From Bacteroidota bacterium (GTDB lineage Bacteria > Bacteroidota > Rhodothermia > Rhodothermales > Bin80), in contig JAPPGC010000029.1 in assembly GCA_028875125.1 (NCBI GenBank), positions 1-39,338 of the forward strand: 39,338 bases of DNA. Direction: 5' to 3'. Numbering within the stretch: position 1 is the stretch's first letter; each line of letters starts with the position of its first letter. Below the pieces are notes generated by a model that made no database searches, was not told the origin of the DNA, and was given only the letters and a program-made list of their open reading frames with translations. Positions 1 to 39,338 of this stretch are shown here, piece by piece. The position numbers and the translations under genes were made by a program.

Positions 1-53
1 TGAGATCAGGTCAAAAAGTCAGACACGACGGAAGGGAAATGTCGAAGTCGCGT

Positions 54-167
54 TTAGCAATACTGACTACCGATGACGGAGTCCCCCACATCACCATTGT
101 CGCCACATCCCGCTCCGGTCTGAGCACGAATTATGCAGCCAGGCCAGCTATCTGGAACTACTTGTCC
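54..167 (-). pseudogene. Decayed duplicate of the 3' end of the lipoprotein gene at 884-1225
   Basis: This 114-nt block matches 897-1010 over its whole length with no gaps; a hand count gives about 98 of 114 identical bases. It lies in the same orientation as the intact copy. Read on the minus strand in the frame of the intact gene it gives FVLRPERDVATMVMWGTPS, close to the intact FVLRPERNVATIVMWGTPA, but it is interrupted by TAG and TAA codons just upstream and lacks a start or signal peptide. It is therefore a dead fragment left by a partial duplication. The two copies flank the TlpA-like gene as direct repeats about 840 bp apart. A plus-strand ORF of 115 codons over this region is only its antisense shadow. 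Confidence 0.85.
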
Positions 168-235
168 AGAGAATACGACTACCTTACAACTCAAGCACTC
201 CGGTGCAACCAAAGGACGCACATATGGCTGAACCG

Positions 236-769
236 CTATCTGGCACTCTCGTACGCGGCACCAATCACATCCAGAAGCTTATCGCCCTCCAACTCTTCAT
301 CAATCGCCAAGATAATACCATCCTCGTCTACTAGAATAGGCTTAGGGAATCTCGTGACCTCAAACAGGTCCGTTATTGTACTGTAGTCTTCCCACGTCAT
401 ACGGGTGTGAAGCCAAGGCATAGGGTAGTTGTCTTCTCTAAACTGCTCGATTTCCTCGCGCGTATCAAGAAATGCAATGCTCAAGATTTCAAACCCGGAT
501 TCATTGTACCTAGCGTACGCCTCTTCCAAGTAAGGCATTTCTTCGGTGCAAGGTGCACACCATGTTCCCCAAAAATCAAGCAAATACATTTGGCCTTCAA
601 AATCGACATTCGTGATGGTTACGGTAGGATCATCAAACGAGACAAATGAAAATTCAGGCACGGGATTTCCTGCCAGCACGGGCGTTCTGCTCATGCCAAT
701 CTGGGCGAGTGACAAAGTCGGTGATGCTACCGAGAGAACTAGGGCAAGACAAAAAATTGATTTTTGCAT
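236..769 (-). CDS. Exported TlpA-like thioredoxin-fold protein
   Basis: A 177-residue protein with an N-terminal signal peptide (about residues 1-22, ending SLAQ) followed by a thioredoxin/AhpC-TSA fold. The redox motif WCAPC places the two active cysteines at 71 and 74. The usual cis-proline region follows as TRFPKPILVD (residues 139-148). TlpA/ResA-type proteins reduce disulfides in the periplasm, often for cytochrome c maturation or general thiol balance; no cytochrome maturation genes are near, so the substrate is unknown. It lies 114 nt downstream of the small lipoprotein gene and on the same strand, so it may be read through from mnmA. The gene is bracketed by the direct repeats formed by the lipoprotein gene and its decayed copy. 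Confidence 0.88.
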   Translation of the reverse strand: MQKSIFCLALVLSVASPTLSLAQIGMSRTPVLAGNPVPEFSFVSFDDPTVTITNVDFEGQMYLLDFWGTWCAPCTEEMPYLEEAYARYNESGFEILSIAFLDTREEIEQFREDNYPMPWLHTRMTWEDYSTITDLFEVTRFPKPILVDEDGIILAIDEELEGDKLLDVIGAAYESAR

Positions 770-883
770 CGGCGTGTCGCACAGGCTTTCCGTCCTAGCG
801 TACTGAGACTCAAATGTAATTGTTCGAGCGGGAAGGCTCCCTCGGCAGCACCGGACAACGTAGAATTAGGGGTAACTGCCTCA

Positions 884-1225
884 TTACTCCTCTAACTTAG
901 CAATGCTGACTATCGATGCCGGTGTACCCCACATCACAATTGTCGCCACATTCCGCTCCGGTCTGAGCACGAATTTCACTGCCAGACCAGCTACCTGGAA
1001 TTCCTCGTCCAAGGAACCAAGTGGATAATACTTTTCACCATTATTCGCTTGAATACCGAAAAAGCCACCCTCAAAATCGTTCCATACGATTGTGCCTTCT
1101 CCCTGAATTGTATCGCTCATTATCGTGTGCTGATCAGTTACTTCTGTGTTGGCCGGAACAGTTACGGTCTGACAGGACATCCCCAATGTCATGAGAAGAA
1201 CTGGTATGATATAGCGCGTACACAT
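884..1225 (-). CDS. Small lipoprotein of unknown function
   Basis: A protein of about 113 residues with a signal peptide and a lipobox ending LGMSC (Cys near residue 18), so it should be lipid-anchored in the cell envelope. No family was recognised. The rest is a predicted beta-rich domain of about 90 residues with a conserved-looking core FVLRPERNVATIVMWGTPA near the C terminus. I chose the ATG at 1225, which shares one base with the mnmA stop codon (TGATG), implying translational coupling; a GTG one codon upstream is an alternative. Part of its 3' end is duplicated and decayed at 54-167. Confidence 0.72.
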   Translation of the reverse strand: MCTRYIIPVLLMTLGMSCQTVTVPANTEVTDQHTIMSDTIQGEGTIVWNDFEGGFFGIQANNGEKYYPLGSLDEEFQVAGLAVKFVLRPERNVATIVMWGTPASIVSIAKLEE

Positions 1226-2367
1226 CACAGTTGCTCCTGTATTACAGATCTTGACGCTTCACCGGAACCCTCGAGGACCTGTTGAATCCAACCACCTCCT
1301 AGTACATCATCACCCTCGTAGATCACCACAGATTGACCGGGCGTTATTGCCCGTCTCGGCTGCATAAAGGATACGTGAATCTCGTCATCTGCTGTCTGGT
1401 GCACGATGCAGGGGGCGCCAGGATCTTTATAGCGAATCTTGCCAAGTTCGAGCCGTTCTTCAGGAAGCGCAGGATACTTAATCAGATTAATCTTGTTTGC
1501 CACCAGGGTTTGTTTTAGCAGTTCTTCACGCGGTCCTACCGTGATCGTATTGGATTCTGGATCAATCGCAGATACATACGCAGGATAGCCCAGCGCCAAT
1601 TTCAGTCCACGCCGCTGCCCAATTGTGTAGAATGGATATCCCGCATGACGACCTACTTCAGTACCGTCCGACAGAACAATGGGCCCATCACTGACTTGCT
1701 GGTCCAGGTCGGGCACACGATCGCGCAAAAACCGCCTGTAGTCGTTATCTGGAATAAAGCAGATTTCGTAGGAATCAGGTTTATCAACAACTGCCGTGAG
1801 TCCGTAATCAGCAGCAAGATTCCGGATCGCCGGTTTCTCGTAATGCCCCAGCGGAAAAAGCGATCTGGCTAGTTGCTCCTGTGGGAGTCCCCAAAGCGCA
1901 TAGCTTTGATCTTTATTGAGATCCAGCCCCCTTGACAAAATAAACCGTCCATTTTCCTCACGTACACGAGCATAGTGACCCGTCGCTATTTGGGTGCACC
2001 CCAGATCATCCGCCCTGCGAAGCAATGCGTCCCACTTGATATGTGTATTGCAGAGAACACATGGATTGGGCGTTCGGCCTGCCATGTATTCCTCCGTGAA
2101 TCGTTCAATCACCCAATCCCCAAATTCCTCCCTAATATCAACTATAAAATGTGTGAACCCATACTTCAGGGCAATTTGCCGGGCATCATTCATGGATTCA
2201 AGCGTGCAGCAGCCCACCTCTTTACCACTTTGCCGAGGCGCAACCCCGCTGTAGTCCCATGTTTTCATTGTGAGACCAATCACCTCATAACCCTGCTTAT
2301 GAAGGAGCACCGCGGCGACTGACGAATCCACACCACCGCTCATAGCAACTAGAACGCGTGGTTTCAT
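1225..2367 (-). CDS. mnmA: tRNA-specific 2-thiouridylase MnmA
   Basis: A 380-residue protein, full length for MnmA, which uses ATP and a persulfide sulfur to make 2-thiouridine at wobble position 34 of Lys, Glu and Gln tRNAs. The N-terminal PP-loop SGGVDSS (residues 10-16) binds ATP. The two catalytic cysteines are visible as Cys103 in NPCVLCN and Cys203 in EICFIP. The C-terminal beta-barrel regions with GQRRGL are present. The gene starts 1 nt after the SDR gene stops and its stop overlaps the start of the lipoprotein gene, so the three are probably cotranscribed. No unusual feature was seen. Confidence 0.97.
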   Translation of the reverse strand: MKPRVLVAMSGGVDSSVAAVLLHKQGYEVIGLTMKTWDYSGVAPRQSGKEVGCCTLESMNDARQIALKYGFTHFIVDIREEFGDWVIERFTEEYMAGRTPNPCVLCNTHIKWDALLRRADDLGCTQIATGHYARVREENGRFILSRGLDLNKDQSYALWGLPQEQLARSLFPLGHYEKPAIRNLAADYGLTAVVDKPDSYEICFIPDNDYRRFLRDRVPDLDQQVSDGPIVLSDGTEVGRHAGYPFYTIGQRRGLKLALGYPAYVSAIDPESNTITVGPREELLKQTLVANKINLIKYPALPEERLELGKIRYKDPGAPCIVHQTADDEIHVSFMQPRRAITPGQSVVIYEGDDVLGGGWIQQVLEGSGEASRSVIQEQL

Positions 2368-2368
2368 T

Positions 2369-3181
2369 TCAAATCACATGCTTGGAATAACCTCCATCAA
2401 TGGGTAGTGCTATGCCCGTGATGAATCCTGCTTTTTCACTAGCCAGAAATATTGCTGCCGCAGCAAACTCCCACGGCTCACCCAAACGATTCAGTGATGC
2501 CTGAGAAGCCCAGCCCGCTTCAACTTCCTCCTTAGTCTTACCCTCCCGGACCATTAGATCATCAACCAGGTGCTGCAGCCGCTCCGTTCGTGTAAAGCCA
2601 GGCAAAAGTGTGTTTACTGTAATCCCGTCTTTCCCAACCTCTTCAGATAATGTTTTGGCAAATCCCTGAACCCCCGCCCTGGAAGTATTTGAGAGGTAAA
2701 GGGATCCTATGGGCTGTTTAGCCGCAATAGATGTCAGCATCAGAATTCGTGCATGCCGGTCCTCCCGTGCGGCCCTTCGCAAGTGCGGCAGGGCATACCT
2801 ACAAAGATTAATTGTGCTTACCAGGTTTAACTCCAAACCTGCCTTCCAATCCTCCGCACTAAAATCGTCTATAAAGCCTGTCTTAGGTCCACCGGCATTA
2901 GCCAACAGAATGTTTAATCCCCCAAACCGGTCGACAGATCGGTCGATAGCCATGCGGATTTCAGATTCGCGAGTTACGTCACATACCGTTGGGAAAACTC
3001 TAGCAGGATCAGCCCAGTCATGCTGTAAAATCGCTTCAGCAGCCCTCTGAATCCGAGCCTCATTGCGAGAACAAAAGGTCACATTACAATCCTCACGCAC
3101 CAAAGCCGTAGCCACAGCAAGTCCCAGGCCACTACTTGCCCCAGCTATAAATGCTGATTTTCCTTTGAGTCCGAGATCCAT
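2369..3181 (-). CDS. SDR-family oxidoreductase lacking the usual YxxxK
   Basis: A 270-residue short-chain dehydrogenase/reductase. The Rossmann motif GASSGLG (14-20) and NAGG (95-98) for NAD(P) binding are present, as is the catalytic-region serine (Ser151) and a C-terminal PIDGGYSKH. At the place where classical SDRs have YxxxK, the sequence reads YLSNTSRAG, so the aligned positions are Ser164 and Arg168. This substitution occurs in a known subset of SDRs close to 3-oxoacyl-ACP reductase-like proteins, so the reaction cannot be assigned; it may not use the standard tyrosine. It is the first gene of a minus-strand unit with mnmA (1 nt apart). The start at 3181 is the only good ATG. Confidence 0.9.
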   Translation of the reverse strand: MDLGLKGKSAFIAGASSGLGLAVATALVREDCNVTFCSRNEARIQRAAEAILQHDWADPARVFPTVCDVTRESEIRMAIDRSVDRFGGLNILLANAGGPKTGFIDDFSAEDWKAGLELNLVSTINLCRYALPHLRRAAREDRHARILMLTSIAAKQPIGSLYLSNTSRAGVQGFAKTLSEEVGKDGITVNTLLPGFTRTERLQHLVDDLMVREGKTKEEVEAGWASQASLNRLGEPWEFAAAAIFLASEKAGFITGIALPIDGGYSKHVI

Positions 3182-3720
3182 TTTACTTAGACTTAAGCAG
3201 ACACATGTAACGCCCTACAGGGGCGAATGGCCCATTCCTAACACTGCAAGGCCCTACCGGGGGCATAATCTTCGCTGGTTGGTTATATTTCCGGTTCTTA
3301 TTGGGGCACCTTGGGTTGAACACGGAACCTTCCCGACAGAAGGTTGATAGCGTTTTTTCTGGAACGTCTGGATCAGGTAAGACTCGCTCGAGAACCACAG
3401 TGCCGCAAAGTTGTGCTTATGTCAGGATTTCCTAGATAATCTCCTATAAATGCCAACACTCAATGCCACGCGGACCGAGGAGACTGTATTGATTCATAGA
3501 GCCAATCGCTCGGTGCGTGTCACGGCATTCAGGCCGGAAAACGAACACTCGAAATGATCTTCAATCCGACCAACTACATTCGGGAGTCCAGTGGCAATCT
3601 GACCTCTCGGATTTTCGTTTATAGCCAAGTGCTTACCCGGATCGAAGCCGGTGCTCGGTGATTTTCCCGAAATTTGAATAGAAACCGCGGGGAGTTGACT
3701 CCTGCCCTCTTGTAAAGACC
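3182..3720. other. Gene-free divergent spacer rich in hairpins; possible structured RNA at 3198-3370
   Basis: No credible gene lies here; open frames in it lack family resemblance. The part from 3198 to 3370 holds nested inverted repeats: CAGAC (3198-3202) with GTCTG (3366-3370), AACGC (3209-3213) with GCGTT (3350-3354), GGGC/GCCC (3221-3233), GCCC/GGGC (3251-3264) and AACCTTC/GAAGGTT (3326-3345). A run of six T follows at 3353-3358. The overall size, about 170 nt, would suit a 6S-like or leader RNA, but no conserved family signature was identified and the strand cannot be decided. It must also hold the promoters for the SDR/mnmA unit (minus) and the glycosyltransferase (plus). 3371-3720 shows nothing further. 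Confidence 0.25.
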
Positions 3721-5025
3721 GTGAAACGTGTTCTTTTAATCAGTTACTACTTTCCTCCGTCTGGAGGACCTGGAGTACAGCGAATCCTGAAATTTGTACG
3801 TTACCTGCCCCAATGCGGATGGCTGCCGACAGTCCTGACGGTCGATCCAAACTATGCTGCCTTTCCGTCAATTGACGACTCGCTGCTTGAGGAGATTTCT
3901 TCCGATGTGGAAGTGATCCGCACGCGGGCATGGGATCCATTCAGTGTGTATGGACGCATTCAAGGAAAAAGGAAAGACGAAGTGATCAAGGTCGGATACA
4001 TTGAGGGAAAGCAGGGATTGAAAAATGTTGCTCGATGGCTGAGAGGAAACGTTTTCCTTCCAGATGCCCGAGTGGGATGGGTTCCTTTTGGGTCTCGAGC
4101 CGCCCGAAAGCTGGTGCAAAAACAGAAGTTTGACGCAGTCATGAGCACAGGACCTCCCCATTCAAGTCATCTCATCGGTATGGCAGTACAAAAGGCCTCC
4201 GGCCTTCCTTGGATTGTGGATATGCGAGATCCCTGGGTTGAAATCTATTACCGCGACCAAATGTACGAGGGAGCGATAGCAAAAAGAATCCAGACGCATT
4301 TGGAACGAAAAGTTTTGAGCACTGCCAATGCAGTCATTTCTGTAAGCAGACATTTAGGCATGGGGTTCAAGCGTCGCGTCCATATGCGGCATTACGAAAC
4401 GATTCCCAATGGTTACGACCCCGCTGATATACCGCTGGGTACTTCCCCAGCCAGAGAGCGTGATACCTTCGTGATTGGATATGTTGGAACCTATAGTTTA
4501 CTTACACACTCCAAGGGACTCGTTGCTGCGCTCCAGCAATTGCAGCTCAACGTTTCGGTTGAAGTTCACCTTGTGGGGAAAATCGATTCCGAGGCATTAG
4601 AAGCATATCGTGCGAAAGGCATCCCCGTCAAAGGGGTTCCCTACCTTTCGCATGGTAAGGCAATTGCCTATATGCAGTCTGTAGATGTTCTTATGCTAGC
4701 GCTGCCGCGCGCGTATGGTGACAGTGCCGCAGGAATTGTTTCCGGCAAGGCCTTTGAGTACATATCGGCCCGTCGACCAATTCTAGCTTTAGGACCTACC
4801 AAGGGAGATCTTGCTGATCTTTTGAATCAGACGCAATCTGGAAACATCTTTGACCACGGCGACCGGGAAGGCATCCTTGGATTCTTGAATGACCATCTGG
4901 AATTTCGAGGGAAGTCCTGGAAAATCAACGACGAGGCATTAGCCGAGTATGAACGTCCCCGGCTTGCGTCTAAATTGGCAAGCCTGCTAAACCGTTTGAC
5001 AGTCCTTCCAAATCAGATTCATTAA
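3721..5025 (+). CDS. Glycosyltransferase family 4-like protein
   Basis: A 434-residue GT-B fold glycosyltransferase. The N-terminal half begins with the strand KRVLLISYYFPPSGGPGVQR, typical of GT4 acceptor domains, and the hinge carries IPNGYDP near residue 227. The C-terminal half has the donor-binding region with SGKAFEYISARRPILAL, in which the Glu contacts the sugar nucleotide. It probably adds a sugar to a lipid-linked or surface polysaccharide at the inner face of the membrane. It is followed 7 nt later by the UDP-GlcNAc 2-epimerase gene, which suggests a ManNAc-containing or related glycan. The start is GTG, with no convincing ribosome-binding site, so the N terminus is likely but not certain. 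Confidence 0.88.
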   Translation: MKRVLLISYYFPPSGGPGVQRILKFVRYLPQCGWLPTVLTVDPNYAAFPSIDDSLLEEISSDVEVIRTRAWDPFSVYGRIQGKRKDEVIKVGYIEGKQGLKNVARWLRGNVFLPDARVGWVPFGSRAARKLVQKQKFDAVMSTGPPHSSHLIGMAVQKASGLPWIVDMRDPWVEIYYRDQMYEGAIAKRIQTHLERKVLSTANAVISVSRHLGMGFKRRVHMRHYETIPNGYDPADIPLGTSPARERDTFVIGYVGTYSLLTHSKGLVAALQQLQLNVSVEVHLVGKIDSEALEAYRAKGIPVKGVPYLSHGKAIAYMQSVDVLMLALPRAYGDSAAGIVSGKAFEYISARRPILALGPTKGDLADLLNQTQSGNIFDHGDREGILGFLNDHLEFRGKSWKINDEALAEYERPRLASKLASLLNRLTVLPNQIH

Positions 5026-5032
5026 ACAACAC

Positions 5033-6094
5033 ATGCATGTCTGTACGCTGGTCGGGGCTCGGCCGCAATTCGTGAAGGCAGCAGCCGTGAGTCCTGCATT
5101 AAAGGAAGCCGGTATCAAGGAAACGTTGATTCATTCGGGGCAGCACTATGATACGCTGCTGAGTCAGGTCTTTTTTGAGGAACTCGGTGTTCCCGCGCCA
5201 GTCTCGAATCTTGAGGCTGGATCGGGATCTCACGCAAAACAGACCGGAGATATCATGGTCCGGTTGGAACGGTTCATTGAAGAGACCGGACCGTATGATG
5301 CGGTCATTGTATATGGGGATACGAACACCACGCTTGCAGGGGCTTTGGTTGCGGCGAAGGGTAACATCCCACTTGCACATGTTGAAGCTGGGATTCGTAG
5401 CTTCAATTGGTTGATGCCAGAAGAGATCAATCGGATTTTGACCGATCGGGTATCAAAGTGGCTGTTCGCTCCAACCGAAATAGCGGTTGAGAATTTAAAC
5501 CGAGAGGGCCTTTCAGCACAGACTATTCTCGTGGGGGATGTTATGTTGGATGCCACGCACATGTTTGCTGAACGCGCGAGAGAGAGATGGCCACTGGAAT
5601 CCATGACCCATCATCCCCCCAAGGGATACTTCCTGGCAACCGTACACCGTCCATCCAATACAGATATCCGAGATAATCTTCAAAATATTTTCAATGCCTT
5701 CGGGAAGCTACCTCTGCCCATTATCTTACCGCTTCATCCACGGACCAGAGCTGCACTCAAGGACATTGCGGTGCCAGACAATGTGGAGATTCGAGATCCC
5801 GTCAGTTATCTGGCGATGCTGACACTCACCTCAAATGCACATCGCGTACTTACTGACAGTGGTGGACTCCAGAAAGAGGCCTACTGGTTTGGTGTGAGTT
5901 GTGTAATACTGCGTGAGGAGACCGAATACCCGGAAACTTTCGAAAACAACTGGAGCGTGTGTGCAGGCGCAGACCACGCGTCAATCGTAAATGCAGCAAT
6001 GGGAAAACCAACCGGACCGCAATGCCGCCTCGGTGAAGGCCCCGAGGGCCGTGCCAACATGATGATTGCCCGGTCTCTACTCAGAAATGCTTGA
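5033..6094 (+). CDS. wecB: UDP-N-acetylglucosamine 2-epimerase (non-hydrolysing)
   Basis: A 353-residue protein, within the usual range for WecB/MnaA, which interconverts UDP-GlcNAc and UDP-ManNAc. Family motifs appear in order: GARPQFVKAA (8-17), HSGQHYD (34-40), YGDTNT (94-99), HVEAGIRSF (117-124, with Glu119), PEEINR (129-134, Glu131), TVHRPSNTD (203-211, His205), PLHPRT (233-238) and LTDSGGLQKEA (273-283), which binds the UDP. The product feeds surface glycan synthesis together with the preceding glycosyltransferase; the two form an operon with 7 nt between them. The next gene, apt, is convergent. Confidence 0.95.
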   Translation: MHVCTLVGARPQFVKAAAVSPALKEAGIKETLIHSGQHYDTLLSQVFFEELGVPAPVSNLEAGSGSHAKQTGDIMVRLERFIEETGPYDAVIVYGDTNTTLAGALVAAKGNIPLAHVEAGIRSFNWLMPEEINRILTDRVSKWLFAPTEIAVENLNREGLSAQTILVGDVMLDATHMFAERARERWPLESMTHHPPKGYFLATVHRPSNTDIRDNLQNIFNAFGKLPLPIILPLHPRTRAALKDIAVPDNVEIRDPVSYLAMLTLTSNAHRVLTDSGGLQKEAYWFGVSCVILREETEYPETFENNWSVCAGADHASIVNAAMGKPTGPQCRLGEGPEGRANMMIARSLLRNA

Positions 6095-6197
6095 TCCCCA
6101 TAAACCTGTCCCATTCCGCATCCGCTCTCCTAGTTTGAGCGAATCTCTAGATTCCTATCAGATTCTGGTGGTTTATTGGACCGGTATTCCTTAAGGT

Positions 6198-6223
6198 GTC
6201 TGTGCAAAATGAAATGCACGGAC
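6198..6223. terminator. Hairpin between convergent wecB and apt
   Basis: A 9-bp stem, GTCTGTGCA with TGCACGGAC, containing one G-U wobble and an 8-nt A-rich loop, lies in the 180-bp spacer between two genes that end towards each other. The symmetric position suits a bidirectional terminator, but there is no clear T run on either side, so this is an inference from position and structure only. Confidence 0.35.
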
Positions 6224-6274
6224 CAGCAAATGCAGGAAAAGCCCGGCACCTCAAAATCTTTCCACGGGAAACGA

Positions 6275-6802
6275 TCACGTCCGGACTACCACATGTATCT
6301 TGTGGTTCCGCTGCAATTTTGCACGGCCATTCAGCTCAGGTATCTCAACTAGAAACGTAAATCCAACGATCTCCGCTCCGCTTCTTTCCACGAGCGTTTC
6401 TGTCGCAGCAGCCGTACCTCCTGTGGCAAGTAGATCATCATGAATCAAGACACGATCGCTCGGTAATACCGAGTCCAGGTGTATTTCAATTCTATCTGAA
6501 CCGTACTCGAGATTGTAAGCTACTGAACGTGTCTCGCGCGGGAGTTTGCCCTCCTTGCGCACGGGTACAAAGCCGGCCCCCAATTCAAGCGCAACCATTG
6601 GTCCGAGAACAAACCCCCTGGACTCAATAGCGACAACCTTGGTGATATTCTGATCCTCAAACGGTTTCTTTAAATGCTGCACGGCTGACTTGAGGAGTGC
6701 CAGATCGGACAGGATTGGTGTGATATCCTTAAAATTGATCCCGGGCTTGGGAAAGTCCGGGATCGTTCGGATCACTTTCCTGATCGCATCAACAGATTCC
6801 AT
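6275..6802 (-). CDS. apt: Adenine phosphoribosyltransferase
   Basis: A 175-residue type I phosphoribosyltransferase that makes AMP from adenine and PRPP in purine salvage. The start of the family pattern IRTIPDFPKPGINFKDITP is intact, the mid-region VVAIESRGFVLG is typical, and the PRPP-binding loop reads VLIHDDLLATGGT, with the two acidic residues and the TGGT turn. I chose the ATG at 6802 because it gives the usual Apt N terminus; a GTG start ten codons upstream (6832) is possible. It lies 43 nt downstream of the CarboxypepD-like gene on the same strand. Confidence 0.95.
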   Translation of the reverse strand: MESVDAIRKVIRTIPDFPKPGINFKDITPILSDLALLKSAVQHLKKPFEDQNITKVVAIESRGFVLGPMVALELGAGFVPVRKEGKLPRETRSVAYNLEYGSDRIEIHLDSVLPSDRVLIHDDLLATGGTAAATETLVERSGAEIVGFTFLVEIPELNGRAKLQRNHKIHVVVRT

Positions 6803-6845
6803 TGGTTTTATTCCGGTATACCTGTTACCCACCGGAATATAGGAA

Positions 6846-7943
6846 TTATCGGCGACCCGATGATCTTTGTCTGAGTAGTTGGTCTATAAGCTCTTTAATG
6901 TGCTCCTCCTTATTCTCCTGACGCTCCTCCATCATTCTGGCGCGCAAGGACTGTTGATGTTCAAATAGCTCCTCCGCCTTCGCTTTCAGCGCATCCATCT
7001 TTTCCACGTGTGTTTCTTCATCCGCCCGACGCACTTCATGCGCTAATCGGCGCAACTCGACCATCATCTCCCTTAATGCTTCCGCATGTTCGCTAGGAAT
7101 TTCAGAGTCCGAATGATGTCGTCCCCTCCGGTCGAAATCCCACGCCCGACCATGCCGCTGGTGTCGACCAGCTCTATCACGAACACGCTTACGGCCACGC
7201 TCCATTCTACCATGATTCCTTGAATGGCCGCGCCTATAGTGTCCATCAGTTCTGCCGCGAGCACGCTGACGTCCTCTCTCCATTCTCTCTGGGATTCGTG
7301 CTCGCATAACACGATCCCCGCGAATAATTACCACAACTGAATCTCCCTCAGTATTCACAACTACATCCCGCTCCACAAAACCTGGCCCGCGCCGGGATAA
7401 AGAATACCTTATCCTCCTGCCATCGGGACGGATCACAAATGTCGAATCTTCTTCAGAAACCACAGCGTATCCGCGTGCACCCCAGAATGGACTGTCTATA
7501 CGGATTCTGGGAAATCGCACTTCTTCCAAGGATACAATCGTCGTGTCTCCCTCGACATTTACAACCACCACCGTCGAATCTTCTCCCCTGGTGAACGAAT
7601 AGCCTCGTGCCTTTAAAACCCTTTCCGTGCGTTCCCTGCGAGAATCTATCTCCAGGGAAAAGTTGATTTCAGTTCTTCCCTCCATCTCCACGGTTTGGCT
7701 GGCAAAGCCGATAAACGCAACCGTGAGTGACCCATTGGGATCGTCCACTTCAAGGGAAAATGATCCGTCTCTGTCGGTGGCGGTGCCATTACGCGCACCA
7801 GTTTCGATAACCGAAGCCCCGGCAAGAGGTTGATTGTCAGGTGCGGAAACGACTGTGCCGCTAACGGTGTGGTCCTGTGCCTGCGAAGGCAACGCTATCA
7901 GCATCATGACAATGCCGATTGTGAATGCAAAAAGCTGTTTCAT
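6846..7943 (-). CDS. Exported protein with CarboxypepD_reg-like domain and Arg/His/Gly-rich tail
   Basis: A 365-residue exported protein. The signal peptide (about 1-22, ending SQAQ) is followed by a carboxypeptidase regulatory-like beta-sandwich (about 26-95) with the pattern VSGTVVSAPDNQPLAGASV, common in Bacteroidota envelope proteins. A middle region repeats short EEDSTFVI / EGDSVVVI segments. Residues about 220-280 are very rich in Arg, His and Gly, with two related MERGR-type units. The last 85 residues are charged and predicted helical, possibly coiled coil. It is the last member of the sigma/anti-sigma unit and shares with the preceding exported protein a helical, charged C terminus, suggesting related roles in the envelope, perhaps metal or stress sensing; this is inference. 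Confidence 0.8.
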   Translation of the reverse strand: MKQLFAFTIGIVMMLIALPSQAQDHTVSGTVVSAPDNQPLAGASVIETGARNGTATDRDGSFSLEVDDPNGSLTVAFIGFASQTVEMEGRTEINFSLEIDSRRERTERVLKARGYSFTRGEDSTVVVVNVEGDTTIVSLEEVRFPRIRIDSPFWGARGYAVVSEEDSTFVIRPDGRRIRYSLSRRGPGFVERDVVVNTEGDSVVVIIRGDRVMRARIPERMERGRQRARGRTDGHYRRGHSRNHGRMERGRKRVRDRAGRHQRHGRAWDFDRRGRHHSDSEIPSEHAEALREMMVELRRLAHEVRRADEETHVEKMDALKAKAEELFEHQQSLRARMMEERQENKEEHIKELIDQLLRQRSSGRR

Positions 7944-7998
7944 CTTTATGGTTTGATCTGTGCTTTGTCACACGTTATGGATTTGCGCATAACTCCTA

Positions 7999-8892
7999 TT
8001 ACCACCCTAATCCCAACAGCTCATCTAAGCGCATGTCGATTAGACGTTCCATATTCCGATTCCTTTCCTCTACCTGTAACTGCATTTTTTCCAGATCAAG
8101 CCTCATACGCCTTATTTCTCGCGTACGATTATCCTGCTTCAGATGAAAAATGGTTGTAAGCTTCTCCCTTAGCTCTGCAATGGCTACGTCGCGCTCCCTT
8201 CCTGGAGACATATTATTTATCTCAGCGGCCATTTGCCGAGCTTCAAACTCTTCCCGCCATTCATATTGTAATAACTCAGACAGCTCATCACTGGCACCTT
8301 GTATGTACGACATATAGTTGGATAATTCAAACGGACTGATCATTTCCGGTCCTGCGACAGATACAACACGATTGGCAACCGCCTCGGCCTGGCCTTGAGA
8401 TAGCTGGGCTCGTTCTCTGAATAAACTTGAAGCTGCTCGGAATAGCTGCAACACCGAGTCCTTGGATGACGCGTCTTCATTGTCCCCCACGAGTATGAAC
8501 ATGCGCTCCAAATTACCGAAGTCTGGTCTGTGTGGTCTGTCTGGTCTGTCTGGCCTGAGACTCCCTATCCTGATCGTACCTTGATCGACAACGATCGCGA
8601 AGCTTACGATATCAGTTTTATCAGACTCTACAATTTTGTCCTCCGAAACCTCGTACTGTACCCCATTGATCGTGACCATCAAAGGAGAAGGACCTCCCCA
8701 ATGCAGAGAGAATTCCTTATCTGCCAACATATCAGCCAGGCCTTCGGGCAGATTACTGGGGTCAATAGTTTTCCCATTCACTCTCAACCCATTTTCATCA
8801 CCTTCAAATTCAATTTGGGCTGAAACATCAGCAGTCACAAGAAAAGCGGCAAGCAATGCAATTGCCGAGCATATGGATGTTATCCGTTTCAT
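7999..8892 (-). CDS. Exported protein of unknown function in the ECF sigma unit
   Basis: A 297-residue protein with a signal peptide (MKRITSICSAIALLAAFLV, cleavage after VSAQ) and no recognised domain. The middle holds an RPDRPDRPHRPDF segment encoded by a 9-bp tandem repeat at 8522-8557. The C-terminal 100 residues are charged and helical, ending in a likely coiled coil that resembles the heavy-metal-resistance/Spy-like layout of small periplasmic chaperones, though no signature was confirmed. I chose the ATG at 8892; a GTG four codons upstream is the alternative. Its place directly after the anti-sigma gene (21 nt) suggests a periplasmic partner or target of the sigma response. Confidence 0.75.
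   Translation of the reverse strand: MKRITSICSAIALLAAFLVTADVSAQIEFEGDENGLRVNGKTIDPSNLPEGLADMLADKEFSLHWGGPSPLMVTINGVQYEVSEDKIVESDKTDIVSFAIVVDQGTIRIGSLRPDRPDRPHRPDFGNLERMFILVGDNEDASSKDSVLQLFRAASSLFRERAQLSQGQAEAVANRVVSVAGPEMISPFELSNYMSYIQGASDELSELLQYEWREEFEARQMAAEINNMSPGRERDVAIAELREKLTTIFHLKQDNRTREIRRMRLDLEKMQLQVEERNRNMERLIDMRLDELLGLGW
8522..8557. repeat. Four tandem 9-bp units inside the exported-protein gene
   Basis: The units read TCTGGTCTG, TGTGGTCTG, TCTGGTCTG and TCTGGCCTG. On the minus strand they encode Pro-Asp-Arg/His triplets (RPDRPDRPHRPD). Because the unit is a multiple of three, changes in copy number keep the frame and would only lengthen or shorten a proline-rich linker. Confidence 0.85.
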
Positions 8893-8913
8893 TGGTCTGT
8901 ACACGCGATTTGG

Positions 8914-9486
8914 TTACTGAGGAAGTGTGCTAGCAGATTCTACTCCAGATGGACTACTGTTTAGATTCCCGGCAAGTGAATCTAGTCTCATGACCGCGGA
9001 CTCATCCCATAAGTCTGGTCTGGTCCGCTGGCGAACAACATTAAGTGTTTGCTGCATTTCGATACGTTCCTGTGTGTCATCCCACTTCACCAATTCCACC
9101 GGGTCCAGGACCTCGTCCGAAATTACAGGCGACTCCTGCGTCTGCCGCTCAGGAAGTAGGAAGACAACCAGCAGGCAGGCCGCCACTGCCCCCACACCGC
9201 CAAGCACTGCAAATTGTTTTGAGCGACTGGTGGGGAGTTTCCAGATAGGGGTCAGTTTGGGGCGGGCCGACGCAATTATCTTGTCTACTGCACTTTCGGG
9301 AGCAGTAACCGGTCTTCGCAAGGCCCGATTTTCTAATTTTCGCTTGACATCCCGCAACGCCTGATATTCCGCACGCCACGCGGGGTCTTTGAGAAGCTCT
9401 TTCAGTTCCTCTGCATCCTCTCTCTCACCGTAAAGATGCTGTATAAGAAGTAACTTTTTATCCATATTATTACTAGCACTAGACAT
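8914..9486 (-). CDS. Putative membrane-bound anti-sigma factor
   Basis: A 190-residue single-span membrane protein. Residues 1-85 form a cytoplasmic, charged, helical region without a clear zinc-binding HxxxCxxC motif; one transmembrane helix spans about 92-111; the remainder is periplasmic. This layout and its 8-nt overlap with the upstream ECF sigma gene identify it as the likely anti-sigma factor, which would hold the sigma factor at the membrane until an envelope signal releases it. The family was not recognised by sequence, so the role rests on topology and context. Confidence 0.78.
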   Translation of the reverse strand: MSSASNNMDKKLLLIQHLYGEREDAEELKELLKDPAWRAEYQALRDVKRKLENRALRRPVTAPESAVDKIIASARPKLTPIWKLPTSRSKQFAVLGGVGAVAACLLVVFLLPERQTQESPVISDEVLDPVELVKWDDTQERIEMQQTLNVVRQRTRPDLWDESAVMRLDSLAGNLNSSPSGVESASTLPQ

Positions 9487-10114
9487 GTGTTACCGCAGTT
9501 AACTGCACATTCTGCGAACGAGCAGCCCCAGGGGCATAAGAACTTGATTGCTGGTCAATCATTTTTCGGAGGTTGATAAGTGCGTATCGCATCCGCCCCA
9601 GCGCTGTATTAATAGATACATCGGTGATTTCGGCGATTTCCCTGAACGTCAATTCCGCATCCTGCCTCAATAAAACCACTTCCCTCTGGGCTGGCGGCAA
9701 ATTGTTGATACAAGCCGATAGCCACTGACTACTTTCTCTGAGATGAAGTGCTTCGTCAGCAGACTCTGCATCATCAGGAAGACGATCCCAGAACCCGTCG
9801 TCTCCGTCGGAAACATCCTTCCACTTTTTTCGGCTTCGCTTGTGGTCATAGACGACATTGCGTGCGATCATCAGTACCCACCCAAGAAATCGACCCTGGG
9901 GCTTGTAGCTCCCTCGGCGCCGCTGCATCACATCAATCACCCGCAGAAATGTGTCCTGAAACAAATCGCTCGCCAATTCCGCATCATGGACCATGCCCAG
10001 AATAAAACTGTAGACACGATCCTTGTGACGATCAACCAGTTGCCGAAAAGCCAACTGATCACCCCGTTCCGCATAAGCGGTCAACAGTTCATCATCAGAA
10101 AGTGATGTATCCAT
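9479..10114 (-). CDS. ECF-type RNA polymerase sigma factor
   Basis: A 211-residue group 4 sigma factor. Region 2 (about 20-95) has HKDRVYSFILGMVHDAELA and the DLFQDTFLRVI pattern that binds core polymerase and the -10 element. Region 4 (about 135-190) has LPPAQREVVLLRQ and the helix-turn-helix FREIAEITDVSINTALGRM, which reads the -35 element. It is the first gene of a unit with the anti-sigma factor and two exported proteins, and ECF units commonly activate their own promoter. The spacer to radA upstream on the same strand is 58 nt, so read-through from radA is possible. Confidence 0.95.
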   Translation of the reverse strand: MDTSLSDDELLTAYAERGDQLAFRQLVDRHKDRVYSFILGMVHDAELASDLFQDTFLRVIDVMQRRRGSYKPQGRFLGWVLMIARNVVYDHKRSRKKWKDVSDGDDGFWDRLPDDAESADEALHLRESSQWLSACINNLPPAQREVVLLRQDAELTFREIAEITDVSINTALGRMRYALINLRKMIDQQSSSYAPGAARSQNVQLTAVTHV

Positions 10115-10172
10115 ATCCGAGTGAGCGGTCCGCCCTAGATAACGTACACCGCCTCGTGGTTATTGCACACAA

Positions 10173-11516
10173 TTAAGCCAGAAGCAGCTCAAGTACCTCG
10201 CTGACGGTTTGTACCCCGATAATCTCAATATTGCTTGGAAGCACAAATCCCTGTAGACTCTTTGAAGGCACGATCACCCGCTCAAATCCGAGCTTGGCAC
10301 ACTCTTTCAGGCGTGTTTCAAGTCGACTGACACCACGAATCTCTCCGCCTAATCCAACCTCTCCGATGAGAACCCCGTACTTGTCCGCCGGTACGTCATA
10401 GAGCGAGGAAGCAATAGCGGCCGCAATGCCTAAATCCGCAGCAGGCTCCTCTATTCGCACTCCACCTGCAATGTTCAGGAAAACATCGTGTCCGCCCATG
10501 GCCAGGCCTTCCCGCTTTTCCAGCACCGCCAAGAGCAGTTGCAACCGCTTTGGATCAAAGCCTGCTGATGTCCGCTGGGGCACACCATAGGATGTTTTCG
10601 ACACCAAGGCCTGAACCTCTACCAACAATGGGCGGCTCCCCTCAACTGCACAGACCACGCAGGACCCGGCAATGCCACTCTGCCGTTCAGACAGGAATAT
10701 CTCACTTGGGTTCAAGACCTGCTTTAGCCCTGCGCCGGTCATCTCGAAAACACCGATCTCGTTAGTGGATCCAAACCGATTCTTTACCGCCCGCAATATG
10801 CGGTAGCCGTGGTTGCGATCACCCTCGAAATACAATACGGTATCCACTAGGTGTTCCAGAACCCGCGGACCTGCTATCGACCCGGACCGGGTTACATGTC
10901 CAACCAGAAAAGTGGCCGCATTCATTCTCTTCGTGAGTTGCATTAGTGCTGCTGCATTCTCTCGAATCTGCGATACACTCCCCGGTGCACTGGACACATC
11001 GGGATCATAAAGAGTCTGAATAGAATCAATCACAACCACATCCGGCAATGAGTCCTCAATTGCATCCAGTATTGCGGGTGCATTGGTTTCAGCCAAAAGA
11101 AGTACGTTATCCGTGGCAGCACCGAGGCGCTCGGCCCGAAGTTTTACCTGTCGCGCCGATTCCTCACCGGACACATACAGAATTGTTAGCGGGTCCAGAT
11201 AACGCCCCAGTTCGGTCATGAGCGTAGATTTCCCGATACCTGGATCCCCCGCCACCAGAACGATTGATCCACGCATAATTCCCCCTCCCATAAGACGATC
11301 CAGCTCCTGCTCACCGGTCACGATGCGCGGCATCTCGCCGATCTCAACCTCACTGATGGGCTTTGGAACCGCCACAGGGATGGACGCATGGCTTCGTCCA
11401 GTTCCCTTTTCTTCTATCATTGTGTCCCAAAAGTCGCATCCCGGACATCTGCCCAACCACTTGGGTGATGAATAACCACACTCCTGACAGCGATACCGTG
11501 TTTTCGTCTTTGCCAT
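10173..11516 (-). CDS. radA: DNA repair protein RadA (Sms)
   Basis: A 447-residue protein, normal for RadA, a RecA-like branch-migration helicase that helps recombinational repair. The N-terminal zinc finger has Cys10, Cys13, Cys24 and Cys27. The Walker A motif GDPGIGKST lies at 90-98, followed by the RadA-specific KNRFGSTNEIG motif, and the C-terminal third is the Lon-protease-like domain with VGEVGLGGEIRGV. I chose the ATG at 11516 because it gives the usual MAKTKTRYRCQECG start; the frame is open for 20 more codons upstream. The gene is divergent from mlaE. Confidence 0.97.
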   Translation of the reverse strand: MAKTKTRYRCQECGYSSPKWLGRCPGCDFWDTMIEEKGTGRSHASIPVAVPKPISEVEIGEMPRIVTGEQELDRLMGGGIMRGSIVLVAGDPGIGKSTLMTELGRYLDPLTILYVSGEESARQVKLRAERLGAATDNVLLLAETNAPAILDAIEDSLPDVVVIDSIQTLYDPDVSSAPGSVSQIRENAAALMQLTKRMNAATFLVGHVTRSGSIAGPRVLEHLVDTVLYFEGDRNHGYRILRAVKNRFGSTNEIGVFEMTGAGLKQVLNPSEIFLSERQSGIAGSCVVCAVEGSRPLLVEVQALVSKTSYGVPQRTSAGFDPKRLQLLLAVLEKREGLAMGGHDVFLNIAGGVRIEEPAADLGIAAAIASSLYDVPADKYGVLIGEVGLGGEIRGVSRLETRLKECAKLGFERVIVPSKSLQGFVLPSNIEIIGVQTVSEVLELLLA

Positions 11517-11618
11517 GGAAATTTTCCGATAATCATGCAATATAGTTCCCCGGACTGAGTCGGCTAGAAACAACAACCGTAATAATTGATTAACCGCCCC
11601 ATCATCCCGACAATAGTG

Positions 11619-12380
11619 ATGCCCCAGGTTGTTTTACGTGTTGCAAAGCCATTTATGAATATTGGCCGCTTCACAATCCTGATGTCGTCGGCATTCATGT
11701 CTTTGCGTGAGCTGAAAACTTATCGGCAAAACACGCAAATACAGATGGTACGTATTGGCATTGAATCAATCCCCATCGTTGCTTTGGCGGCTGCATTTTC
11801 TGGGGCAGTGACAACAGTTCAAACGGCCTATCAGTTGGTCTCCCCCCTAATTCCCCCTAAAATAATCGGAGCGGTCGTGGTACCATCACTGACAATGGAA
11901 CTTGGAGCCGTCGTAACAGGCTTTATTCTATCTGGCCGCGTTGGTGCGCGCATTGCAGCCGAACTTGGTACCATGCGTGTAACAGAGCAGATTGATGCCC
12001 TGGAAGCCATGGGACTGAATTCAATTGGATACCTGATCGTTCCTCGTGTTTTGGCAGGCATCCTAATGGTACCGGTCCTGTATGTGGCAGCATGCGTGAT
12101 TGGAGTCCTGGGTGGAGTAGCGGCTGCCGAATTGACCGGTGCTGTATCAAGTCCCGAGTTTATTCTGGGGGCGCGAGAACACTTTGACATTTTCGGTCCC
12201 TACTTTGGACTGATCAAGTCCTTCGTTTTTGGCTTCCTCATAACAGCGGTATCTTGTCATATCGGTTACTTTACTGAGGGTGGCGCCGATGGAGTCGGTC
12301 GCAGTACGACTAGGGCCGCTGTCATGAGTTGTGTGCTTATTCTAATAGCTGATCTGGTGCTCGCTATTTTGCTGTTGTAA
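11619..12380 (+). CDS. mlaE: MlaE-family ABC transporter permease
   Basis: A protein of about 253 residues with several hydrophobic segments and the MlaE family pattern: a conserved GAVTTVQTAYQL near the start, a middle GRVGARIAAELGTMRVTEQI with the QIDALEAMG helix, and an end ITAVSCHIGYFTEGGADGVG. In Gram-negative bacteria it forms the inner-membrane channel that moves phospholipid together with the ATPase and an MCE protein. The next two genes encode exactly those partners. I chose the ATG at 11619; a TTG 11 codons upstream is possible. MlaB, MlaC and MlaA are not present in the window. Confidence 0.93.
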   Translation: MPQVVLRVAKPFMNIGRFTILMSSAFMSLRELKTYRQNTQIQMVRIGIESIPIVALAAAFSGAVTTVQTAYQLVSPLIPPKIIGAVVVPSLTMELGAVVTGFILSGRVGARIAAELGTMRVTEQIDALEAMGLNSIGYLIVPRVLAGILMVPVLYVAACVIGVLGGVAAAELTGAVSSPEFILGAREHFDIFGPYFGLIKSFVFGFLITAVSCHIGYFTEGGADGVGRSTTRAAVMSCVLILIADLVLAILLL

Positions 12381-12434
12381 TCATTCTGCCTCCAGGAATA
12401 CCTTATTTCTCCTGAACGACCGCCGTTCAACCAT

Positions 12435-13181
12435 ATGATCCGGGTAGAGAACGTTTATAAATCATTCGCCGGTCGTCCTGTGCTCCAGGATGTTTCACTG
12501 ACAATCCACGAGGGCAGTACACAGGCAATCATTGGGCGAAGCGGTTCAGGTAAGAGTGTGCTCATGAAGCATATCATCGGGCTATTACAGCCCGACCAGG
12601 GACGCGTATTGGTGAATCACACAGATATCGGTAAAATCAGCTATGGCGAACTCCGGAAAATTCGGAGGCAATTCGGGGTTCTCTTCCAAGGAGGCGCGCT
12701 CTTCGATTCAATGGATTCATTCGAGAATGTTGCTTTTCCACTTCGAACCTTTACCACGAAAACTGATCAGGAAATACGGCAGGAGGTGCAAACATGCCTA
12801 GACCTGGTCCAACTCTCCAACGTTGGATCAAAGAGCACGTCTGCGTTGTCCGGAGGTATGCGCAAACGCGTAGCACTCGCGCGCGCCATTGCCTTGCGCC
12901 CCCGCTACATCATTTATGACGAGCCAACCAGTGGACTTGACCCAGAAACATCCAACACCATCAATGAGCTGATAAAAAATCTGGCACATCACCTTGAAAT
13001 CACAAGTATTGTCGTGACCCATGATATGCATTCAGTGTTGCAAATAGCCGACCATGTAGCTTTTATTCACAATACACGTATGCATTGGACGGGAACAACA
13101 GAAGAATTACACCAAAGTACCGATACCGTTCTTCGTTCCTTCGTTAAGGCCAACGAATATGTGATCGGAGCCCAACACTAA
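12435..13181 (+). CDS. mlaF: MlaF-family ABC transporter ATPase
   Basis: A 248-residue ATPase. Walker A is GRSGSGKS (34-41), the Q-loop lies in FGVLFQGGALFDSM, the signature is LSGGMRKRVALARA, and Walker B is YIIYDEPTSGLDP, followed by the switch His in VVTHD. The FQGGALFDSM form of the Q-loop is typical of MlaF rather than other importers. It powers phospholipid movement with the MlaE permease encoded 54 nt upstream and the MCE protein encoded 18 nt downstream. Confidence 0.95.
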   Translation: MIRVENVYKSFAGRPVLQDVSLTIHEGSTQAIIGRSGSGKSVLMKHIIGLLQPDQGRVLVNHTDIGKISYGELRKIRRQFGVLFQGGALFDSMDSFENVAFPLRTFTTKTDQEIRQEVQTCLDLVQLSNVGSKSTSALSGGMRKRVALARAIALRPRYIIYDEPTSGLDPETSNTINELIKNLAHHLEITSIVVTHDMHSVLQIADHVAFIHNTRMHWTGTTEELHQSTDTVLRSFVKANEYVIGAQH

Positions 13182-13199
13182 CCAACAGCCCATGAGCAA

Positions 13200-14117
13200 G
13201 TGAAAATCAATAATGAACTAAAGATTGGCTTGGCGGTCGTCCTCGCGGGGGTCGTATTTTATCTCGGCATCCGATTTTTGAGGGACCTGCCCCTATTTGG
13301 GCAGGCTACCGTATATCACACTGAATTGGTCAATTCCAACGGTCTTGCAGTTGGTAATGCCGTGGTTGTCAATGGAGTGGGTGTCGGCAGCATTACCGAA
13401 GTGCGCCTCATACTCACTGGAGCTTATATCACCTTTTCGGTTGAAGAGGATGTTGCTTTAACCGAAGGGACAACTGCATCTGCGGGGGGCTTCGGATTTG
13501 TCAGCAGTGTACAGCTCAACCTCACACTTGGTCCGCCTGACGCTCCTGTGTACGAACCCGGGTCCCTTATTCCTGCTTCAAACCAGTCTGATGTACTGGC
13601 CGATCTAACCGACCGTGCGCCTGCAGTTCTGGGACGCATTGACACAGTTCTAACAGGGTCCAGCCAAGCAATTAGTGCGGCCAGAGATCTTCTGACCGGA
13701 CCTGAAAGCCAAATGCAGCAAACCCTAGCCTCCATCCGTAATTCGGCGGGCGCTTTCGAGGCCGTCCTTCTTGCTGAGCAAGGCAGTATGCAGGCCGTAC
13801 TGAAAGATATTGAGCAACTCGCAATTACACTGGAATCTTTCGCCGGGGATTCTCTTGGAGGTGCGGCAACTGCTCTGAAAGAGGTTTTAGTCCGACTATC
13901 CATGAACCTTGATCTGCTGGAAACCACGACCGTAGAGCTCAATACACTCCTCGCTTCCATCAATAGTGGTCAGGGAACACTGGGCAAACTCGTTACTGAT
14001 GACTCTCTCTATGTGGAAGCTCATGCTGCGTCTGCAGCATTGAGACGCATTCTAGAAAATTTTGAGGAGAATCCTAACCAATACCTGCGTCACTTGAAAC
14101 TCATTGACTTCTTCTAA
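13200..14117 (+). CDS. mlaD: MlaD-like MCE-domain lipid-transport protein
   Basis: A 305-residue protein with one N-terminal transmembrane helix (about 9-26) and an MCE domain (about 38-115) with the pattern GLAVGNAVVVNGVGVGSI and LTLGPPDAPVYEPGSLI. The last 150 residues are helical and rich in Ala, Leu and Ser, which in this family builds a tunnel or barrel extension across the periplasm. The first codon is GTG with a weak ribosome-binding site, 18 nt after mlaF. It is the substrate-binding partner of MlaEF. The C-terminal helical region is longer than in the 180-residue E. coli MlaD. Confidence 0.9.
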   Translation: MKINNELKIGLAVVLAGVVFYLGIRFLRDLPLFGQATVYHTELVNSNGLAVGNAVVVNGVGVGSITEVRLILTGAYITFSVEEDVALTEGTTASAGGFGFVSSVQLNLTLGPPDAPVYEPGSLIPASNQSDVLADLTDRAPAVLGRIDTVLTGSSQAISAARDLLTGPESQMQQTLASIRNSAGAFEAVLLAEQGSMQAVLKDIEQLAITLESFAGDSLGGAATALKEVLVRLSMNLDLLETTTVELNTLLASINSGQGTLGKLVTDDSLYVEAHAASAALRRILENFEENPNQYLRHLKLIDFF

Positions 14118-14121
14118 ACCG

Positions 14122-14685
14122 ATGCCCACTTACGACGACGCGCTTGCGCTCTTCCATGAATGGACGAAGTCAGATCGCCTTCGGAGGCACGCTTATGCTG
14201 TTGAAGCAGCAATGGAGGGCTATGCCACCCTCTTCGGCGAGGATGTGACACTTTGGCGAATCACTGGTCTCCTGCATGACATGGACTACGAGCAGCACCC
14301 CACACTTGAAGAGCATCCCTATGTGGGCGCCAAACTGCTCCGTGAGCTGAAATACCCTGAATCAATCGTTGAGGCAATCCTCGGTCATGCACCGCACACA
14401 GGAACACCACGAGAAACCCTTCTGGCCAAAACACTTTTTGCCGTAGATGAGCTGGCGGGATTCATAACCGCGGTTGCATACGTTCGCCCTACCCGCCTTG
14501 AGGGCATGAAGGTCAAGAGCGTTCGCAAAAAATTGAAGGACAAAGCCTTCGCCGCAGCGGTGAGCCGAGAAGATATTCAACTCGGTGCAGAAGAATTGGG
14601 AATTGAACTGCCTCAGCATATCGCCAATGTTATCAGCGGAATGTGCGCACATGCTGACAGGCTGGAACTGGCGGCAAGCAGTTAA
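14122..14685 (+). CDS. HD-domain protein (predicted phosphohydrolase)
   Basis: A 187-residue protein with an HD domain. The metal-binding set includes His23 in RRHAYAVE, His52-Asp53 in GLLHDMDYEQHP, a later His pair in ILGHAPHTGTP and the Asp in AVDELAGF. Proteins of this class hydrolyse phosphate esters of nucleotides, but the substrate of this subfamily is unknown to me. It starts 4 nt after the mlaD stop, so it is probably part of the mla operon, and is followed 6 nt later by the DUF445 gene. A TTG inside the mlaD end (14104) is an alternative start. Confidence 0.88.
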   Translation: MPTYDDALALFHEWTKSDRLRRHAYAVEAAMEGYATLFGEDVTLWRITGLLHDMDYEQHPTLEEHPYVGAKLLRELKYPESIVEAILGHAPHTGTPRETLLAKTLFAVDELAGFITAVAYVRPTRLEGMKVKSVRKKLKDKAFAAAVSREDIQLGAEELGIELPQHIANVISGMCAHADRLELAASS

Positions 14686-14691
14686 CACTAC

Positions 14692-15891
14692 ATGACAAAG
14701 CCGGACCGCGTAGCTGACAGTGATCTCAGGGAGATCCTCGAGCGCCATCTTGAGAATTACTGGCCCGGGGAAAAATCAGGACCCAGAACGATTACTCCCA
14801 GAACCAGAGCAACTAAGTCCGGACTCACACTGCGACTCCTGCGAGTGATCCCCTGGCTTTTGCTGGCCCTTTTTGTTACTTCGTTTATCTGGGACTTTGA
14901 CGGCTTGAGTCTCCTGCTGGATGATTCAGGGATATATCTGTATTCATCGGACGCGCCGATCTCTGTCTTGAACAGCTATTCCGGGCTTGGCTTTCCAGCG
15001 TTCAGTCGAATGCTTGATCTGGAGGGGCTTATTGTGACAATCTCGGCTGCCGGTTTGATTGGTTTTTTTACAAACTGGTTGGCCATTACAATGCTCTTTC
15101 ATCCGCGTAGGAATCGTCCACTCCTGGGCCAGGGAATCATTCCGGCCTATCGTGAGCGCATCGCCGATCTGATTGCCCTTGCAGTCAGCAGAGATCTGAT
15201 CAGCGAAGAGGTTATCCAGGAACGCATTAGACTGAGTGGAGTCGTCCCCAAATACCGCGATATGGCCCTGCAGGTGACCCAGAACCTGCTGTCAGACGAA
15301 GAATTCCAGCAGGATATCAAGGTATTGGCCAATCGCTATCTCAGGGAAAAATTACAGGATCCCGCTTTAAAGCAGAAACTCGTGGCCCTGGTTATGGAAA
15401 AAATTGATTCATCCATCAACCGTGGGATAGCCGGCATGGCCGTCAAGATGTATCAAATGCTGAATCGGGACGGATTCCAACGGCAAATAGAAAAAGCTAT
15501 TGATGACCTGCCCGAATCTGCAGACCTTGTTGTAGATGAACTGGATCACCTGTTCGAGACACTGCCGGAGAAAATTTCACAGCAATCGGACGATATCGAA
15601 CAGTGGCTAACCAAGGCCATTATGGCGTTCGTCAATTCGCTTGACATCTACGATATGGTTTCCAAGAACCTGCTTCGCTACGATGAGCGACAGCTGGAGG
15701 ATCTAATCAAAAGTACCTCAAGTGACCAGCTAATCTACCTCAAGTACCTTGGCGGAGCCCTTGGGGCTGTGGGTGGACTTATAATTTTTGACCAATGGCT
15801 CGCGTTGCCAACTCTGGCAATAATCGTCGCCCTTCTTCTGATGGTGGACCACCTTGTTGGACGGATAATTAAGCATCGCAGCATGGCCTGA
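14692..15891 (+). CDS. DUF445-family membrane protein
   Basis: A 399-residue protein. One hydrophobic segment lies at about 50-66, a second at about 118-136 with GLIGFFTNWLAITMLFHP (the conserved DUF445 feature), and two close together at the C terminus (about 348-390). Between them is a long amphipathic helical region. DUF445 proteins (YheB/YjiN-like) are envelope proteins of unknown function. The gene is the last of the mla-HD unit. Its final 162 nt overlap the convergent dusB reading frame, so both genes use the same DNA for their C termini. Confidence 0.88.
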   Translation: MTKPDRVADSDLREILERHLENYWPGEKSGPRTITPRTRATKSGLTLRLLRVIPWLLLALFVTSFIWDFDGLSLLLDDSGIYLYSSDAPISVLNSYSGLGFPAFSRMLDLEGLIVTISAAGLIGFFTNWLAITMLFHPRRNRPLLGQGIIPAYRERIADLIALAVSRDLISEEVIQERIRLSGVVPKYRDMALQVTQNLLSDEEFQQDIKVLANRYLREKLQDPALKQKLVALVMEKIDSSINRGIAGMAVKMYQMLNRDGFQRQIEKAIDDLPESADLVVDELDHLFETLPEKISQQSDDIEQWLTKAIMAFVNSLDIYDMVSKNLLRYDERQLEDLIKSTSSDQLIYLKYLGGALGAVGGLIIFDQWLALPTLAIIVALLLMVDHLVGRIIKHRSMA

Positions 15892-16884
15892 GGGGTTCTG
15901 GTGAATCACATTGGGTTCCACCTCCCTGGTGCCTTCAAGTACGGAGAGAACTTCCTCCATGGTGGTTGCTTTCATCAAGCGCGCACGGAGCTTGCTTGCG
16001 TTTTTAAATCCCTTGAAGTAACCACCATACATGCGCCGCATTTCCTTAACTCCCTTGTGCTCCCCAAGCCAGTCACACTTGAGGGTCAGGTGCTCCTCCA
16101 CAACACTTATACGCTCAGCCCAGGAAGGACCTGGCAATACTACCCCCTCTTGAATGAGTGCCTTTGCGCGCTTGAATATCCAAGGATTACCAATCGCGCC
16201 GCGTCCGATCATCACGGCATTAACTCCCGTTTCTTCAAACATTTGAAGAATTGATTCGGGACCTAAGGCATCACCATTGCCAATGAGCGGGATGTTTTGC
16301 AATCCGTTTTCGCGAATAGCCCGCAGGTATTGCCAGCGTGCGGATCCTGTATACATCTGTTTACGGGTTCTGGCATGCACAGCCAACGCTTGAATCCCAC
16401 AGTTTTCCAGCATACGTGCGACATTTACAATGTCAATACTACTGTCATCCCAGCCTAGCCGGGTCTTGACAGTCACGGGTCGTTTGGTAGCCCCCACCAC
16501 TGTACGCGTAATCTTTTCCATCTTCGGCAGGTTACGCAGGATACCTGCGCCGGCCTCCTTACAGACCACCTTGCGTACCGGACATCCAAAATTAATATCA
16601 ATGATGTCTGGTCCTACACGATCTACAATGGCTGTAGCAGACCTGACCTGATCAACATCACCACCAAATATCTGGATACCCACCGGGCGCTCGTCCTCGC
16701 GGATATCCAGTTTCATGACTGAATCTCTGGCCTCATAAACCAAGCCCCCTGACGAGATAAACTCCGTGTAGACGACATCTGCACCATAGCGCTTGCACAA
16801 CGCTCTGAATGGCGGATCAGAGACATCCTCCATGGGCGCCAGTAGCAGTGGACGTTCACGTAGTTCAATCGAACCAATGAGCAT
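15730..16884 (-). CDS. dusB: tRNA-dihydrouridine synthase
   Basis: A 384-residue flavoenzyme that reduces uridines in the D-loop of tRNA with NADPH. FMN-binding and active-site motifs are present: LLAPMEDVSDPPFR (14-27), INFGCP (97-102) with a further Cys at 108, KTRLGWD (140-146), HARTRKQMY (170-178), GNGD (202-205) and GRGAIGNPW (228-236). The recognisable enzyme ends near residue 320; the last 54 residues (about 331-384) are encoded opposite the DUF445 gene and resemble nothing I know. Either the C terminus is extended by overprinting, or the ancestral stop was lost. The start ATG at 16884 is clear. Confidence 0.93.
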   Translation of the reverse strand: MLIGSIELRERPLLLAPMEDVSDPPFRALCKRYGADVVYTEFISSGGLVYEARDSVMKLDIREDERPVGIQIFGGDVDQVRSATAIVDRVGPDIIDINFGCPVRKVVCKEAGAGILRNLPKMEKITRTVVGATKRPVTVKTRLGWDDSSIDIVNVARMLENCGIQALAVHARTRKQMYTGSARWQYLRAIRENGLQNIPLIGNGDALGPESILQMFEETGVNAVMIGRGAIGNPWIFKRAKALIQEGVVLPGPSWAERISVVEEHLTLKCDWLGEHKGVKEMRRMYGGYFKGFKNASKLRARLMKATTMEEVLSVLEGTREVEPNVIHQNPSGHAAMLNYPSNKVVHHQKKGDDYCQSWQREPLVKNYKSTHSPKGSAKVLEVD

Positions 16885-17226
16885 CAGAGGTTGGAGTTAT
16901 GACCGTGTTGTTTGATCAGACTGAGTGAGACAACTGATCGATTTGGTAAGAATATTTACTAAAATATAGTGTGCCGGGCTACTTTGCGTGCCTAAATCAA
17001 CTGACTCCAATGCGTTTGTGTTGCTTCAACACGGCACTTTGAGGATCTCAATGTGTGACTCTCCACGCCTTATGCGCGGTCGAACATGACATTTATAAAG
17101 GATTCCCGAATTCCACTCTGGTTTCTACGAAGTCATCCCTTCATTTAGATCACCCATGGAGGGATCTCCTGATCTTGGCCAGATCCATAATCCCTTTTCG
17201 GGTAAATGTGTTGATGCTGTAAATAC
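16885..17226. other. Gene-free spacer upstream of dusB
   Basis: No gene is supported. The AT-rich segment around 16945-16972 (runs such as AATATTTACTAAAATATAG) is the likely promoter zone for dusB on the minus strand, but no clear -33/-7 pair was recognised. A short inverted repeat, GATCT/AGATC, lies at about 17172-17186. Confidence 0.3.
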
Positions 17227-17526
17227 CTATCTCCACAACATCAGTGATATTAGCGCAAATTGGAGTGGAACAGCCACTGCAAACCCAAGCCAGGTGTTCT
17301 TTACTTCTCTGTTCTTCAAAGTTTCGGTGTAACCTCTTTCGAACATCGAACGCTCACCTTCCTCATATTTCGCAGACAAGCCAACAGAGACCTTGGGGGA
17401 ACGCAGGTATACAATCATTACTCCAATGAGGCCAAACAGGAATCCGGCCCAGAACCATTTCGTCACTGAAACAGAATTAGCCTCCAATTCGGCATCCTGA
17501 ATCGCAGAAGAATTAATGCTTGTCAT
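17227..17526 (-). CDS. Small two-span membrane protein, unknown function
   Basis: A 99-residue protein with two predicted transmembrane helices (about 22-41 and 79-98) joined by a charged loop containing a tyrosine- and glutamate-rich stretch (SAKYEEGERSMFERGYTETL). No family is recognised. The helix start KWFWAGFLFGLIGVMIVYLRSP, ending in a charged cap, looks like a genuine membrane protein and not a chance frame. A weak GAAGAAG lies about 8 nt before the ATG. It has no close neighbour on its strand. Confidence 0.6.
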   Translation of the reverse strand: MTSINSSAIQDAELEANSVSVTKWFWAGFLFGLIGVMIVYLRSPKVSVGLSAKYEEGERSMFERGYTETLKNREVKNTWLGFAVAVPLQFALISLMLWR

Positions 17527-18000
17527 GGAGAGACTTCTTCTTTGAATGAATCAATGAATCTTGTTAAACCCCTGAGTCAAAGGATTATTGAGAAATCTAA
17601 CTCTGGGATCTTCATTCTCATGATACACCTGAAGACCGAAATGGATTGGACTCGGCAACATTACCCCTACAAGACATCTGGTCATGCATCCCACAGTGCC
17701 ATGAACAAGGGGCTGGAGTCTCAAGTTCCTTGTCTCTGTGAAATAAAGATCCCTCAAAGGGTGAGGGTTCCCACATCGTGGGATGGGAAACCCGATTTTT
17801 GTATAACCTGCGTAGGTGTTGTTGTCTGCAGTATCGATGATGGGTTACTTGATGTCAGGGACCCCTGCCCTAACCGCGGATTGACTGCTGCACATGGTCC
17901 ACCAGCGGAGCATCCGTCACAACTAAGTATTCCGATGATAATTCAGGTTCGGGATGTCTAGACAGATTCTTGACAGCAGTCCGAAAATCCACAGCAGCTT
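17527..18000. other. Spacer without a recognised gene
   Basis: A plus-strand open frame (17542-17961) is present but its composition and sequence resemble no protein and it has no ribosome-binding site, so I do not call it. One compact hairpin, CCCAC-ATC-GTGGG, is at 17770-17782. The end of this stretch may hold the lost 5' end of the broken gene that follows. Confidence 0.3.
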
Positions 18001-18279
18001 TTGGCAGCACAGCTGCCAAACTCGAATCGTATCTTTAGACTTCGTCGCTACAATGGCTTAGGCCACGAACACACGAATCGCATTGAGGGTGAAGTATTTT
18101 ACGATTTCCATATCCATTACGCCACCCAACGGTATCAGGAATTAGGAATGAACGAAGATTCGTTCGCGGCTCGGACAGATCGCTATGGAGACTAAGAAGT
18201 CGATCTCATCTGCTCAGTCAACGATGGGAATTTCATAATTCCAGACAATAATCAGTTAGAGATATTCAGCAAGAATTAA
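18001..18279 (+). pseudogene. Small gene upstream of DUF1828 gene, broken by an in-frame TAA
   Basis: Reading from a TTG at 18001 gives a protein-like sequence with NRIFRLRRYNG, HEHTNRIEG and FYDFHIHYATQRYQELG, ending in TDRYGD. A TAA at 18193-18195 interrupts it, after which the same frame continues for 27 more codons (EVDLICSVNDGNFIIPDN...) and stops at 18277-18279, one base before the DUF1828 ATG. The tight junction and the uninterrupted flow of protein-like sequence show an original gene of about 95 or more codons, disabled by one nonsense change (probably from a Tyr codon). The family has no name I know; it pairs with DUF1828 genes as far as I recall. The 5' end is not certain. Confidence 0.7.
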
Positions 18280-18280
18280 G

Positions 18281-19054
18281 ATGATCTTCTCCGAGATAGA
18301 GCAATCGTTCAAGGAAAAAGTGTCTGACAAGGTTCGAATCTCTTCAGAGGGTATTGATCGGTACCGAGTTTTTACTCCATTTGTTTTTAATGATGGAGAT
18401 CATCTGGCAGTTGTACTACGGAAGTATGGTAGTCGAGTTGTACTTACCGATGAGGCTGATACCTATATGCACCTGACATACTCAATGAAAGAGAAAGACT
18501 TGCAAAGCGGTACTCGCTATGAGATCATATCCAATACTCTGTCAACTTTTGGGATTCAAGATGTAGATGGCGAGTTAATCCTTGAAGTGCCTGACCATCA
18601 ATATGGGGGTGCATTATTTTCTTTCATTCAGGCAATCCTGAAGATCTCTGATGTTTCATTCCTCACTCGAGAGTATGTCAGGTCAACATTCATGGAAGAC
18701 TTCAAGTCACTACTCTGTGAAACTGTAGATCAGAAACGCATAGTGTTTGACTGGAATGATCCAGTACGAGATCCAGAGGGAAAATATTCGGTCGATTGCC
18801 AAATTAATGGAATGCGTACTCCACTATATATCAGTGCGCTGAGTGGTGACAGTAAGACGAGGGATGCAACGATTGCGTTGCTGCAATTTGAAAAGTGGGG
18901 AATGCCATTTCAGTCAATGGCTATTTTTGAGAATCAGGAGGCGATTGGTCGCAGGGTACTTGCTAGATTCACGGATGTGTGTGACAAGCAGTTTTCTAGT
19001 TTGAAATCAAATCGGAAGCGCATCCAGAAATTTTTGCTTGAGAATCTGAACTAA
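18281..19054 (+). CDS. DUF1828-domain protein
   Basis: A 257-residue soluble protein. The N-terminal 90 residues match the DUF1828 pattern: a short helix, then FVFNDGDHLAVVLRKYGSRVVLTDEADTYMHL in two adjoining segments, then GTRYEIISNTLSTFGI. The remainder, with VRSTFMEDFKSLL and DATIALLQFEKWGMPF, is the usual C-terminal part of this family. Function is unknown; members often sit in accessory regions, sometimes next to small partner genes. The gene starts one base after the end of the broken upstream gene, so it was probably translated by coupling to it, and its expression may now be reduced. Confidence 0.82.
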   Translation: MIFSEIEQSFKEKVSDKVRISSEGIDRYRVFTPFVFNDGDHLAVVLRKYGSRVVLTDEADTYMHLTYSMKEKDLQSGTRYEIISNTLSTFGIQDVDGELILEVPDHQYGGALFSFIQAILKISDVSFLTREYVRSTFMEDFKSLLCETVDQKRIVFDWNDPVRDPEGKYSVDCQINGMRTPLYISALSGDSKTRDATIALLQFEKWGMPFQSMAIFENQEAIGRRVLARFTDVCDKQFSSLKSNRKRIQKFLLENLN

Positions 19055-19065
19055 ATTTTGTGCAA

Positions 19066-19094
19066 TCGGCGTTGCGCTTCCAAGGTAACGCCGA
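19066..19094. terminator. Hairpin downstream of the DUF1828 gene
   Basis: A perfect 8-bp inverted repeat, TCGGCGTT with AACGCCGA, extendable to about 10 bp with one wobble, sits 12 nt after the DUF1828 stop. There is no T run after it, so it may be a pause or mRNA-end structure in place of a classic intrinsic terminator. Nothing else was seen in the 240-nt spacer. Confidence 0.45.
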
Positions 19095-19293
19095 CGACCT
19101 CCGCAGAAACAGCTTGTTGCCGTTCTTTTGCAACCGAATGCGTCGTGAGGCTTGGTATACTTCCTAGTAATGGATCTGTGTAAGAAACTTCAAAGGGAAC
19201 CAAAGAGATAGGCCCTCAACACAGAACCTGATCGGCGCATCCTAAACGAAATTTGCACGTAGGAAATTTTAACATGCATATCAAAGTTTAAAA

Positions 19294-19560
19294 ATGAATC
19301 ACCGAGTCATATCCTCTGCATTGTTTGTTCTAAGTGCAATGTTCTTGACAGGATGTGGGGATAGTCTTGTTGAGATGGCGATGGCCTGGGAATTCCTCGG
19401 ATGCTGTGGTTTGATCATACTAATACTGGATATTATCGCCATCGTTGAGATTGCCGGAAGTTCACGTGATACGACCGCCAAATTCATCTGGATTATCTTC
19501 ATTGTTCTCGCTCCGTTCATGGGATTGATTGCTTACTACGTATTTGCAGATCGTTCATAG
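19294..19560 (+). CDS. Small lipoprotein with PLDc_N-like membrane domain
   Basis: An 88-residue protein with a signal peptide and lipobox (FLTGC, Cys21) followed by two hydrophobic segments (about 36-53 and 65-84). The second half, DIIAIVEIAGSSRDTTAKFIWIIFIVLAPFMGLIAYY read in pieces, matches the PLDc_N family found at the N terminus of cardiolipin synthases and as free small proteins. No phospholipase catalytic domain is attached. Its role is unknown. Confidence 0.75.
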   Translation: MNHRVISSALFVLSAMFLTGCGDSLVEMAMAWEFLGCCGLIILILDIIAIVEIAGSSRDTTAKFIWIIFIVLAPFMGLIAYYVFADRS

Positions 19561-20128
19561 CCTGGCGAACCCAGATAGACTTGGTCCCAAAATCAGGGAC
19601 GCTAGACTAAAAAGTCAGAACCGTCCAGGATTCGCGGCGTCTCTTCCAAACCCCTGATATTCTTGCACACGAGGCAGACCGAGAACCGTAATAATTCACT
19701 GTCTTAGTCTCCTACCGAGTCGTTCGCAGACTATGCGAATGTATATGTTATTGATTGATCATAGATGAGAATATCGGACAGCTATTCAATGCGACAGGCA
19801 GGATGGTCCATACTCTGAGTGCATACTCATTCATCGACAGCACCAGATCTCCATTTTTCGTATATACTAACGCAACAGGATATAGTCATGTGCACTTTAC
19901 CAATGTTTTCTGTAACCTTTCTTGATGAAAAAATTGATGAGCATTTTGAAGTCCTGCTATGGTAATGCCAAGGCATTCAGTCACGTGTTAGCATTGGCGC
20001 CCCAATGGCTTGGCAAAGTGGCCCGCCAACCAATGTCCACGGGCGACAGATACTTCAACCTAACTGCAACCTACACGCGAGGTTATAATTGACAACAAAT
20101 ATTCTTTCTGCAGATCACATCAGCCGAA
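19561..20128. other. Gene-free spacer with several short inverted repeats
   Basis: No gene is supported on either strand. At 19960-20040 there are clustered short palindromes: AATGCC-AA-GGCATT, CATTG-GCGCCC-CAATG and TTGGC-N10-GCCAA. They may form a structured region or a decayed repeat element. The promoter of the phosphodiesterase gene should lie near its right end, where TTGACA occurs at about 20090. Confidence 0.3.
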
Positions 20129-21370
20129 ATGATTAGGAGACCCTTGCAGAAGACAATTCCTTCTCTCTCGATTGTGCTGATGGCCTTTTTACTGCAGGGC
20201 TGTTACAACGAAGAGACTCCGCGTGCAGTAATTCTCGTCTCAATCGATGGCTTGCACCCAGATTACCTTGACACTCTCCACACACCAAACCTCCTCGAAA
20301 TTGCCGCCAACGGAGTACATCCGGATTATATGGAGCCGGTTTTCCCAACCAAGACCTTTCCCAATCACTACAGCCTTATAACAGGCTTGTATCCGGCTAA
20401 CCACGGTATCGTTAACAATTCTATGTACGATCCGGATCTTGGTCTTTCATTTCGGCTCAGCGACAGAGAAGCTGTCTCGGACCATAGATGGTGGAAAGGA
20501 GAACCGCTTTGGATTACTGTACAGAAGCAAAACCGTACCAGCGCCACCTATTTTTGGCCTGGCTCTGAAGCACCTATCCAGGGAATGCGACCAACTTATT
20601 GGATGGAGTACGATTCTTCATTGCCATATGGCGCACGTATAGACTCGGCTATGGTAGCTATTACTCGATCTCCTCGCCCTGCATTGGTCACAATTTATTT
20701 CAGCGCAGTTGATTCTCGGGGACATGAGTTCGGACCTGATGCTACCGAAACTCGCGAAGCTCTGCGAGAAATTGATGGACAAGTGGGCAATCTGATTGCT
20801 CGGCTCCGTGAAGAAGGGTTGGAAAACGAAGTTAATATCGTAGTGGTCGGAGATCATGGAATGGCAGCTACATCAAGCGAAGAGGTTGTGCTGGTAGATG
20901 ACTATATTGATCTCGAGGAAGTTTACATCACGGACCTTGGTCCGATAGGACTTTTTAATGTAAAAGATTCTACACGAGTAGAAAGCTTGCTGGCCGACCT
21001 CAATAAGATGCCGCATGCGCGCTGGTTCAAGCGGGGTCACTTGCCCGCAGAGTTGCGCTATAGTGGTAGCACACGTATTTCGGATCTCGTTGGCATTGCG
21101 GACGATGGATGGCAAATGGCTACCAAGTCGCGATTTGAAAGTAACCCAGATTTTTACTCGGGCGGAAACCACGGATATGAACCATGGCATCAATCAATGC
21201 ATACCGTCTTCATTGCGTATGGTCCACAGTTCAAGCAGGGCCTGAAATCACATGGATTTTCATTAATCCACGTCTATGAACTCCTGTGCGCTGTTCTTGA
21301 TATTGAACCTGCAGAAAATGATGGCAACCTTGACGAAGTCGTACACTTTCTACAAACAGAAACTGGTTAA
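20129..21370 (+). CDS. Nucleotide pyrophosphatase/phosphodiesterase lipoprotein (alkaline phosphatase superfamily)
   Basis: A 413-residue protein with a lipobox (LLQGC, Cys25). The catalytic domain is of the NPP type: Asp40 in ILVSIDGLHPDYL, the nucleophile Thr76 in FPTKTFPNHYSL, Asn97 in HGIVNN, then SAVDSRGHEFGP, VVVGDHGMA and GGNHGYEP, which give the remaining metal ligands of a two-zinc site. Such enzymes cleave nucleotide diesters or sugar nucleotides outside the cytoplasm, for example for phosphate or nucleoside scavenging. The lipid anchor places it at the membrane surface. It is followed 3 nt later by a small exported protein, so the two are likely cotranscribed. Confidence 0.93.
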   Translation: MIRRPLQKTIPSLSIVLMAFLLQGCYNEETPRAVILVSIDGLHPDYLDTLHTPNLLEIAANGVHPDYMEPVFPTKTFPNHYSLITGLYPANHGIVNNSMYDPDLGLSFRLSDREAVSDHRWWKGEPLWITVQKQNRTSATYFWPGSEAPIQGMRPTYWMEYDSSLPYGARIDSAMVAITRSPRPALVTIYFSAVDSRGHEFGPDATETREALREIDGQVGNLIARLREEGLENEVNIVVVGDHGMAATSSEEVVLVDDYIDLEEVYITDLGPIGLFNVKDSTRVESLLADLNKMPHARWFKRGHLPAELRYSGSTRISDLVGIADDGWQMATKSRFESNPDFYSGGNHGYEPWHQSMHTVFIAYGPQFKQGLKSHGFSLIHVYELLCAVLDIEPAENDGNLDEVVHFLQTETG

Positions 21371-21373
21371 CCC

Positions 21374-21889
21374 ATGTACCGCGCCTTCCCCTTCTTACTG
21401 ATCCTGCTATACGCACCTGCGACCTTTGCCCAAGAAGCAAACCCCGAGGATGTAAGCAGCCCTGATGTCATTGTGCAAACCCTTTACGATATCATCTCAA
21501 CTCCCGCCGGTGAAGCCCCGGATTGGGACCGGTGGCGTACCCTGTTCATTCCCGAAGCCCGACTTATTGCTATAAGCTCCAATGAATCGGGAAGAAACAG
21601 CTACTTCACCTGGACCTATGAAGAATACATAAGTCAGGTAGGGCCTTACTTTCTGGAAAACCCATTCTACGAGGTGGAAGTTAGTCATACCTCAGAACGG
21701 TTCGGCAACTTGGTTCACCGATTTAGCACCTATGAATCCTATCGGGCTTTGGGACTCGAGCCATTCTCCCGGGGAATAAACAGTATCCAGCTTTTGCGCA
21801 TGGACAATCGCTGGTGGATTGTGACAATTTTCTGGCAGTCAGAGTCAGATAGCTTACCTTTGCCCAAAAAATATCTGCCCGGAGAGTAG
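21374..21889 (+). CDS. Exported NTF2-like protein of unknown function
   Basis: A 171-residue protein with a signal peptide (MYRAFPFLLILLYAPATFAQ). The mature part has the pattern DVIVQTLYDIIS, WDRWRTLFIPEARLI, ending in GINSIQLLRMDNRWWIVTIFW. That layout, helices then a curved sheet with an end WWIVTIFW strand, resembles the SnoaL/NTF2-like fold of about 130 residues. Such proteins occur widely in marine bacteria without known function. The spacing of 3 nt to the phosphodiesterase suggests a shared transcript. Confidence 0.78.
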   Translation: MYRAFPFLLILLYAPATFAQEANPEDVSSPDVIVQTLYDIISTPAGEAPDWDRWRTLFIPEARLIAISSNESGRNSYFTWTYEEYISQVGPYFLENPFYEVEVSHTSERFGNLVHRFSTYESYRALGLEPFSRGINSIQLLRMDNRWWIVTIFWQSESDSLPLPKKYLPGE

Positions 21890-22217
21890 TTGTATCTCGC
21901 ATGGGGCGCTCCCTTTTGTGTGTCTTTGGCAGCTTCGCTGACGGTTTGAATATTCTTGCTAATCTGGTCACTCGTTATTAGTTTACCGGTAACCGGGCGA
22001 TGAATTGGGTGATTTTTCCTGGTTCTGGTGCAGTTGCGTGTTGGTATTAGCTGTCTCTGGCATCCAGAGGGCTAGCGACATAAGGAACCAGGAGACCACT
22101 GGATGGTATTCACCGTTGCATCGCTCAGTGCTCGATCCTGTTAGCACAAATTTGCGTGCTGCGAGCACAACTATGATTATGACGTGAGCGTACGTTGAGA
22201 TAATTTATATCCAAATA
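21890..22217. other. Gene-free spacer upstream of the E1 dehydrogenase
   Basis: No gene was seen. A short near-palindrome ACCGGTAACCGG lies at about 21983. The AT-rich segment just before 22218 (TAATTTATATCCAAATA) probably belongs to the promoter or leader of the dehydrogenase gene. Confidence 0.3.
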
Positions 22218-24383
22218 ATGGCTGACCTACCGCTTGATCTTACTATAAAACCTACCGGCTTAGTCAAACCGGTAGCACAGACAAGTACAAACGGTCAAAG
22301 CCCCTCGACAAATTCGGAATCCACTACGCTTACAGGCAGAACCGGTTACGGAGAGGGGCTTGAGGTTGAACCCATTAGTCCTGAGGACTTCGACGCGAAT
22401 TTCCTGCTGCGCGCTTTTCGCATTATGCTCACGGCGCGTAGACTGGATGGAAAGATGCTCTCGCTCCTTAAACAAGGGAAGGGGTTTTTTCATATTGGAT
22501 GCAGTGGACATGAAGCCACTCAAACAGCTATTGGCTTGTTGAGTAAGCCTGGACATGACTGGTTCTGCCCATACTATCGTGACCTTGCACTGGCACTCAC
22601 CCTGGGACAAACGGTTGAGGAAACCCTCCTTGACCACTTGGCAAAAGCAGACAGCGTTAATTCTGGCGGGCGCCAAATGCCCGCACATTATGGTGCAAGG
22701 GACAAGAATATCTTCACAGTCTGTTCCTCGGTCGCATCCCAGTACCTGCCGGCATTAGGATTTGCTATGGCCTCTGTAAAACAAGGGACAGACGCGTTCG
22801 CGCTCTGCTCCGGAGGAGATGGGGCCACTTCCCAAGGGGATTTTCACGAGGCTCTAAACTGGGCAGCCCGAAGTAAAGCACCACTCCTGTTCCTTGTGCA
22901 GGATAATAAGTATGCGATTAGCGTACCGATATCCGAACAGACTGCAGGAGGTACGCCCTACAAACTGGCCGCAGGCTACGAAGGCTTAGCCAGGTACAGA
23001 GTGGATGGTACAGATTTCTTTGAAGTCTATGCTGCCGCCAAGGCAGCAATTGCCCACTTGCGTGCGGGAAGAGGACCTGTCTGCCTAGTAACCGATGTTG
23101 TTCGCCTACTTCCGCATTCCTCCTCGGATAACCACCTCAAGTACCGCACAGAAGAAGAACTCCTCGAGGATCGTCTAATTGATCCCGTTTCCAGACTTGA
23201 GCACTTTTTGATGGAAAGGGAGATATTAACCGCTTCGCAGGCAGAGACTATGCGCGCGGAGATCAAAAAGGAAGTTGATGAAACGGCCCAGGCTGTCGAA
23301 CAGAAAAAAGATCCTGAACCAGCAAGCGCAACAATGCACGTCCTGTTCGAGGGAAAACTGGATCTTGACTACTACGCGAGTGAACCCTCGGGTCCCCCTG
23401 TTGTCATGGTTGATGCTATCAACCATGCACTTCATGAGGAAATGACCCGAGATGAGTCTATGCTTGTATATGGGGAAGATGTGGCAGGTGGCAAAGGCGG
23501 AGTCTTCACTGCTACGCGTGGACTAACCGAACAATTTGGAGAAGAGCGGTGCTTTAACTCCCCCCTTGCAGAAGCCTCTATCATCGGCACCGCTGTTGGT
23601 CTAAGTGCCGCTGGATTCAAACCCGTAGTGGAAATCCAGTTCGCCGATTATGTATGGCCTGCAATGCAGCACCTGCGCAATCAGGTGCCCACACTGCGTC
23701 ACCGCTCCAATAATGCATGGTCCTGTCCAATGGTTATCCGTGTACCGTGTGGGGGTTATATCCACGGCGGACCATGTCATTCGCAGAATATCGAGAGTAT
23801 CTTCGGTCATATGCCGGGATATTGCATTGTAATGCCTTCCTCGGCCACAGATGCCAAAGGACTGCTCAAGACTGCCATCCGAAGTGAGGACCCAGTCATA
23901 TTCCTCGAGCATAAAGCTTTGTATCGGGCGGCCAGCGCCAGAAGCCCCGAGCCAGACAAAGACTACCTGATCCCGCTGGGCAAGGCACGTACAGTTCGCG
24001 AAGGAACAGACTTGACAATCGTTACCTACGGTCTTATGGTGTACAAGTCTCTGATGGTTGCGAGACAGCTCTCACGAGAAAACCAGTTGTCTGTCGAGGT
24101 GATTGATCTTCGTACATTAGTACCCCTTGACATTGAAACCGTCCTAGCCTCCGTCCGCAAGACGCACCGCTTGTTGGTTGTGCACGAGGACCATGAATTC
24201 CTTGGTTACGGCGCAGAGATCTGCGCCCAGATAGGTGATATGGCGTTCGATTGTTTGGACGCGCCAATCCGGCGAGTTGCTGGAAAGTTCTCCTTTGTGC
24301 CCTTCGCAAGCCCGCTGGAGCAGGAAGTCCTCCCGCAAGATGAGGATATCCTGACGGCCGCCCGCTCACTTGCGATTTGGTAG
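22218..24383 (+). CDS. 2-oxoacid dehydrogenase E1, fused alpha and beta subunits
   Basis: A 721-residue thiamine-diphosphate enzyme. The first 50 residues are Thr/Ser-rich and unlike the family. The alpha part (about 55-365) carries HIGCSGHEA, CPYYRD, and the TPP/Mg motif GGDG (199-202) with Asn230. The beta part (about 390-720) has VYGEDVAGGKGGVF, the transketolase central domain GFKPVVEIQFADY and a C-terminal domain VIDLRTLVPLD. Alpha2beta2 enzymes decarboxylate pyruvate or branched-chain 2-oxoacids and acylate the lipoyl E2; such fusions are common in Bacteroidota. The substrate cannot be told from sequence alone. No E2 or E3 gene is adjacent. It converges on the GWxTD gene, 6 nt away. Confidence 0.94.
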   Translation: MADLPLDLTIKPTGLVKPVAQTSTNGQSPSTNSESTTLTGRTGYGEGLEVEPISPEDFDANFLLRAFRIMLTARRLDGKMLSLLKQGKGFFHIGCSGHEATQTAIGLLSKPGHDWFCPYYRDLALALTLGQTVEETLLDHLAKADSVNSGGRQMPAHYGARDKNIFTVCSSVASQYLPALGFAMASVKQGTDAFALCSGGDGATSQGDFHEALNWAARSKAPLLFLVQDNKYAISVPISEQTAGGTPYKLAAGYEGLARYRVDGTDFFEVYAAAKAAIAHLRAGRGPVCLVTDVVRLLPHSSSDNHLKYRTEEELLEDRLIDPVSRLEHFLMEREILTASQAETMRAEIKKEVDETAQAVEQKKDPEPASATMHVLFEGKLDLDYYASEPSGPPVVMVDAINHALHEEMTRDESMLVYGEDVAGGKGGVFTATRGLTEQFGEERCFNSPLAEASIIGTAVGLSAAGFKPVVEIQFADYVWPAMQHLRNQVPTLRHRSNNAWSCPMVIRVPCGGYIHGGPCHSQNIESIFGHMPGYCIVMPSSATDAKGLLKTAIRSEDPVIFLEHKALYRAASARSPEPDKDYLIPLGKARTVREGTDLTIVTYGLMVYKSLMVARQLSRENQLSVEVIDLRTLVPLDIETVLASVRKTHRLLVVHEDHEFLGYGAEICAQIGDMAFDCLDAPIRRVAGKFSFVPFASPLEQEVLPQDEDILTAARSLAIW

Positions 24384-24389
24384 CCCCTA

Positions 24390-26822
24390 CTACTCCAGAA
24401 ACAGGTCCTGTGTCCGTTCGGACTTTTTACCTGTAGCGTTATCCCGAACGACCAAGGTTAGCGTGTATAGTCCTGTTTCCTGATCACTGGCGTCCAGTAT
24501 TTGGTACAGGTATTCTTCCGTTTGTGAACCACTCCCCGTGTAGCTTACAGATACCCCCTCTCTGTCCCGCCCGAAGATGCCCCGCACCACACGCCGAACC
24601 CCACGGTCAGTGTTCTTGGGTTCCAGCGTGATTTCTACATCATAGTCTGTGCTACCCTGAGCGTTTAGGTCTAGTCCGTAGATCTCGAAGTACAAATAAA
24701 TGGGCCATTCAGTCGAGTACACACTCCATGGTGCAGGTAGGATTGACAGATCTTTGCGGACGACCTCGGCGGCACCCCCAGGAGCACCGTTTTCTGCCTG
24801 TTCGACCGAATAGGCAAGCATGATGTCACTCAAAATGACGCCAGGCTGATTGTAGTCTGGTACCGAAATCTCCCGACGCTGCACAGCGACCGTCTGTCCG
24901 CTGGCAGTCTCAAATTCGACCGAGAGCTCATGTGTGCCTGACGGAACCCGCATCTCCTGCGTATCAACCCATAGATGCTGCTCCGCAAACGACATCACCT
25001 GATTGGTGGGCAAACCATAAATATTTCGCGTACGCTCTACCAAAACCTCCCTTTGATCATTTATGAGAAATGTCCCCGCACTCGCATTTACCTCTATCAT
25101 TTCGGCCGAGGGATCATAGGTGGATTCCAGCGGAATACCATAGTTCACAAACAGCTCTGTTTGCTGTCCGTCTCCCTTGAATGAGCTAATCAAAAATGGC
25201 AGCTCAATCTGGCGACCTGGTGCTTCATACTCATACCGTTGCGGGGTTTCGCGAATGATTTCTTTCGTGATTCGAATGTAGTCGTTTTCAAAACTGTTTA
25301 CACGCGTCGCCATATCCTCAGCCGAAGGTGAGTACATGCGATATTCACCGTTCCGAAACGGATCTTCAAACACGAAACGAAAATCCCCATATTCCCAAAT
25401 GTTATAGGAATTCATTTCTTCAAATGCCTGGCGGGCAGTTGAATAAACATTGCCGAATGACTGGCTGCCGTCTACTGTGATCGGCATTGTACCAGCTGAA
25501 TCATCGGCAGCAGAAGTCACCGAGTTGACCATGGCCCCCACAACTGCCTGACGGGCCGAAAAGACGCCGTCTTCTTGGGGATGCAGAACAATATCCGAAA
25601 TTGGCCGCCCGTACCGGATCAGGATCTGACCACGCTCCGTTTCCCAACCACGCAGATCAAGTCCCTTGGAGCTGTAAAGCAGATCTGCATACGTCAACCG
25701 AAAATAATGCTCCAGTTTACGTTCGTTGTAGGAAGTCAGGAATCTTGGATCCTGACTAGCCCAGTATCGTGCCCGGTAGGCTACCGAATCAGCTGCTTCC
25801 TGCCTTTTCTCATCCCGCGTCAGGAATAGTCCCAAATCCTCGTATGCGCGCCGTTCATCTCTTTCCATAAACTCAAAGGCCGTCTCAAACGAGCGGTTGG
25901 CTACGTCCATATTGCCCAACTGATAGTTCGCTACTCCCAGATAACGCCAAAGATCAGGATCTTCCGGATAAAACCTGTACATCACGTCCAGCGTGCTCAT
26001 GGCATCCTCATACTCTCCCTTAAGTACATATATCTGCATCATTTCGTCGTACACGGTGCGCCTCCTGGGATCAACTTCAAGGGCCTTTTCCAGGTGTCCA
26101 ACTGCACGCAGATATGCCCTTTCGGCCCGCCTGCTAAGATCTAATACATCTGCGCCTTGGGCTCTTAAGGTCCCTATATCAAACTGGTCACCCAGAAAAA
26201 CTTCATTTGGATTGATGACCGCGAAATTGTTCGGATTGCTAGCAGCCGTGCCGTCAAGGTAATCATCAAAGGTCTCCTGCCCTAGATCGTCATAATTTGG
26301 GTCATCTGACTCCCGTCCACTTCCTGCATAACCGTAACTCACAGAGGGCATCATGATCGCATTGCGGTATTTCCAAAAACTCCGGATATACACTCTCCCC
26401 AATTCCTCGTGCGCGTGCGCATTGTCTGGATCTATCTTGAGTATCCTGCGGGCGGTATCCAACCGACGTGCCTCCCGCATACGGTCTCCTAGAAGCCCCC
26501 AGGACGGTACTCTATACTGTTCCAAACGAGCGACTAGAAATTCTACATTCTCCGGTTCAATCTCCAGCGCCTGCTCCAGCGTACGTCTTGCACGACCTTC
26601 GTCGTACAGGGGAGTTTCAAAATAAACGCGGGAAAGCAGGAAAAGCGCTTCAGCCAGCTGCGGATTCTCCTGAGCAACTTGCCCAAAGACCTCTGCAGCA
26701 TCCTTGTATCGCCCCTCTCTAAACGCCTGTCGACCAGGCTCAAGCGGATCAGACTGTGCAAGTACCTGCTGCGCTTCCAAACCCAGTAGACAAATTGCGA
26801 GAAGCACTATCAACTGTTTCAT
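24390..26822 (-). CDS. Exported TPR / GWxTD-domain protein
   Basis: An 810-residue exported protein with a signal peptide ending QVLAQ. Residues about 25-330 hold several tetratricopeptide repeats (segments such as LAEALFLLSRVYFETPLYDEGRA shortened here to ALFLLSRVYFETPL), with a second group around VDPRRRTVYDEMMQIYVLKG. The middle carries a GWxTD-like motif YWASQDP followed by LRGWETERGQILIRYGRP, the mark of the family. The last 250 residues are beta-rich. GWxTD proteins are typical of Bacteroidota and relatives and have unknown roles. I chose the ATG at 26822; a TTG five codons upstream also is in frame. It lies 94 nt after tyrS on the same strand. Confidence 0.88.
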   Translation of the reverse strand: MKQLIVLLAICLLGLEAQQVLAQSDPLEPGRQAFREGRYKDAAEVFGQVAQENPQLAEALFLLSRVYFETPLYDEGRARRTLEQALEIEPENVEFLVARLEQYRVPSWGLLGDRMREARRLDTARRILKIDPDNAHAHEELGRVYIRSFWKYRNAIMMPSVSYGYAGSGRESDDPNYDDLGQETFDDYLDGTAASNPNNFAVINPNEVFLGDQFDIGTLRAQGADVLDLSRRAERAYLRAVGHLEKALEVDPRRRTVYDEMMQIYVLKGEYEDAMSTLDVMYRFYPEDPDLWRYLGVANYQLGNMDVANRSFETAFEFMERDERRAYEDLGLFLTRDEKRQEAADSVAYRARYWASQDPRFLTSYNERKLEHYFRLTYADLLYSSKGLDLRGWETERGQILIRYGRPISDIVLHPQEDGVFSARQAVVGAMVNSVTSAADDSAGTMPITVDGSQSFGNVYSTARQAFEEMNSYNIWEYGDFRFVFEDPFRNGEYRMYSPSAEDMATRVNSFENDYIRITKEIIRETPQRYEYEAPGRQIELPFLISSFKGDGQQTELFVNYGIPLESTYDPSAEMIEVNASAGTFLINDQREVLVERTRNIYGLPTNQVMSFAEQHLWVDTQEMRVPSGTHELSVEFETASGQTVAVQRREISVPDYNQPGVILSDIMLAYSVEQAENGAPGGAAEVVRKDLSILPAPWSVYSTEWPIYLYFEIYGLDLNAQGSTDYDVEITLEPKNTDRGVRRVVRGIFGRDREGVSVSYTGSGSQTEEYLYQILDASDQETGLYTLTLVVRDNATGKKSERTQDLFLE

Positions 26823-26916
26823 GGTAAAGGAAAACAATTTTAGACGATAAAGTTGATTACGAATAGATAATCCTCAGGATCCATAAAATATTCTCCGCAA
26901 GGATTATGCCGAGTAA

Positions 26917-28128
26917 TTACCAGACAATTCTGACAAACCTGCGCTTGCCAACTTTAACCAAAAATGGCGCACGTTTGGTTACATCTATTACGAGTCGATT
27001 GTCAGTGACTCGCTGTCCGTCTATACTCACAGCTCCCTGCTGAACGAGTCTGCGAGCTGCACCATTGGATGGGGTCAAGCCGGATGAGGTTAAAAGGTTT
27101 AGAAGCCCAATCTGGCCATCCCCCTCTGGCTTGAATGAAGCCACCTCTTTTGGTACTTCCTTACGGATAACCGTGCGCTCAAAGTGCTCACGAGCCTTTT
27201 CTGCTGCCTCAATCCCGTGATAAAAGCGAGTGATCGACAATGCAAGCCGATGCTTTGCATCCCTGGGATTCTCTACACACAGTTTGTGCAACTCTGGCAG
27301 TGCCTCTGTTTCTTCGTCACTCGCGAGTTCAAAGTAGCGATAGATCAACGTATCTGGGATTGAGAGAATTTTACCGTACATGGTTTCTGCCGGCTCTGCG
27401 AGTCCCACATAGTTGTCCAGCGACTTGGACATTTTTTCAGCACCGTCCAATCCCTCCAGGATTGGAAGGGTGATGCAAACCTGGGGCTCCTGGCCGACGC
27501 TTTTTTGCACGGTACGCCCCATCAGTAAATTGAATTTCTGATCTGTGCCTCCCAATTCAACGTCTGCTTTTATTTCGACCGAATCCTGGGCTTGGGCCAA
27601 TGGATACAAAAATTCATGTATCCCAATAGGATCCCCCTTAGTATAGCGTCCGGAAAAATCATCCCGCTCTAGCATCCGGGCTACGGTCGATTTACCGGCT
27701 AGACGAACAACATCCCCGAAAGAAAGCTTACCCAGCCATTCTGAGTTGTATACAATGCGAATACGCTCGGAGTCTAGTATACGAGAGGCCTGCTCAAAGT
27801 AGGTTTGGCCATTTCGACGTGTCTCTTCCAAAGAGAGTGCCGGGCGCATTTTCGAGCGACCGCTTGCATCCCCGATCATCCCGGTAAAATCACCAACGAT
27901 AAGAACTACTTCGTGTCCCAGGTCCTGGAATTGTCGCAATTTACGGAGTACTACAGAATGTCCTAGATGCAGGTCCGGTCGGCTGGGATCACAGCCAAGT
28001 TTTACAACCAGTGGTTTCCCTGTGCGTGCTGCGCGCAGCAGTTTTGTGCGCAATTCTTCTTCTGGAATGATCTCCTCCACACCACGCTTCAAGTGCAAAA
28101 GTTGGTCCTCTACCGGCAAAAAGTCCAT
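26917..28128 (-). CDS. tyrS: Tyrosyl-tRNA synthetase
   Basis: A 403-residue class I synthetase. HLGH (54-57) is the HIGH signature, KLGCDPSRPDLHLGH the nucleotide pocket, and KMSKS lies in GAEKMSKSLDNYVGL. The C-terminal 65 residues form an S4-type RNA-binding domain with RLVQQGAVSIDG. The pattern belongs to the TyrZ-like subgroup, which has a slightly different anticodon-binding domain. I chose the ATG at 28128 because it gives the normal start MDFLPVEDQL; a TTG at 28140 overlaps the smpB stop by four bases and is the alternative. Confidence 0.96.
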   Translation of the reverse strand: MDFLPVEDQLLHLKRGVEEIIPEEELRTKLLRAARTGKPLVVKLGCDPSRPDLHLGHSVVLRKLRQFQDLGHEVVLIVGDFTGMIGDASGRSKMRPALSLEETRRNGQTYFEQASRILDSERIRIVYNSEWLGKLSFGDVVRLAGKSTVARMLERDDFSGRYTKGDPIGIHEFLYPLAQAQDSVEIKADVELGGTDQKFNLLMGRTVQKSVGQEPQVCITLPILEGLDGAEKMSKSLDNYVGLAEPAETMYGKILSIPDTLIYRYFELASDEETEALPELHKLCVENPRDAKHRLALSITRFYHGIEAAEKAREHFERTVIRKEVPKEVASFKPEGDGQIGLLNLLTSSGLTPSNGAARRLVQQGAVSIDGQRVTDNRLVIDVTKRAPFLVKVGKRRFVRIVW

Positions 28129-28136
28129 ACTAGTAT

Positions 28137-28592
28137 TCAATATTGCTTTAACCTGCGCTCCAATTGACGTTTTGTGGCTCGTTCAGCCATATCAGCCCGC
28201 TTATCAAAGAGCTGCTTACCTCGTGCTATACCAATCTCAGCTTTAATCCTGCCGTTTTTCAGATAGAGCCTGAGTGGAATTAGGGTATTTCCTTTTTGCT
28301 CAACTGCCTTTTGCAATCGGGCAATTTCTCTACGGTGCAAAAGAAGTTTACGGGGGCGAACAGGTTCGTGATTGTTCAAATTTCCGTGGCTGTAATGAGA
28401 AATATGCGCATCAATCAGGAACGCCTCTCCATTATCAATCCGGCACCATGCCTCCGCTAAACTCACACGACCGGCCCGAATAGATTTTACCTCAGTACCG
28501 AGTAGCACAAGCCCAGCTTCAAGAGTGTCCAGAATATGGTACGATCGCCGGGCCCGACGATTACTTGCTAGCGTCGAGGTCGCTTTTCCCAT
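28137..28592 (-). CDS. smpB: SsrA-binding protein SmpB
   Basis: A 151-residue protein, normal for SmpB, which binds tmRNA and brings it to stalled ribosomes. Family motifs: N-terminal NRRARRSYHILDTLEAGLVL, GTEVKSIRAGRVSL, and the C-terminal basic tail KQLFDKRADMAERATKRQLE. I chose the ATG at 28592 because an AAGGGG lies seven bases upstream and it gives the usual length; the frame is open to a GTG at 28637. The tmRNA gene is not in the window. It sits between the mqnA-like gene and tyrS. Confidence 0.96.
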   Translation of the reverse strand: MGKATSTLASNRRARRSYHILDTLEAGLVLLGTEVKSIRAGRVSLAEAWCRIDNGEAFLIDAHISHYSHGNLNNHEPVRPRKLLLHRREIARLQKAVEQKGNTLIPLRLYLKNGRIKAEIGIARGKQLFDKRADMAERATKRQLERRLKQY

Positions 28593-28603
28593 CGCACATC
28601 CCC

Positions 28604-29392
28604 TTATAGGTCGAGCTGTCTTGTATCCTGTCCCCACAATGGAATATCCTGATATCCCGCAACATCACTCGGCTCAAACATTGTCAGTGGTACAAGATCC
28701 TCAGTGATACCGTAATAATACATGTACTCCCGGATTGCAGTCAGTCCAGCTATGGTAACATCATCCAAACGTAACCGCAGGCTTCCGCCAAAGAATTGAT
28801 CTGCGTGCGACGATGAACGAGTTCCCCATTCTTGCGCAATAATTTCAGCCTCTTTGGTAAGTGTGGTCAACATCTCAACCATGGCGTCAGTTGCAGTTTC
28901 TTTCAGACAAACGTACAATCCCCAAATCATTGGGTACTGCGAAAGTTCGTACCACTCCTGCCCCAGATCCAGCGTAGTTGGATCATCTGCCTGATCCAGC
29001 GCAGCCGCTCCGGTTAATAACTTGATGTCTGCTGTGCCGTTTGATGTCAGCGTAACTTCGCGTCCGTAATGCTCCTTAAGTATCACTCTTGACATGAAAG
29101 CCTCCAGGCCCTGTTCAGAAGTACATTCGAGTGTTCCCGCCTGCTGTAAATCCCGACGTACCCGCATCCGCGCAAATGGATACCCCCATGAGGATACCGC
29201 CCCGCCAGGTACGATGTCCAGTCCATCGGCAGCAAGTGCGACCGTCACAGGCAGTAGAGCAACATCAACCTGCTGCTGATGCAACAACTCCACACAACCC
29301 GATACGGTCTGTCGTTCGGCCTCAATGGAGAGTGTTCTGGCCGCAAGCTCGAGACACTCAGTCGGTGGAAAATCCCAGAACGCCAACTGCAT
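28604..29392 (-). CDS. MqnA/MqnD-family protein (menaquinone, futalosine route)
   Basis: A 262-residue protein of the periplasmic-binding-protein fold. Motifs of the MqnA group are visible: DVALLPVTVALAADGLDIVPG (in pieces), AFMSRVILKEHYG, and LDLGQEWYELSQYPMIWGLYV. MqnA removes water from chorismate to give 3-enolpyruvyl-benzoate, the first step of the futalosine pathway to menaquinone. The N terminus (FWDFPPTECLELA) is less like standard MqnA, which usually starts with a conserved SYLNxxP strand, so a changed substrate is possible. The gene is 9 nt after rplS in the translation operon. No other mqn gene is present. Confidence 0.72.
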   Translation of the reverse strand: MQLAFWDFPPTECLELAARTLSIEAERQTVSGCVELLHQQQVDVALLPVTVALAADGLDIVPGGAVSSWGYPFARMRVRRDLQQAGTLECTSEQGLEAFMSRVILKEHYGREVTLTSNGTADIKLLTGAAALDQADDPTTLDLGQEWYELSQYPMIWGLYVCLKETATDAMVEMLTTLTKEAEIIAQEWGTRSSSHADQFFGGSLRLRLDDVTIAGLTAIREYMYYYGITEDLVPLTMFEPSDVAGYQDIPLWGQDTRQLDL

Positions 29393-29401
29393 CAGCAGAA
29401 C

Positions 29402-29761
29402 TCAGGAGTCGCGCATGCGCTCCTTGATACGAGCAGCCTTGCCACGCAATGTGCGCAGATAGTACAGTTTCGCACGACGCACTTTTCCACGCCGCTTGAC
29501 TTCTACGCGCGCAATCCGCGGAGAGTGGAACGGGAATATGCGCTCGACCCCTATACCACCGGAAATTTTCCTGACGGTAAACGTCCTGTTGGCACCTCCC
29601 CCGCGAATGGAAATTACCGTACCCTGAAAAATCTGTATGCGCTCCTTCTCACCTTCAATCACACGCAAGTGTACAGCTATTGTATCCCCCGGTTCGAAGT
29701 CCGGTAGCGGAGTTTCGCGTAACTGGGTGGCTTCCACAATTTTCAATAAATTTTTAGCCAT
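29402..29761 (-). CDS. rplS: 50S ribosomal protein L19
   Basis: A 119-residue protein, full length for L19, which lies at the 30S-50S interface. Typical segments: [53 protein letters not shown] and [20 protein letters not shown]. The ATG at 29761 gives the usual [11 protein letters not shown] start; the frame runs further upstream only through the trmD overlap region. It is 19 nt after trmD, in the usual rpsP-rimM-trmD-rplS order. Confidence 0.97.
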
Positions 29762-29780
29762 TGTTCTATGGGTGTAACCT

Positions 29781-30467
29781 TCACGTTTTTTCTCGCGCGA
29801 CGTATTGCTGCCAGAGATCCGGGCGCCGCTCCCGGGTACGCTGTTGTCGAACCTCCTCACGCCACTCAGCAATGCTGCTGTGATTCCCGCTGCAAAGAAC
29901 CTCCGGAACCTCAAGTCCACGAAATGACGCCGGACGTGTATAAGTCGGAGCACCAAGCAATCCATCCTGAAACGAATCTTCAAGCGCGGACTGGATGTCT
30001 CCAAGTACACCTGGAATCAACCGGGCTACAGCATCGGCCACCAGAAGTGCAGGTAACTCGCCGCCACTGAGTACATAATCACCGACTGACACCTCACGTG
30101 TCACCAACACTTCACGTACACGGTGATCTATCCCCTTGTAGTGCCCGGCAAGTAGTACGATATGCTTCTTCAATGATAAAGTATTGGCCAACGCTTGCGT
30201 AAGAGGTTCACCGTCCGGGCTCAGATAGATGACTTCGTCGGGCGAACCACCGAGTGCTTCAATGCAGGCGAAAATCGGCTCGGGTTTGAGTACCATACCC
30301 GCTCCACCTCCATAGGGATAGTCATCAATCTGTTTGTGATGTCCCTCTGCATATGTCCCTAGGTCGTGCACATGCAATGCGATCTTATCTTTCGCCCGAC
30401 GAAGAACAGTTAAATCCACTGCTCTTTCGACCTGTTCTGGCAATGCTGTTAGAATATCAATGCGCAT
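29781..30467 (-). CDS. trmD: tRNA (guanine-N1)-methyltransferase TrmD
   Basis: A 228-residue SPOUT methyltransferase that makes m1G37 in tRNA and prevents frameshifts. The trefoil-knot motifs are [30 protein letters not shown] and [16 protein letters not shown], which bind SAM and guanine. The start has a strong ribosome-binding site (GAGGTG, seven bases before the ATG) inside the rimM-trmD spacer of 11 nt. It has the standard operon position between rimM and rplS. Confidence 0.97.
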
Positions 30468-30478
30468 GCCTACTCACC

Positions 30479-31018
30479 TCAATCCAGTAAACCGTCTACC
30501 GGCCGAATGACGATTCGCCCAATTTTGACATCCGTGGACATCACAAACTCCGGCACAGCCGGAATAAGTGCATCCTGTTTCCCGGAACGCTCAACTACAT
30601 ATATATCATAGCTCGGCGTATCCAAAATATCTTTCAGCCTTCCGACTGGTGTACCATCGTCCGTTACAACTGCTGCACCAACAAGATCATGCAGGAAAAA
30701 CTCTCCCGGCTGCAAAGGCGGCAAGTCATCCAGTTGTGCAAACACCGGAAGCTTCCCGAGGGCCTGCAAATCGTTCATTGTATTTATTCCTGAAAATCGC
30801 ATCAGGGCTGTTATGCCACGCTTGGATGTTTGTAACCGGGCGCTCTCCACCTTGTACGGACGTGCCGTCTGCGGTGTTAGGCCAATCCATAATCGCTTAA
30901 GATTAAGTAACCGATTTGGGTCATCAGATTCAGGTACAACCTTACACTCACCCTTAAGCCCGTGAGCCTTGACGATTTGTCCGACTATCAACAAGTTTTC
31001 CCACGAGAACGAATCCAT
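30479..31018 (-). CDS. rimM: 16S rRNA processing protein RimM
   Basis: A 179-residue protein with the two RimM domains: an N-terminal beta-barrel (LLIVGQIVKAHGLKGECKV) and a C-terminal PRC-barrel (GEFFLHDLVGAAVVTDDGT, DALIPAVPEFV). It binds S19 and helps mature the 3' domain of 16S rRNA. I chose the ATG at 31018; a TTG immediately before it starts the open frame. It is 24 nt after rpsP. Confidence 0.95.
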   Translation of the reverse strand: MDSFSWENLLIVGQIVKAHGLKGECKVVPESDDPNRLLNLKRLWIGLTPQTARPYKVESARLQTSKRGITALMRFSGINTMNDLQALGKLPVFAQLDDLPPLQPGEFFLHDLVGAAVVTDDGTPVGRLKDILDTPSYDIYVVERSGKQDALIPAVPEFVMSTDVKIGRIVIRPVDGLLD

Positions 31019-31042
31019 CAAACGGTCGTCAGTACCACCTGA

Positions 31043-31576
31043 CTAGGCCTCTTCGGCTTCTTCCGTCTCTTGAGCAGCTTGCCGGGCTTCCTCTTCCTGG
31101 CGAGCTTTTTCTTTTGCGGCAGCTTTCTCGGCTGCAGCTTTTTTTCGCTTTTCAATCAATTCCGCCTCCTTCTTCGCCGCGGCCTCAGTTTCTACTATAA
31201 GTGCCTTCTGACGCCGGTCAGCCGGCGTTGTTTTTGCCGTGGCGACCAACCTGTCCTCCCGGTGCTGCCGATGCGCATCAACGGCTTCGGTGATTGCTTC
31301 CGGTTCGATTCCCTTGCGTTCCAGATGTAATCCCAACAGCACTCCCCGCCGACTCAGAAGATTACGGACGGTATCGGTCGGTTGGGCACCGACCTCAAGC
31401 CAGTATTTTATACGATCTTCTCTGAGTTCAACGCGTGAGGGCTCCTCCTGAGGATAGTATCGTCCCAGGTCCTCTATAAATTTGCCATCTCGCGGTGCAC
31501 GCGAGTCCGCGGCCACTAAGGCCCAAATTGGTTTTTTCTTGCGCCCCATACGGCGCAATCTGATTTTAACTGCCAC
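31043..31576 (-). CDS. rpsP: 30S ribosomal protein S16 with long charged C-terminal tail
   Basis: The first 80 residues are standard S16 ([39 protein letters not shown]). S16 is usually 80-100 residues; here the protein has 177, and residues about 100-177 are an Ala/Lys/Glu-rich, probably helical tail ending in repeated [11 protein letters not shown]-like sequence. Such extensions occur in Bacteroidota-related S16 proteins. The start codon is GTG. It follows ffh by 25 nt. Confidence 0.96.
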
Positions 31577-31601
31577 GCTCTTGGTTCTGGTTTATTGATT
31601 G

Positions 31602-32963
31602 TTAACGCATTGCCGTCTGCAGCAACGCGGATAAGTCTACTTTTTTACCTTTTTTGCCCACCGTTCGCTGCATGCGCTTCATGAGCTTTCTTAACTGCCT
31701 GAACTGGCGCAGGAGTTGATTAACATCCCTGACTGTCAAGCCACTCCCCTGGGCAATACGGCGCCTGCGACTACTGTCTATCGCGTCAGGATGCCTACGT
31801 TCCCAGGGTGTCATACTCTTAATCGCCGCTTCTACTTTCATGATCTCCCGCTCCTCCGCTTCCACATTCATTGATTGCTTCCCCATACCGGGAATCATCC
31901 CCGCGACCTCCGACAGCGATCCCATGGATCTGATTTTCTGGAGCTGCTGATAATAGTCTTCCAAGTCGAAGGTCGCTTTCCGTATTTTCCGACGCAGCGT
32001 CTCGGCCTGGACCACATCGTATTGCTCCTGCGCCTTTTCAACGAGTGTTACCACATCACCCATCCCGAGGATGCGCCGTGCCATCCTGTCGGGGAAGAAG
32101 GGAAGTAACTGATCAAGCTTCTCCCCGGTTGAAGCAAACTTTATGGGCTTATTAACGACTGACCGTACAGACAATGCCGCACCCCCACGGGCATCACCAT
32201 CCAGCTTGGCCAGAACGACGCCGTCAAAATTTAGGCGATTATTGAATTCCTTCGCAGTATTGACAGCATCCTGCCCTGTCATACTGTCCATAACAAACAG
32301 GATCTCAGTGGGCTGGGAAAGGCGTTTAATTTCTTCTACTTCAGCCATCATGCGAGCATCCACATGCATACGACCCGCCGTATCAATGATCACGGTATCG
32401 CGCGCCTGCTTTCTGGCGTACGCAACAGCTTCCTGTGCTACGCGTGGAGCGTTCTGGACCACAGTACCATCATCCTCTTTAATGCTGTATACTGGTACAT
32501 CAGCCTCTTCTCCAAGCCGATTCAGTTGATCCACAGCTGCCGGTCTATATACATCAGCTGCCGCCAGCATCGGTACACGTCCCTTGGACTTGAGGTGCAG
32601 GGCAAGTTTTGCGCTGAATGTCGTCTTACCTGATCCTTGGAGACCTGCAATCAGTATAACTGCCGGAGGATTGCTTCCCAGGTCAATTTCAGCGGCATCT
32701 CCTCCCAGAAGCTGGACAAGCTCGTCATAGACAATCTTGACGATCATCTGCCCGGGTTCCACCGAGCGTAGAACCCGTTCACCGAGTGCCTTCTCCTGAA
32801 CGCTGTTGGCAAAGGTGCGGGCAATCTGGTAGTTCACGTCCGCTTCCAGAAGAGCACGGCGTATGCCACGCATAGATTCAGCGACATTGGCCTCGGTAAT
32901 ACGACCTCTGCCGGTAAGATCCTTAATAACCCCTTCTAACCGTTGGGAGAGATTCTCAAACAT
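31602..32963 (-). CDS. ffh: Signal recognition particle protein Ffh
   Basis: A 453-residue protein with N, G and M domains. The P-loop GLQGSGKTT lies at 107-115, then DVYRPAAVDQL and VIIDTAGR for GTP binding, TGQDAVNTAKEFN, and the methionine-rich M domain with RRIAQGSGLTVRDVNQLLRQ that binds 4.5S RNA and signal sequences. It is the first gene of the long minus-strand translation operon and diverges from the cyclo-ligase gene. No SRP RNA gene was seen in the window. Confidence 0.97.
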   Translation of the reverse strand: MFENLSQRLEGVIKDLTGRGRITEANVAESMRGIRRALLEADVNYQIARTFANSVQEKALGERVLRSVEPGQMIVKIVYDELVQLLGGDAAEIDLGSNPPAVILIAGLQGSGKTTFSAKLALHLKSKGRVPMLAAADVYRPAAVDQLNRLGEEADVPVYSIKEDDGTVVQNAPRVAQEAVAYARKQARDTVIIDTAGRMHVDARMMAEVEEIKRLSQPTEILFVMDSMTGQDAVNTAKEFNNRLNFDGVVLAKLDGDARGGAALSVRSVVNKPIKFASTGEKLDQLLPFFPDRMARRILGMGDVVTLVEKAQEQYDVVQAETLRRKIRKATFDLEDYYQQLQKIRSMGSLSEVAGMIPGMGKQSMNVEAEEREIMKVEAAIKSMTPWERRHPDAIDSSRRRRIAQGSGLTVRDVNQLLRQFRQLRKLMKRMQRTVGKKGKKVDLSALLQTAMR

Positions 32964-32991
32964 GAACGTTTTCTAGCACTGAAAACTGGAT

Positions 32992-33020
32992 TGCGCCGCA
33001 AATCTGCGGAAAACGGCGCA
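32992..33020. promoter_or_regulatory. Nested inverted repeat in the ffh / cyclo-ligase divergent spacer
   Basis: An outer perfect 7-bp repeat TGCGCCG with CGGCGCA surrounds an inner CCGCA-AATC-TGCGG hairpin; the two share bases and so exclude each other. It lies about 30 nt upstream of the ffh start, in its likely leader, and could act as an attenuator-like switch or an operator. No functional family is known to me. Confidence 0.3.
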
Positions 33021-33098
33021 TGTAAACGACTTTATCGCGCACATGATCATTATAAGCCCACTTATATGCTTGCTTTCCTCATATTTTCCCTTGATCAG

Positions 33099-33114
33099 CA
33101 TCAATTAATTGATG
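33099..33114. promoter_or_regulatory. Perfect 16-bp palindrome overlapping the cyclo-ligase start codon
   Basis: CATCAATTAATTGATG reads the same on both strands and its last three bases are the ATG of the 5-formyl-THF cyclo-ligase gene (33112). A dimeric repressor bound here, or a hairpin in the mRNA, would block translation or transcription. The match is exact, but palindromes of AT-rich DNA can occur by chance. Confidence 0.35.
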
Positions 33115-33693
33115 GTACCCAGTAAATCCGCACTGCGTAGCCGCTGCCGCGCTGCTAGACAAAGCCTGACAGAGGAAGAATACCAGTCTGAATGCCGGCA
33201 GATTGTCGCGCGAGCAGCATCTCTACCCCAGTTACTGGAAGCACGAACTATACTGTCGTACTGGCCAAAGATTGAAGCGCGTGAAATCGATATCCGCCCT
33301 CTCAATTGCTGGCTGCGCGCACGAGGATATACCGTACTGTTACCCATCGTTGAACCCAACTCGAAGCACCCTCGTATGCAATGGGGTAGCTTCGATCATG
33401 AACGCAGCTTTGTAGCAAACCGCTGGGATATATATGAGCCGGTAAGCCGCTCAAATATTCCCCCAGAAGAAATTGATCTGGTCGTTGTTCCGGGCCTCGG
33501 GTTTGATCTCTCTGGACACCGGATTGGTTATGGTGGAGGATTCTATGATACACTGTTTGAGCACGTTGATTCGTTTAAGCTTGGCATGGTAATTGACGAC
33601 TGTTTATTGGATCATCTCCCGGCTGATCCACACGATGTTCCCGTAAACTGTATAGTTACTGGCTCGAGGACACTTAAGCTCGACCAGCAATAA
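33112..33693 (+). CDS. 5-formyltetrahydrofolate cyclo-ligase
   Basis: A protein of about 193 residues of the 5-FTHF cyclo-ligase family, which turns 5-formyl-THF into methenyl-THF with ATP and returns a stored folate to one-carbon metabolism. The nucleotide-binding N terminus (KSALRSRCRAARQSLT) and the C-terminal signature GLGFDLSGHRIGYGGGFYD are both clear. I chose the ATG at 33112 over the TTG one codon upstream. No Shine-Dalgarno sequence is visible, and a 16-bp palindrome covers the start. It is followed directly by the first PspC gene. Confidence 0.92.
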   Translation: MVPSKSALRSRCRAARQSLTEEEYQSECRQIVARAASLPQLLEARTILSYWPKIEAREIDIRPLNCWLRARGYTVLLPIVEPNSKHPRMQWGSFDHERSFVANRWDIYEPVSRSNIPPEEIDLVVVPGLGFDLSGHRIGYGGGFYDTLFEHVDSFKLGMVIDDCLLDHLPADPHDVPVNCIVTGSRTLKLDQQ

Positions 33694-34353
33694 ATGCGAA
33701 CGAAGACAAAAAAGAAATTTGATCTCCAGGACCTTGAAGAAAAGTCCGGGTATGGAAGCCTGACTGAGTCGGAACTCGAGGAATTGTTTATTGAAGAAAC
33801 TGCTCCAAAAACTGGCGGCTCCATTAACCTGCCAATCATAGCCGGTATCGGTCTGATCGGCGTGGTTTTTCTGAATATTCTGCAACAAATTGGGCTTCTG
33901 CCGGGAAGTGGGCTTCAGGAGGCCTTCATAGTGTTTCCGCTTTTTGGGATCCTGTTGGTTCTGCTATTCGGTCTCATGCCCAGAAAACGGAAAAGACGCC
34001 GAAAACGATGGGGTCACGCGGTGAAGCAAAAACTAGATTCTCTGCGGGAACAACAAAAGCGTTCCGAAGAGGGAAAAGAAGCGCGCAGCACAGAAGGGAA
34101 CGTGAAGACCAACATCCCGACACAATCACAAACAGGAAAGTGGAACCTTCCGGCTAAATCGCGAGACAAGTGGCTAGCTGGCGTATGTGCCGGGATTGCT
34201 CCACATACTAATGCGGATGTTGGTACACTGCGGCTGATTTTTGTCCTGAGCGCCATCATTACTGGAGGAACCATCCCTACAATAGCATACATCGTCTTGG
34301 CAATACTAATGCCCCCGCCGGATGATGATGAAACATCAAGCACCGGGTCATAG
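33694..34353 (+). CDS. PspC-domain membrane protein (long form)
   Basis: A 219-residue protein. The N-terminal 45 residues are acidic (ESELEELFIEE), then two hydrophobic segments (about 47-62 and 75-92), a very basic stretch (RKRKRRRKRWG), and a C-terminal PspC domain (about 155-212) with KWLAGVCAGIAPHTNADVGTLRLIFVL. It begins directly after the cyclo-ligase stop. A shorter version of the same architecture is encoded at 34860-35384, so the two are paralogues. PspC domains act in envelope-stress sensing in some bacteria; that role here is inferred only from the domain. Confidence 0.85.
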   Translation: MRTKTKKKFDLQDLEEKSGYGSLTESELEELFIEETAPKTGGSINLPIIAGIGLIGVVFLNILQQIGLLPGSGLQEAFIVFPLFGILLVLLFGLMPRKRKRRRKRWGHAVKQKLDSLREQQKRSEEGKEARSTEGNVKTNIPTQSQTGKWNLPAKSRDKWLAGVCAGIAPHTNADVGTLRLIFVLSAIITGGTIPTIAYIVLAILMPPPDDDETSSTGS

Positions 34354-34665
34354 ATATGACTCGATTCTCTCTTTAATTTCTCGCGCGGATTTGTGGCTTC
34401 CACTAACTTTGGGCAAATTGTCGTCCATGCGCACAATCTAGTGTACATGACAAATGTCAATCAGTGTATCGGTTGATCCCGTGAGCGTGAGCAACTCAGC
34501 TGCTACTACGGCCTGACCTAGTAAAACAGATGTGCCGCCGAATATCCGATCTGAGGACACAGAAGCCAATAGTTGCAACCAAAATATTGCTTATGTCGTA
34601 ATACAATTTGGATGCCTTCAAACAAAACTGTTGCTGTACGCCCTTTCGACAGCCCACAAAAGACG
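34354..34665. other. Spacer between PspC genes
   Basis: No gene was seen. The frame of the following PspC gene stays open back to a TTG at 34573, but the extra 31 residues are unlike PspC proteins, so I treat them as untranslated. A promoter for the two following genes may lie here. Confidence 0.3.
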
Positions 34666-34860
34666 ATGAGTTACAACCGTGGACGCCTAATTCGCTCGCA
34701 ATCTAATAAAATGGTCGGAGGAGTCTTATCCGGCCTTGCAAGACACTATGGCCTAGACCTTACATGGCTTCGCATAGGGGTTGTGTTAGCAAGTTTTGTC
34801 ACATTCGGTACAGTTGTTGTTTGCTATATTGTAGCGATGTTTCTCATGCCAACAGAGTAG
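34666..34860 (+). CDS. Small stand-alone PspC-domain protein
   Basis: A 64-residue protein consisting of only a PspC domain: MSYNRGRLIRSQSNKMVGG, then GVLSGLARHYGLDLTWLRIG and a terminal hydrophobic helix ending MFLMPTE. This is the usual size of free PspC proteins. I chose the ATG at 34666; an ATG at 34612 would add 18 residues. Its stop codon overlaps the GTG start of the next gene (TAGTG), showing that the two are translated as a pair. Confidence 0.83.
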   Translation: MSYNRGRLIRSQSNKMVGGVLSGLARHYGLDLTWLRIGVVLASFVTFGTVVVCYIVAMFLMPTE

Positions 34861-35384
34861 TGACGACTAGATCCCACTTATCGGAACTGGAGCTGAGCAC
34901 CCAGTCCAGTGATGCACTCGAAGAAATGTTCTTCGAGACAGAGTCTCGCTCGGCGTCCAAGATCAACTGGCACCTTGTTGGGGGTGGTACACTCCTGATC
35001 GGAATTTTTCTCTATGTACTTTCGGAGATCGGTATACTTGGGAGTGGGTTCGTAGATGGGTTAGGCCGCATAACTCCCTTTGCGGCGATCTTTTTCATGG
35101 GCATTGCGGCAACCAGCGCCCTGCGCACGAAGCGGACACGCCGCGTACGTACCGTTTCCTCCAGACACCTCGTTCGACCACGCAAGAAACGTTGGTTATT
35201 TGGCGTCTGTCGTGGATTGGCGGAGCGCTTCGGGATGCCCGTGGGGATATTGCGACTGCTTTTCCTCGCAACTGCCATAGTTGCAGGGGGTTTTGGACCC
35301 GGGGGATTGGTCATTATTGCGTTGTACGTGATCATGGCGCTCGCCATACCAAGCGAGGAGACGAACCGTAGGGGCTCATCCTGA
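34860..35384 (+). CDS. PspC-domain membrane protein (paralogue)
   Basis: A 174-residue protein beginning at a GTG that overlaps the previous stop. Its order of parts copies the protein at 33694-34353: acidic LEEMFFETES, a hydrophobic pair, a basic TKRTRRVR segment and a C-terminal PspC domain with KKRWLFGVCRGLAERFGMPVGILRLLF. The upstream open frame from 34764 lies inside the previous gene and is a shadow. The cluster therefore reads long form, short form, long form, consistent with a tandem duplication around a single-domain gene. Confidence 0.84.
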   Translation: MTTRSHLSELELSTQSSDALEEMFFETESRSASKINWHLVGGGTLLIGIFLYVLSEIGILGSGFVDGLGRITPFAAIFFMGIAATSALRTKRTRRVRTVSSRHLVRPRKKRWLFGVCRGLAERFGMPVGILRLLFLATAIVAGGFGPGGLVIIALYVIMALAIPSEETNRRGSS

Positions 35385-36416
35385 GGGACTAACACTGCCT
35401 GTTTTGAATGTGCGGTGCGTGATTACTATCAGGCCAAACTCAGACCACTTGTGCAGGAGTTCTTTTATTGTGGGGAGGAGGAGTTGAAGGTGGCGCAGTT
35501 TCGTAGGGCCTATCAGTGGGTTTAATCCGTACTTCGGCCTACTTATCCTAGAGGTTGTTTCAGTGAAGGTCGCGCAGTGAATGTGGCATTTGGATGCTTT
35601 TCCCAGATCTGATCCCAGCCTGCCGTAATCATGCGATAATAACCGACTTGATTACTGACATACTCGGCTATCACCCAAAACCTCGGCAGCACCAGCTATT
35701 GGCCGCATCCCAAATGTTAGTAACTACTTCCAGCACAATGGTGGTGCCCTTGTTCGTGATATCGGCCTTGTCGCTCGATGAATGGGATAATGGTATAAGA
35801 ATTACAGACCGCGCTGAATACCTGTCAAATAGCCGTCCCGCATGTTCCACGTGCCGTTCTTTTGGGTGGCATCATTGAAGTAGTTTACAAGGAATTACAA
35901 GGGTACAGGAGGTTCAATATTGGGTATGTCGAGATCGAAACTGTATGGGTCCATGTTGCTGATCGGTCAGTAAATGGTAGGGTCTGACTTATCCCAGCAA
36001 GCGGTCCACTGTCAAACAGCTCCATTCCCAGTACGACAAGAGTACGTCAATGAATGAGTCATTTCATACCTGTCACCGATCCTGTTCTCGCTCGAAGAGC
36101 CAAATGTCGAGGTAATCATCTTGTCCATGCGCGGTTCAAGGGGGAGTTTCGTAGTACCTTCGTCAACATCAAGCGAGCGTTAGGTGAGACATCTGGTTTT
36201 TCTGTCATTGAGTCTCTGGAGCAGGATCAACGGCACTTGCTCCAACTCTGCGATCAGACGTGAAGAACCATATACCTCAAACCGTTATATGGCTGCATTG
36301 CGCAAAGTCGGGTTGAGTTCAATGGAATGCGTCCCGGAGTTGAACTCTGGAGACACTACAATCCGATCAGCAACCACGAGCGGGTACTGGGTGATCACCA
36401 TGCAAAAACCGCAATC
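35385..36416. other. About 1 kb without a recognisable gene, at the left edge of the island
   Basis: No complete gene was found on either strand. Two short plus-strand stretches look protein-like but have no start and stop early: one near 35395-35525 (reading DYYQAKLRPLVQEFF and ending QFRRAYQWV) and one near 35790-35985 (LLGGIIEVVYKELQGYRRF). They may be remains of degraded genes. No transposase, terminal inverted repeat or tRNA was identified. The stretch separates the PspC cluster from the ubiquitin-like operon. Confidence 0.4.
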
Positions 36417-36941
36417 TCACTTCCTTTCGGAACTGAGATTCTCTGGTTCAAGTGATTCCCGACTCAGCCTTTCAAGGGTTGAAGCTATTTCTGCTAACTC
36501 TCCCGTCGTTAGATGTACCTCAACTATGATGTTGTTTTTTCTAGGTATCAGTGGCACCATTTCCCACGCTTCCCACCGGGCTCCATTGGTCAACACCGCG
36601 TAGCGCGCTCCGATTTCCGTTGCGTATCCAGACGCTTGTCGCCGGTCAGTTTCCCTCGGGCCTGCACCCGCAGGCTTTGCTTCTACAACAGCAAGGACGC
36701 CGCCTGACGACGACATGAGAACGTAGTCTACCCTGTTGTTCTTACCAGCCCAATGTTCCAACCGGACCTGTAGTGGATCCCTGACATTCCAGCCCAGTGC
36801 GGCCATTATAACGTCTACGACAAGCATTCGTGTCGCCGTTTCGTTTCCGGCGAGGTATTCGTGATGGCCCTTTAGGGTCTCGCGAGCTTCCGCGATGCTC
36901 TTCTCAAGTAGGGACATCATCCTATCCTTTGTTACAGCCAA
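36417..36941 (-). CDS. Stand-alone PD-(D/E)xK nuclease, HsdR N-terminal-like
   Basis: A 174-residue protein matching the N-terminal nuclease domain of type I restriction R subunits. Visible motif elements are NETATRMLVVDVIMAALGW (33-51), RVDYVL with Asp72, VVEAKP with Glu87 and Lys89 (the ExK), and QASGYATEIGARYAVLTNG with Gln102 (101-120). No helicase domain follows. The start is TTG at 36941, supported by a very strong ribosome-binding site (GGAGGAGGG, six bases upstream) that lies inside the last codons of the DUF6527 gene. It is the last gene of the ubiquitin-like operon, and I infer it to be the effector. Confidence 0.85.
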   Translation of the reverse strand: MAVTKDRMMSLLEKSIAEARETLKGHHEYLAGNETATRMLVVDVIMAALGWNVRDPLQVRLEHWAGKNNRVDYVLMSSSGGVLAVVEAKPAGAGPRETDRRQASGYATEIGARYAVLTNGARWEAWEMVPLIPRKNNIIVEVHLTTGELAEIASTLERLSRESLEPENLSSERK

Positions 36942-36944
36942 GTA

Positions 36945-37385
36945 TTACCCTCCTCCCCACCTTACCAAGGAACGAAGCATTTGCCAAATTGGTTTCTTCA
37001 AATTGCACCTGACTATCCTTCTAGGCAGCTCCTCTATCAGTGCATCGGGTCCCTTCTGATAATAGCCGTCACGCCGCGTCTTGGCCTCTTTCCGTACTGA
37101 AATGACCTCGGTTTCAGAGAAGACTCGCGCCCACCGAACGCTCCCTTTTTCCACCCAGTAATGCGACCTGCAAGGAAAGCTCCAGTTTCCAATTGATGGC
37201 GCCAATGATACCGAGTCGCCATCGTATGTGAGTTCCCATTCGGCCGGGCCAAGAGGTGTCACCACCTCTTCTCCACACCCACAGGCACATCGGTGAACGA
37301 CGGTACCAAAACGAAATGACACATAAAGGACGTTGTCGTCCAATTGTTTTGGTATGTAGTCCACAAATTCGTGGCGCAATTCCAT
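36945..37385 (-). CDS. DUF6527 protein (predicted Ubl-processing or peptidase component)
   Basis: A 146-residue protein with the DUF6527 hallmarks: EFVDYIPKQL at the start, LYVSFRFGTVVHRCACGCG with Cys33, Cys35 and Cys37, then PLGPAEW, LAPSIGNWSFPCRSHYWV with Ser64, Cys72, Ser74, His75 and Tyr76. The Cys residues look like metal ligands. As I recall, recent biochemical work on Bub operons treats this family as a Ubl-specific peptidase; this was not checked. The last residues WGGG are encoded by the ribosome-binding site of the next gene. It starts 23 nt after the E1 gene. Confidence 0.88.
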   Translation of the reverse strand: MELRHEFVDYIPKQLDDNVLYVSFRFGTVVHRCACGCGEEVVTPLGPAEWELTYDGDSVSLAPSIGNWSFPCRSHYWVEKGSVRWARVFSETEVISVRKEAKTRRDGYYQKGPDALIEELPRRIVRCNLKKPIWQMLRSLVRWGGG

Positions 37386-37408
37386 TGGAAATGGTCTTTA
37401 TTCCTCGA

Positions 37409-38560
37409 TTACTTATTGCTCATTTGATTTCCGTCGATCGTGTAATTGCTCCGGGTTTCTCGACCAAAGTCCTGATAGAACCCACGATGCTTCTTCCATC
37501 GGATCACCGCTAAAGCTGCGTTCAGAGCGTTCAGTTCTACAATCTGAACGTTTCTTTCGTACTCCCCTACGTTCCGTAGTCCGTTCTCGTCACTTTGCAC
37601 AACCGAGCTCTTCAGTGTCTCGCAGAAGCTCGTTCTGATGATCCCAAACAGTTTGTCCTCCGTCCTCTCAATTCCCATTCCGACGTCGACGAACGCCACC
37701 CCCATGTTTTTTAGTTCCGGCAGCAGCCACCCTCTGGTCTCGTTGTTATCAACAGCAACGAAGACAAAGTCAAGGGCAGCAAGCACCTTAACATTACTGG
37801 GCTTAACATCGAATCCGTGCACGATGACACCACTCCTCATCTTCTCATATCTCTCCTTGTACAGTTGGACCTTTGTCAGATTTCTCTCAAGGTCCTCAAT
37901 TGTCGATGCGCCCGGTGCGCGGAACGCGTTATGCTGCGCAAAACGATCACCGTCAAACAAATGGATCTCCGCAACACGCGTTTTACTGACGAAATCCAAG
38001 ATGTACGATCCGGTGCCTCCAAGCCCAACTATGCCAATCTTGTCGTTGGAAAGACTCTCGTTCAGCCGCGTTATACCTACACGGCTTGATGCAGTCTCCA
38101 TGAACACGAAGGGGTCATCCGGGTCCGCCGAGGACACCAGTTTTCCCTTAAATACGATGGCGATAGGATCGATTCGTCTTGCACACCGCCCCATCACTTG
38201 CGCATAGTGCGTCAGTTTGTGATGGTAGTCCGTGTAGGATCCTGTAACCGGCTTGGCCGAGAAGCGGTGATCTACCCATAAGCCTACAGCAAGTTCTTGG
38301 CGATTACTGCTGTTCCGCAAGGCTTCAATCGGCGCACCCTGATCATCGCAGGGGTATTCGCCCGCAAAGTATATTGTGTGATCTGGCGGTGGACCTGCTT
38401 CAATCAATGAACAAACGAGCTTGCCATACTTCACGGCTCGGCTGCTTGTAACGTACGGGACGTCATGTAGAACCAAATATCCAGAGCGGACCTCTAGATG
38501 GTAGCCTTCTTCTATGAGACGCTTGAGGTCTTCCCTATGATTGATCAGTTCTCGTGACAT
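37409..38560 (-). CDS. ThiF/E1-like Ubl-activating enzyme with N-terminal fused domain
   Basis: A 383-residue protein. Residues about 172-350 form the adenylation domain: the nucleotide loop GIVGLGGTGS (176-185), Asp203 and Asp205 in LFDGDRF, Asn211 and Arg214, Lys230, and Asp271 with Arg276 in VDNNETRGW. The crossover-loop region TSFCETLKSS has the only nearby cysteine, Cys313, with Ser311, Ser318 and Ser319 as other candidate acceptors. There are no CxxC zinc pairs. The N-terminal 170 residues, with VDHRFSAKPVTG and YTDYHHKLTHYAQ, resemble DUF6791, and may stand in for a separate E2. It overlaps the Ubl gene by 26 nt. Confidence 0.9.
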   Translation of the reverse strand: MSRELINHREDLKRLIEEGYHLEVRSGYLVLHDVPYVTSSRAVKYGKLVCSLIEAGPPPDHTIYFAGEYPCDDQGAPIEALRNSSNRQELAVGLWVDHRFSAKPVTGSYTDYHHKLTHYAQVMGRCARRIDPIAIVFKGKLVSSADPDDPFVFMETASSRVGITRLNESLSNDKIGIVGLGGTGSYILDFVSKTRVAEIHLFDGDRFAQHNAFRAPGASTIEDLERNLTKVQLYKERYEKMRSGVIVHGFDVKPSNVKVLAALDFVFVAVDNNETRGWLLPELKNMGVAFVDVGMGIERTEDKLFGIIRTSFCETLKSSVVQSDENGLRNVGEYERNVQIVELNALNAALAVIRWKKHRGFYQDFGRETRSNYTIDGNQMSNK

Positions 38561-38807
38561 TTACTATCGTTCCGTCACGAACCTTAAGCGCTTGCCCTTC
38601 GTCCAACTCTCCCTCCGAGATTCGGCCACCAGCCTCTCGAAACGTGATTGTAAATACGATCAGCGGGCCCCTCGCCGGATTGGCAAAGGCCAGGTCAACC
38701 AGCTCGTCAAACGACAGTTCATCCTGCTCGACTGACTCTGGCCGCCCGTTGACGGTTATTGAAAACGTCTTATCGTCTGGCTGATCTAAGTGGTTTCTCT
38801 TGTCCAT
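38535..38807 (-). CDS. Ubiquitin-like protein of the multiubiquitin family, single domain
   Basis: A 90-residue protein. After a 13-residue polar tail, residues 14-88 form one beta-grasp domain: FSITVNGRPESVEQDELSF, DELVDLAFANPARGPLIVF, FREAGGRISEGELDEG and LKVRDGTIVNVTRTDQS. The ending VTRTDQS matches the family's conserved TD-x-S tail; there is no diglycine, so the last residue used for conjugation would be set by trimming or is unusual. The ATG at 38807 has GAGGG eight bases upstream. It is first of four genes, and the E1 gene overlaps its end. Confidence 0.9.
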   Translation of the reverse strand: MDKRNHLDQPDDKTFSITVNGRPESVEQDELSFDELVDLAFANPARGPLIVFTITFREAGGRISEGELDEGQALKVRDGTIVNVTRTDQS

Positions 38808-38872
38808 GAGGCATTCCCTCGAATCTGTTCAACGATGCGGTCAACTAGAAAAACGTCTCTCTTGTTCCCCAT
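38786..38872 (-). CDS. Possible 28-codon leader ORF overlapping the Ubl gene start
   Basis: ATG at 38872 follows AGGGGG by about four bases and opens a 28-residue frame (MGNKRDVFLVDRIVEQIRGN then ASWTRETT), which ends 21 nt inside the Ubl gene in another frame. No family is known. It could set translation of the Ubl by coupling, or be a chance frame. Confidence 0.3.
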   Translation of the reverse strand: MGNKRDVFLVDRIVEQIRGNASWTRETT

Positions 38873-39338
38873 TCAACCCCCTCGCAACACTACTGATGGT
38901 GGTACTAGATCACCGGTGGGTTCTGTCCTGTCGCACTCCAATGACTTACGACCCTGCACTGTACGAAATGAATCCGACTCCAGCCGTAAGCTTTCCTGAA
39001 GCTCGGCTCAAGCTCACTGCGGGAGATCATCTCATCGGCAACAACTTCTCACAGGAAGCTTCCAGCTTTAGCACGTCCCAGTGCCTGTGCACGAGCATTT
39101 TTTCACACAGCTCGGGAACGAGTTACACGACACGTCTGGCATCCAAGTCAGGCTTTGGAACTGCAGATGGGCTGCCTAGCGAATCAACATCGGGGTATCC
39201 ATGGCTGTTCGGCCATGGTAACCCAATGCCAGAATACTCGGCCGGTGGTATGCAGCACGTAATTCCCAAAAATAAAACCACAGGCTGTCCAACGACAATT
39301 AAAACTACAGTTGACGACAGTTAAAATTAGTGTTTTTC
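38873..39338. other. Upstream region of the ubiquitin-like operon, no gene recognised
   Basis: An open plus-strand frame (38800-39324) resembles no protein and is mostly Ser/Thr/Pro-rich, as expected of a non-coding strand. No promoter pattern was confirmed for the minus-strand operon. The window ends here, so the island border on this side is not seen. Confidence 0.35.

What the first reader, a model, noticed from the sequence alone, without database searches (positions are those of the whole stretch)
18001..19054. DUF1828 gene behind a partner disabled by one stop codon
Seen: a protein-like frame is interrupted by a single TAA (18193-18195) but resumes in frame for 27 codons and ends one base before the DUF1828 ATG. 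The exact junction shows a former two-gene unit. Inferred: the pair may be a two-component accessory system (for instance toxin-antitoxin or defence), with one member lost here.
Basis: partly seen in the sequence, partly recalled or inferred. Interest (0 to 1): 0.55.

Follow-up and report, generated by a model that had tools for sequence, protein, structure and literature searches.

The report
Broken half of a two-gene cassette
An intact gene (DUF1828) sits behind the truncated wreck of its usual partner (DUF6978); together they form a two-gene unit carried by phages, plasmids and bacteria that is listed only as a candidate anti-phage system, and the partner is the half that tends to get lost.

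Summary
The TAA at 18193-18195, the 27 in-frame codons behind it and the one-base junction to the DUF1828 ATG (18281) are real. "Disabled by one stop codon" is wrong: the upstream frame aligns only from residue 68 of a 157-residue partner, and a 96%-identical congener that lacks the segment leaves only 76 nt before it, so about 41 codons or more, with the start, are missing. The partner is DUF6978-like. In 296 phylum genomes, 22 of 25 DUF6978 places have DUF1828 directly downstream; phages, plasmids and viral contigs carry the pair too. PADLOC's candidate defence pair PDC-M24 (A and B) matches other such pairs; the window's DUF1828 matches B, but the nearest intact partners do not match A. Of 78 places classified, 16 have only the partner broken and 1 only DUF1828. 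Predicted DUF1828 joins a type III secretion chaperone-like domain to a PD-(D/E)XK-like domain without the canonical (D/E)xK; the partner has near-invariant His/Asn residues and no usable match among solved folds. Best reading: a toxin-antitoxin-like, probably anti-phage cassette, DUF6978 the effector and DUF1828 its chaperone-like antidote, with the effector lost here. Function is inferred, untested.

The parts
17922..19178 (.). Accessory segment present in the window and absent from the 96%-identical congener G004, which has about 139 nt of other sequence there
   Evidence: blastn window vs L118: 9335-17921 and 19179-22954 align at 96-97%, nothing between; junction sequences printed (left edge soft)
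17998..18279 (+). 3' remnant of the DUF6978-like partner gene (equivalent to residues 68-157 of intact L016, plus a short tail), no start, closed by two TAA
   Evidence: tblastn E 3.8e-39 to L003; 64% identity over q68-157, 1 stop inside; L019 homologue matches PF22398 above cut-off
18193..18195 (+). In-frame TAA inside the remnant
18070..18117 (+). Family His/Asn positions kept in the remnant: HxN (18070-18078) and HxH (18109-18117)
   Evidence: H92, N94, H105, H107 of L016 numbering; 32, 29, 33 and 33 of 33 reference partners; window codons read
18281..19054 (+). Intact DUF1828 gene, 257 aa
   Evidence: PF08861 E 2.1e-24; PADLOC PDC-M24B E 1.2e-20
18281..18658 (+). DUF1828 N-terminal domain (residues 1-126), type III secretion chaperone-like fold
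   Evidence: VIA-align: Spa15 2xga_B Z 10.3, rmsd 2.5, 110 aligned; model pLDDT 87.5, pTM 0.49
18680..19051 (+). DUF1828 C-terminal domain (residues 134-257), PD-(D/E)XK-like fold, canonical (D/E)xK not seen in the third strand
   Evidence: VIA-align: PspGI 3bm3_B Z 10.2, rmsd 2.7, 120 aligned; Cdn1 8z4i_B Z 9.4; 0 of 70 with (D/E)xK there

Best explanation
SHOWN: 17922-19178 is a small accessory segment of the type [DUF6978 partner]-[DUF1828], in which the partner is reduced to a 3' remnant and DUF1828 is open. INFERRED: intact pairs work as toxin-antitoxin-like, probably anti-phage units carried by temperate phages, plasmids and bacteria. DUF6978 is the harmful effector, an enzyme whose site would be the near-invariant K18, R84, HxN and HxH. 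DUF1828 is its antidote: the chaperone-like N-terminal domain would hold the effector, and the PD-(D/E)XK-like C-terminal domain, probably not a working nuclease, would bind nucleic acid for autoregulation or sensing. In the window the effector has been lost and the harmless antidote gene has not yet decayed.
For: Linkage: 22 of 25 PF22398 places in 296 genomes have PF08861 directly downstream on the same strand; same order with overlap or a short gap in Pseudomonas phage 5371, Lj965, pRSB223, Javan197, TMW 1.1365 P3 and the six viral-contig loci. Candidate defence listing: PDC-M24A matches the DUF6978 and PDC-M24B the DUF1828 proteins of pRSB223 and Lj965; the window protein matches PDC-M24B. 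Asymmetric loss: of 78 places, 48 both open, 16 partner-only broken, 1 DUF1828-only broken, 4 both broken, 3 DUF1828 without partner found, 6 edge or unclear; 16 of 17 gives a one-sided binomial p of 1.4e-4, although the partner is the shorter gene. Candidate active site: H105 and H107 in 33 of 33 partners, H92, K18 and R84 in 32. DUF1828 domains; (D/E)xK absent from the third-strand region in 70 of 70. Position: between repressor-type genes and integrase in Lj965 and Javan197. Literature: a DUF3037-DUF1829 protein is the non-kinase half of the validated defence system DS-6/HipAD and was modelled as antitoxin-like and DNA-binding (PMC13092281, passages seen).
Against: No toxicity or protection datum was found for this pair. 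One counter-example (G259b) has DUF1828 broken and the partner open. G012b has a broken DUF1828 and an open partner frame that I read as out of register; counting it against gives 16 of 18, p 6.6e-4. G314b's partner also runs into a contig start; without it 15 of 16, p 2.6e-4. With the partner as bait the asymmetry is only 5 to 1 among 22, 4 to 1 without G314b. Places are not phylogenetically independent, some lesions are small (viral L088 loses 18 codons) and several were judged by eye. D172 of DUF1828 is kept in 67 of 70 and a K/R stands about 20 residues behind it in 63 of 70, so a non-canonical nuclease site is not excluded. In the C-domain fold list, receiver domains and other unrelated enzymes follow at Z 7-8. 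The nearest intact partners scanned (L016, L019, L020, L022) get no PADLOC hit at E up to 1. The window DUF1828 may simply be too recently orphaned to have decayed: dN to G003 is 0.213 for DUF1828 and 0.23 for the remnant, dS saturated.
Confidence: 0.45

Rival explanations
1. Roles reversed: DUF1828 is a nuclease effector (PD-(D/E)XK fold, like the CRISPR ancillary nucleases Can2/Cdn1 or restriction enzymes) and DUF6978 is its sensor, activator or antidote.
For: C-terminal domain aligns to PspGI (Z 10.2), Cdn1 (Z 9.4) and Can2 (Z 8.6); Foldseek's best hit is Cdn1, E 4.2e-3, probability 0.99. D172 in 67 of 70 and an acidic helix position (E139/D140) are conserved; K or R at window positions 189-193 in 63 of 70, ExxxK near strand 3 in 10 of 70.
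Against: (D/E)xK in the third-strand region in 0 of 70. If DUF6978 were the antidote, 16 places with only DUF6978 broken would be hard to explain; if it were an activator, DUF1828 should decay too.
Confidence: 0.22
2. The pair is a lysogeny or repression accessory of temperate phages, not a defence or toxin-antitoxin unit, domesticated or stranded in bacterial genomes.
For: Location near cI (one small ORF between) in Pseudomonas phage 5371 and between repressor-type genes and integrase in Lj965 and Javan197.
Against: That region is also where phages carry cargo (general knowledge); Lj965 has a gene annotated 'superinfection exclusion' close by. The pair also sits on plasmid pRSB223 and, in the window, among ORFs that I read as housekeeping-type with no phage genes noticed (by eye).
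Confidence: 0.15
3. DUF1828 has a job of its own and DUF6978 is a dispensable accessory; loss of the partner is neutral drift.
For: 3 places hold DUF1828 with no partner found (G014, G029b, G122); DUF1828 is open in the 16 places with a broken partner; dN 0.016 vs dS 0.107 for DUF1828 between G003 and G005.
Against: 22 of 25 DUF6978 places are coupled to DUF1828 and the order is kept in phages, plasmids and several phyla, which suggests joint function.
Confidence: 0.16
4. One reading: an intact gene with one wrong or mutated base (sequencing error or single nonsense change).
For: Homology continues gap-free on both sides of the TAA.
Against: Residues 1-67 and the start have no match found and no room in the segment; no other match to the partner in the genome.
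Confidence: 0.02

Closest known systems
PDC-M24 (PADLOC-DB candidate phage-defence pair, models PDC-M24A and PDC-M24B)
   Same: Two genes, DUF6978 (A) then DUF1828 (B); pRSB223 and Lj965 pairs match both models; the window DUF1828 matches B at E 1.2e-20
   Different: Nearest intact partners of the window type (L016, L019, L020, L022) give no A hit at E up to 1; the window DUF1828 lacks the Pfam DUF1829 match seen in pRSB223, Lj965 and pAOF1; the window copy is broken
Pfam DUF6978 (PF22398) and DUF1828 (PF08861)
   Same: L019 partner over the DUF6978 cut-off (30.5 vs 29.6 bits), L022 and L016 below it; window protein far over the DUF1828 cut-off
   Different: The window remnant itself gives no Pfam match; L020 and L021 partners give no DUF6978 match
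HipAD / DS-6 (HipA-type kinase plus DUF3037-DUF1829 protein), passages of PMC13092281
   Same: DUF1829 is found behind DUF1828 in pRSB223, Lj965 and pAOF1, so the non-kinase protein may be a distant cousin
   Different: No kinase match in the 8 partners scanned with Pfam; no DUF1829 or DUF3037 match at E up to 1 in the window protein
TumE-TumA toxin-antitoxin superfamily (PF20126, DUF6516; PMC10584680, passages seen)
   Same: In the five plasmid loci viewed DUF6516 is the first of two genes, though the paper says it is mostly the second; the paper describes an alpha+beta fold without confident PDB match, as for the DUF6978 model
   Different: hhalign of DUF6978 against six TumE proteins is not significant

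Membership tests
PDC-M24 (PADLOC) | B protein (DUF1828-type) | tested here: met
   E 1.2e-20, residues 8-146
PDC-M24 (PADLOC) | A protein (DUF6978-type) by PADLOC model | tested here: not met
   Nearest intact partners L016, L019, L020, L022: 0 hits at E up to 1. More distant partners do match: phage 5371 E 1.2e-8, viral L091 E 0.0016, pRSB223 E 4.9e-52. The window remnant itself was not scanned with PADLOC
PDC-M24 (PADLOC) | A directly upstream of B, both intact | tested here: not met
   Order and spacing kept, but the partner lacks its 5' part and holds a stop
Pfam DUF6978 | Profile match over gathering score | tested here: inconclusive
   Remnant: no match; of five intact homologues scanned, L019 over, L022 and L016 below, L020 and L021 none
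Pfam DUF1828 | Profile match over gathering score | tested here: met
   86.1 bits vs 22
Type II toxin-antitoxin system | Two adjacent co-directional genes, overlapping or nearly so | tested here: met
   In relatives; in the window only as remnant plus gene
Type II toxin-antitoxin system | One protein toxic, neutralised by the other | not testable with these tools
   Only indirect: asymmetric loss
HipAD / DS-6 | HipA-family kinase partner | tested here: not met
   No kinase match in the 8 partners scanned with Pfam
HipAD / DS-6 | DUF1829 in the second protein | tested here: not met
   No DUF1829 at E up to 1 in the window protein
TumE | Profile similarity to PF20126 | tested here: inconclusive
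   hhalign probability 0.9% and 0.3% with only six TumE rows; TumE structure not predicted here (both jobs used)
PD-(D/E)XK nuclease | Fold | tested here: met
   Predicted domain 134-257: PspGI Z 10.2, rmsd 2.7 over 120; Cdn1 Z 9.4; Foldseek best E 4.2e-3, none at E 0.001
PD-(D/E)XK nuclease | Catalytic D...(D/E)xK | tested here: inconclusive
   Strand-2 Asp D172 67 of 70; (D/E)xK in the strand-3 region 0 of 70, K/R at 189-193 in 63 of 70: a displaced Lys is possible

The most novel reading that the evidence does not exclude
DUF6978-DUF1828 is a widespread toxin-antitoxin-like anti-phage family with an undescribed effector fold (HxN/HxH site) and an antidote built from a type III secretion chaperone-like domain fused to a nuclease-derived, catalytically dead DNA-binding domain; bacteria repeatedly keep the antidote after losing the effector, perhaps because a solitary DUF1828 protects against the same cassette arriving on a phage or plasmid.
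Probability: 0.3. Interest if true: 0.65.

Novelty: new variant of a known kind. Interest (0 to 1): 0.4.

Why it matters
The pair is found in several phyla, sits in the lysogeny region of temperate phages and is flagged as a defence candidate; two searches of the open-licence library found no paper naming PDC-M24. The domain predictions and the one-sided pattern of loss give a concrete hypothesis about which protein is the effector and which the antidote, testable with two plasmids. The window locus itself is a minor, broken example.

Tried and rejected
Frameshift-tolerant search for the missing N-terminal half in 17501-17998: best alignment 41, shuffles mean 39.8, 24 of 60 at or above. The short match 'DRFLTAVRKS' (17961-17990) to partner residues about 50-59 was tempting but scores E 3, so it is not claimed.

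TumE kinship of the partner: hhalign not significant (the comparison of TumE with the DUF1828 alignment scored alike). Solved relatives by sequence: none for the partner, one chance-level hit for DUF1828 (E 0.15). Solved folds for the partner model: Foldseek best E 1.1, VIA-align best Z 5.0, not usable; BFVD best A0A8S5NGZ0, E 2.5e-3, uncharacterised.

NCBIfam gave nothing useful for window or relatives. Direct repeats in 17700-19400: none of 12 nt or more, so no transposition signature seen. Plasmid search with the window protein: 2 partial hits only. Codon tests: dS saturated between G000 and G003, so no lineage-specific claim about selection on the solitary DUF1828. Papers holding DUF1828 or DUF6978 only in passing (PMC10821479, PMC7970244, PMC13210130; passages seen) said nothing on function; PMC11514479 passages show only that 'PDC' stands for phage defence candidate; the other papers were seen as listings only.

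Full report
WHAT IS THERE. A 257-codon ORF at 18281-19054 matches DUF1828 (E 2.1e-24). The frame before it has TAA at 18193-18195, runs 27 more codons to a TAA at 18277-18279, and one base later the DUF1828 ATG follows.

THE FRAME IS A GENE REMNANT. tblastn of the upstream frame (X at the stop) found relatives upstream of DUF1828 in 17 of the 25 other loci searched; three pairs of loci come from the same contigs and are counted twice. Intact ones are about 155-172 residues. Pfam calls this family DUF6978: of five scanned, L019 is over the cut-off, L022 and L016 below it, L020 and L021 unmatched; homologues from phage 5371, Lj965 and pRSB223 are over it. The window remnant gives no Pfam match.

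NOT ONE STOP CODON. Homology starts at residue 68 of L016 (window 17998) and runs gap-free to residue 157. The frame is closed just upstream. The N-terminal half could not be found above chance. Congener G004 matches the window at 96-97% up to 17921 and from 19179 and has nothing of 17922-19178; the last 90 nt or so before the left edge look less alike, so the edge is soft. On that edge 76 nt remain where 201 nt of coding sequence belong: about 125 nt or more, including the start, are missing. Searches with the L016 partner and with PF22398 find no other copy in the genome. A wrong base call at the TAA would therefore not give back a gene.

THE SITE IS VARIABLE. Congener G008 has about 7.3 kb of other DNA between the same flanks, with long ORFs that I read as WD40-like and subtilase-like (by eye, not scanned). 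In the 11.6-19 kb fetched around the pair in G003, G005, G002 and G012 only the pair itself aligns to the window, so it lies elsewhere there. No direct repeats of 12 nt or more were seen in 17700-19400.

THE PAIR ELSEWHERE. In 296 phylum genomes PF22398 has 25 places at E up to 0.001; 22 have PF08861 directly downstream on the same strand. The other three are a contig edge, a place 166 nt from a contig end, and a weak match below the cut-off. Conversely 22 of 50 DUF1828 places have a PF22398 match upstream; of the other 28 I looked at 14: 10 have a whole DUF6978-like ORF below the cut-off upstream, 3 a piece of one, 1 (G093) none there (a tail was seen). Six viral-contig loci, Pseudomonas phage 5371 near cI, Lactobacillus prophage Lj965 between repressor-type genes and superinfection exclusion/integrase, Streptococcus phage Javan197 between repressor and integrase, a Latilactobacillus phage, a Streptococcus satellite phage with an unannotated partner frame and plasmids pRSB223 and pAOF1 carry it. 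PADLOC's PDC-M24A and PDC-M24B models correspond to these two proteins. Two library searches found no paper naming PDC-M24.

WHO IS LOST. I classified 78 places: 48 both open; 16 partner-only broken (window, G005, G002, G013, L018, L026, viral L088, G278a, G062, G282a, G130, G213, G221, G097, G314b, G255b); 1 DUF1828-only broken (G259b); 4 both broken (G012b, G259a, G241, G093); 3 DUF1828 without a partner found (G014, G029b, G122); 6 set aside for contig edges or doubt (G147, G266b, G205, G012a, G147 orphan, G097 edge piece). Most calls rest on the table; G012b, G259b, G278a, G097, G221, G255b, G282a, G093 and G130 were also read by eye. Reference proteins were picked as open frames, so 'open' is by construction for those. 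16 of 17 gives p 1.4e-4 (0.5 each) or 2.4e-6 weighted by length; counting G012b as a DUF1828-only loss, 16 of 18, p 6.6e-4. G314b's partner holds a stop but also runs to a contig start, as G012a's does, which I set aside; without G314b it is 15 of 16, p 2.6e-4, and with G012b against as well 15 of 17, p 1.2e-3. Among the 22 places found with DUF6978 as bait: 5 partner-only (4 without G314b), 1 DUF1828-only, 14 both open, 2 other. Places are related and bait choice matters, so this is suggestive rather than proof.

STRUCTURE. Partner model (L016, 13 sequences): pLDDT 90.9, pTM 0.85; no usable PDB match. Over 33 reference partners H105 and H107 are invariant; K18, R84 and H92 are in 32 and N94 in 29; the four His/Asn positions are kept in the window remnant. 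DUF1828 model (16 sequences): pLDDT 87.5, pTM 0.49, so the domains are better determined than their arrangement. Residues 1-126 align to type III secretion chaperones (Spa15 Z 10.3, rmsd 2.5, 110 aligned; InvB Z 8.5; ExsC Z 8.0), residues 134-257 to PD-(D/E)XK enzymes (PspGI Z 10.2, rmsd 2.7, 120 aligned; Cdn1 Z 9.4; Can2 Z 8.6). Unrelated folds such as receiver domains follow at Z 7-8 for the C-domain, Foldseek itself gave nothing at E 0.001 (best Cdn1, 4.2e-3), and a shared fold shows no function. Over 70 open DUF1828 proteins D40 and D57 are invariant and D172 is in 67; (D/E)xK in the third-strand region is in 0 of 70, ExxxK in 10 of 70, and a K/R at window positions 189-193 in 63 of 70.

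MECHANISM. Best reading: a toxin-antitoxin-like two-gene unit, DUF6978 the effector and DUF1828 the antidote. Shown: linkage, mobile contexts, candidate-defence listing, asymmetric loss, predicted folds. Inferred: toxicity, neutralisation, DNA binding, anti-phage role. Support from outside: DUF1829, seen behind DUF1828 in pRSB223, Lj965 and pAOF1, is in the non-kinase protein of the validated system DS-6/HipAD, which its authors modelled as antitoxin-like and DNA-binding (PMC13092281, passages seen). Rivals: DUF1828 as nuclease effector, a lysogeny accessory, an independent DUF1828.

KNOWN OR NEW. The pair kind is known as a candidate (PDC-M24). The window belongs to a divergent branch: B matched, A not matched by the nearest intact partners, no DUF1829 match. 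The locus itself is an ordinary decayed accessory cassette; the interest lies in the family.

Noticed in passing
window 36417-38807 (- strand): Gene run with Multi_ubiq (89 aa), DUF6791-ThiF (383 aa), DUF6527 (146 aa) and an HSDR_N-like protein (174 aa): a ubiquitin-like conjugation-type cluster at the contig's right side.
   Followed up: partly
G008:C71, L119:1330-8640: About 7.3 kb of other DNA (WD40-like and subtilase-like long ORFs, read by eye) occupies the site where the window has the pair and G004 has about 139 nt: a variable site.
   Followed up: partly
L015 (G005) vs L016 (G003), upstream of DUF1828: G005 lacks the partner's first codons; in the L016 stretch printed GCAACTGGGA stands at both ends of what is missing, which suggests a deletion between short repeats (by eye).
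   Followed up: no
L018 2884-3765: Candidatus Brocadia: the first 34 partner residues run directly in frame into DUF1828, making a fused open frame. G241 has another fusion with both genes shortened.
   Followed up: no
L149:2044-2502 and L029:2558-2992: Open DUF6978-type frames not annotated as such in the satellite phage Javan357 and plasmid pAOF1 records.
   Followed up: partly
L136 (G255:C49), upstream of DUF1828: Only the partner's last residues remain; frames that I read as a RelE/ParE-type pair lie in its place (by eye, not scanned).
   Followed up: no

What the first reader, a model, noticed from the sequence alone, without database searches (positions are those of the whole stretch)
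37409..38560. E1 with a fused N-terminal domain and no separate E2 in the operon
Seen: 170 residues before the ThiF fold, with VDHRFSAKP and YTDYHHKL, like DUF6791; only one cysteine (Cys313) in the crossover region, next to Ser311, Ser318 and Ser319. No E2, E3 or JAB gene is adjacent. Inferred: the N-terminal domain may do the E2 step, and acyl transfer may use either Cys313 or a serine (oxyester) acceptor.
Basis: partly seen in the sequence, partly recalled or inferred. Interest (0 to 1): 0.68.

Follow-up and report, generated by a model that had tools for sequence, protein, structure and literature searches.

The report
Bacterial ubiquitin-like operon with E2-like E1
This is one copy of a widespread bacterial operon that resembles our ubiquitin machinery; the enzyme that activates the small tag protein carries a front domain which probably stands in for the missing second enzyme and may hand the tag on through a serine instead of the usual cysteine.

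Summary
The gene is real: minus strand, 38560-37409, 383 aa, DUF6791 (residues 10-156) plus a ThiF-type E1. It sits in a compact operon: one-domain Multi_ubiq Ubl, E1, DUF6527 zinc finger, then a small restriction-type nuclease domain. This is the 'domain X' form of operon type 6e described by Iyer et al. in 2006, so it is not new as a system. It is a sister of the JAB-E1 'Bub' operons.

Cys313 is Cys in only 6 of 99 homologues, and a 70%-identical relative has Arg there. Ser318 and Ser319 are not conserved; Ser311 is always Ser or Thr. Cys71 is conserved in closer relatives but lost in deep ones.

The E2 idea gains support. DUF6791 operons never carry Prok-E2_E (0/95 loci; 8/8 JAB-type loci do). 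In two genomes DUF6791 is a separate gene in the E2 slot. Profile (p 0.007) and fold comparisons lean towards UBC, but neither is significant alone. Best reading: a diverged E1-E2 fusion, probably working through oxyesters. Biochemistry untested.

The parts
38535..38807 (-). Ubl gene, 90 aa, one Multi_ubiq (beta-grasp) domain, encoded C-terminus ...NVTRTDQS (no Gly)
   Evidence: PF14452 E 2.5e-12; similar to solved Ubl 9cd2
38535..38560 (-). 26-nt overlap of the Ubl stop region with the E1 start; same length in 90 of 91 homologous loci
37409..38560 (-). E1-like enzyme, 383 aa: DUF6791 fused to a ThiF adenylation domain
38093..38533 (-). DUF6791 domain (residues 10-156), proposed E2-like domain
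   Evidence: PF20590 E 8e-43; domain model pLDDT 93.5
38258..38260 (-). Ser101 codon, Ser in 98 of 99 homologues, proposed acyl acceptor of the E2-like domain
38348..38350 (-). Cys71 codon; Cys in 93 of 99, replaced by His/Tyr/Leu/Arg in deep-branching members
37688..38062 (-). ThiF adenylation domain (residues 167-291) with GGTG181-184, D205, N211, R214, K230, D271
37622..37624 (-). Cys313 codon: not conserved (Cys in 6 of 99)
   Evidence: Arg in the 70% identical L018
37559..37561 (-). Tyr334 codon, 98 of 99; positional counterpart of BubCD Tyr370
36945..37385 (-). DUF6527 protein, 146 aa, C-x3-C-x34-C-x2-H metal-binding pattern
   Evidence: PF20137 E 1.6e-26; present in 94 of 95 related loci
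36417..36941 (-). 174-aa HSDR_N_2 (type I restriction R N-terminus, PD-(D/E)XK-like) gene, TTG start, same operon; remnant in relative L017
   Evidence: PF13588 E 1.2e-7; L017 downstream of DUF6527

Best explanation
The operon makes a Ubl, an E1 with a built-in E2-like domain, and a DUF6527 zinc-finger protein that may choose or present targets. Step 1 (supported by invariant residues): the ThiF domain adenylates the Ubl C-terminus, which is encoded already mature and ends in Ser, so no JAB protease is needed. Step 2 (inferred): the Ubl passes to a hydroxyl residue, Tyr334 of the E1 part and/or Ser101 of DUF6791, as an oxyester. Step 3 (inferred): DUF6791, a strongly diverged UBC/RWD-like domain that replaces the separate BubB-type E2, delivers the Ubl to a target, perhaps with DUF6527. 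The biological role is probably anti-phage or stress response (inferred from relatives).
For: Adenylation residues D205, R214 and K230 are in 99/99 homologues and D271 in 98/99. Best solved relative is Citrobacter BubCD, by profile (E 1.3e-9) and by fold (E 2e-13). Prok-E2_E is in 0/95 DUF6791 loci but 8/8 JAB-type loci; DUF6527 is shared. DUF6791 is a separate gene between Ubl and ThiF in L011 and L014, where Prok-E2_E sits in JAB-type operons. hhalign of DUF6791 against Prok-E2_E gives p 0.007, collinear, against 0.07-0.15 for JAB and reversed decoys. 39 of the top 50 PDB matches of the domain model are UBC/UEV/UFC1. Ser101 98/99 and Tyr334 98/99; Prok-E2_E has no conserved Cys but a conserved RWSRH Ser; depositors mutated BubCD Tyr370 in the E1-E2-Ubl complex (position).
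Against: No single fold or profile match of DUF6791 to UBC is significant (best Foldseek E 0.39, TM about 0.4; hhalign probability 5%). The Ser101-to-RWSRH correspondence is a hand alignment. Tyr334 and Tyr370 are matched by position before the last helix in a poorly predicted stretch, not by a clean alignment. The aim of the Y370F mutation could not be read. No conjugate has been shown for any DUF6791 E1 in the sources I could read.
Confidence: 0.5

Rival explanations
1. DUF6791 is not catalytic: it is a Ubl- or peptide-binding clamp that positions the Ubl tail on the ThiF domain, as the N-terminal domains of MccB and PaaA are thought to do. Conjugation, if any, is direct from the adenylate.
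For: MccB and PaaA are among the best fold matches of the full model; both are N-terminal-domain-plus-ThiF enzymes; the Ubl does not end in Gly.
Against: It does not explain the strict replacement of Prok-E2_E, the E2 slot of split DUF6791, or near-invariant Ser101/Lys103 and invariant His61.
Confidence: 0.24
2. DUF6791 is a cysteine E2: Cys71 takes the Ubl as a thioester.
For: Cys71 is in 93/93 of the closer homologues, next to invariant Pro70 with His61 and Gly75 nearby.
Against: Deep members with intact operons have His, Tyr, Leu or Arg there while keeping Ser101. Prok-E2_E, the E2 it replaces, has no conserved cysteine.
Confidence: 0.14
3. DUF6791 is a functional analogue of the JAB protease, as Iyer et al. 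2006 speculated, since it occupies the fused position of JAB.
For: It replaces JAB at the N-terminus of the E1; it has several conserved polar residues.
Against: No JAB-like profile or fold match (decoy-level p 0.07; none in top 50); no JAMM motif; the Ubl has no C-terminal extension to cut; DUF6791 also replaces the E2.
Confidence: 0.08
4. A separate E2 lies elsewhere in the genome and the E1 only adenylates.
For: The genome is about 98% complete, so a gene could be missed; the contig ends 530 bp upstream of the Ubl.
Against: No Prok-E2_E, Prok-E2_A or Prok-E2_B in the genome (only E2_E has a positive control), and 0 of 95 related loci carry Prok-E2_E nearby.
Confidence: 0.04

Closest known systems
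Operon type 6e with 'domain X' (Iyer, Burroughs, Aravind 2006, PMC1779556)
   Same: Ubl with 1-3 Ub-like domains, E1 with a non-JAB N-terminal domain, and a metal-binding protein; sporadic and mobile.
   Different: Nothing that I could test; the 2006 paper guessed a JAB-like role for domain X, whereas the evidence here points to an E2-like role. The match of domain X to DUF6791 is inferred from the operon description.
Bub operons (Citrobacter BubA/BubB/BubCD, PDB 9ea4-9eav; Gong 2025, Ye 2026, cited in PMC13373217)
   Same: Multi_ubiq Ubl, ThiF E1 (closest solved relative) and DUF6527; Tyr before the last E1 helix.
   Different: No JAB and no BubB (Prok-E2_E); DUF6791 instead; Ubl ends in Ser, whereas the Citrobacter Ubl construct ends at Gly229. 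Whether the Bub papers already cover the DUF6791 form could not be read.
Ubl of PDB 9cd2 (ZDHYS365 multi-ubiquitin domain protein)
   Same: Nearly identical to the Ubl next to a DUF6791 E1 in Buttiauxella (L068), so the Ubl of this operon type has a solved structure.
   Different: Three-domain Ubl; the window's has one domain.
CBASS Cap2 (E2-E1 fusion)
   Different: Cap2 is larger, with a linking 'wing' domain, acts on a CD-NTase rather than a Ubl, and (established knowledge) uses cysteines.

Membership tests
Operon type 6e, domain X form (Iyer 2006) | E1-like ThiF protein with an uncharacterised non-JAB N-terminal domain | tested here: met
Operon type 6e, domain X form (Iyer 2006) | Adjacent protein of one to three Ub-like domains of about 70-75 aa | tested here: met
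   one Multi_ubiq domain; longer, apparently multi-domain Ubls in relatives
Operon type 6e, domain X form (Iyer 2006) | Conserved metal-binding protein with a Cys/His signature | tested here: met
   DUF6527 with C-x3-C-x34-C-x2-H; the 2006 text prints the last pair as H-x2-C
Bub pathway (JAB-E1 form) | BubB: Prok-E2_E protein or domain | tested here: not met
   absent from the genome and from 95 related loci
Bub pathway (JAB-E1 form) | JAB domain fused to E1 | tested here: not met
   DUF6791 instead
Bub pathway (JAB-E1 form) | E1 of the BubD type | tested here: met
   best solved relative by profile and fold
Bub pathway (JAB-E1 form) | Protein conjugation activity | not testable with these tools
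   needs biochemistry
E2 / UBC fold (for DUF6791) | UBC/RWD fold | tested here: inconclusive
   39 of top 50 PDB matches are UBC-type but best E 0.39; hhalign p 0.007
E2 / UBC fold (for DUF6791) | Catalytic cysteine | tested here: not met
   Cys71 lost in deep members
Classical E1 with catalytic crossover cysteine | Conserved Cys in the crossover region | tested here: not met
   Cys313 in 6 of 99
E1/ThiF adenylating enzymes | ATP and adenylation residues (GxGGxG, Asp, Arg, Lys, Asp) | tested here: met
CBASS Cap2 | E2 and E1 catalytic cysteines, CD-NTase partner | tested here: not met
   no cysteine conserved throughout; partner is a Ubl; only weak PADLOC E1-E2 hits over the ThiF part

The most novel reading that the evidence does not exclude
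DUF6791-ThiF proteins are a second, widespread kind of E1-E2 fusion that carries a ubiquitin-like protein ending in Ser through serine/tyrosine oxyesters, with no cysteine in the relay; DUF6791 is a diverged BubB-type serine E2.
Probability: 0.4. Interest if true: 0.78.

Novelty: new member of a known kind. Interest (0 to 1): 0.52.

Why it matters
If DUF6791 is a serine E2, a complete ubiquitin-like relay would be packed into two or three small genes and would work without cysteine chemistry. That is directly testable and bears on how E1-E2 relays evolved.

Tried and rejected
Cys313 as active site: rejected. Ser318/Ser319: not conserved. Ser311: always Ser/Thr, so not excluded, but it lies on a strand. 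Cys71 as universal E2 nucleophile: first favoured (93/93), then weakened by deep plasmid members. JAB-like role: no support. Reading Ye 2026 and Gong 2025: not held; literature searches found only citations. More Prok-E2_E from viral contigs: the alignment was not conserved enough. Viral fold library: nothing significant. A composition test for horizontal transfer was not run.

Full report
WHAT IS THERE. The minus strand of 36417-38807 holds a tight gene set: a 90-aa Ubl (38807-38535, Multi_ubiq E 2.5e-12), the 383-aa E1 of the finding (38560-37409), a 146-aa DUF6527 protein (37385-36945, E 1.6e-26) and a 174-aa HSDR_N_2 gene (36941-36417). The E1 has DUF6791 at residues 10-156 and ThiF at 167-291; NCBI's unnamed family PRK06153 covers its whole length (E 9e-136). 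The window is a whole contig of a 3.3 Mb, 98% complete genome that holds no other DUF6791, DUF6527 or Multi_ubiq gene.

CONSERVATION. Ninety-three full-length E1s were aligned, later 99 with deeper members. Adenylation residues (D205, R214, K230, D292 in 99/99; N211 and D271 nearly so) match the MoeB/ThiF pattern, so adenylation is very likely intact; that mapping is by established motif spacing. Cys313 is Cys in 6/99; L018, 70% identical, has Arg. Ser318 and Ser319 are not conserved; Ser311 is Thr 93 / Ser 6. Invariant or nearly so: H61, G67, P70, G75, S101 (98, one Cys), K103 (94 + 5 Arg), Y334 (98; the exception, L141, has a Tyr one residue off), Q339, N344. Cys71 is 93/93 in the first set but His, Tyr, Leu or Arg in deep plasmid members whose operons are otherwise intact.

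OPERON LOGIC. In the same phylum, other DUF6527 loci carry a JAB-E1 instead. Their upstream gene, or a C-terminal extension of the Ubl, is Prok-E2_E, the family of Citrobacter BubB (E 1.8e-20). Synechocystis pSYSX, a genome used by Iyer et al., shows the order Ubl, E2, JAB-E1, DUF6527. An HMM of Prok-E2_E hits 0 of 95 DUF6791 loci (978 kb) and 8 of 8 JAB loci (the HMM was built partly from those); JAB hits 2 of 95, weakly; DUF6527 is in 94 of 95. In L011 and L014 DUF6791 is a separate gene between Ubl and ThiF, i.e. where the E2 sits. So DUF6791 replaces JAB and E2 together. JAB may be dispensable because the Ubl is encoded without a C-terminal extension: its last residue is Ser in 90 of 91, whereas the Citrobacter Ubl construct ends at Gly229.

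FOLD. The full E1 model (90 sequences, pLDDT 88) is closest to Citrobacter BubCD (9ea4, E 2e-13); the same relative is best by profile (E 1.3e-9). The domain alone (pLDDT 93.5) has no significant PDB match, but 39 of the top 50 are UBC, UEV or UFC1 (best E 0.39, TM about 0.4); in viral structures a UBC is second, also not significant. hhalign of DUF6791 with Prok-E2_E gives p 0.011 with 7 sequences and 0.007 with 20, collinear from the N-terminal helix on; decoys (JAB, reversed families) give 0.07-0.15. By eye, the DUF6791 block F-S-x-K-P followed by Tyr and the last helix corresponds to R-W-S-R-H followed by Trp and the last helix of Prok-E2_E, placing Ser101 opposite the conserved BubB serine. 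This is suggestive, not proven.

E1 RESIDUE. PDB 9eav is titled BubCD(D104A/Y370F)-BubB-BubA(155-229). In a closely related plasmid protein (L138) D104 is the JAMM aspartate and Y370 lies in ERGY-ITG just before the last helix; other JAB-type E1s keep a Tyr there. Tyr334 lies seven residues before the last helix of the window E1. I read it as the counterpart; the purpose of Y370F could not be read. From memory only, Ye et al. reported oxyester intermediates for Bub; that paper is not held, so this is a lead, not evidence.

KNOWN OR NEW. Iyer et al. 2006 (PMC1779556) describe this operon form, including the unknown N-terminal domain and the metal-binding protein, and speculated about a JAB-like role. 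The Ubl of a DUF6791 operon (L068) is nearly identical to PDB 9cd2. No DUF6791 domain is matched by any PDB chain. The known bacterial E2-E1 fusion is Cap2 (PMC12355090). The window is therefore a new member of a known kind; what is added is the evidence that domain X takes the E2's place and that its conserved acceptor candidate is a serine.

ROLE. Several DUF6791 loci have a helix-turn-helix gene plus an ImmA/IrrE peptidase gene upstream, like the CapH+CapP controllers reported for Bub operons, which have not been shown to protect against phage (PMC13373217). The set occurs on plasmids (113 records) and is absent from six genomes of the same genus, two of which have Prok-E2_E instead.

Noticed in passing
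38535-38560; L003-L096: The Ubl and E1 genes overlap by exactly 26 nt in 90 of 91 related loci across many phyla, so the last eight residues of the Ubl and the first nine of the E1 share DNA; the one non-overlapping locus (L055) keeps the Ubl tail.
   Followed up: partly
L017:5150-8856: In a Chloroflexi MAG the operon, with a decayed remnant of the HSDR_N-like fourth gene, lies inside an aldehyde dehydrogenase gene; no clear terminal repeats seen.
   Followed up: partly
window 36417-36941: A lone 174-aa type I restriction R N-terminal (HSDR_N_2) gene follows DUF6527 by 3 nt; a possible nuclease partner of this sub-lineage.
   Followed up: partly
L011:1474-2674, L014:762-1947: Natural split of DUF6791 and ThiF into two overlapping genes.
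   Followed up: yes
L093 (Qipengyuania MAG): The one homologue with Cys instead of Ser at position 101, a natural Ser-to-Cys swap at the proposed acceptor; a Ser follows directly, so the alignment is not certain.
   Followed up: no
L140 (Rhizobium sp. 32-5/1 plasmid): DUF6791-E1 annotated as three overlapping pieces: an apparently broken copy.
   Followed up: no
L137 (Acinetobacter johnsonii plasmid pXBB1-8): A JAB-type Bub operon next to a Tn7-like TnsE gene and an ISAba1 transposase.
   Followed up: no
window 33694-35384: Three PspC-domain genes in a row beside the operon, the last two overlapping.
   Followed up: no
whole window: The host is probably a Bacteroidota-related genome: contigs of two same-phylum genomes match Bacteroidetes/Bacteroidota records in length (L004/L089, L010/L073), while the closest E1s are from Chloroflexi and Gammaproteobacteria MAGs.
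   Followed up: partly
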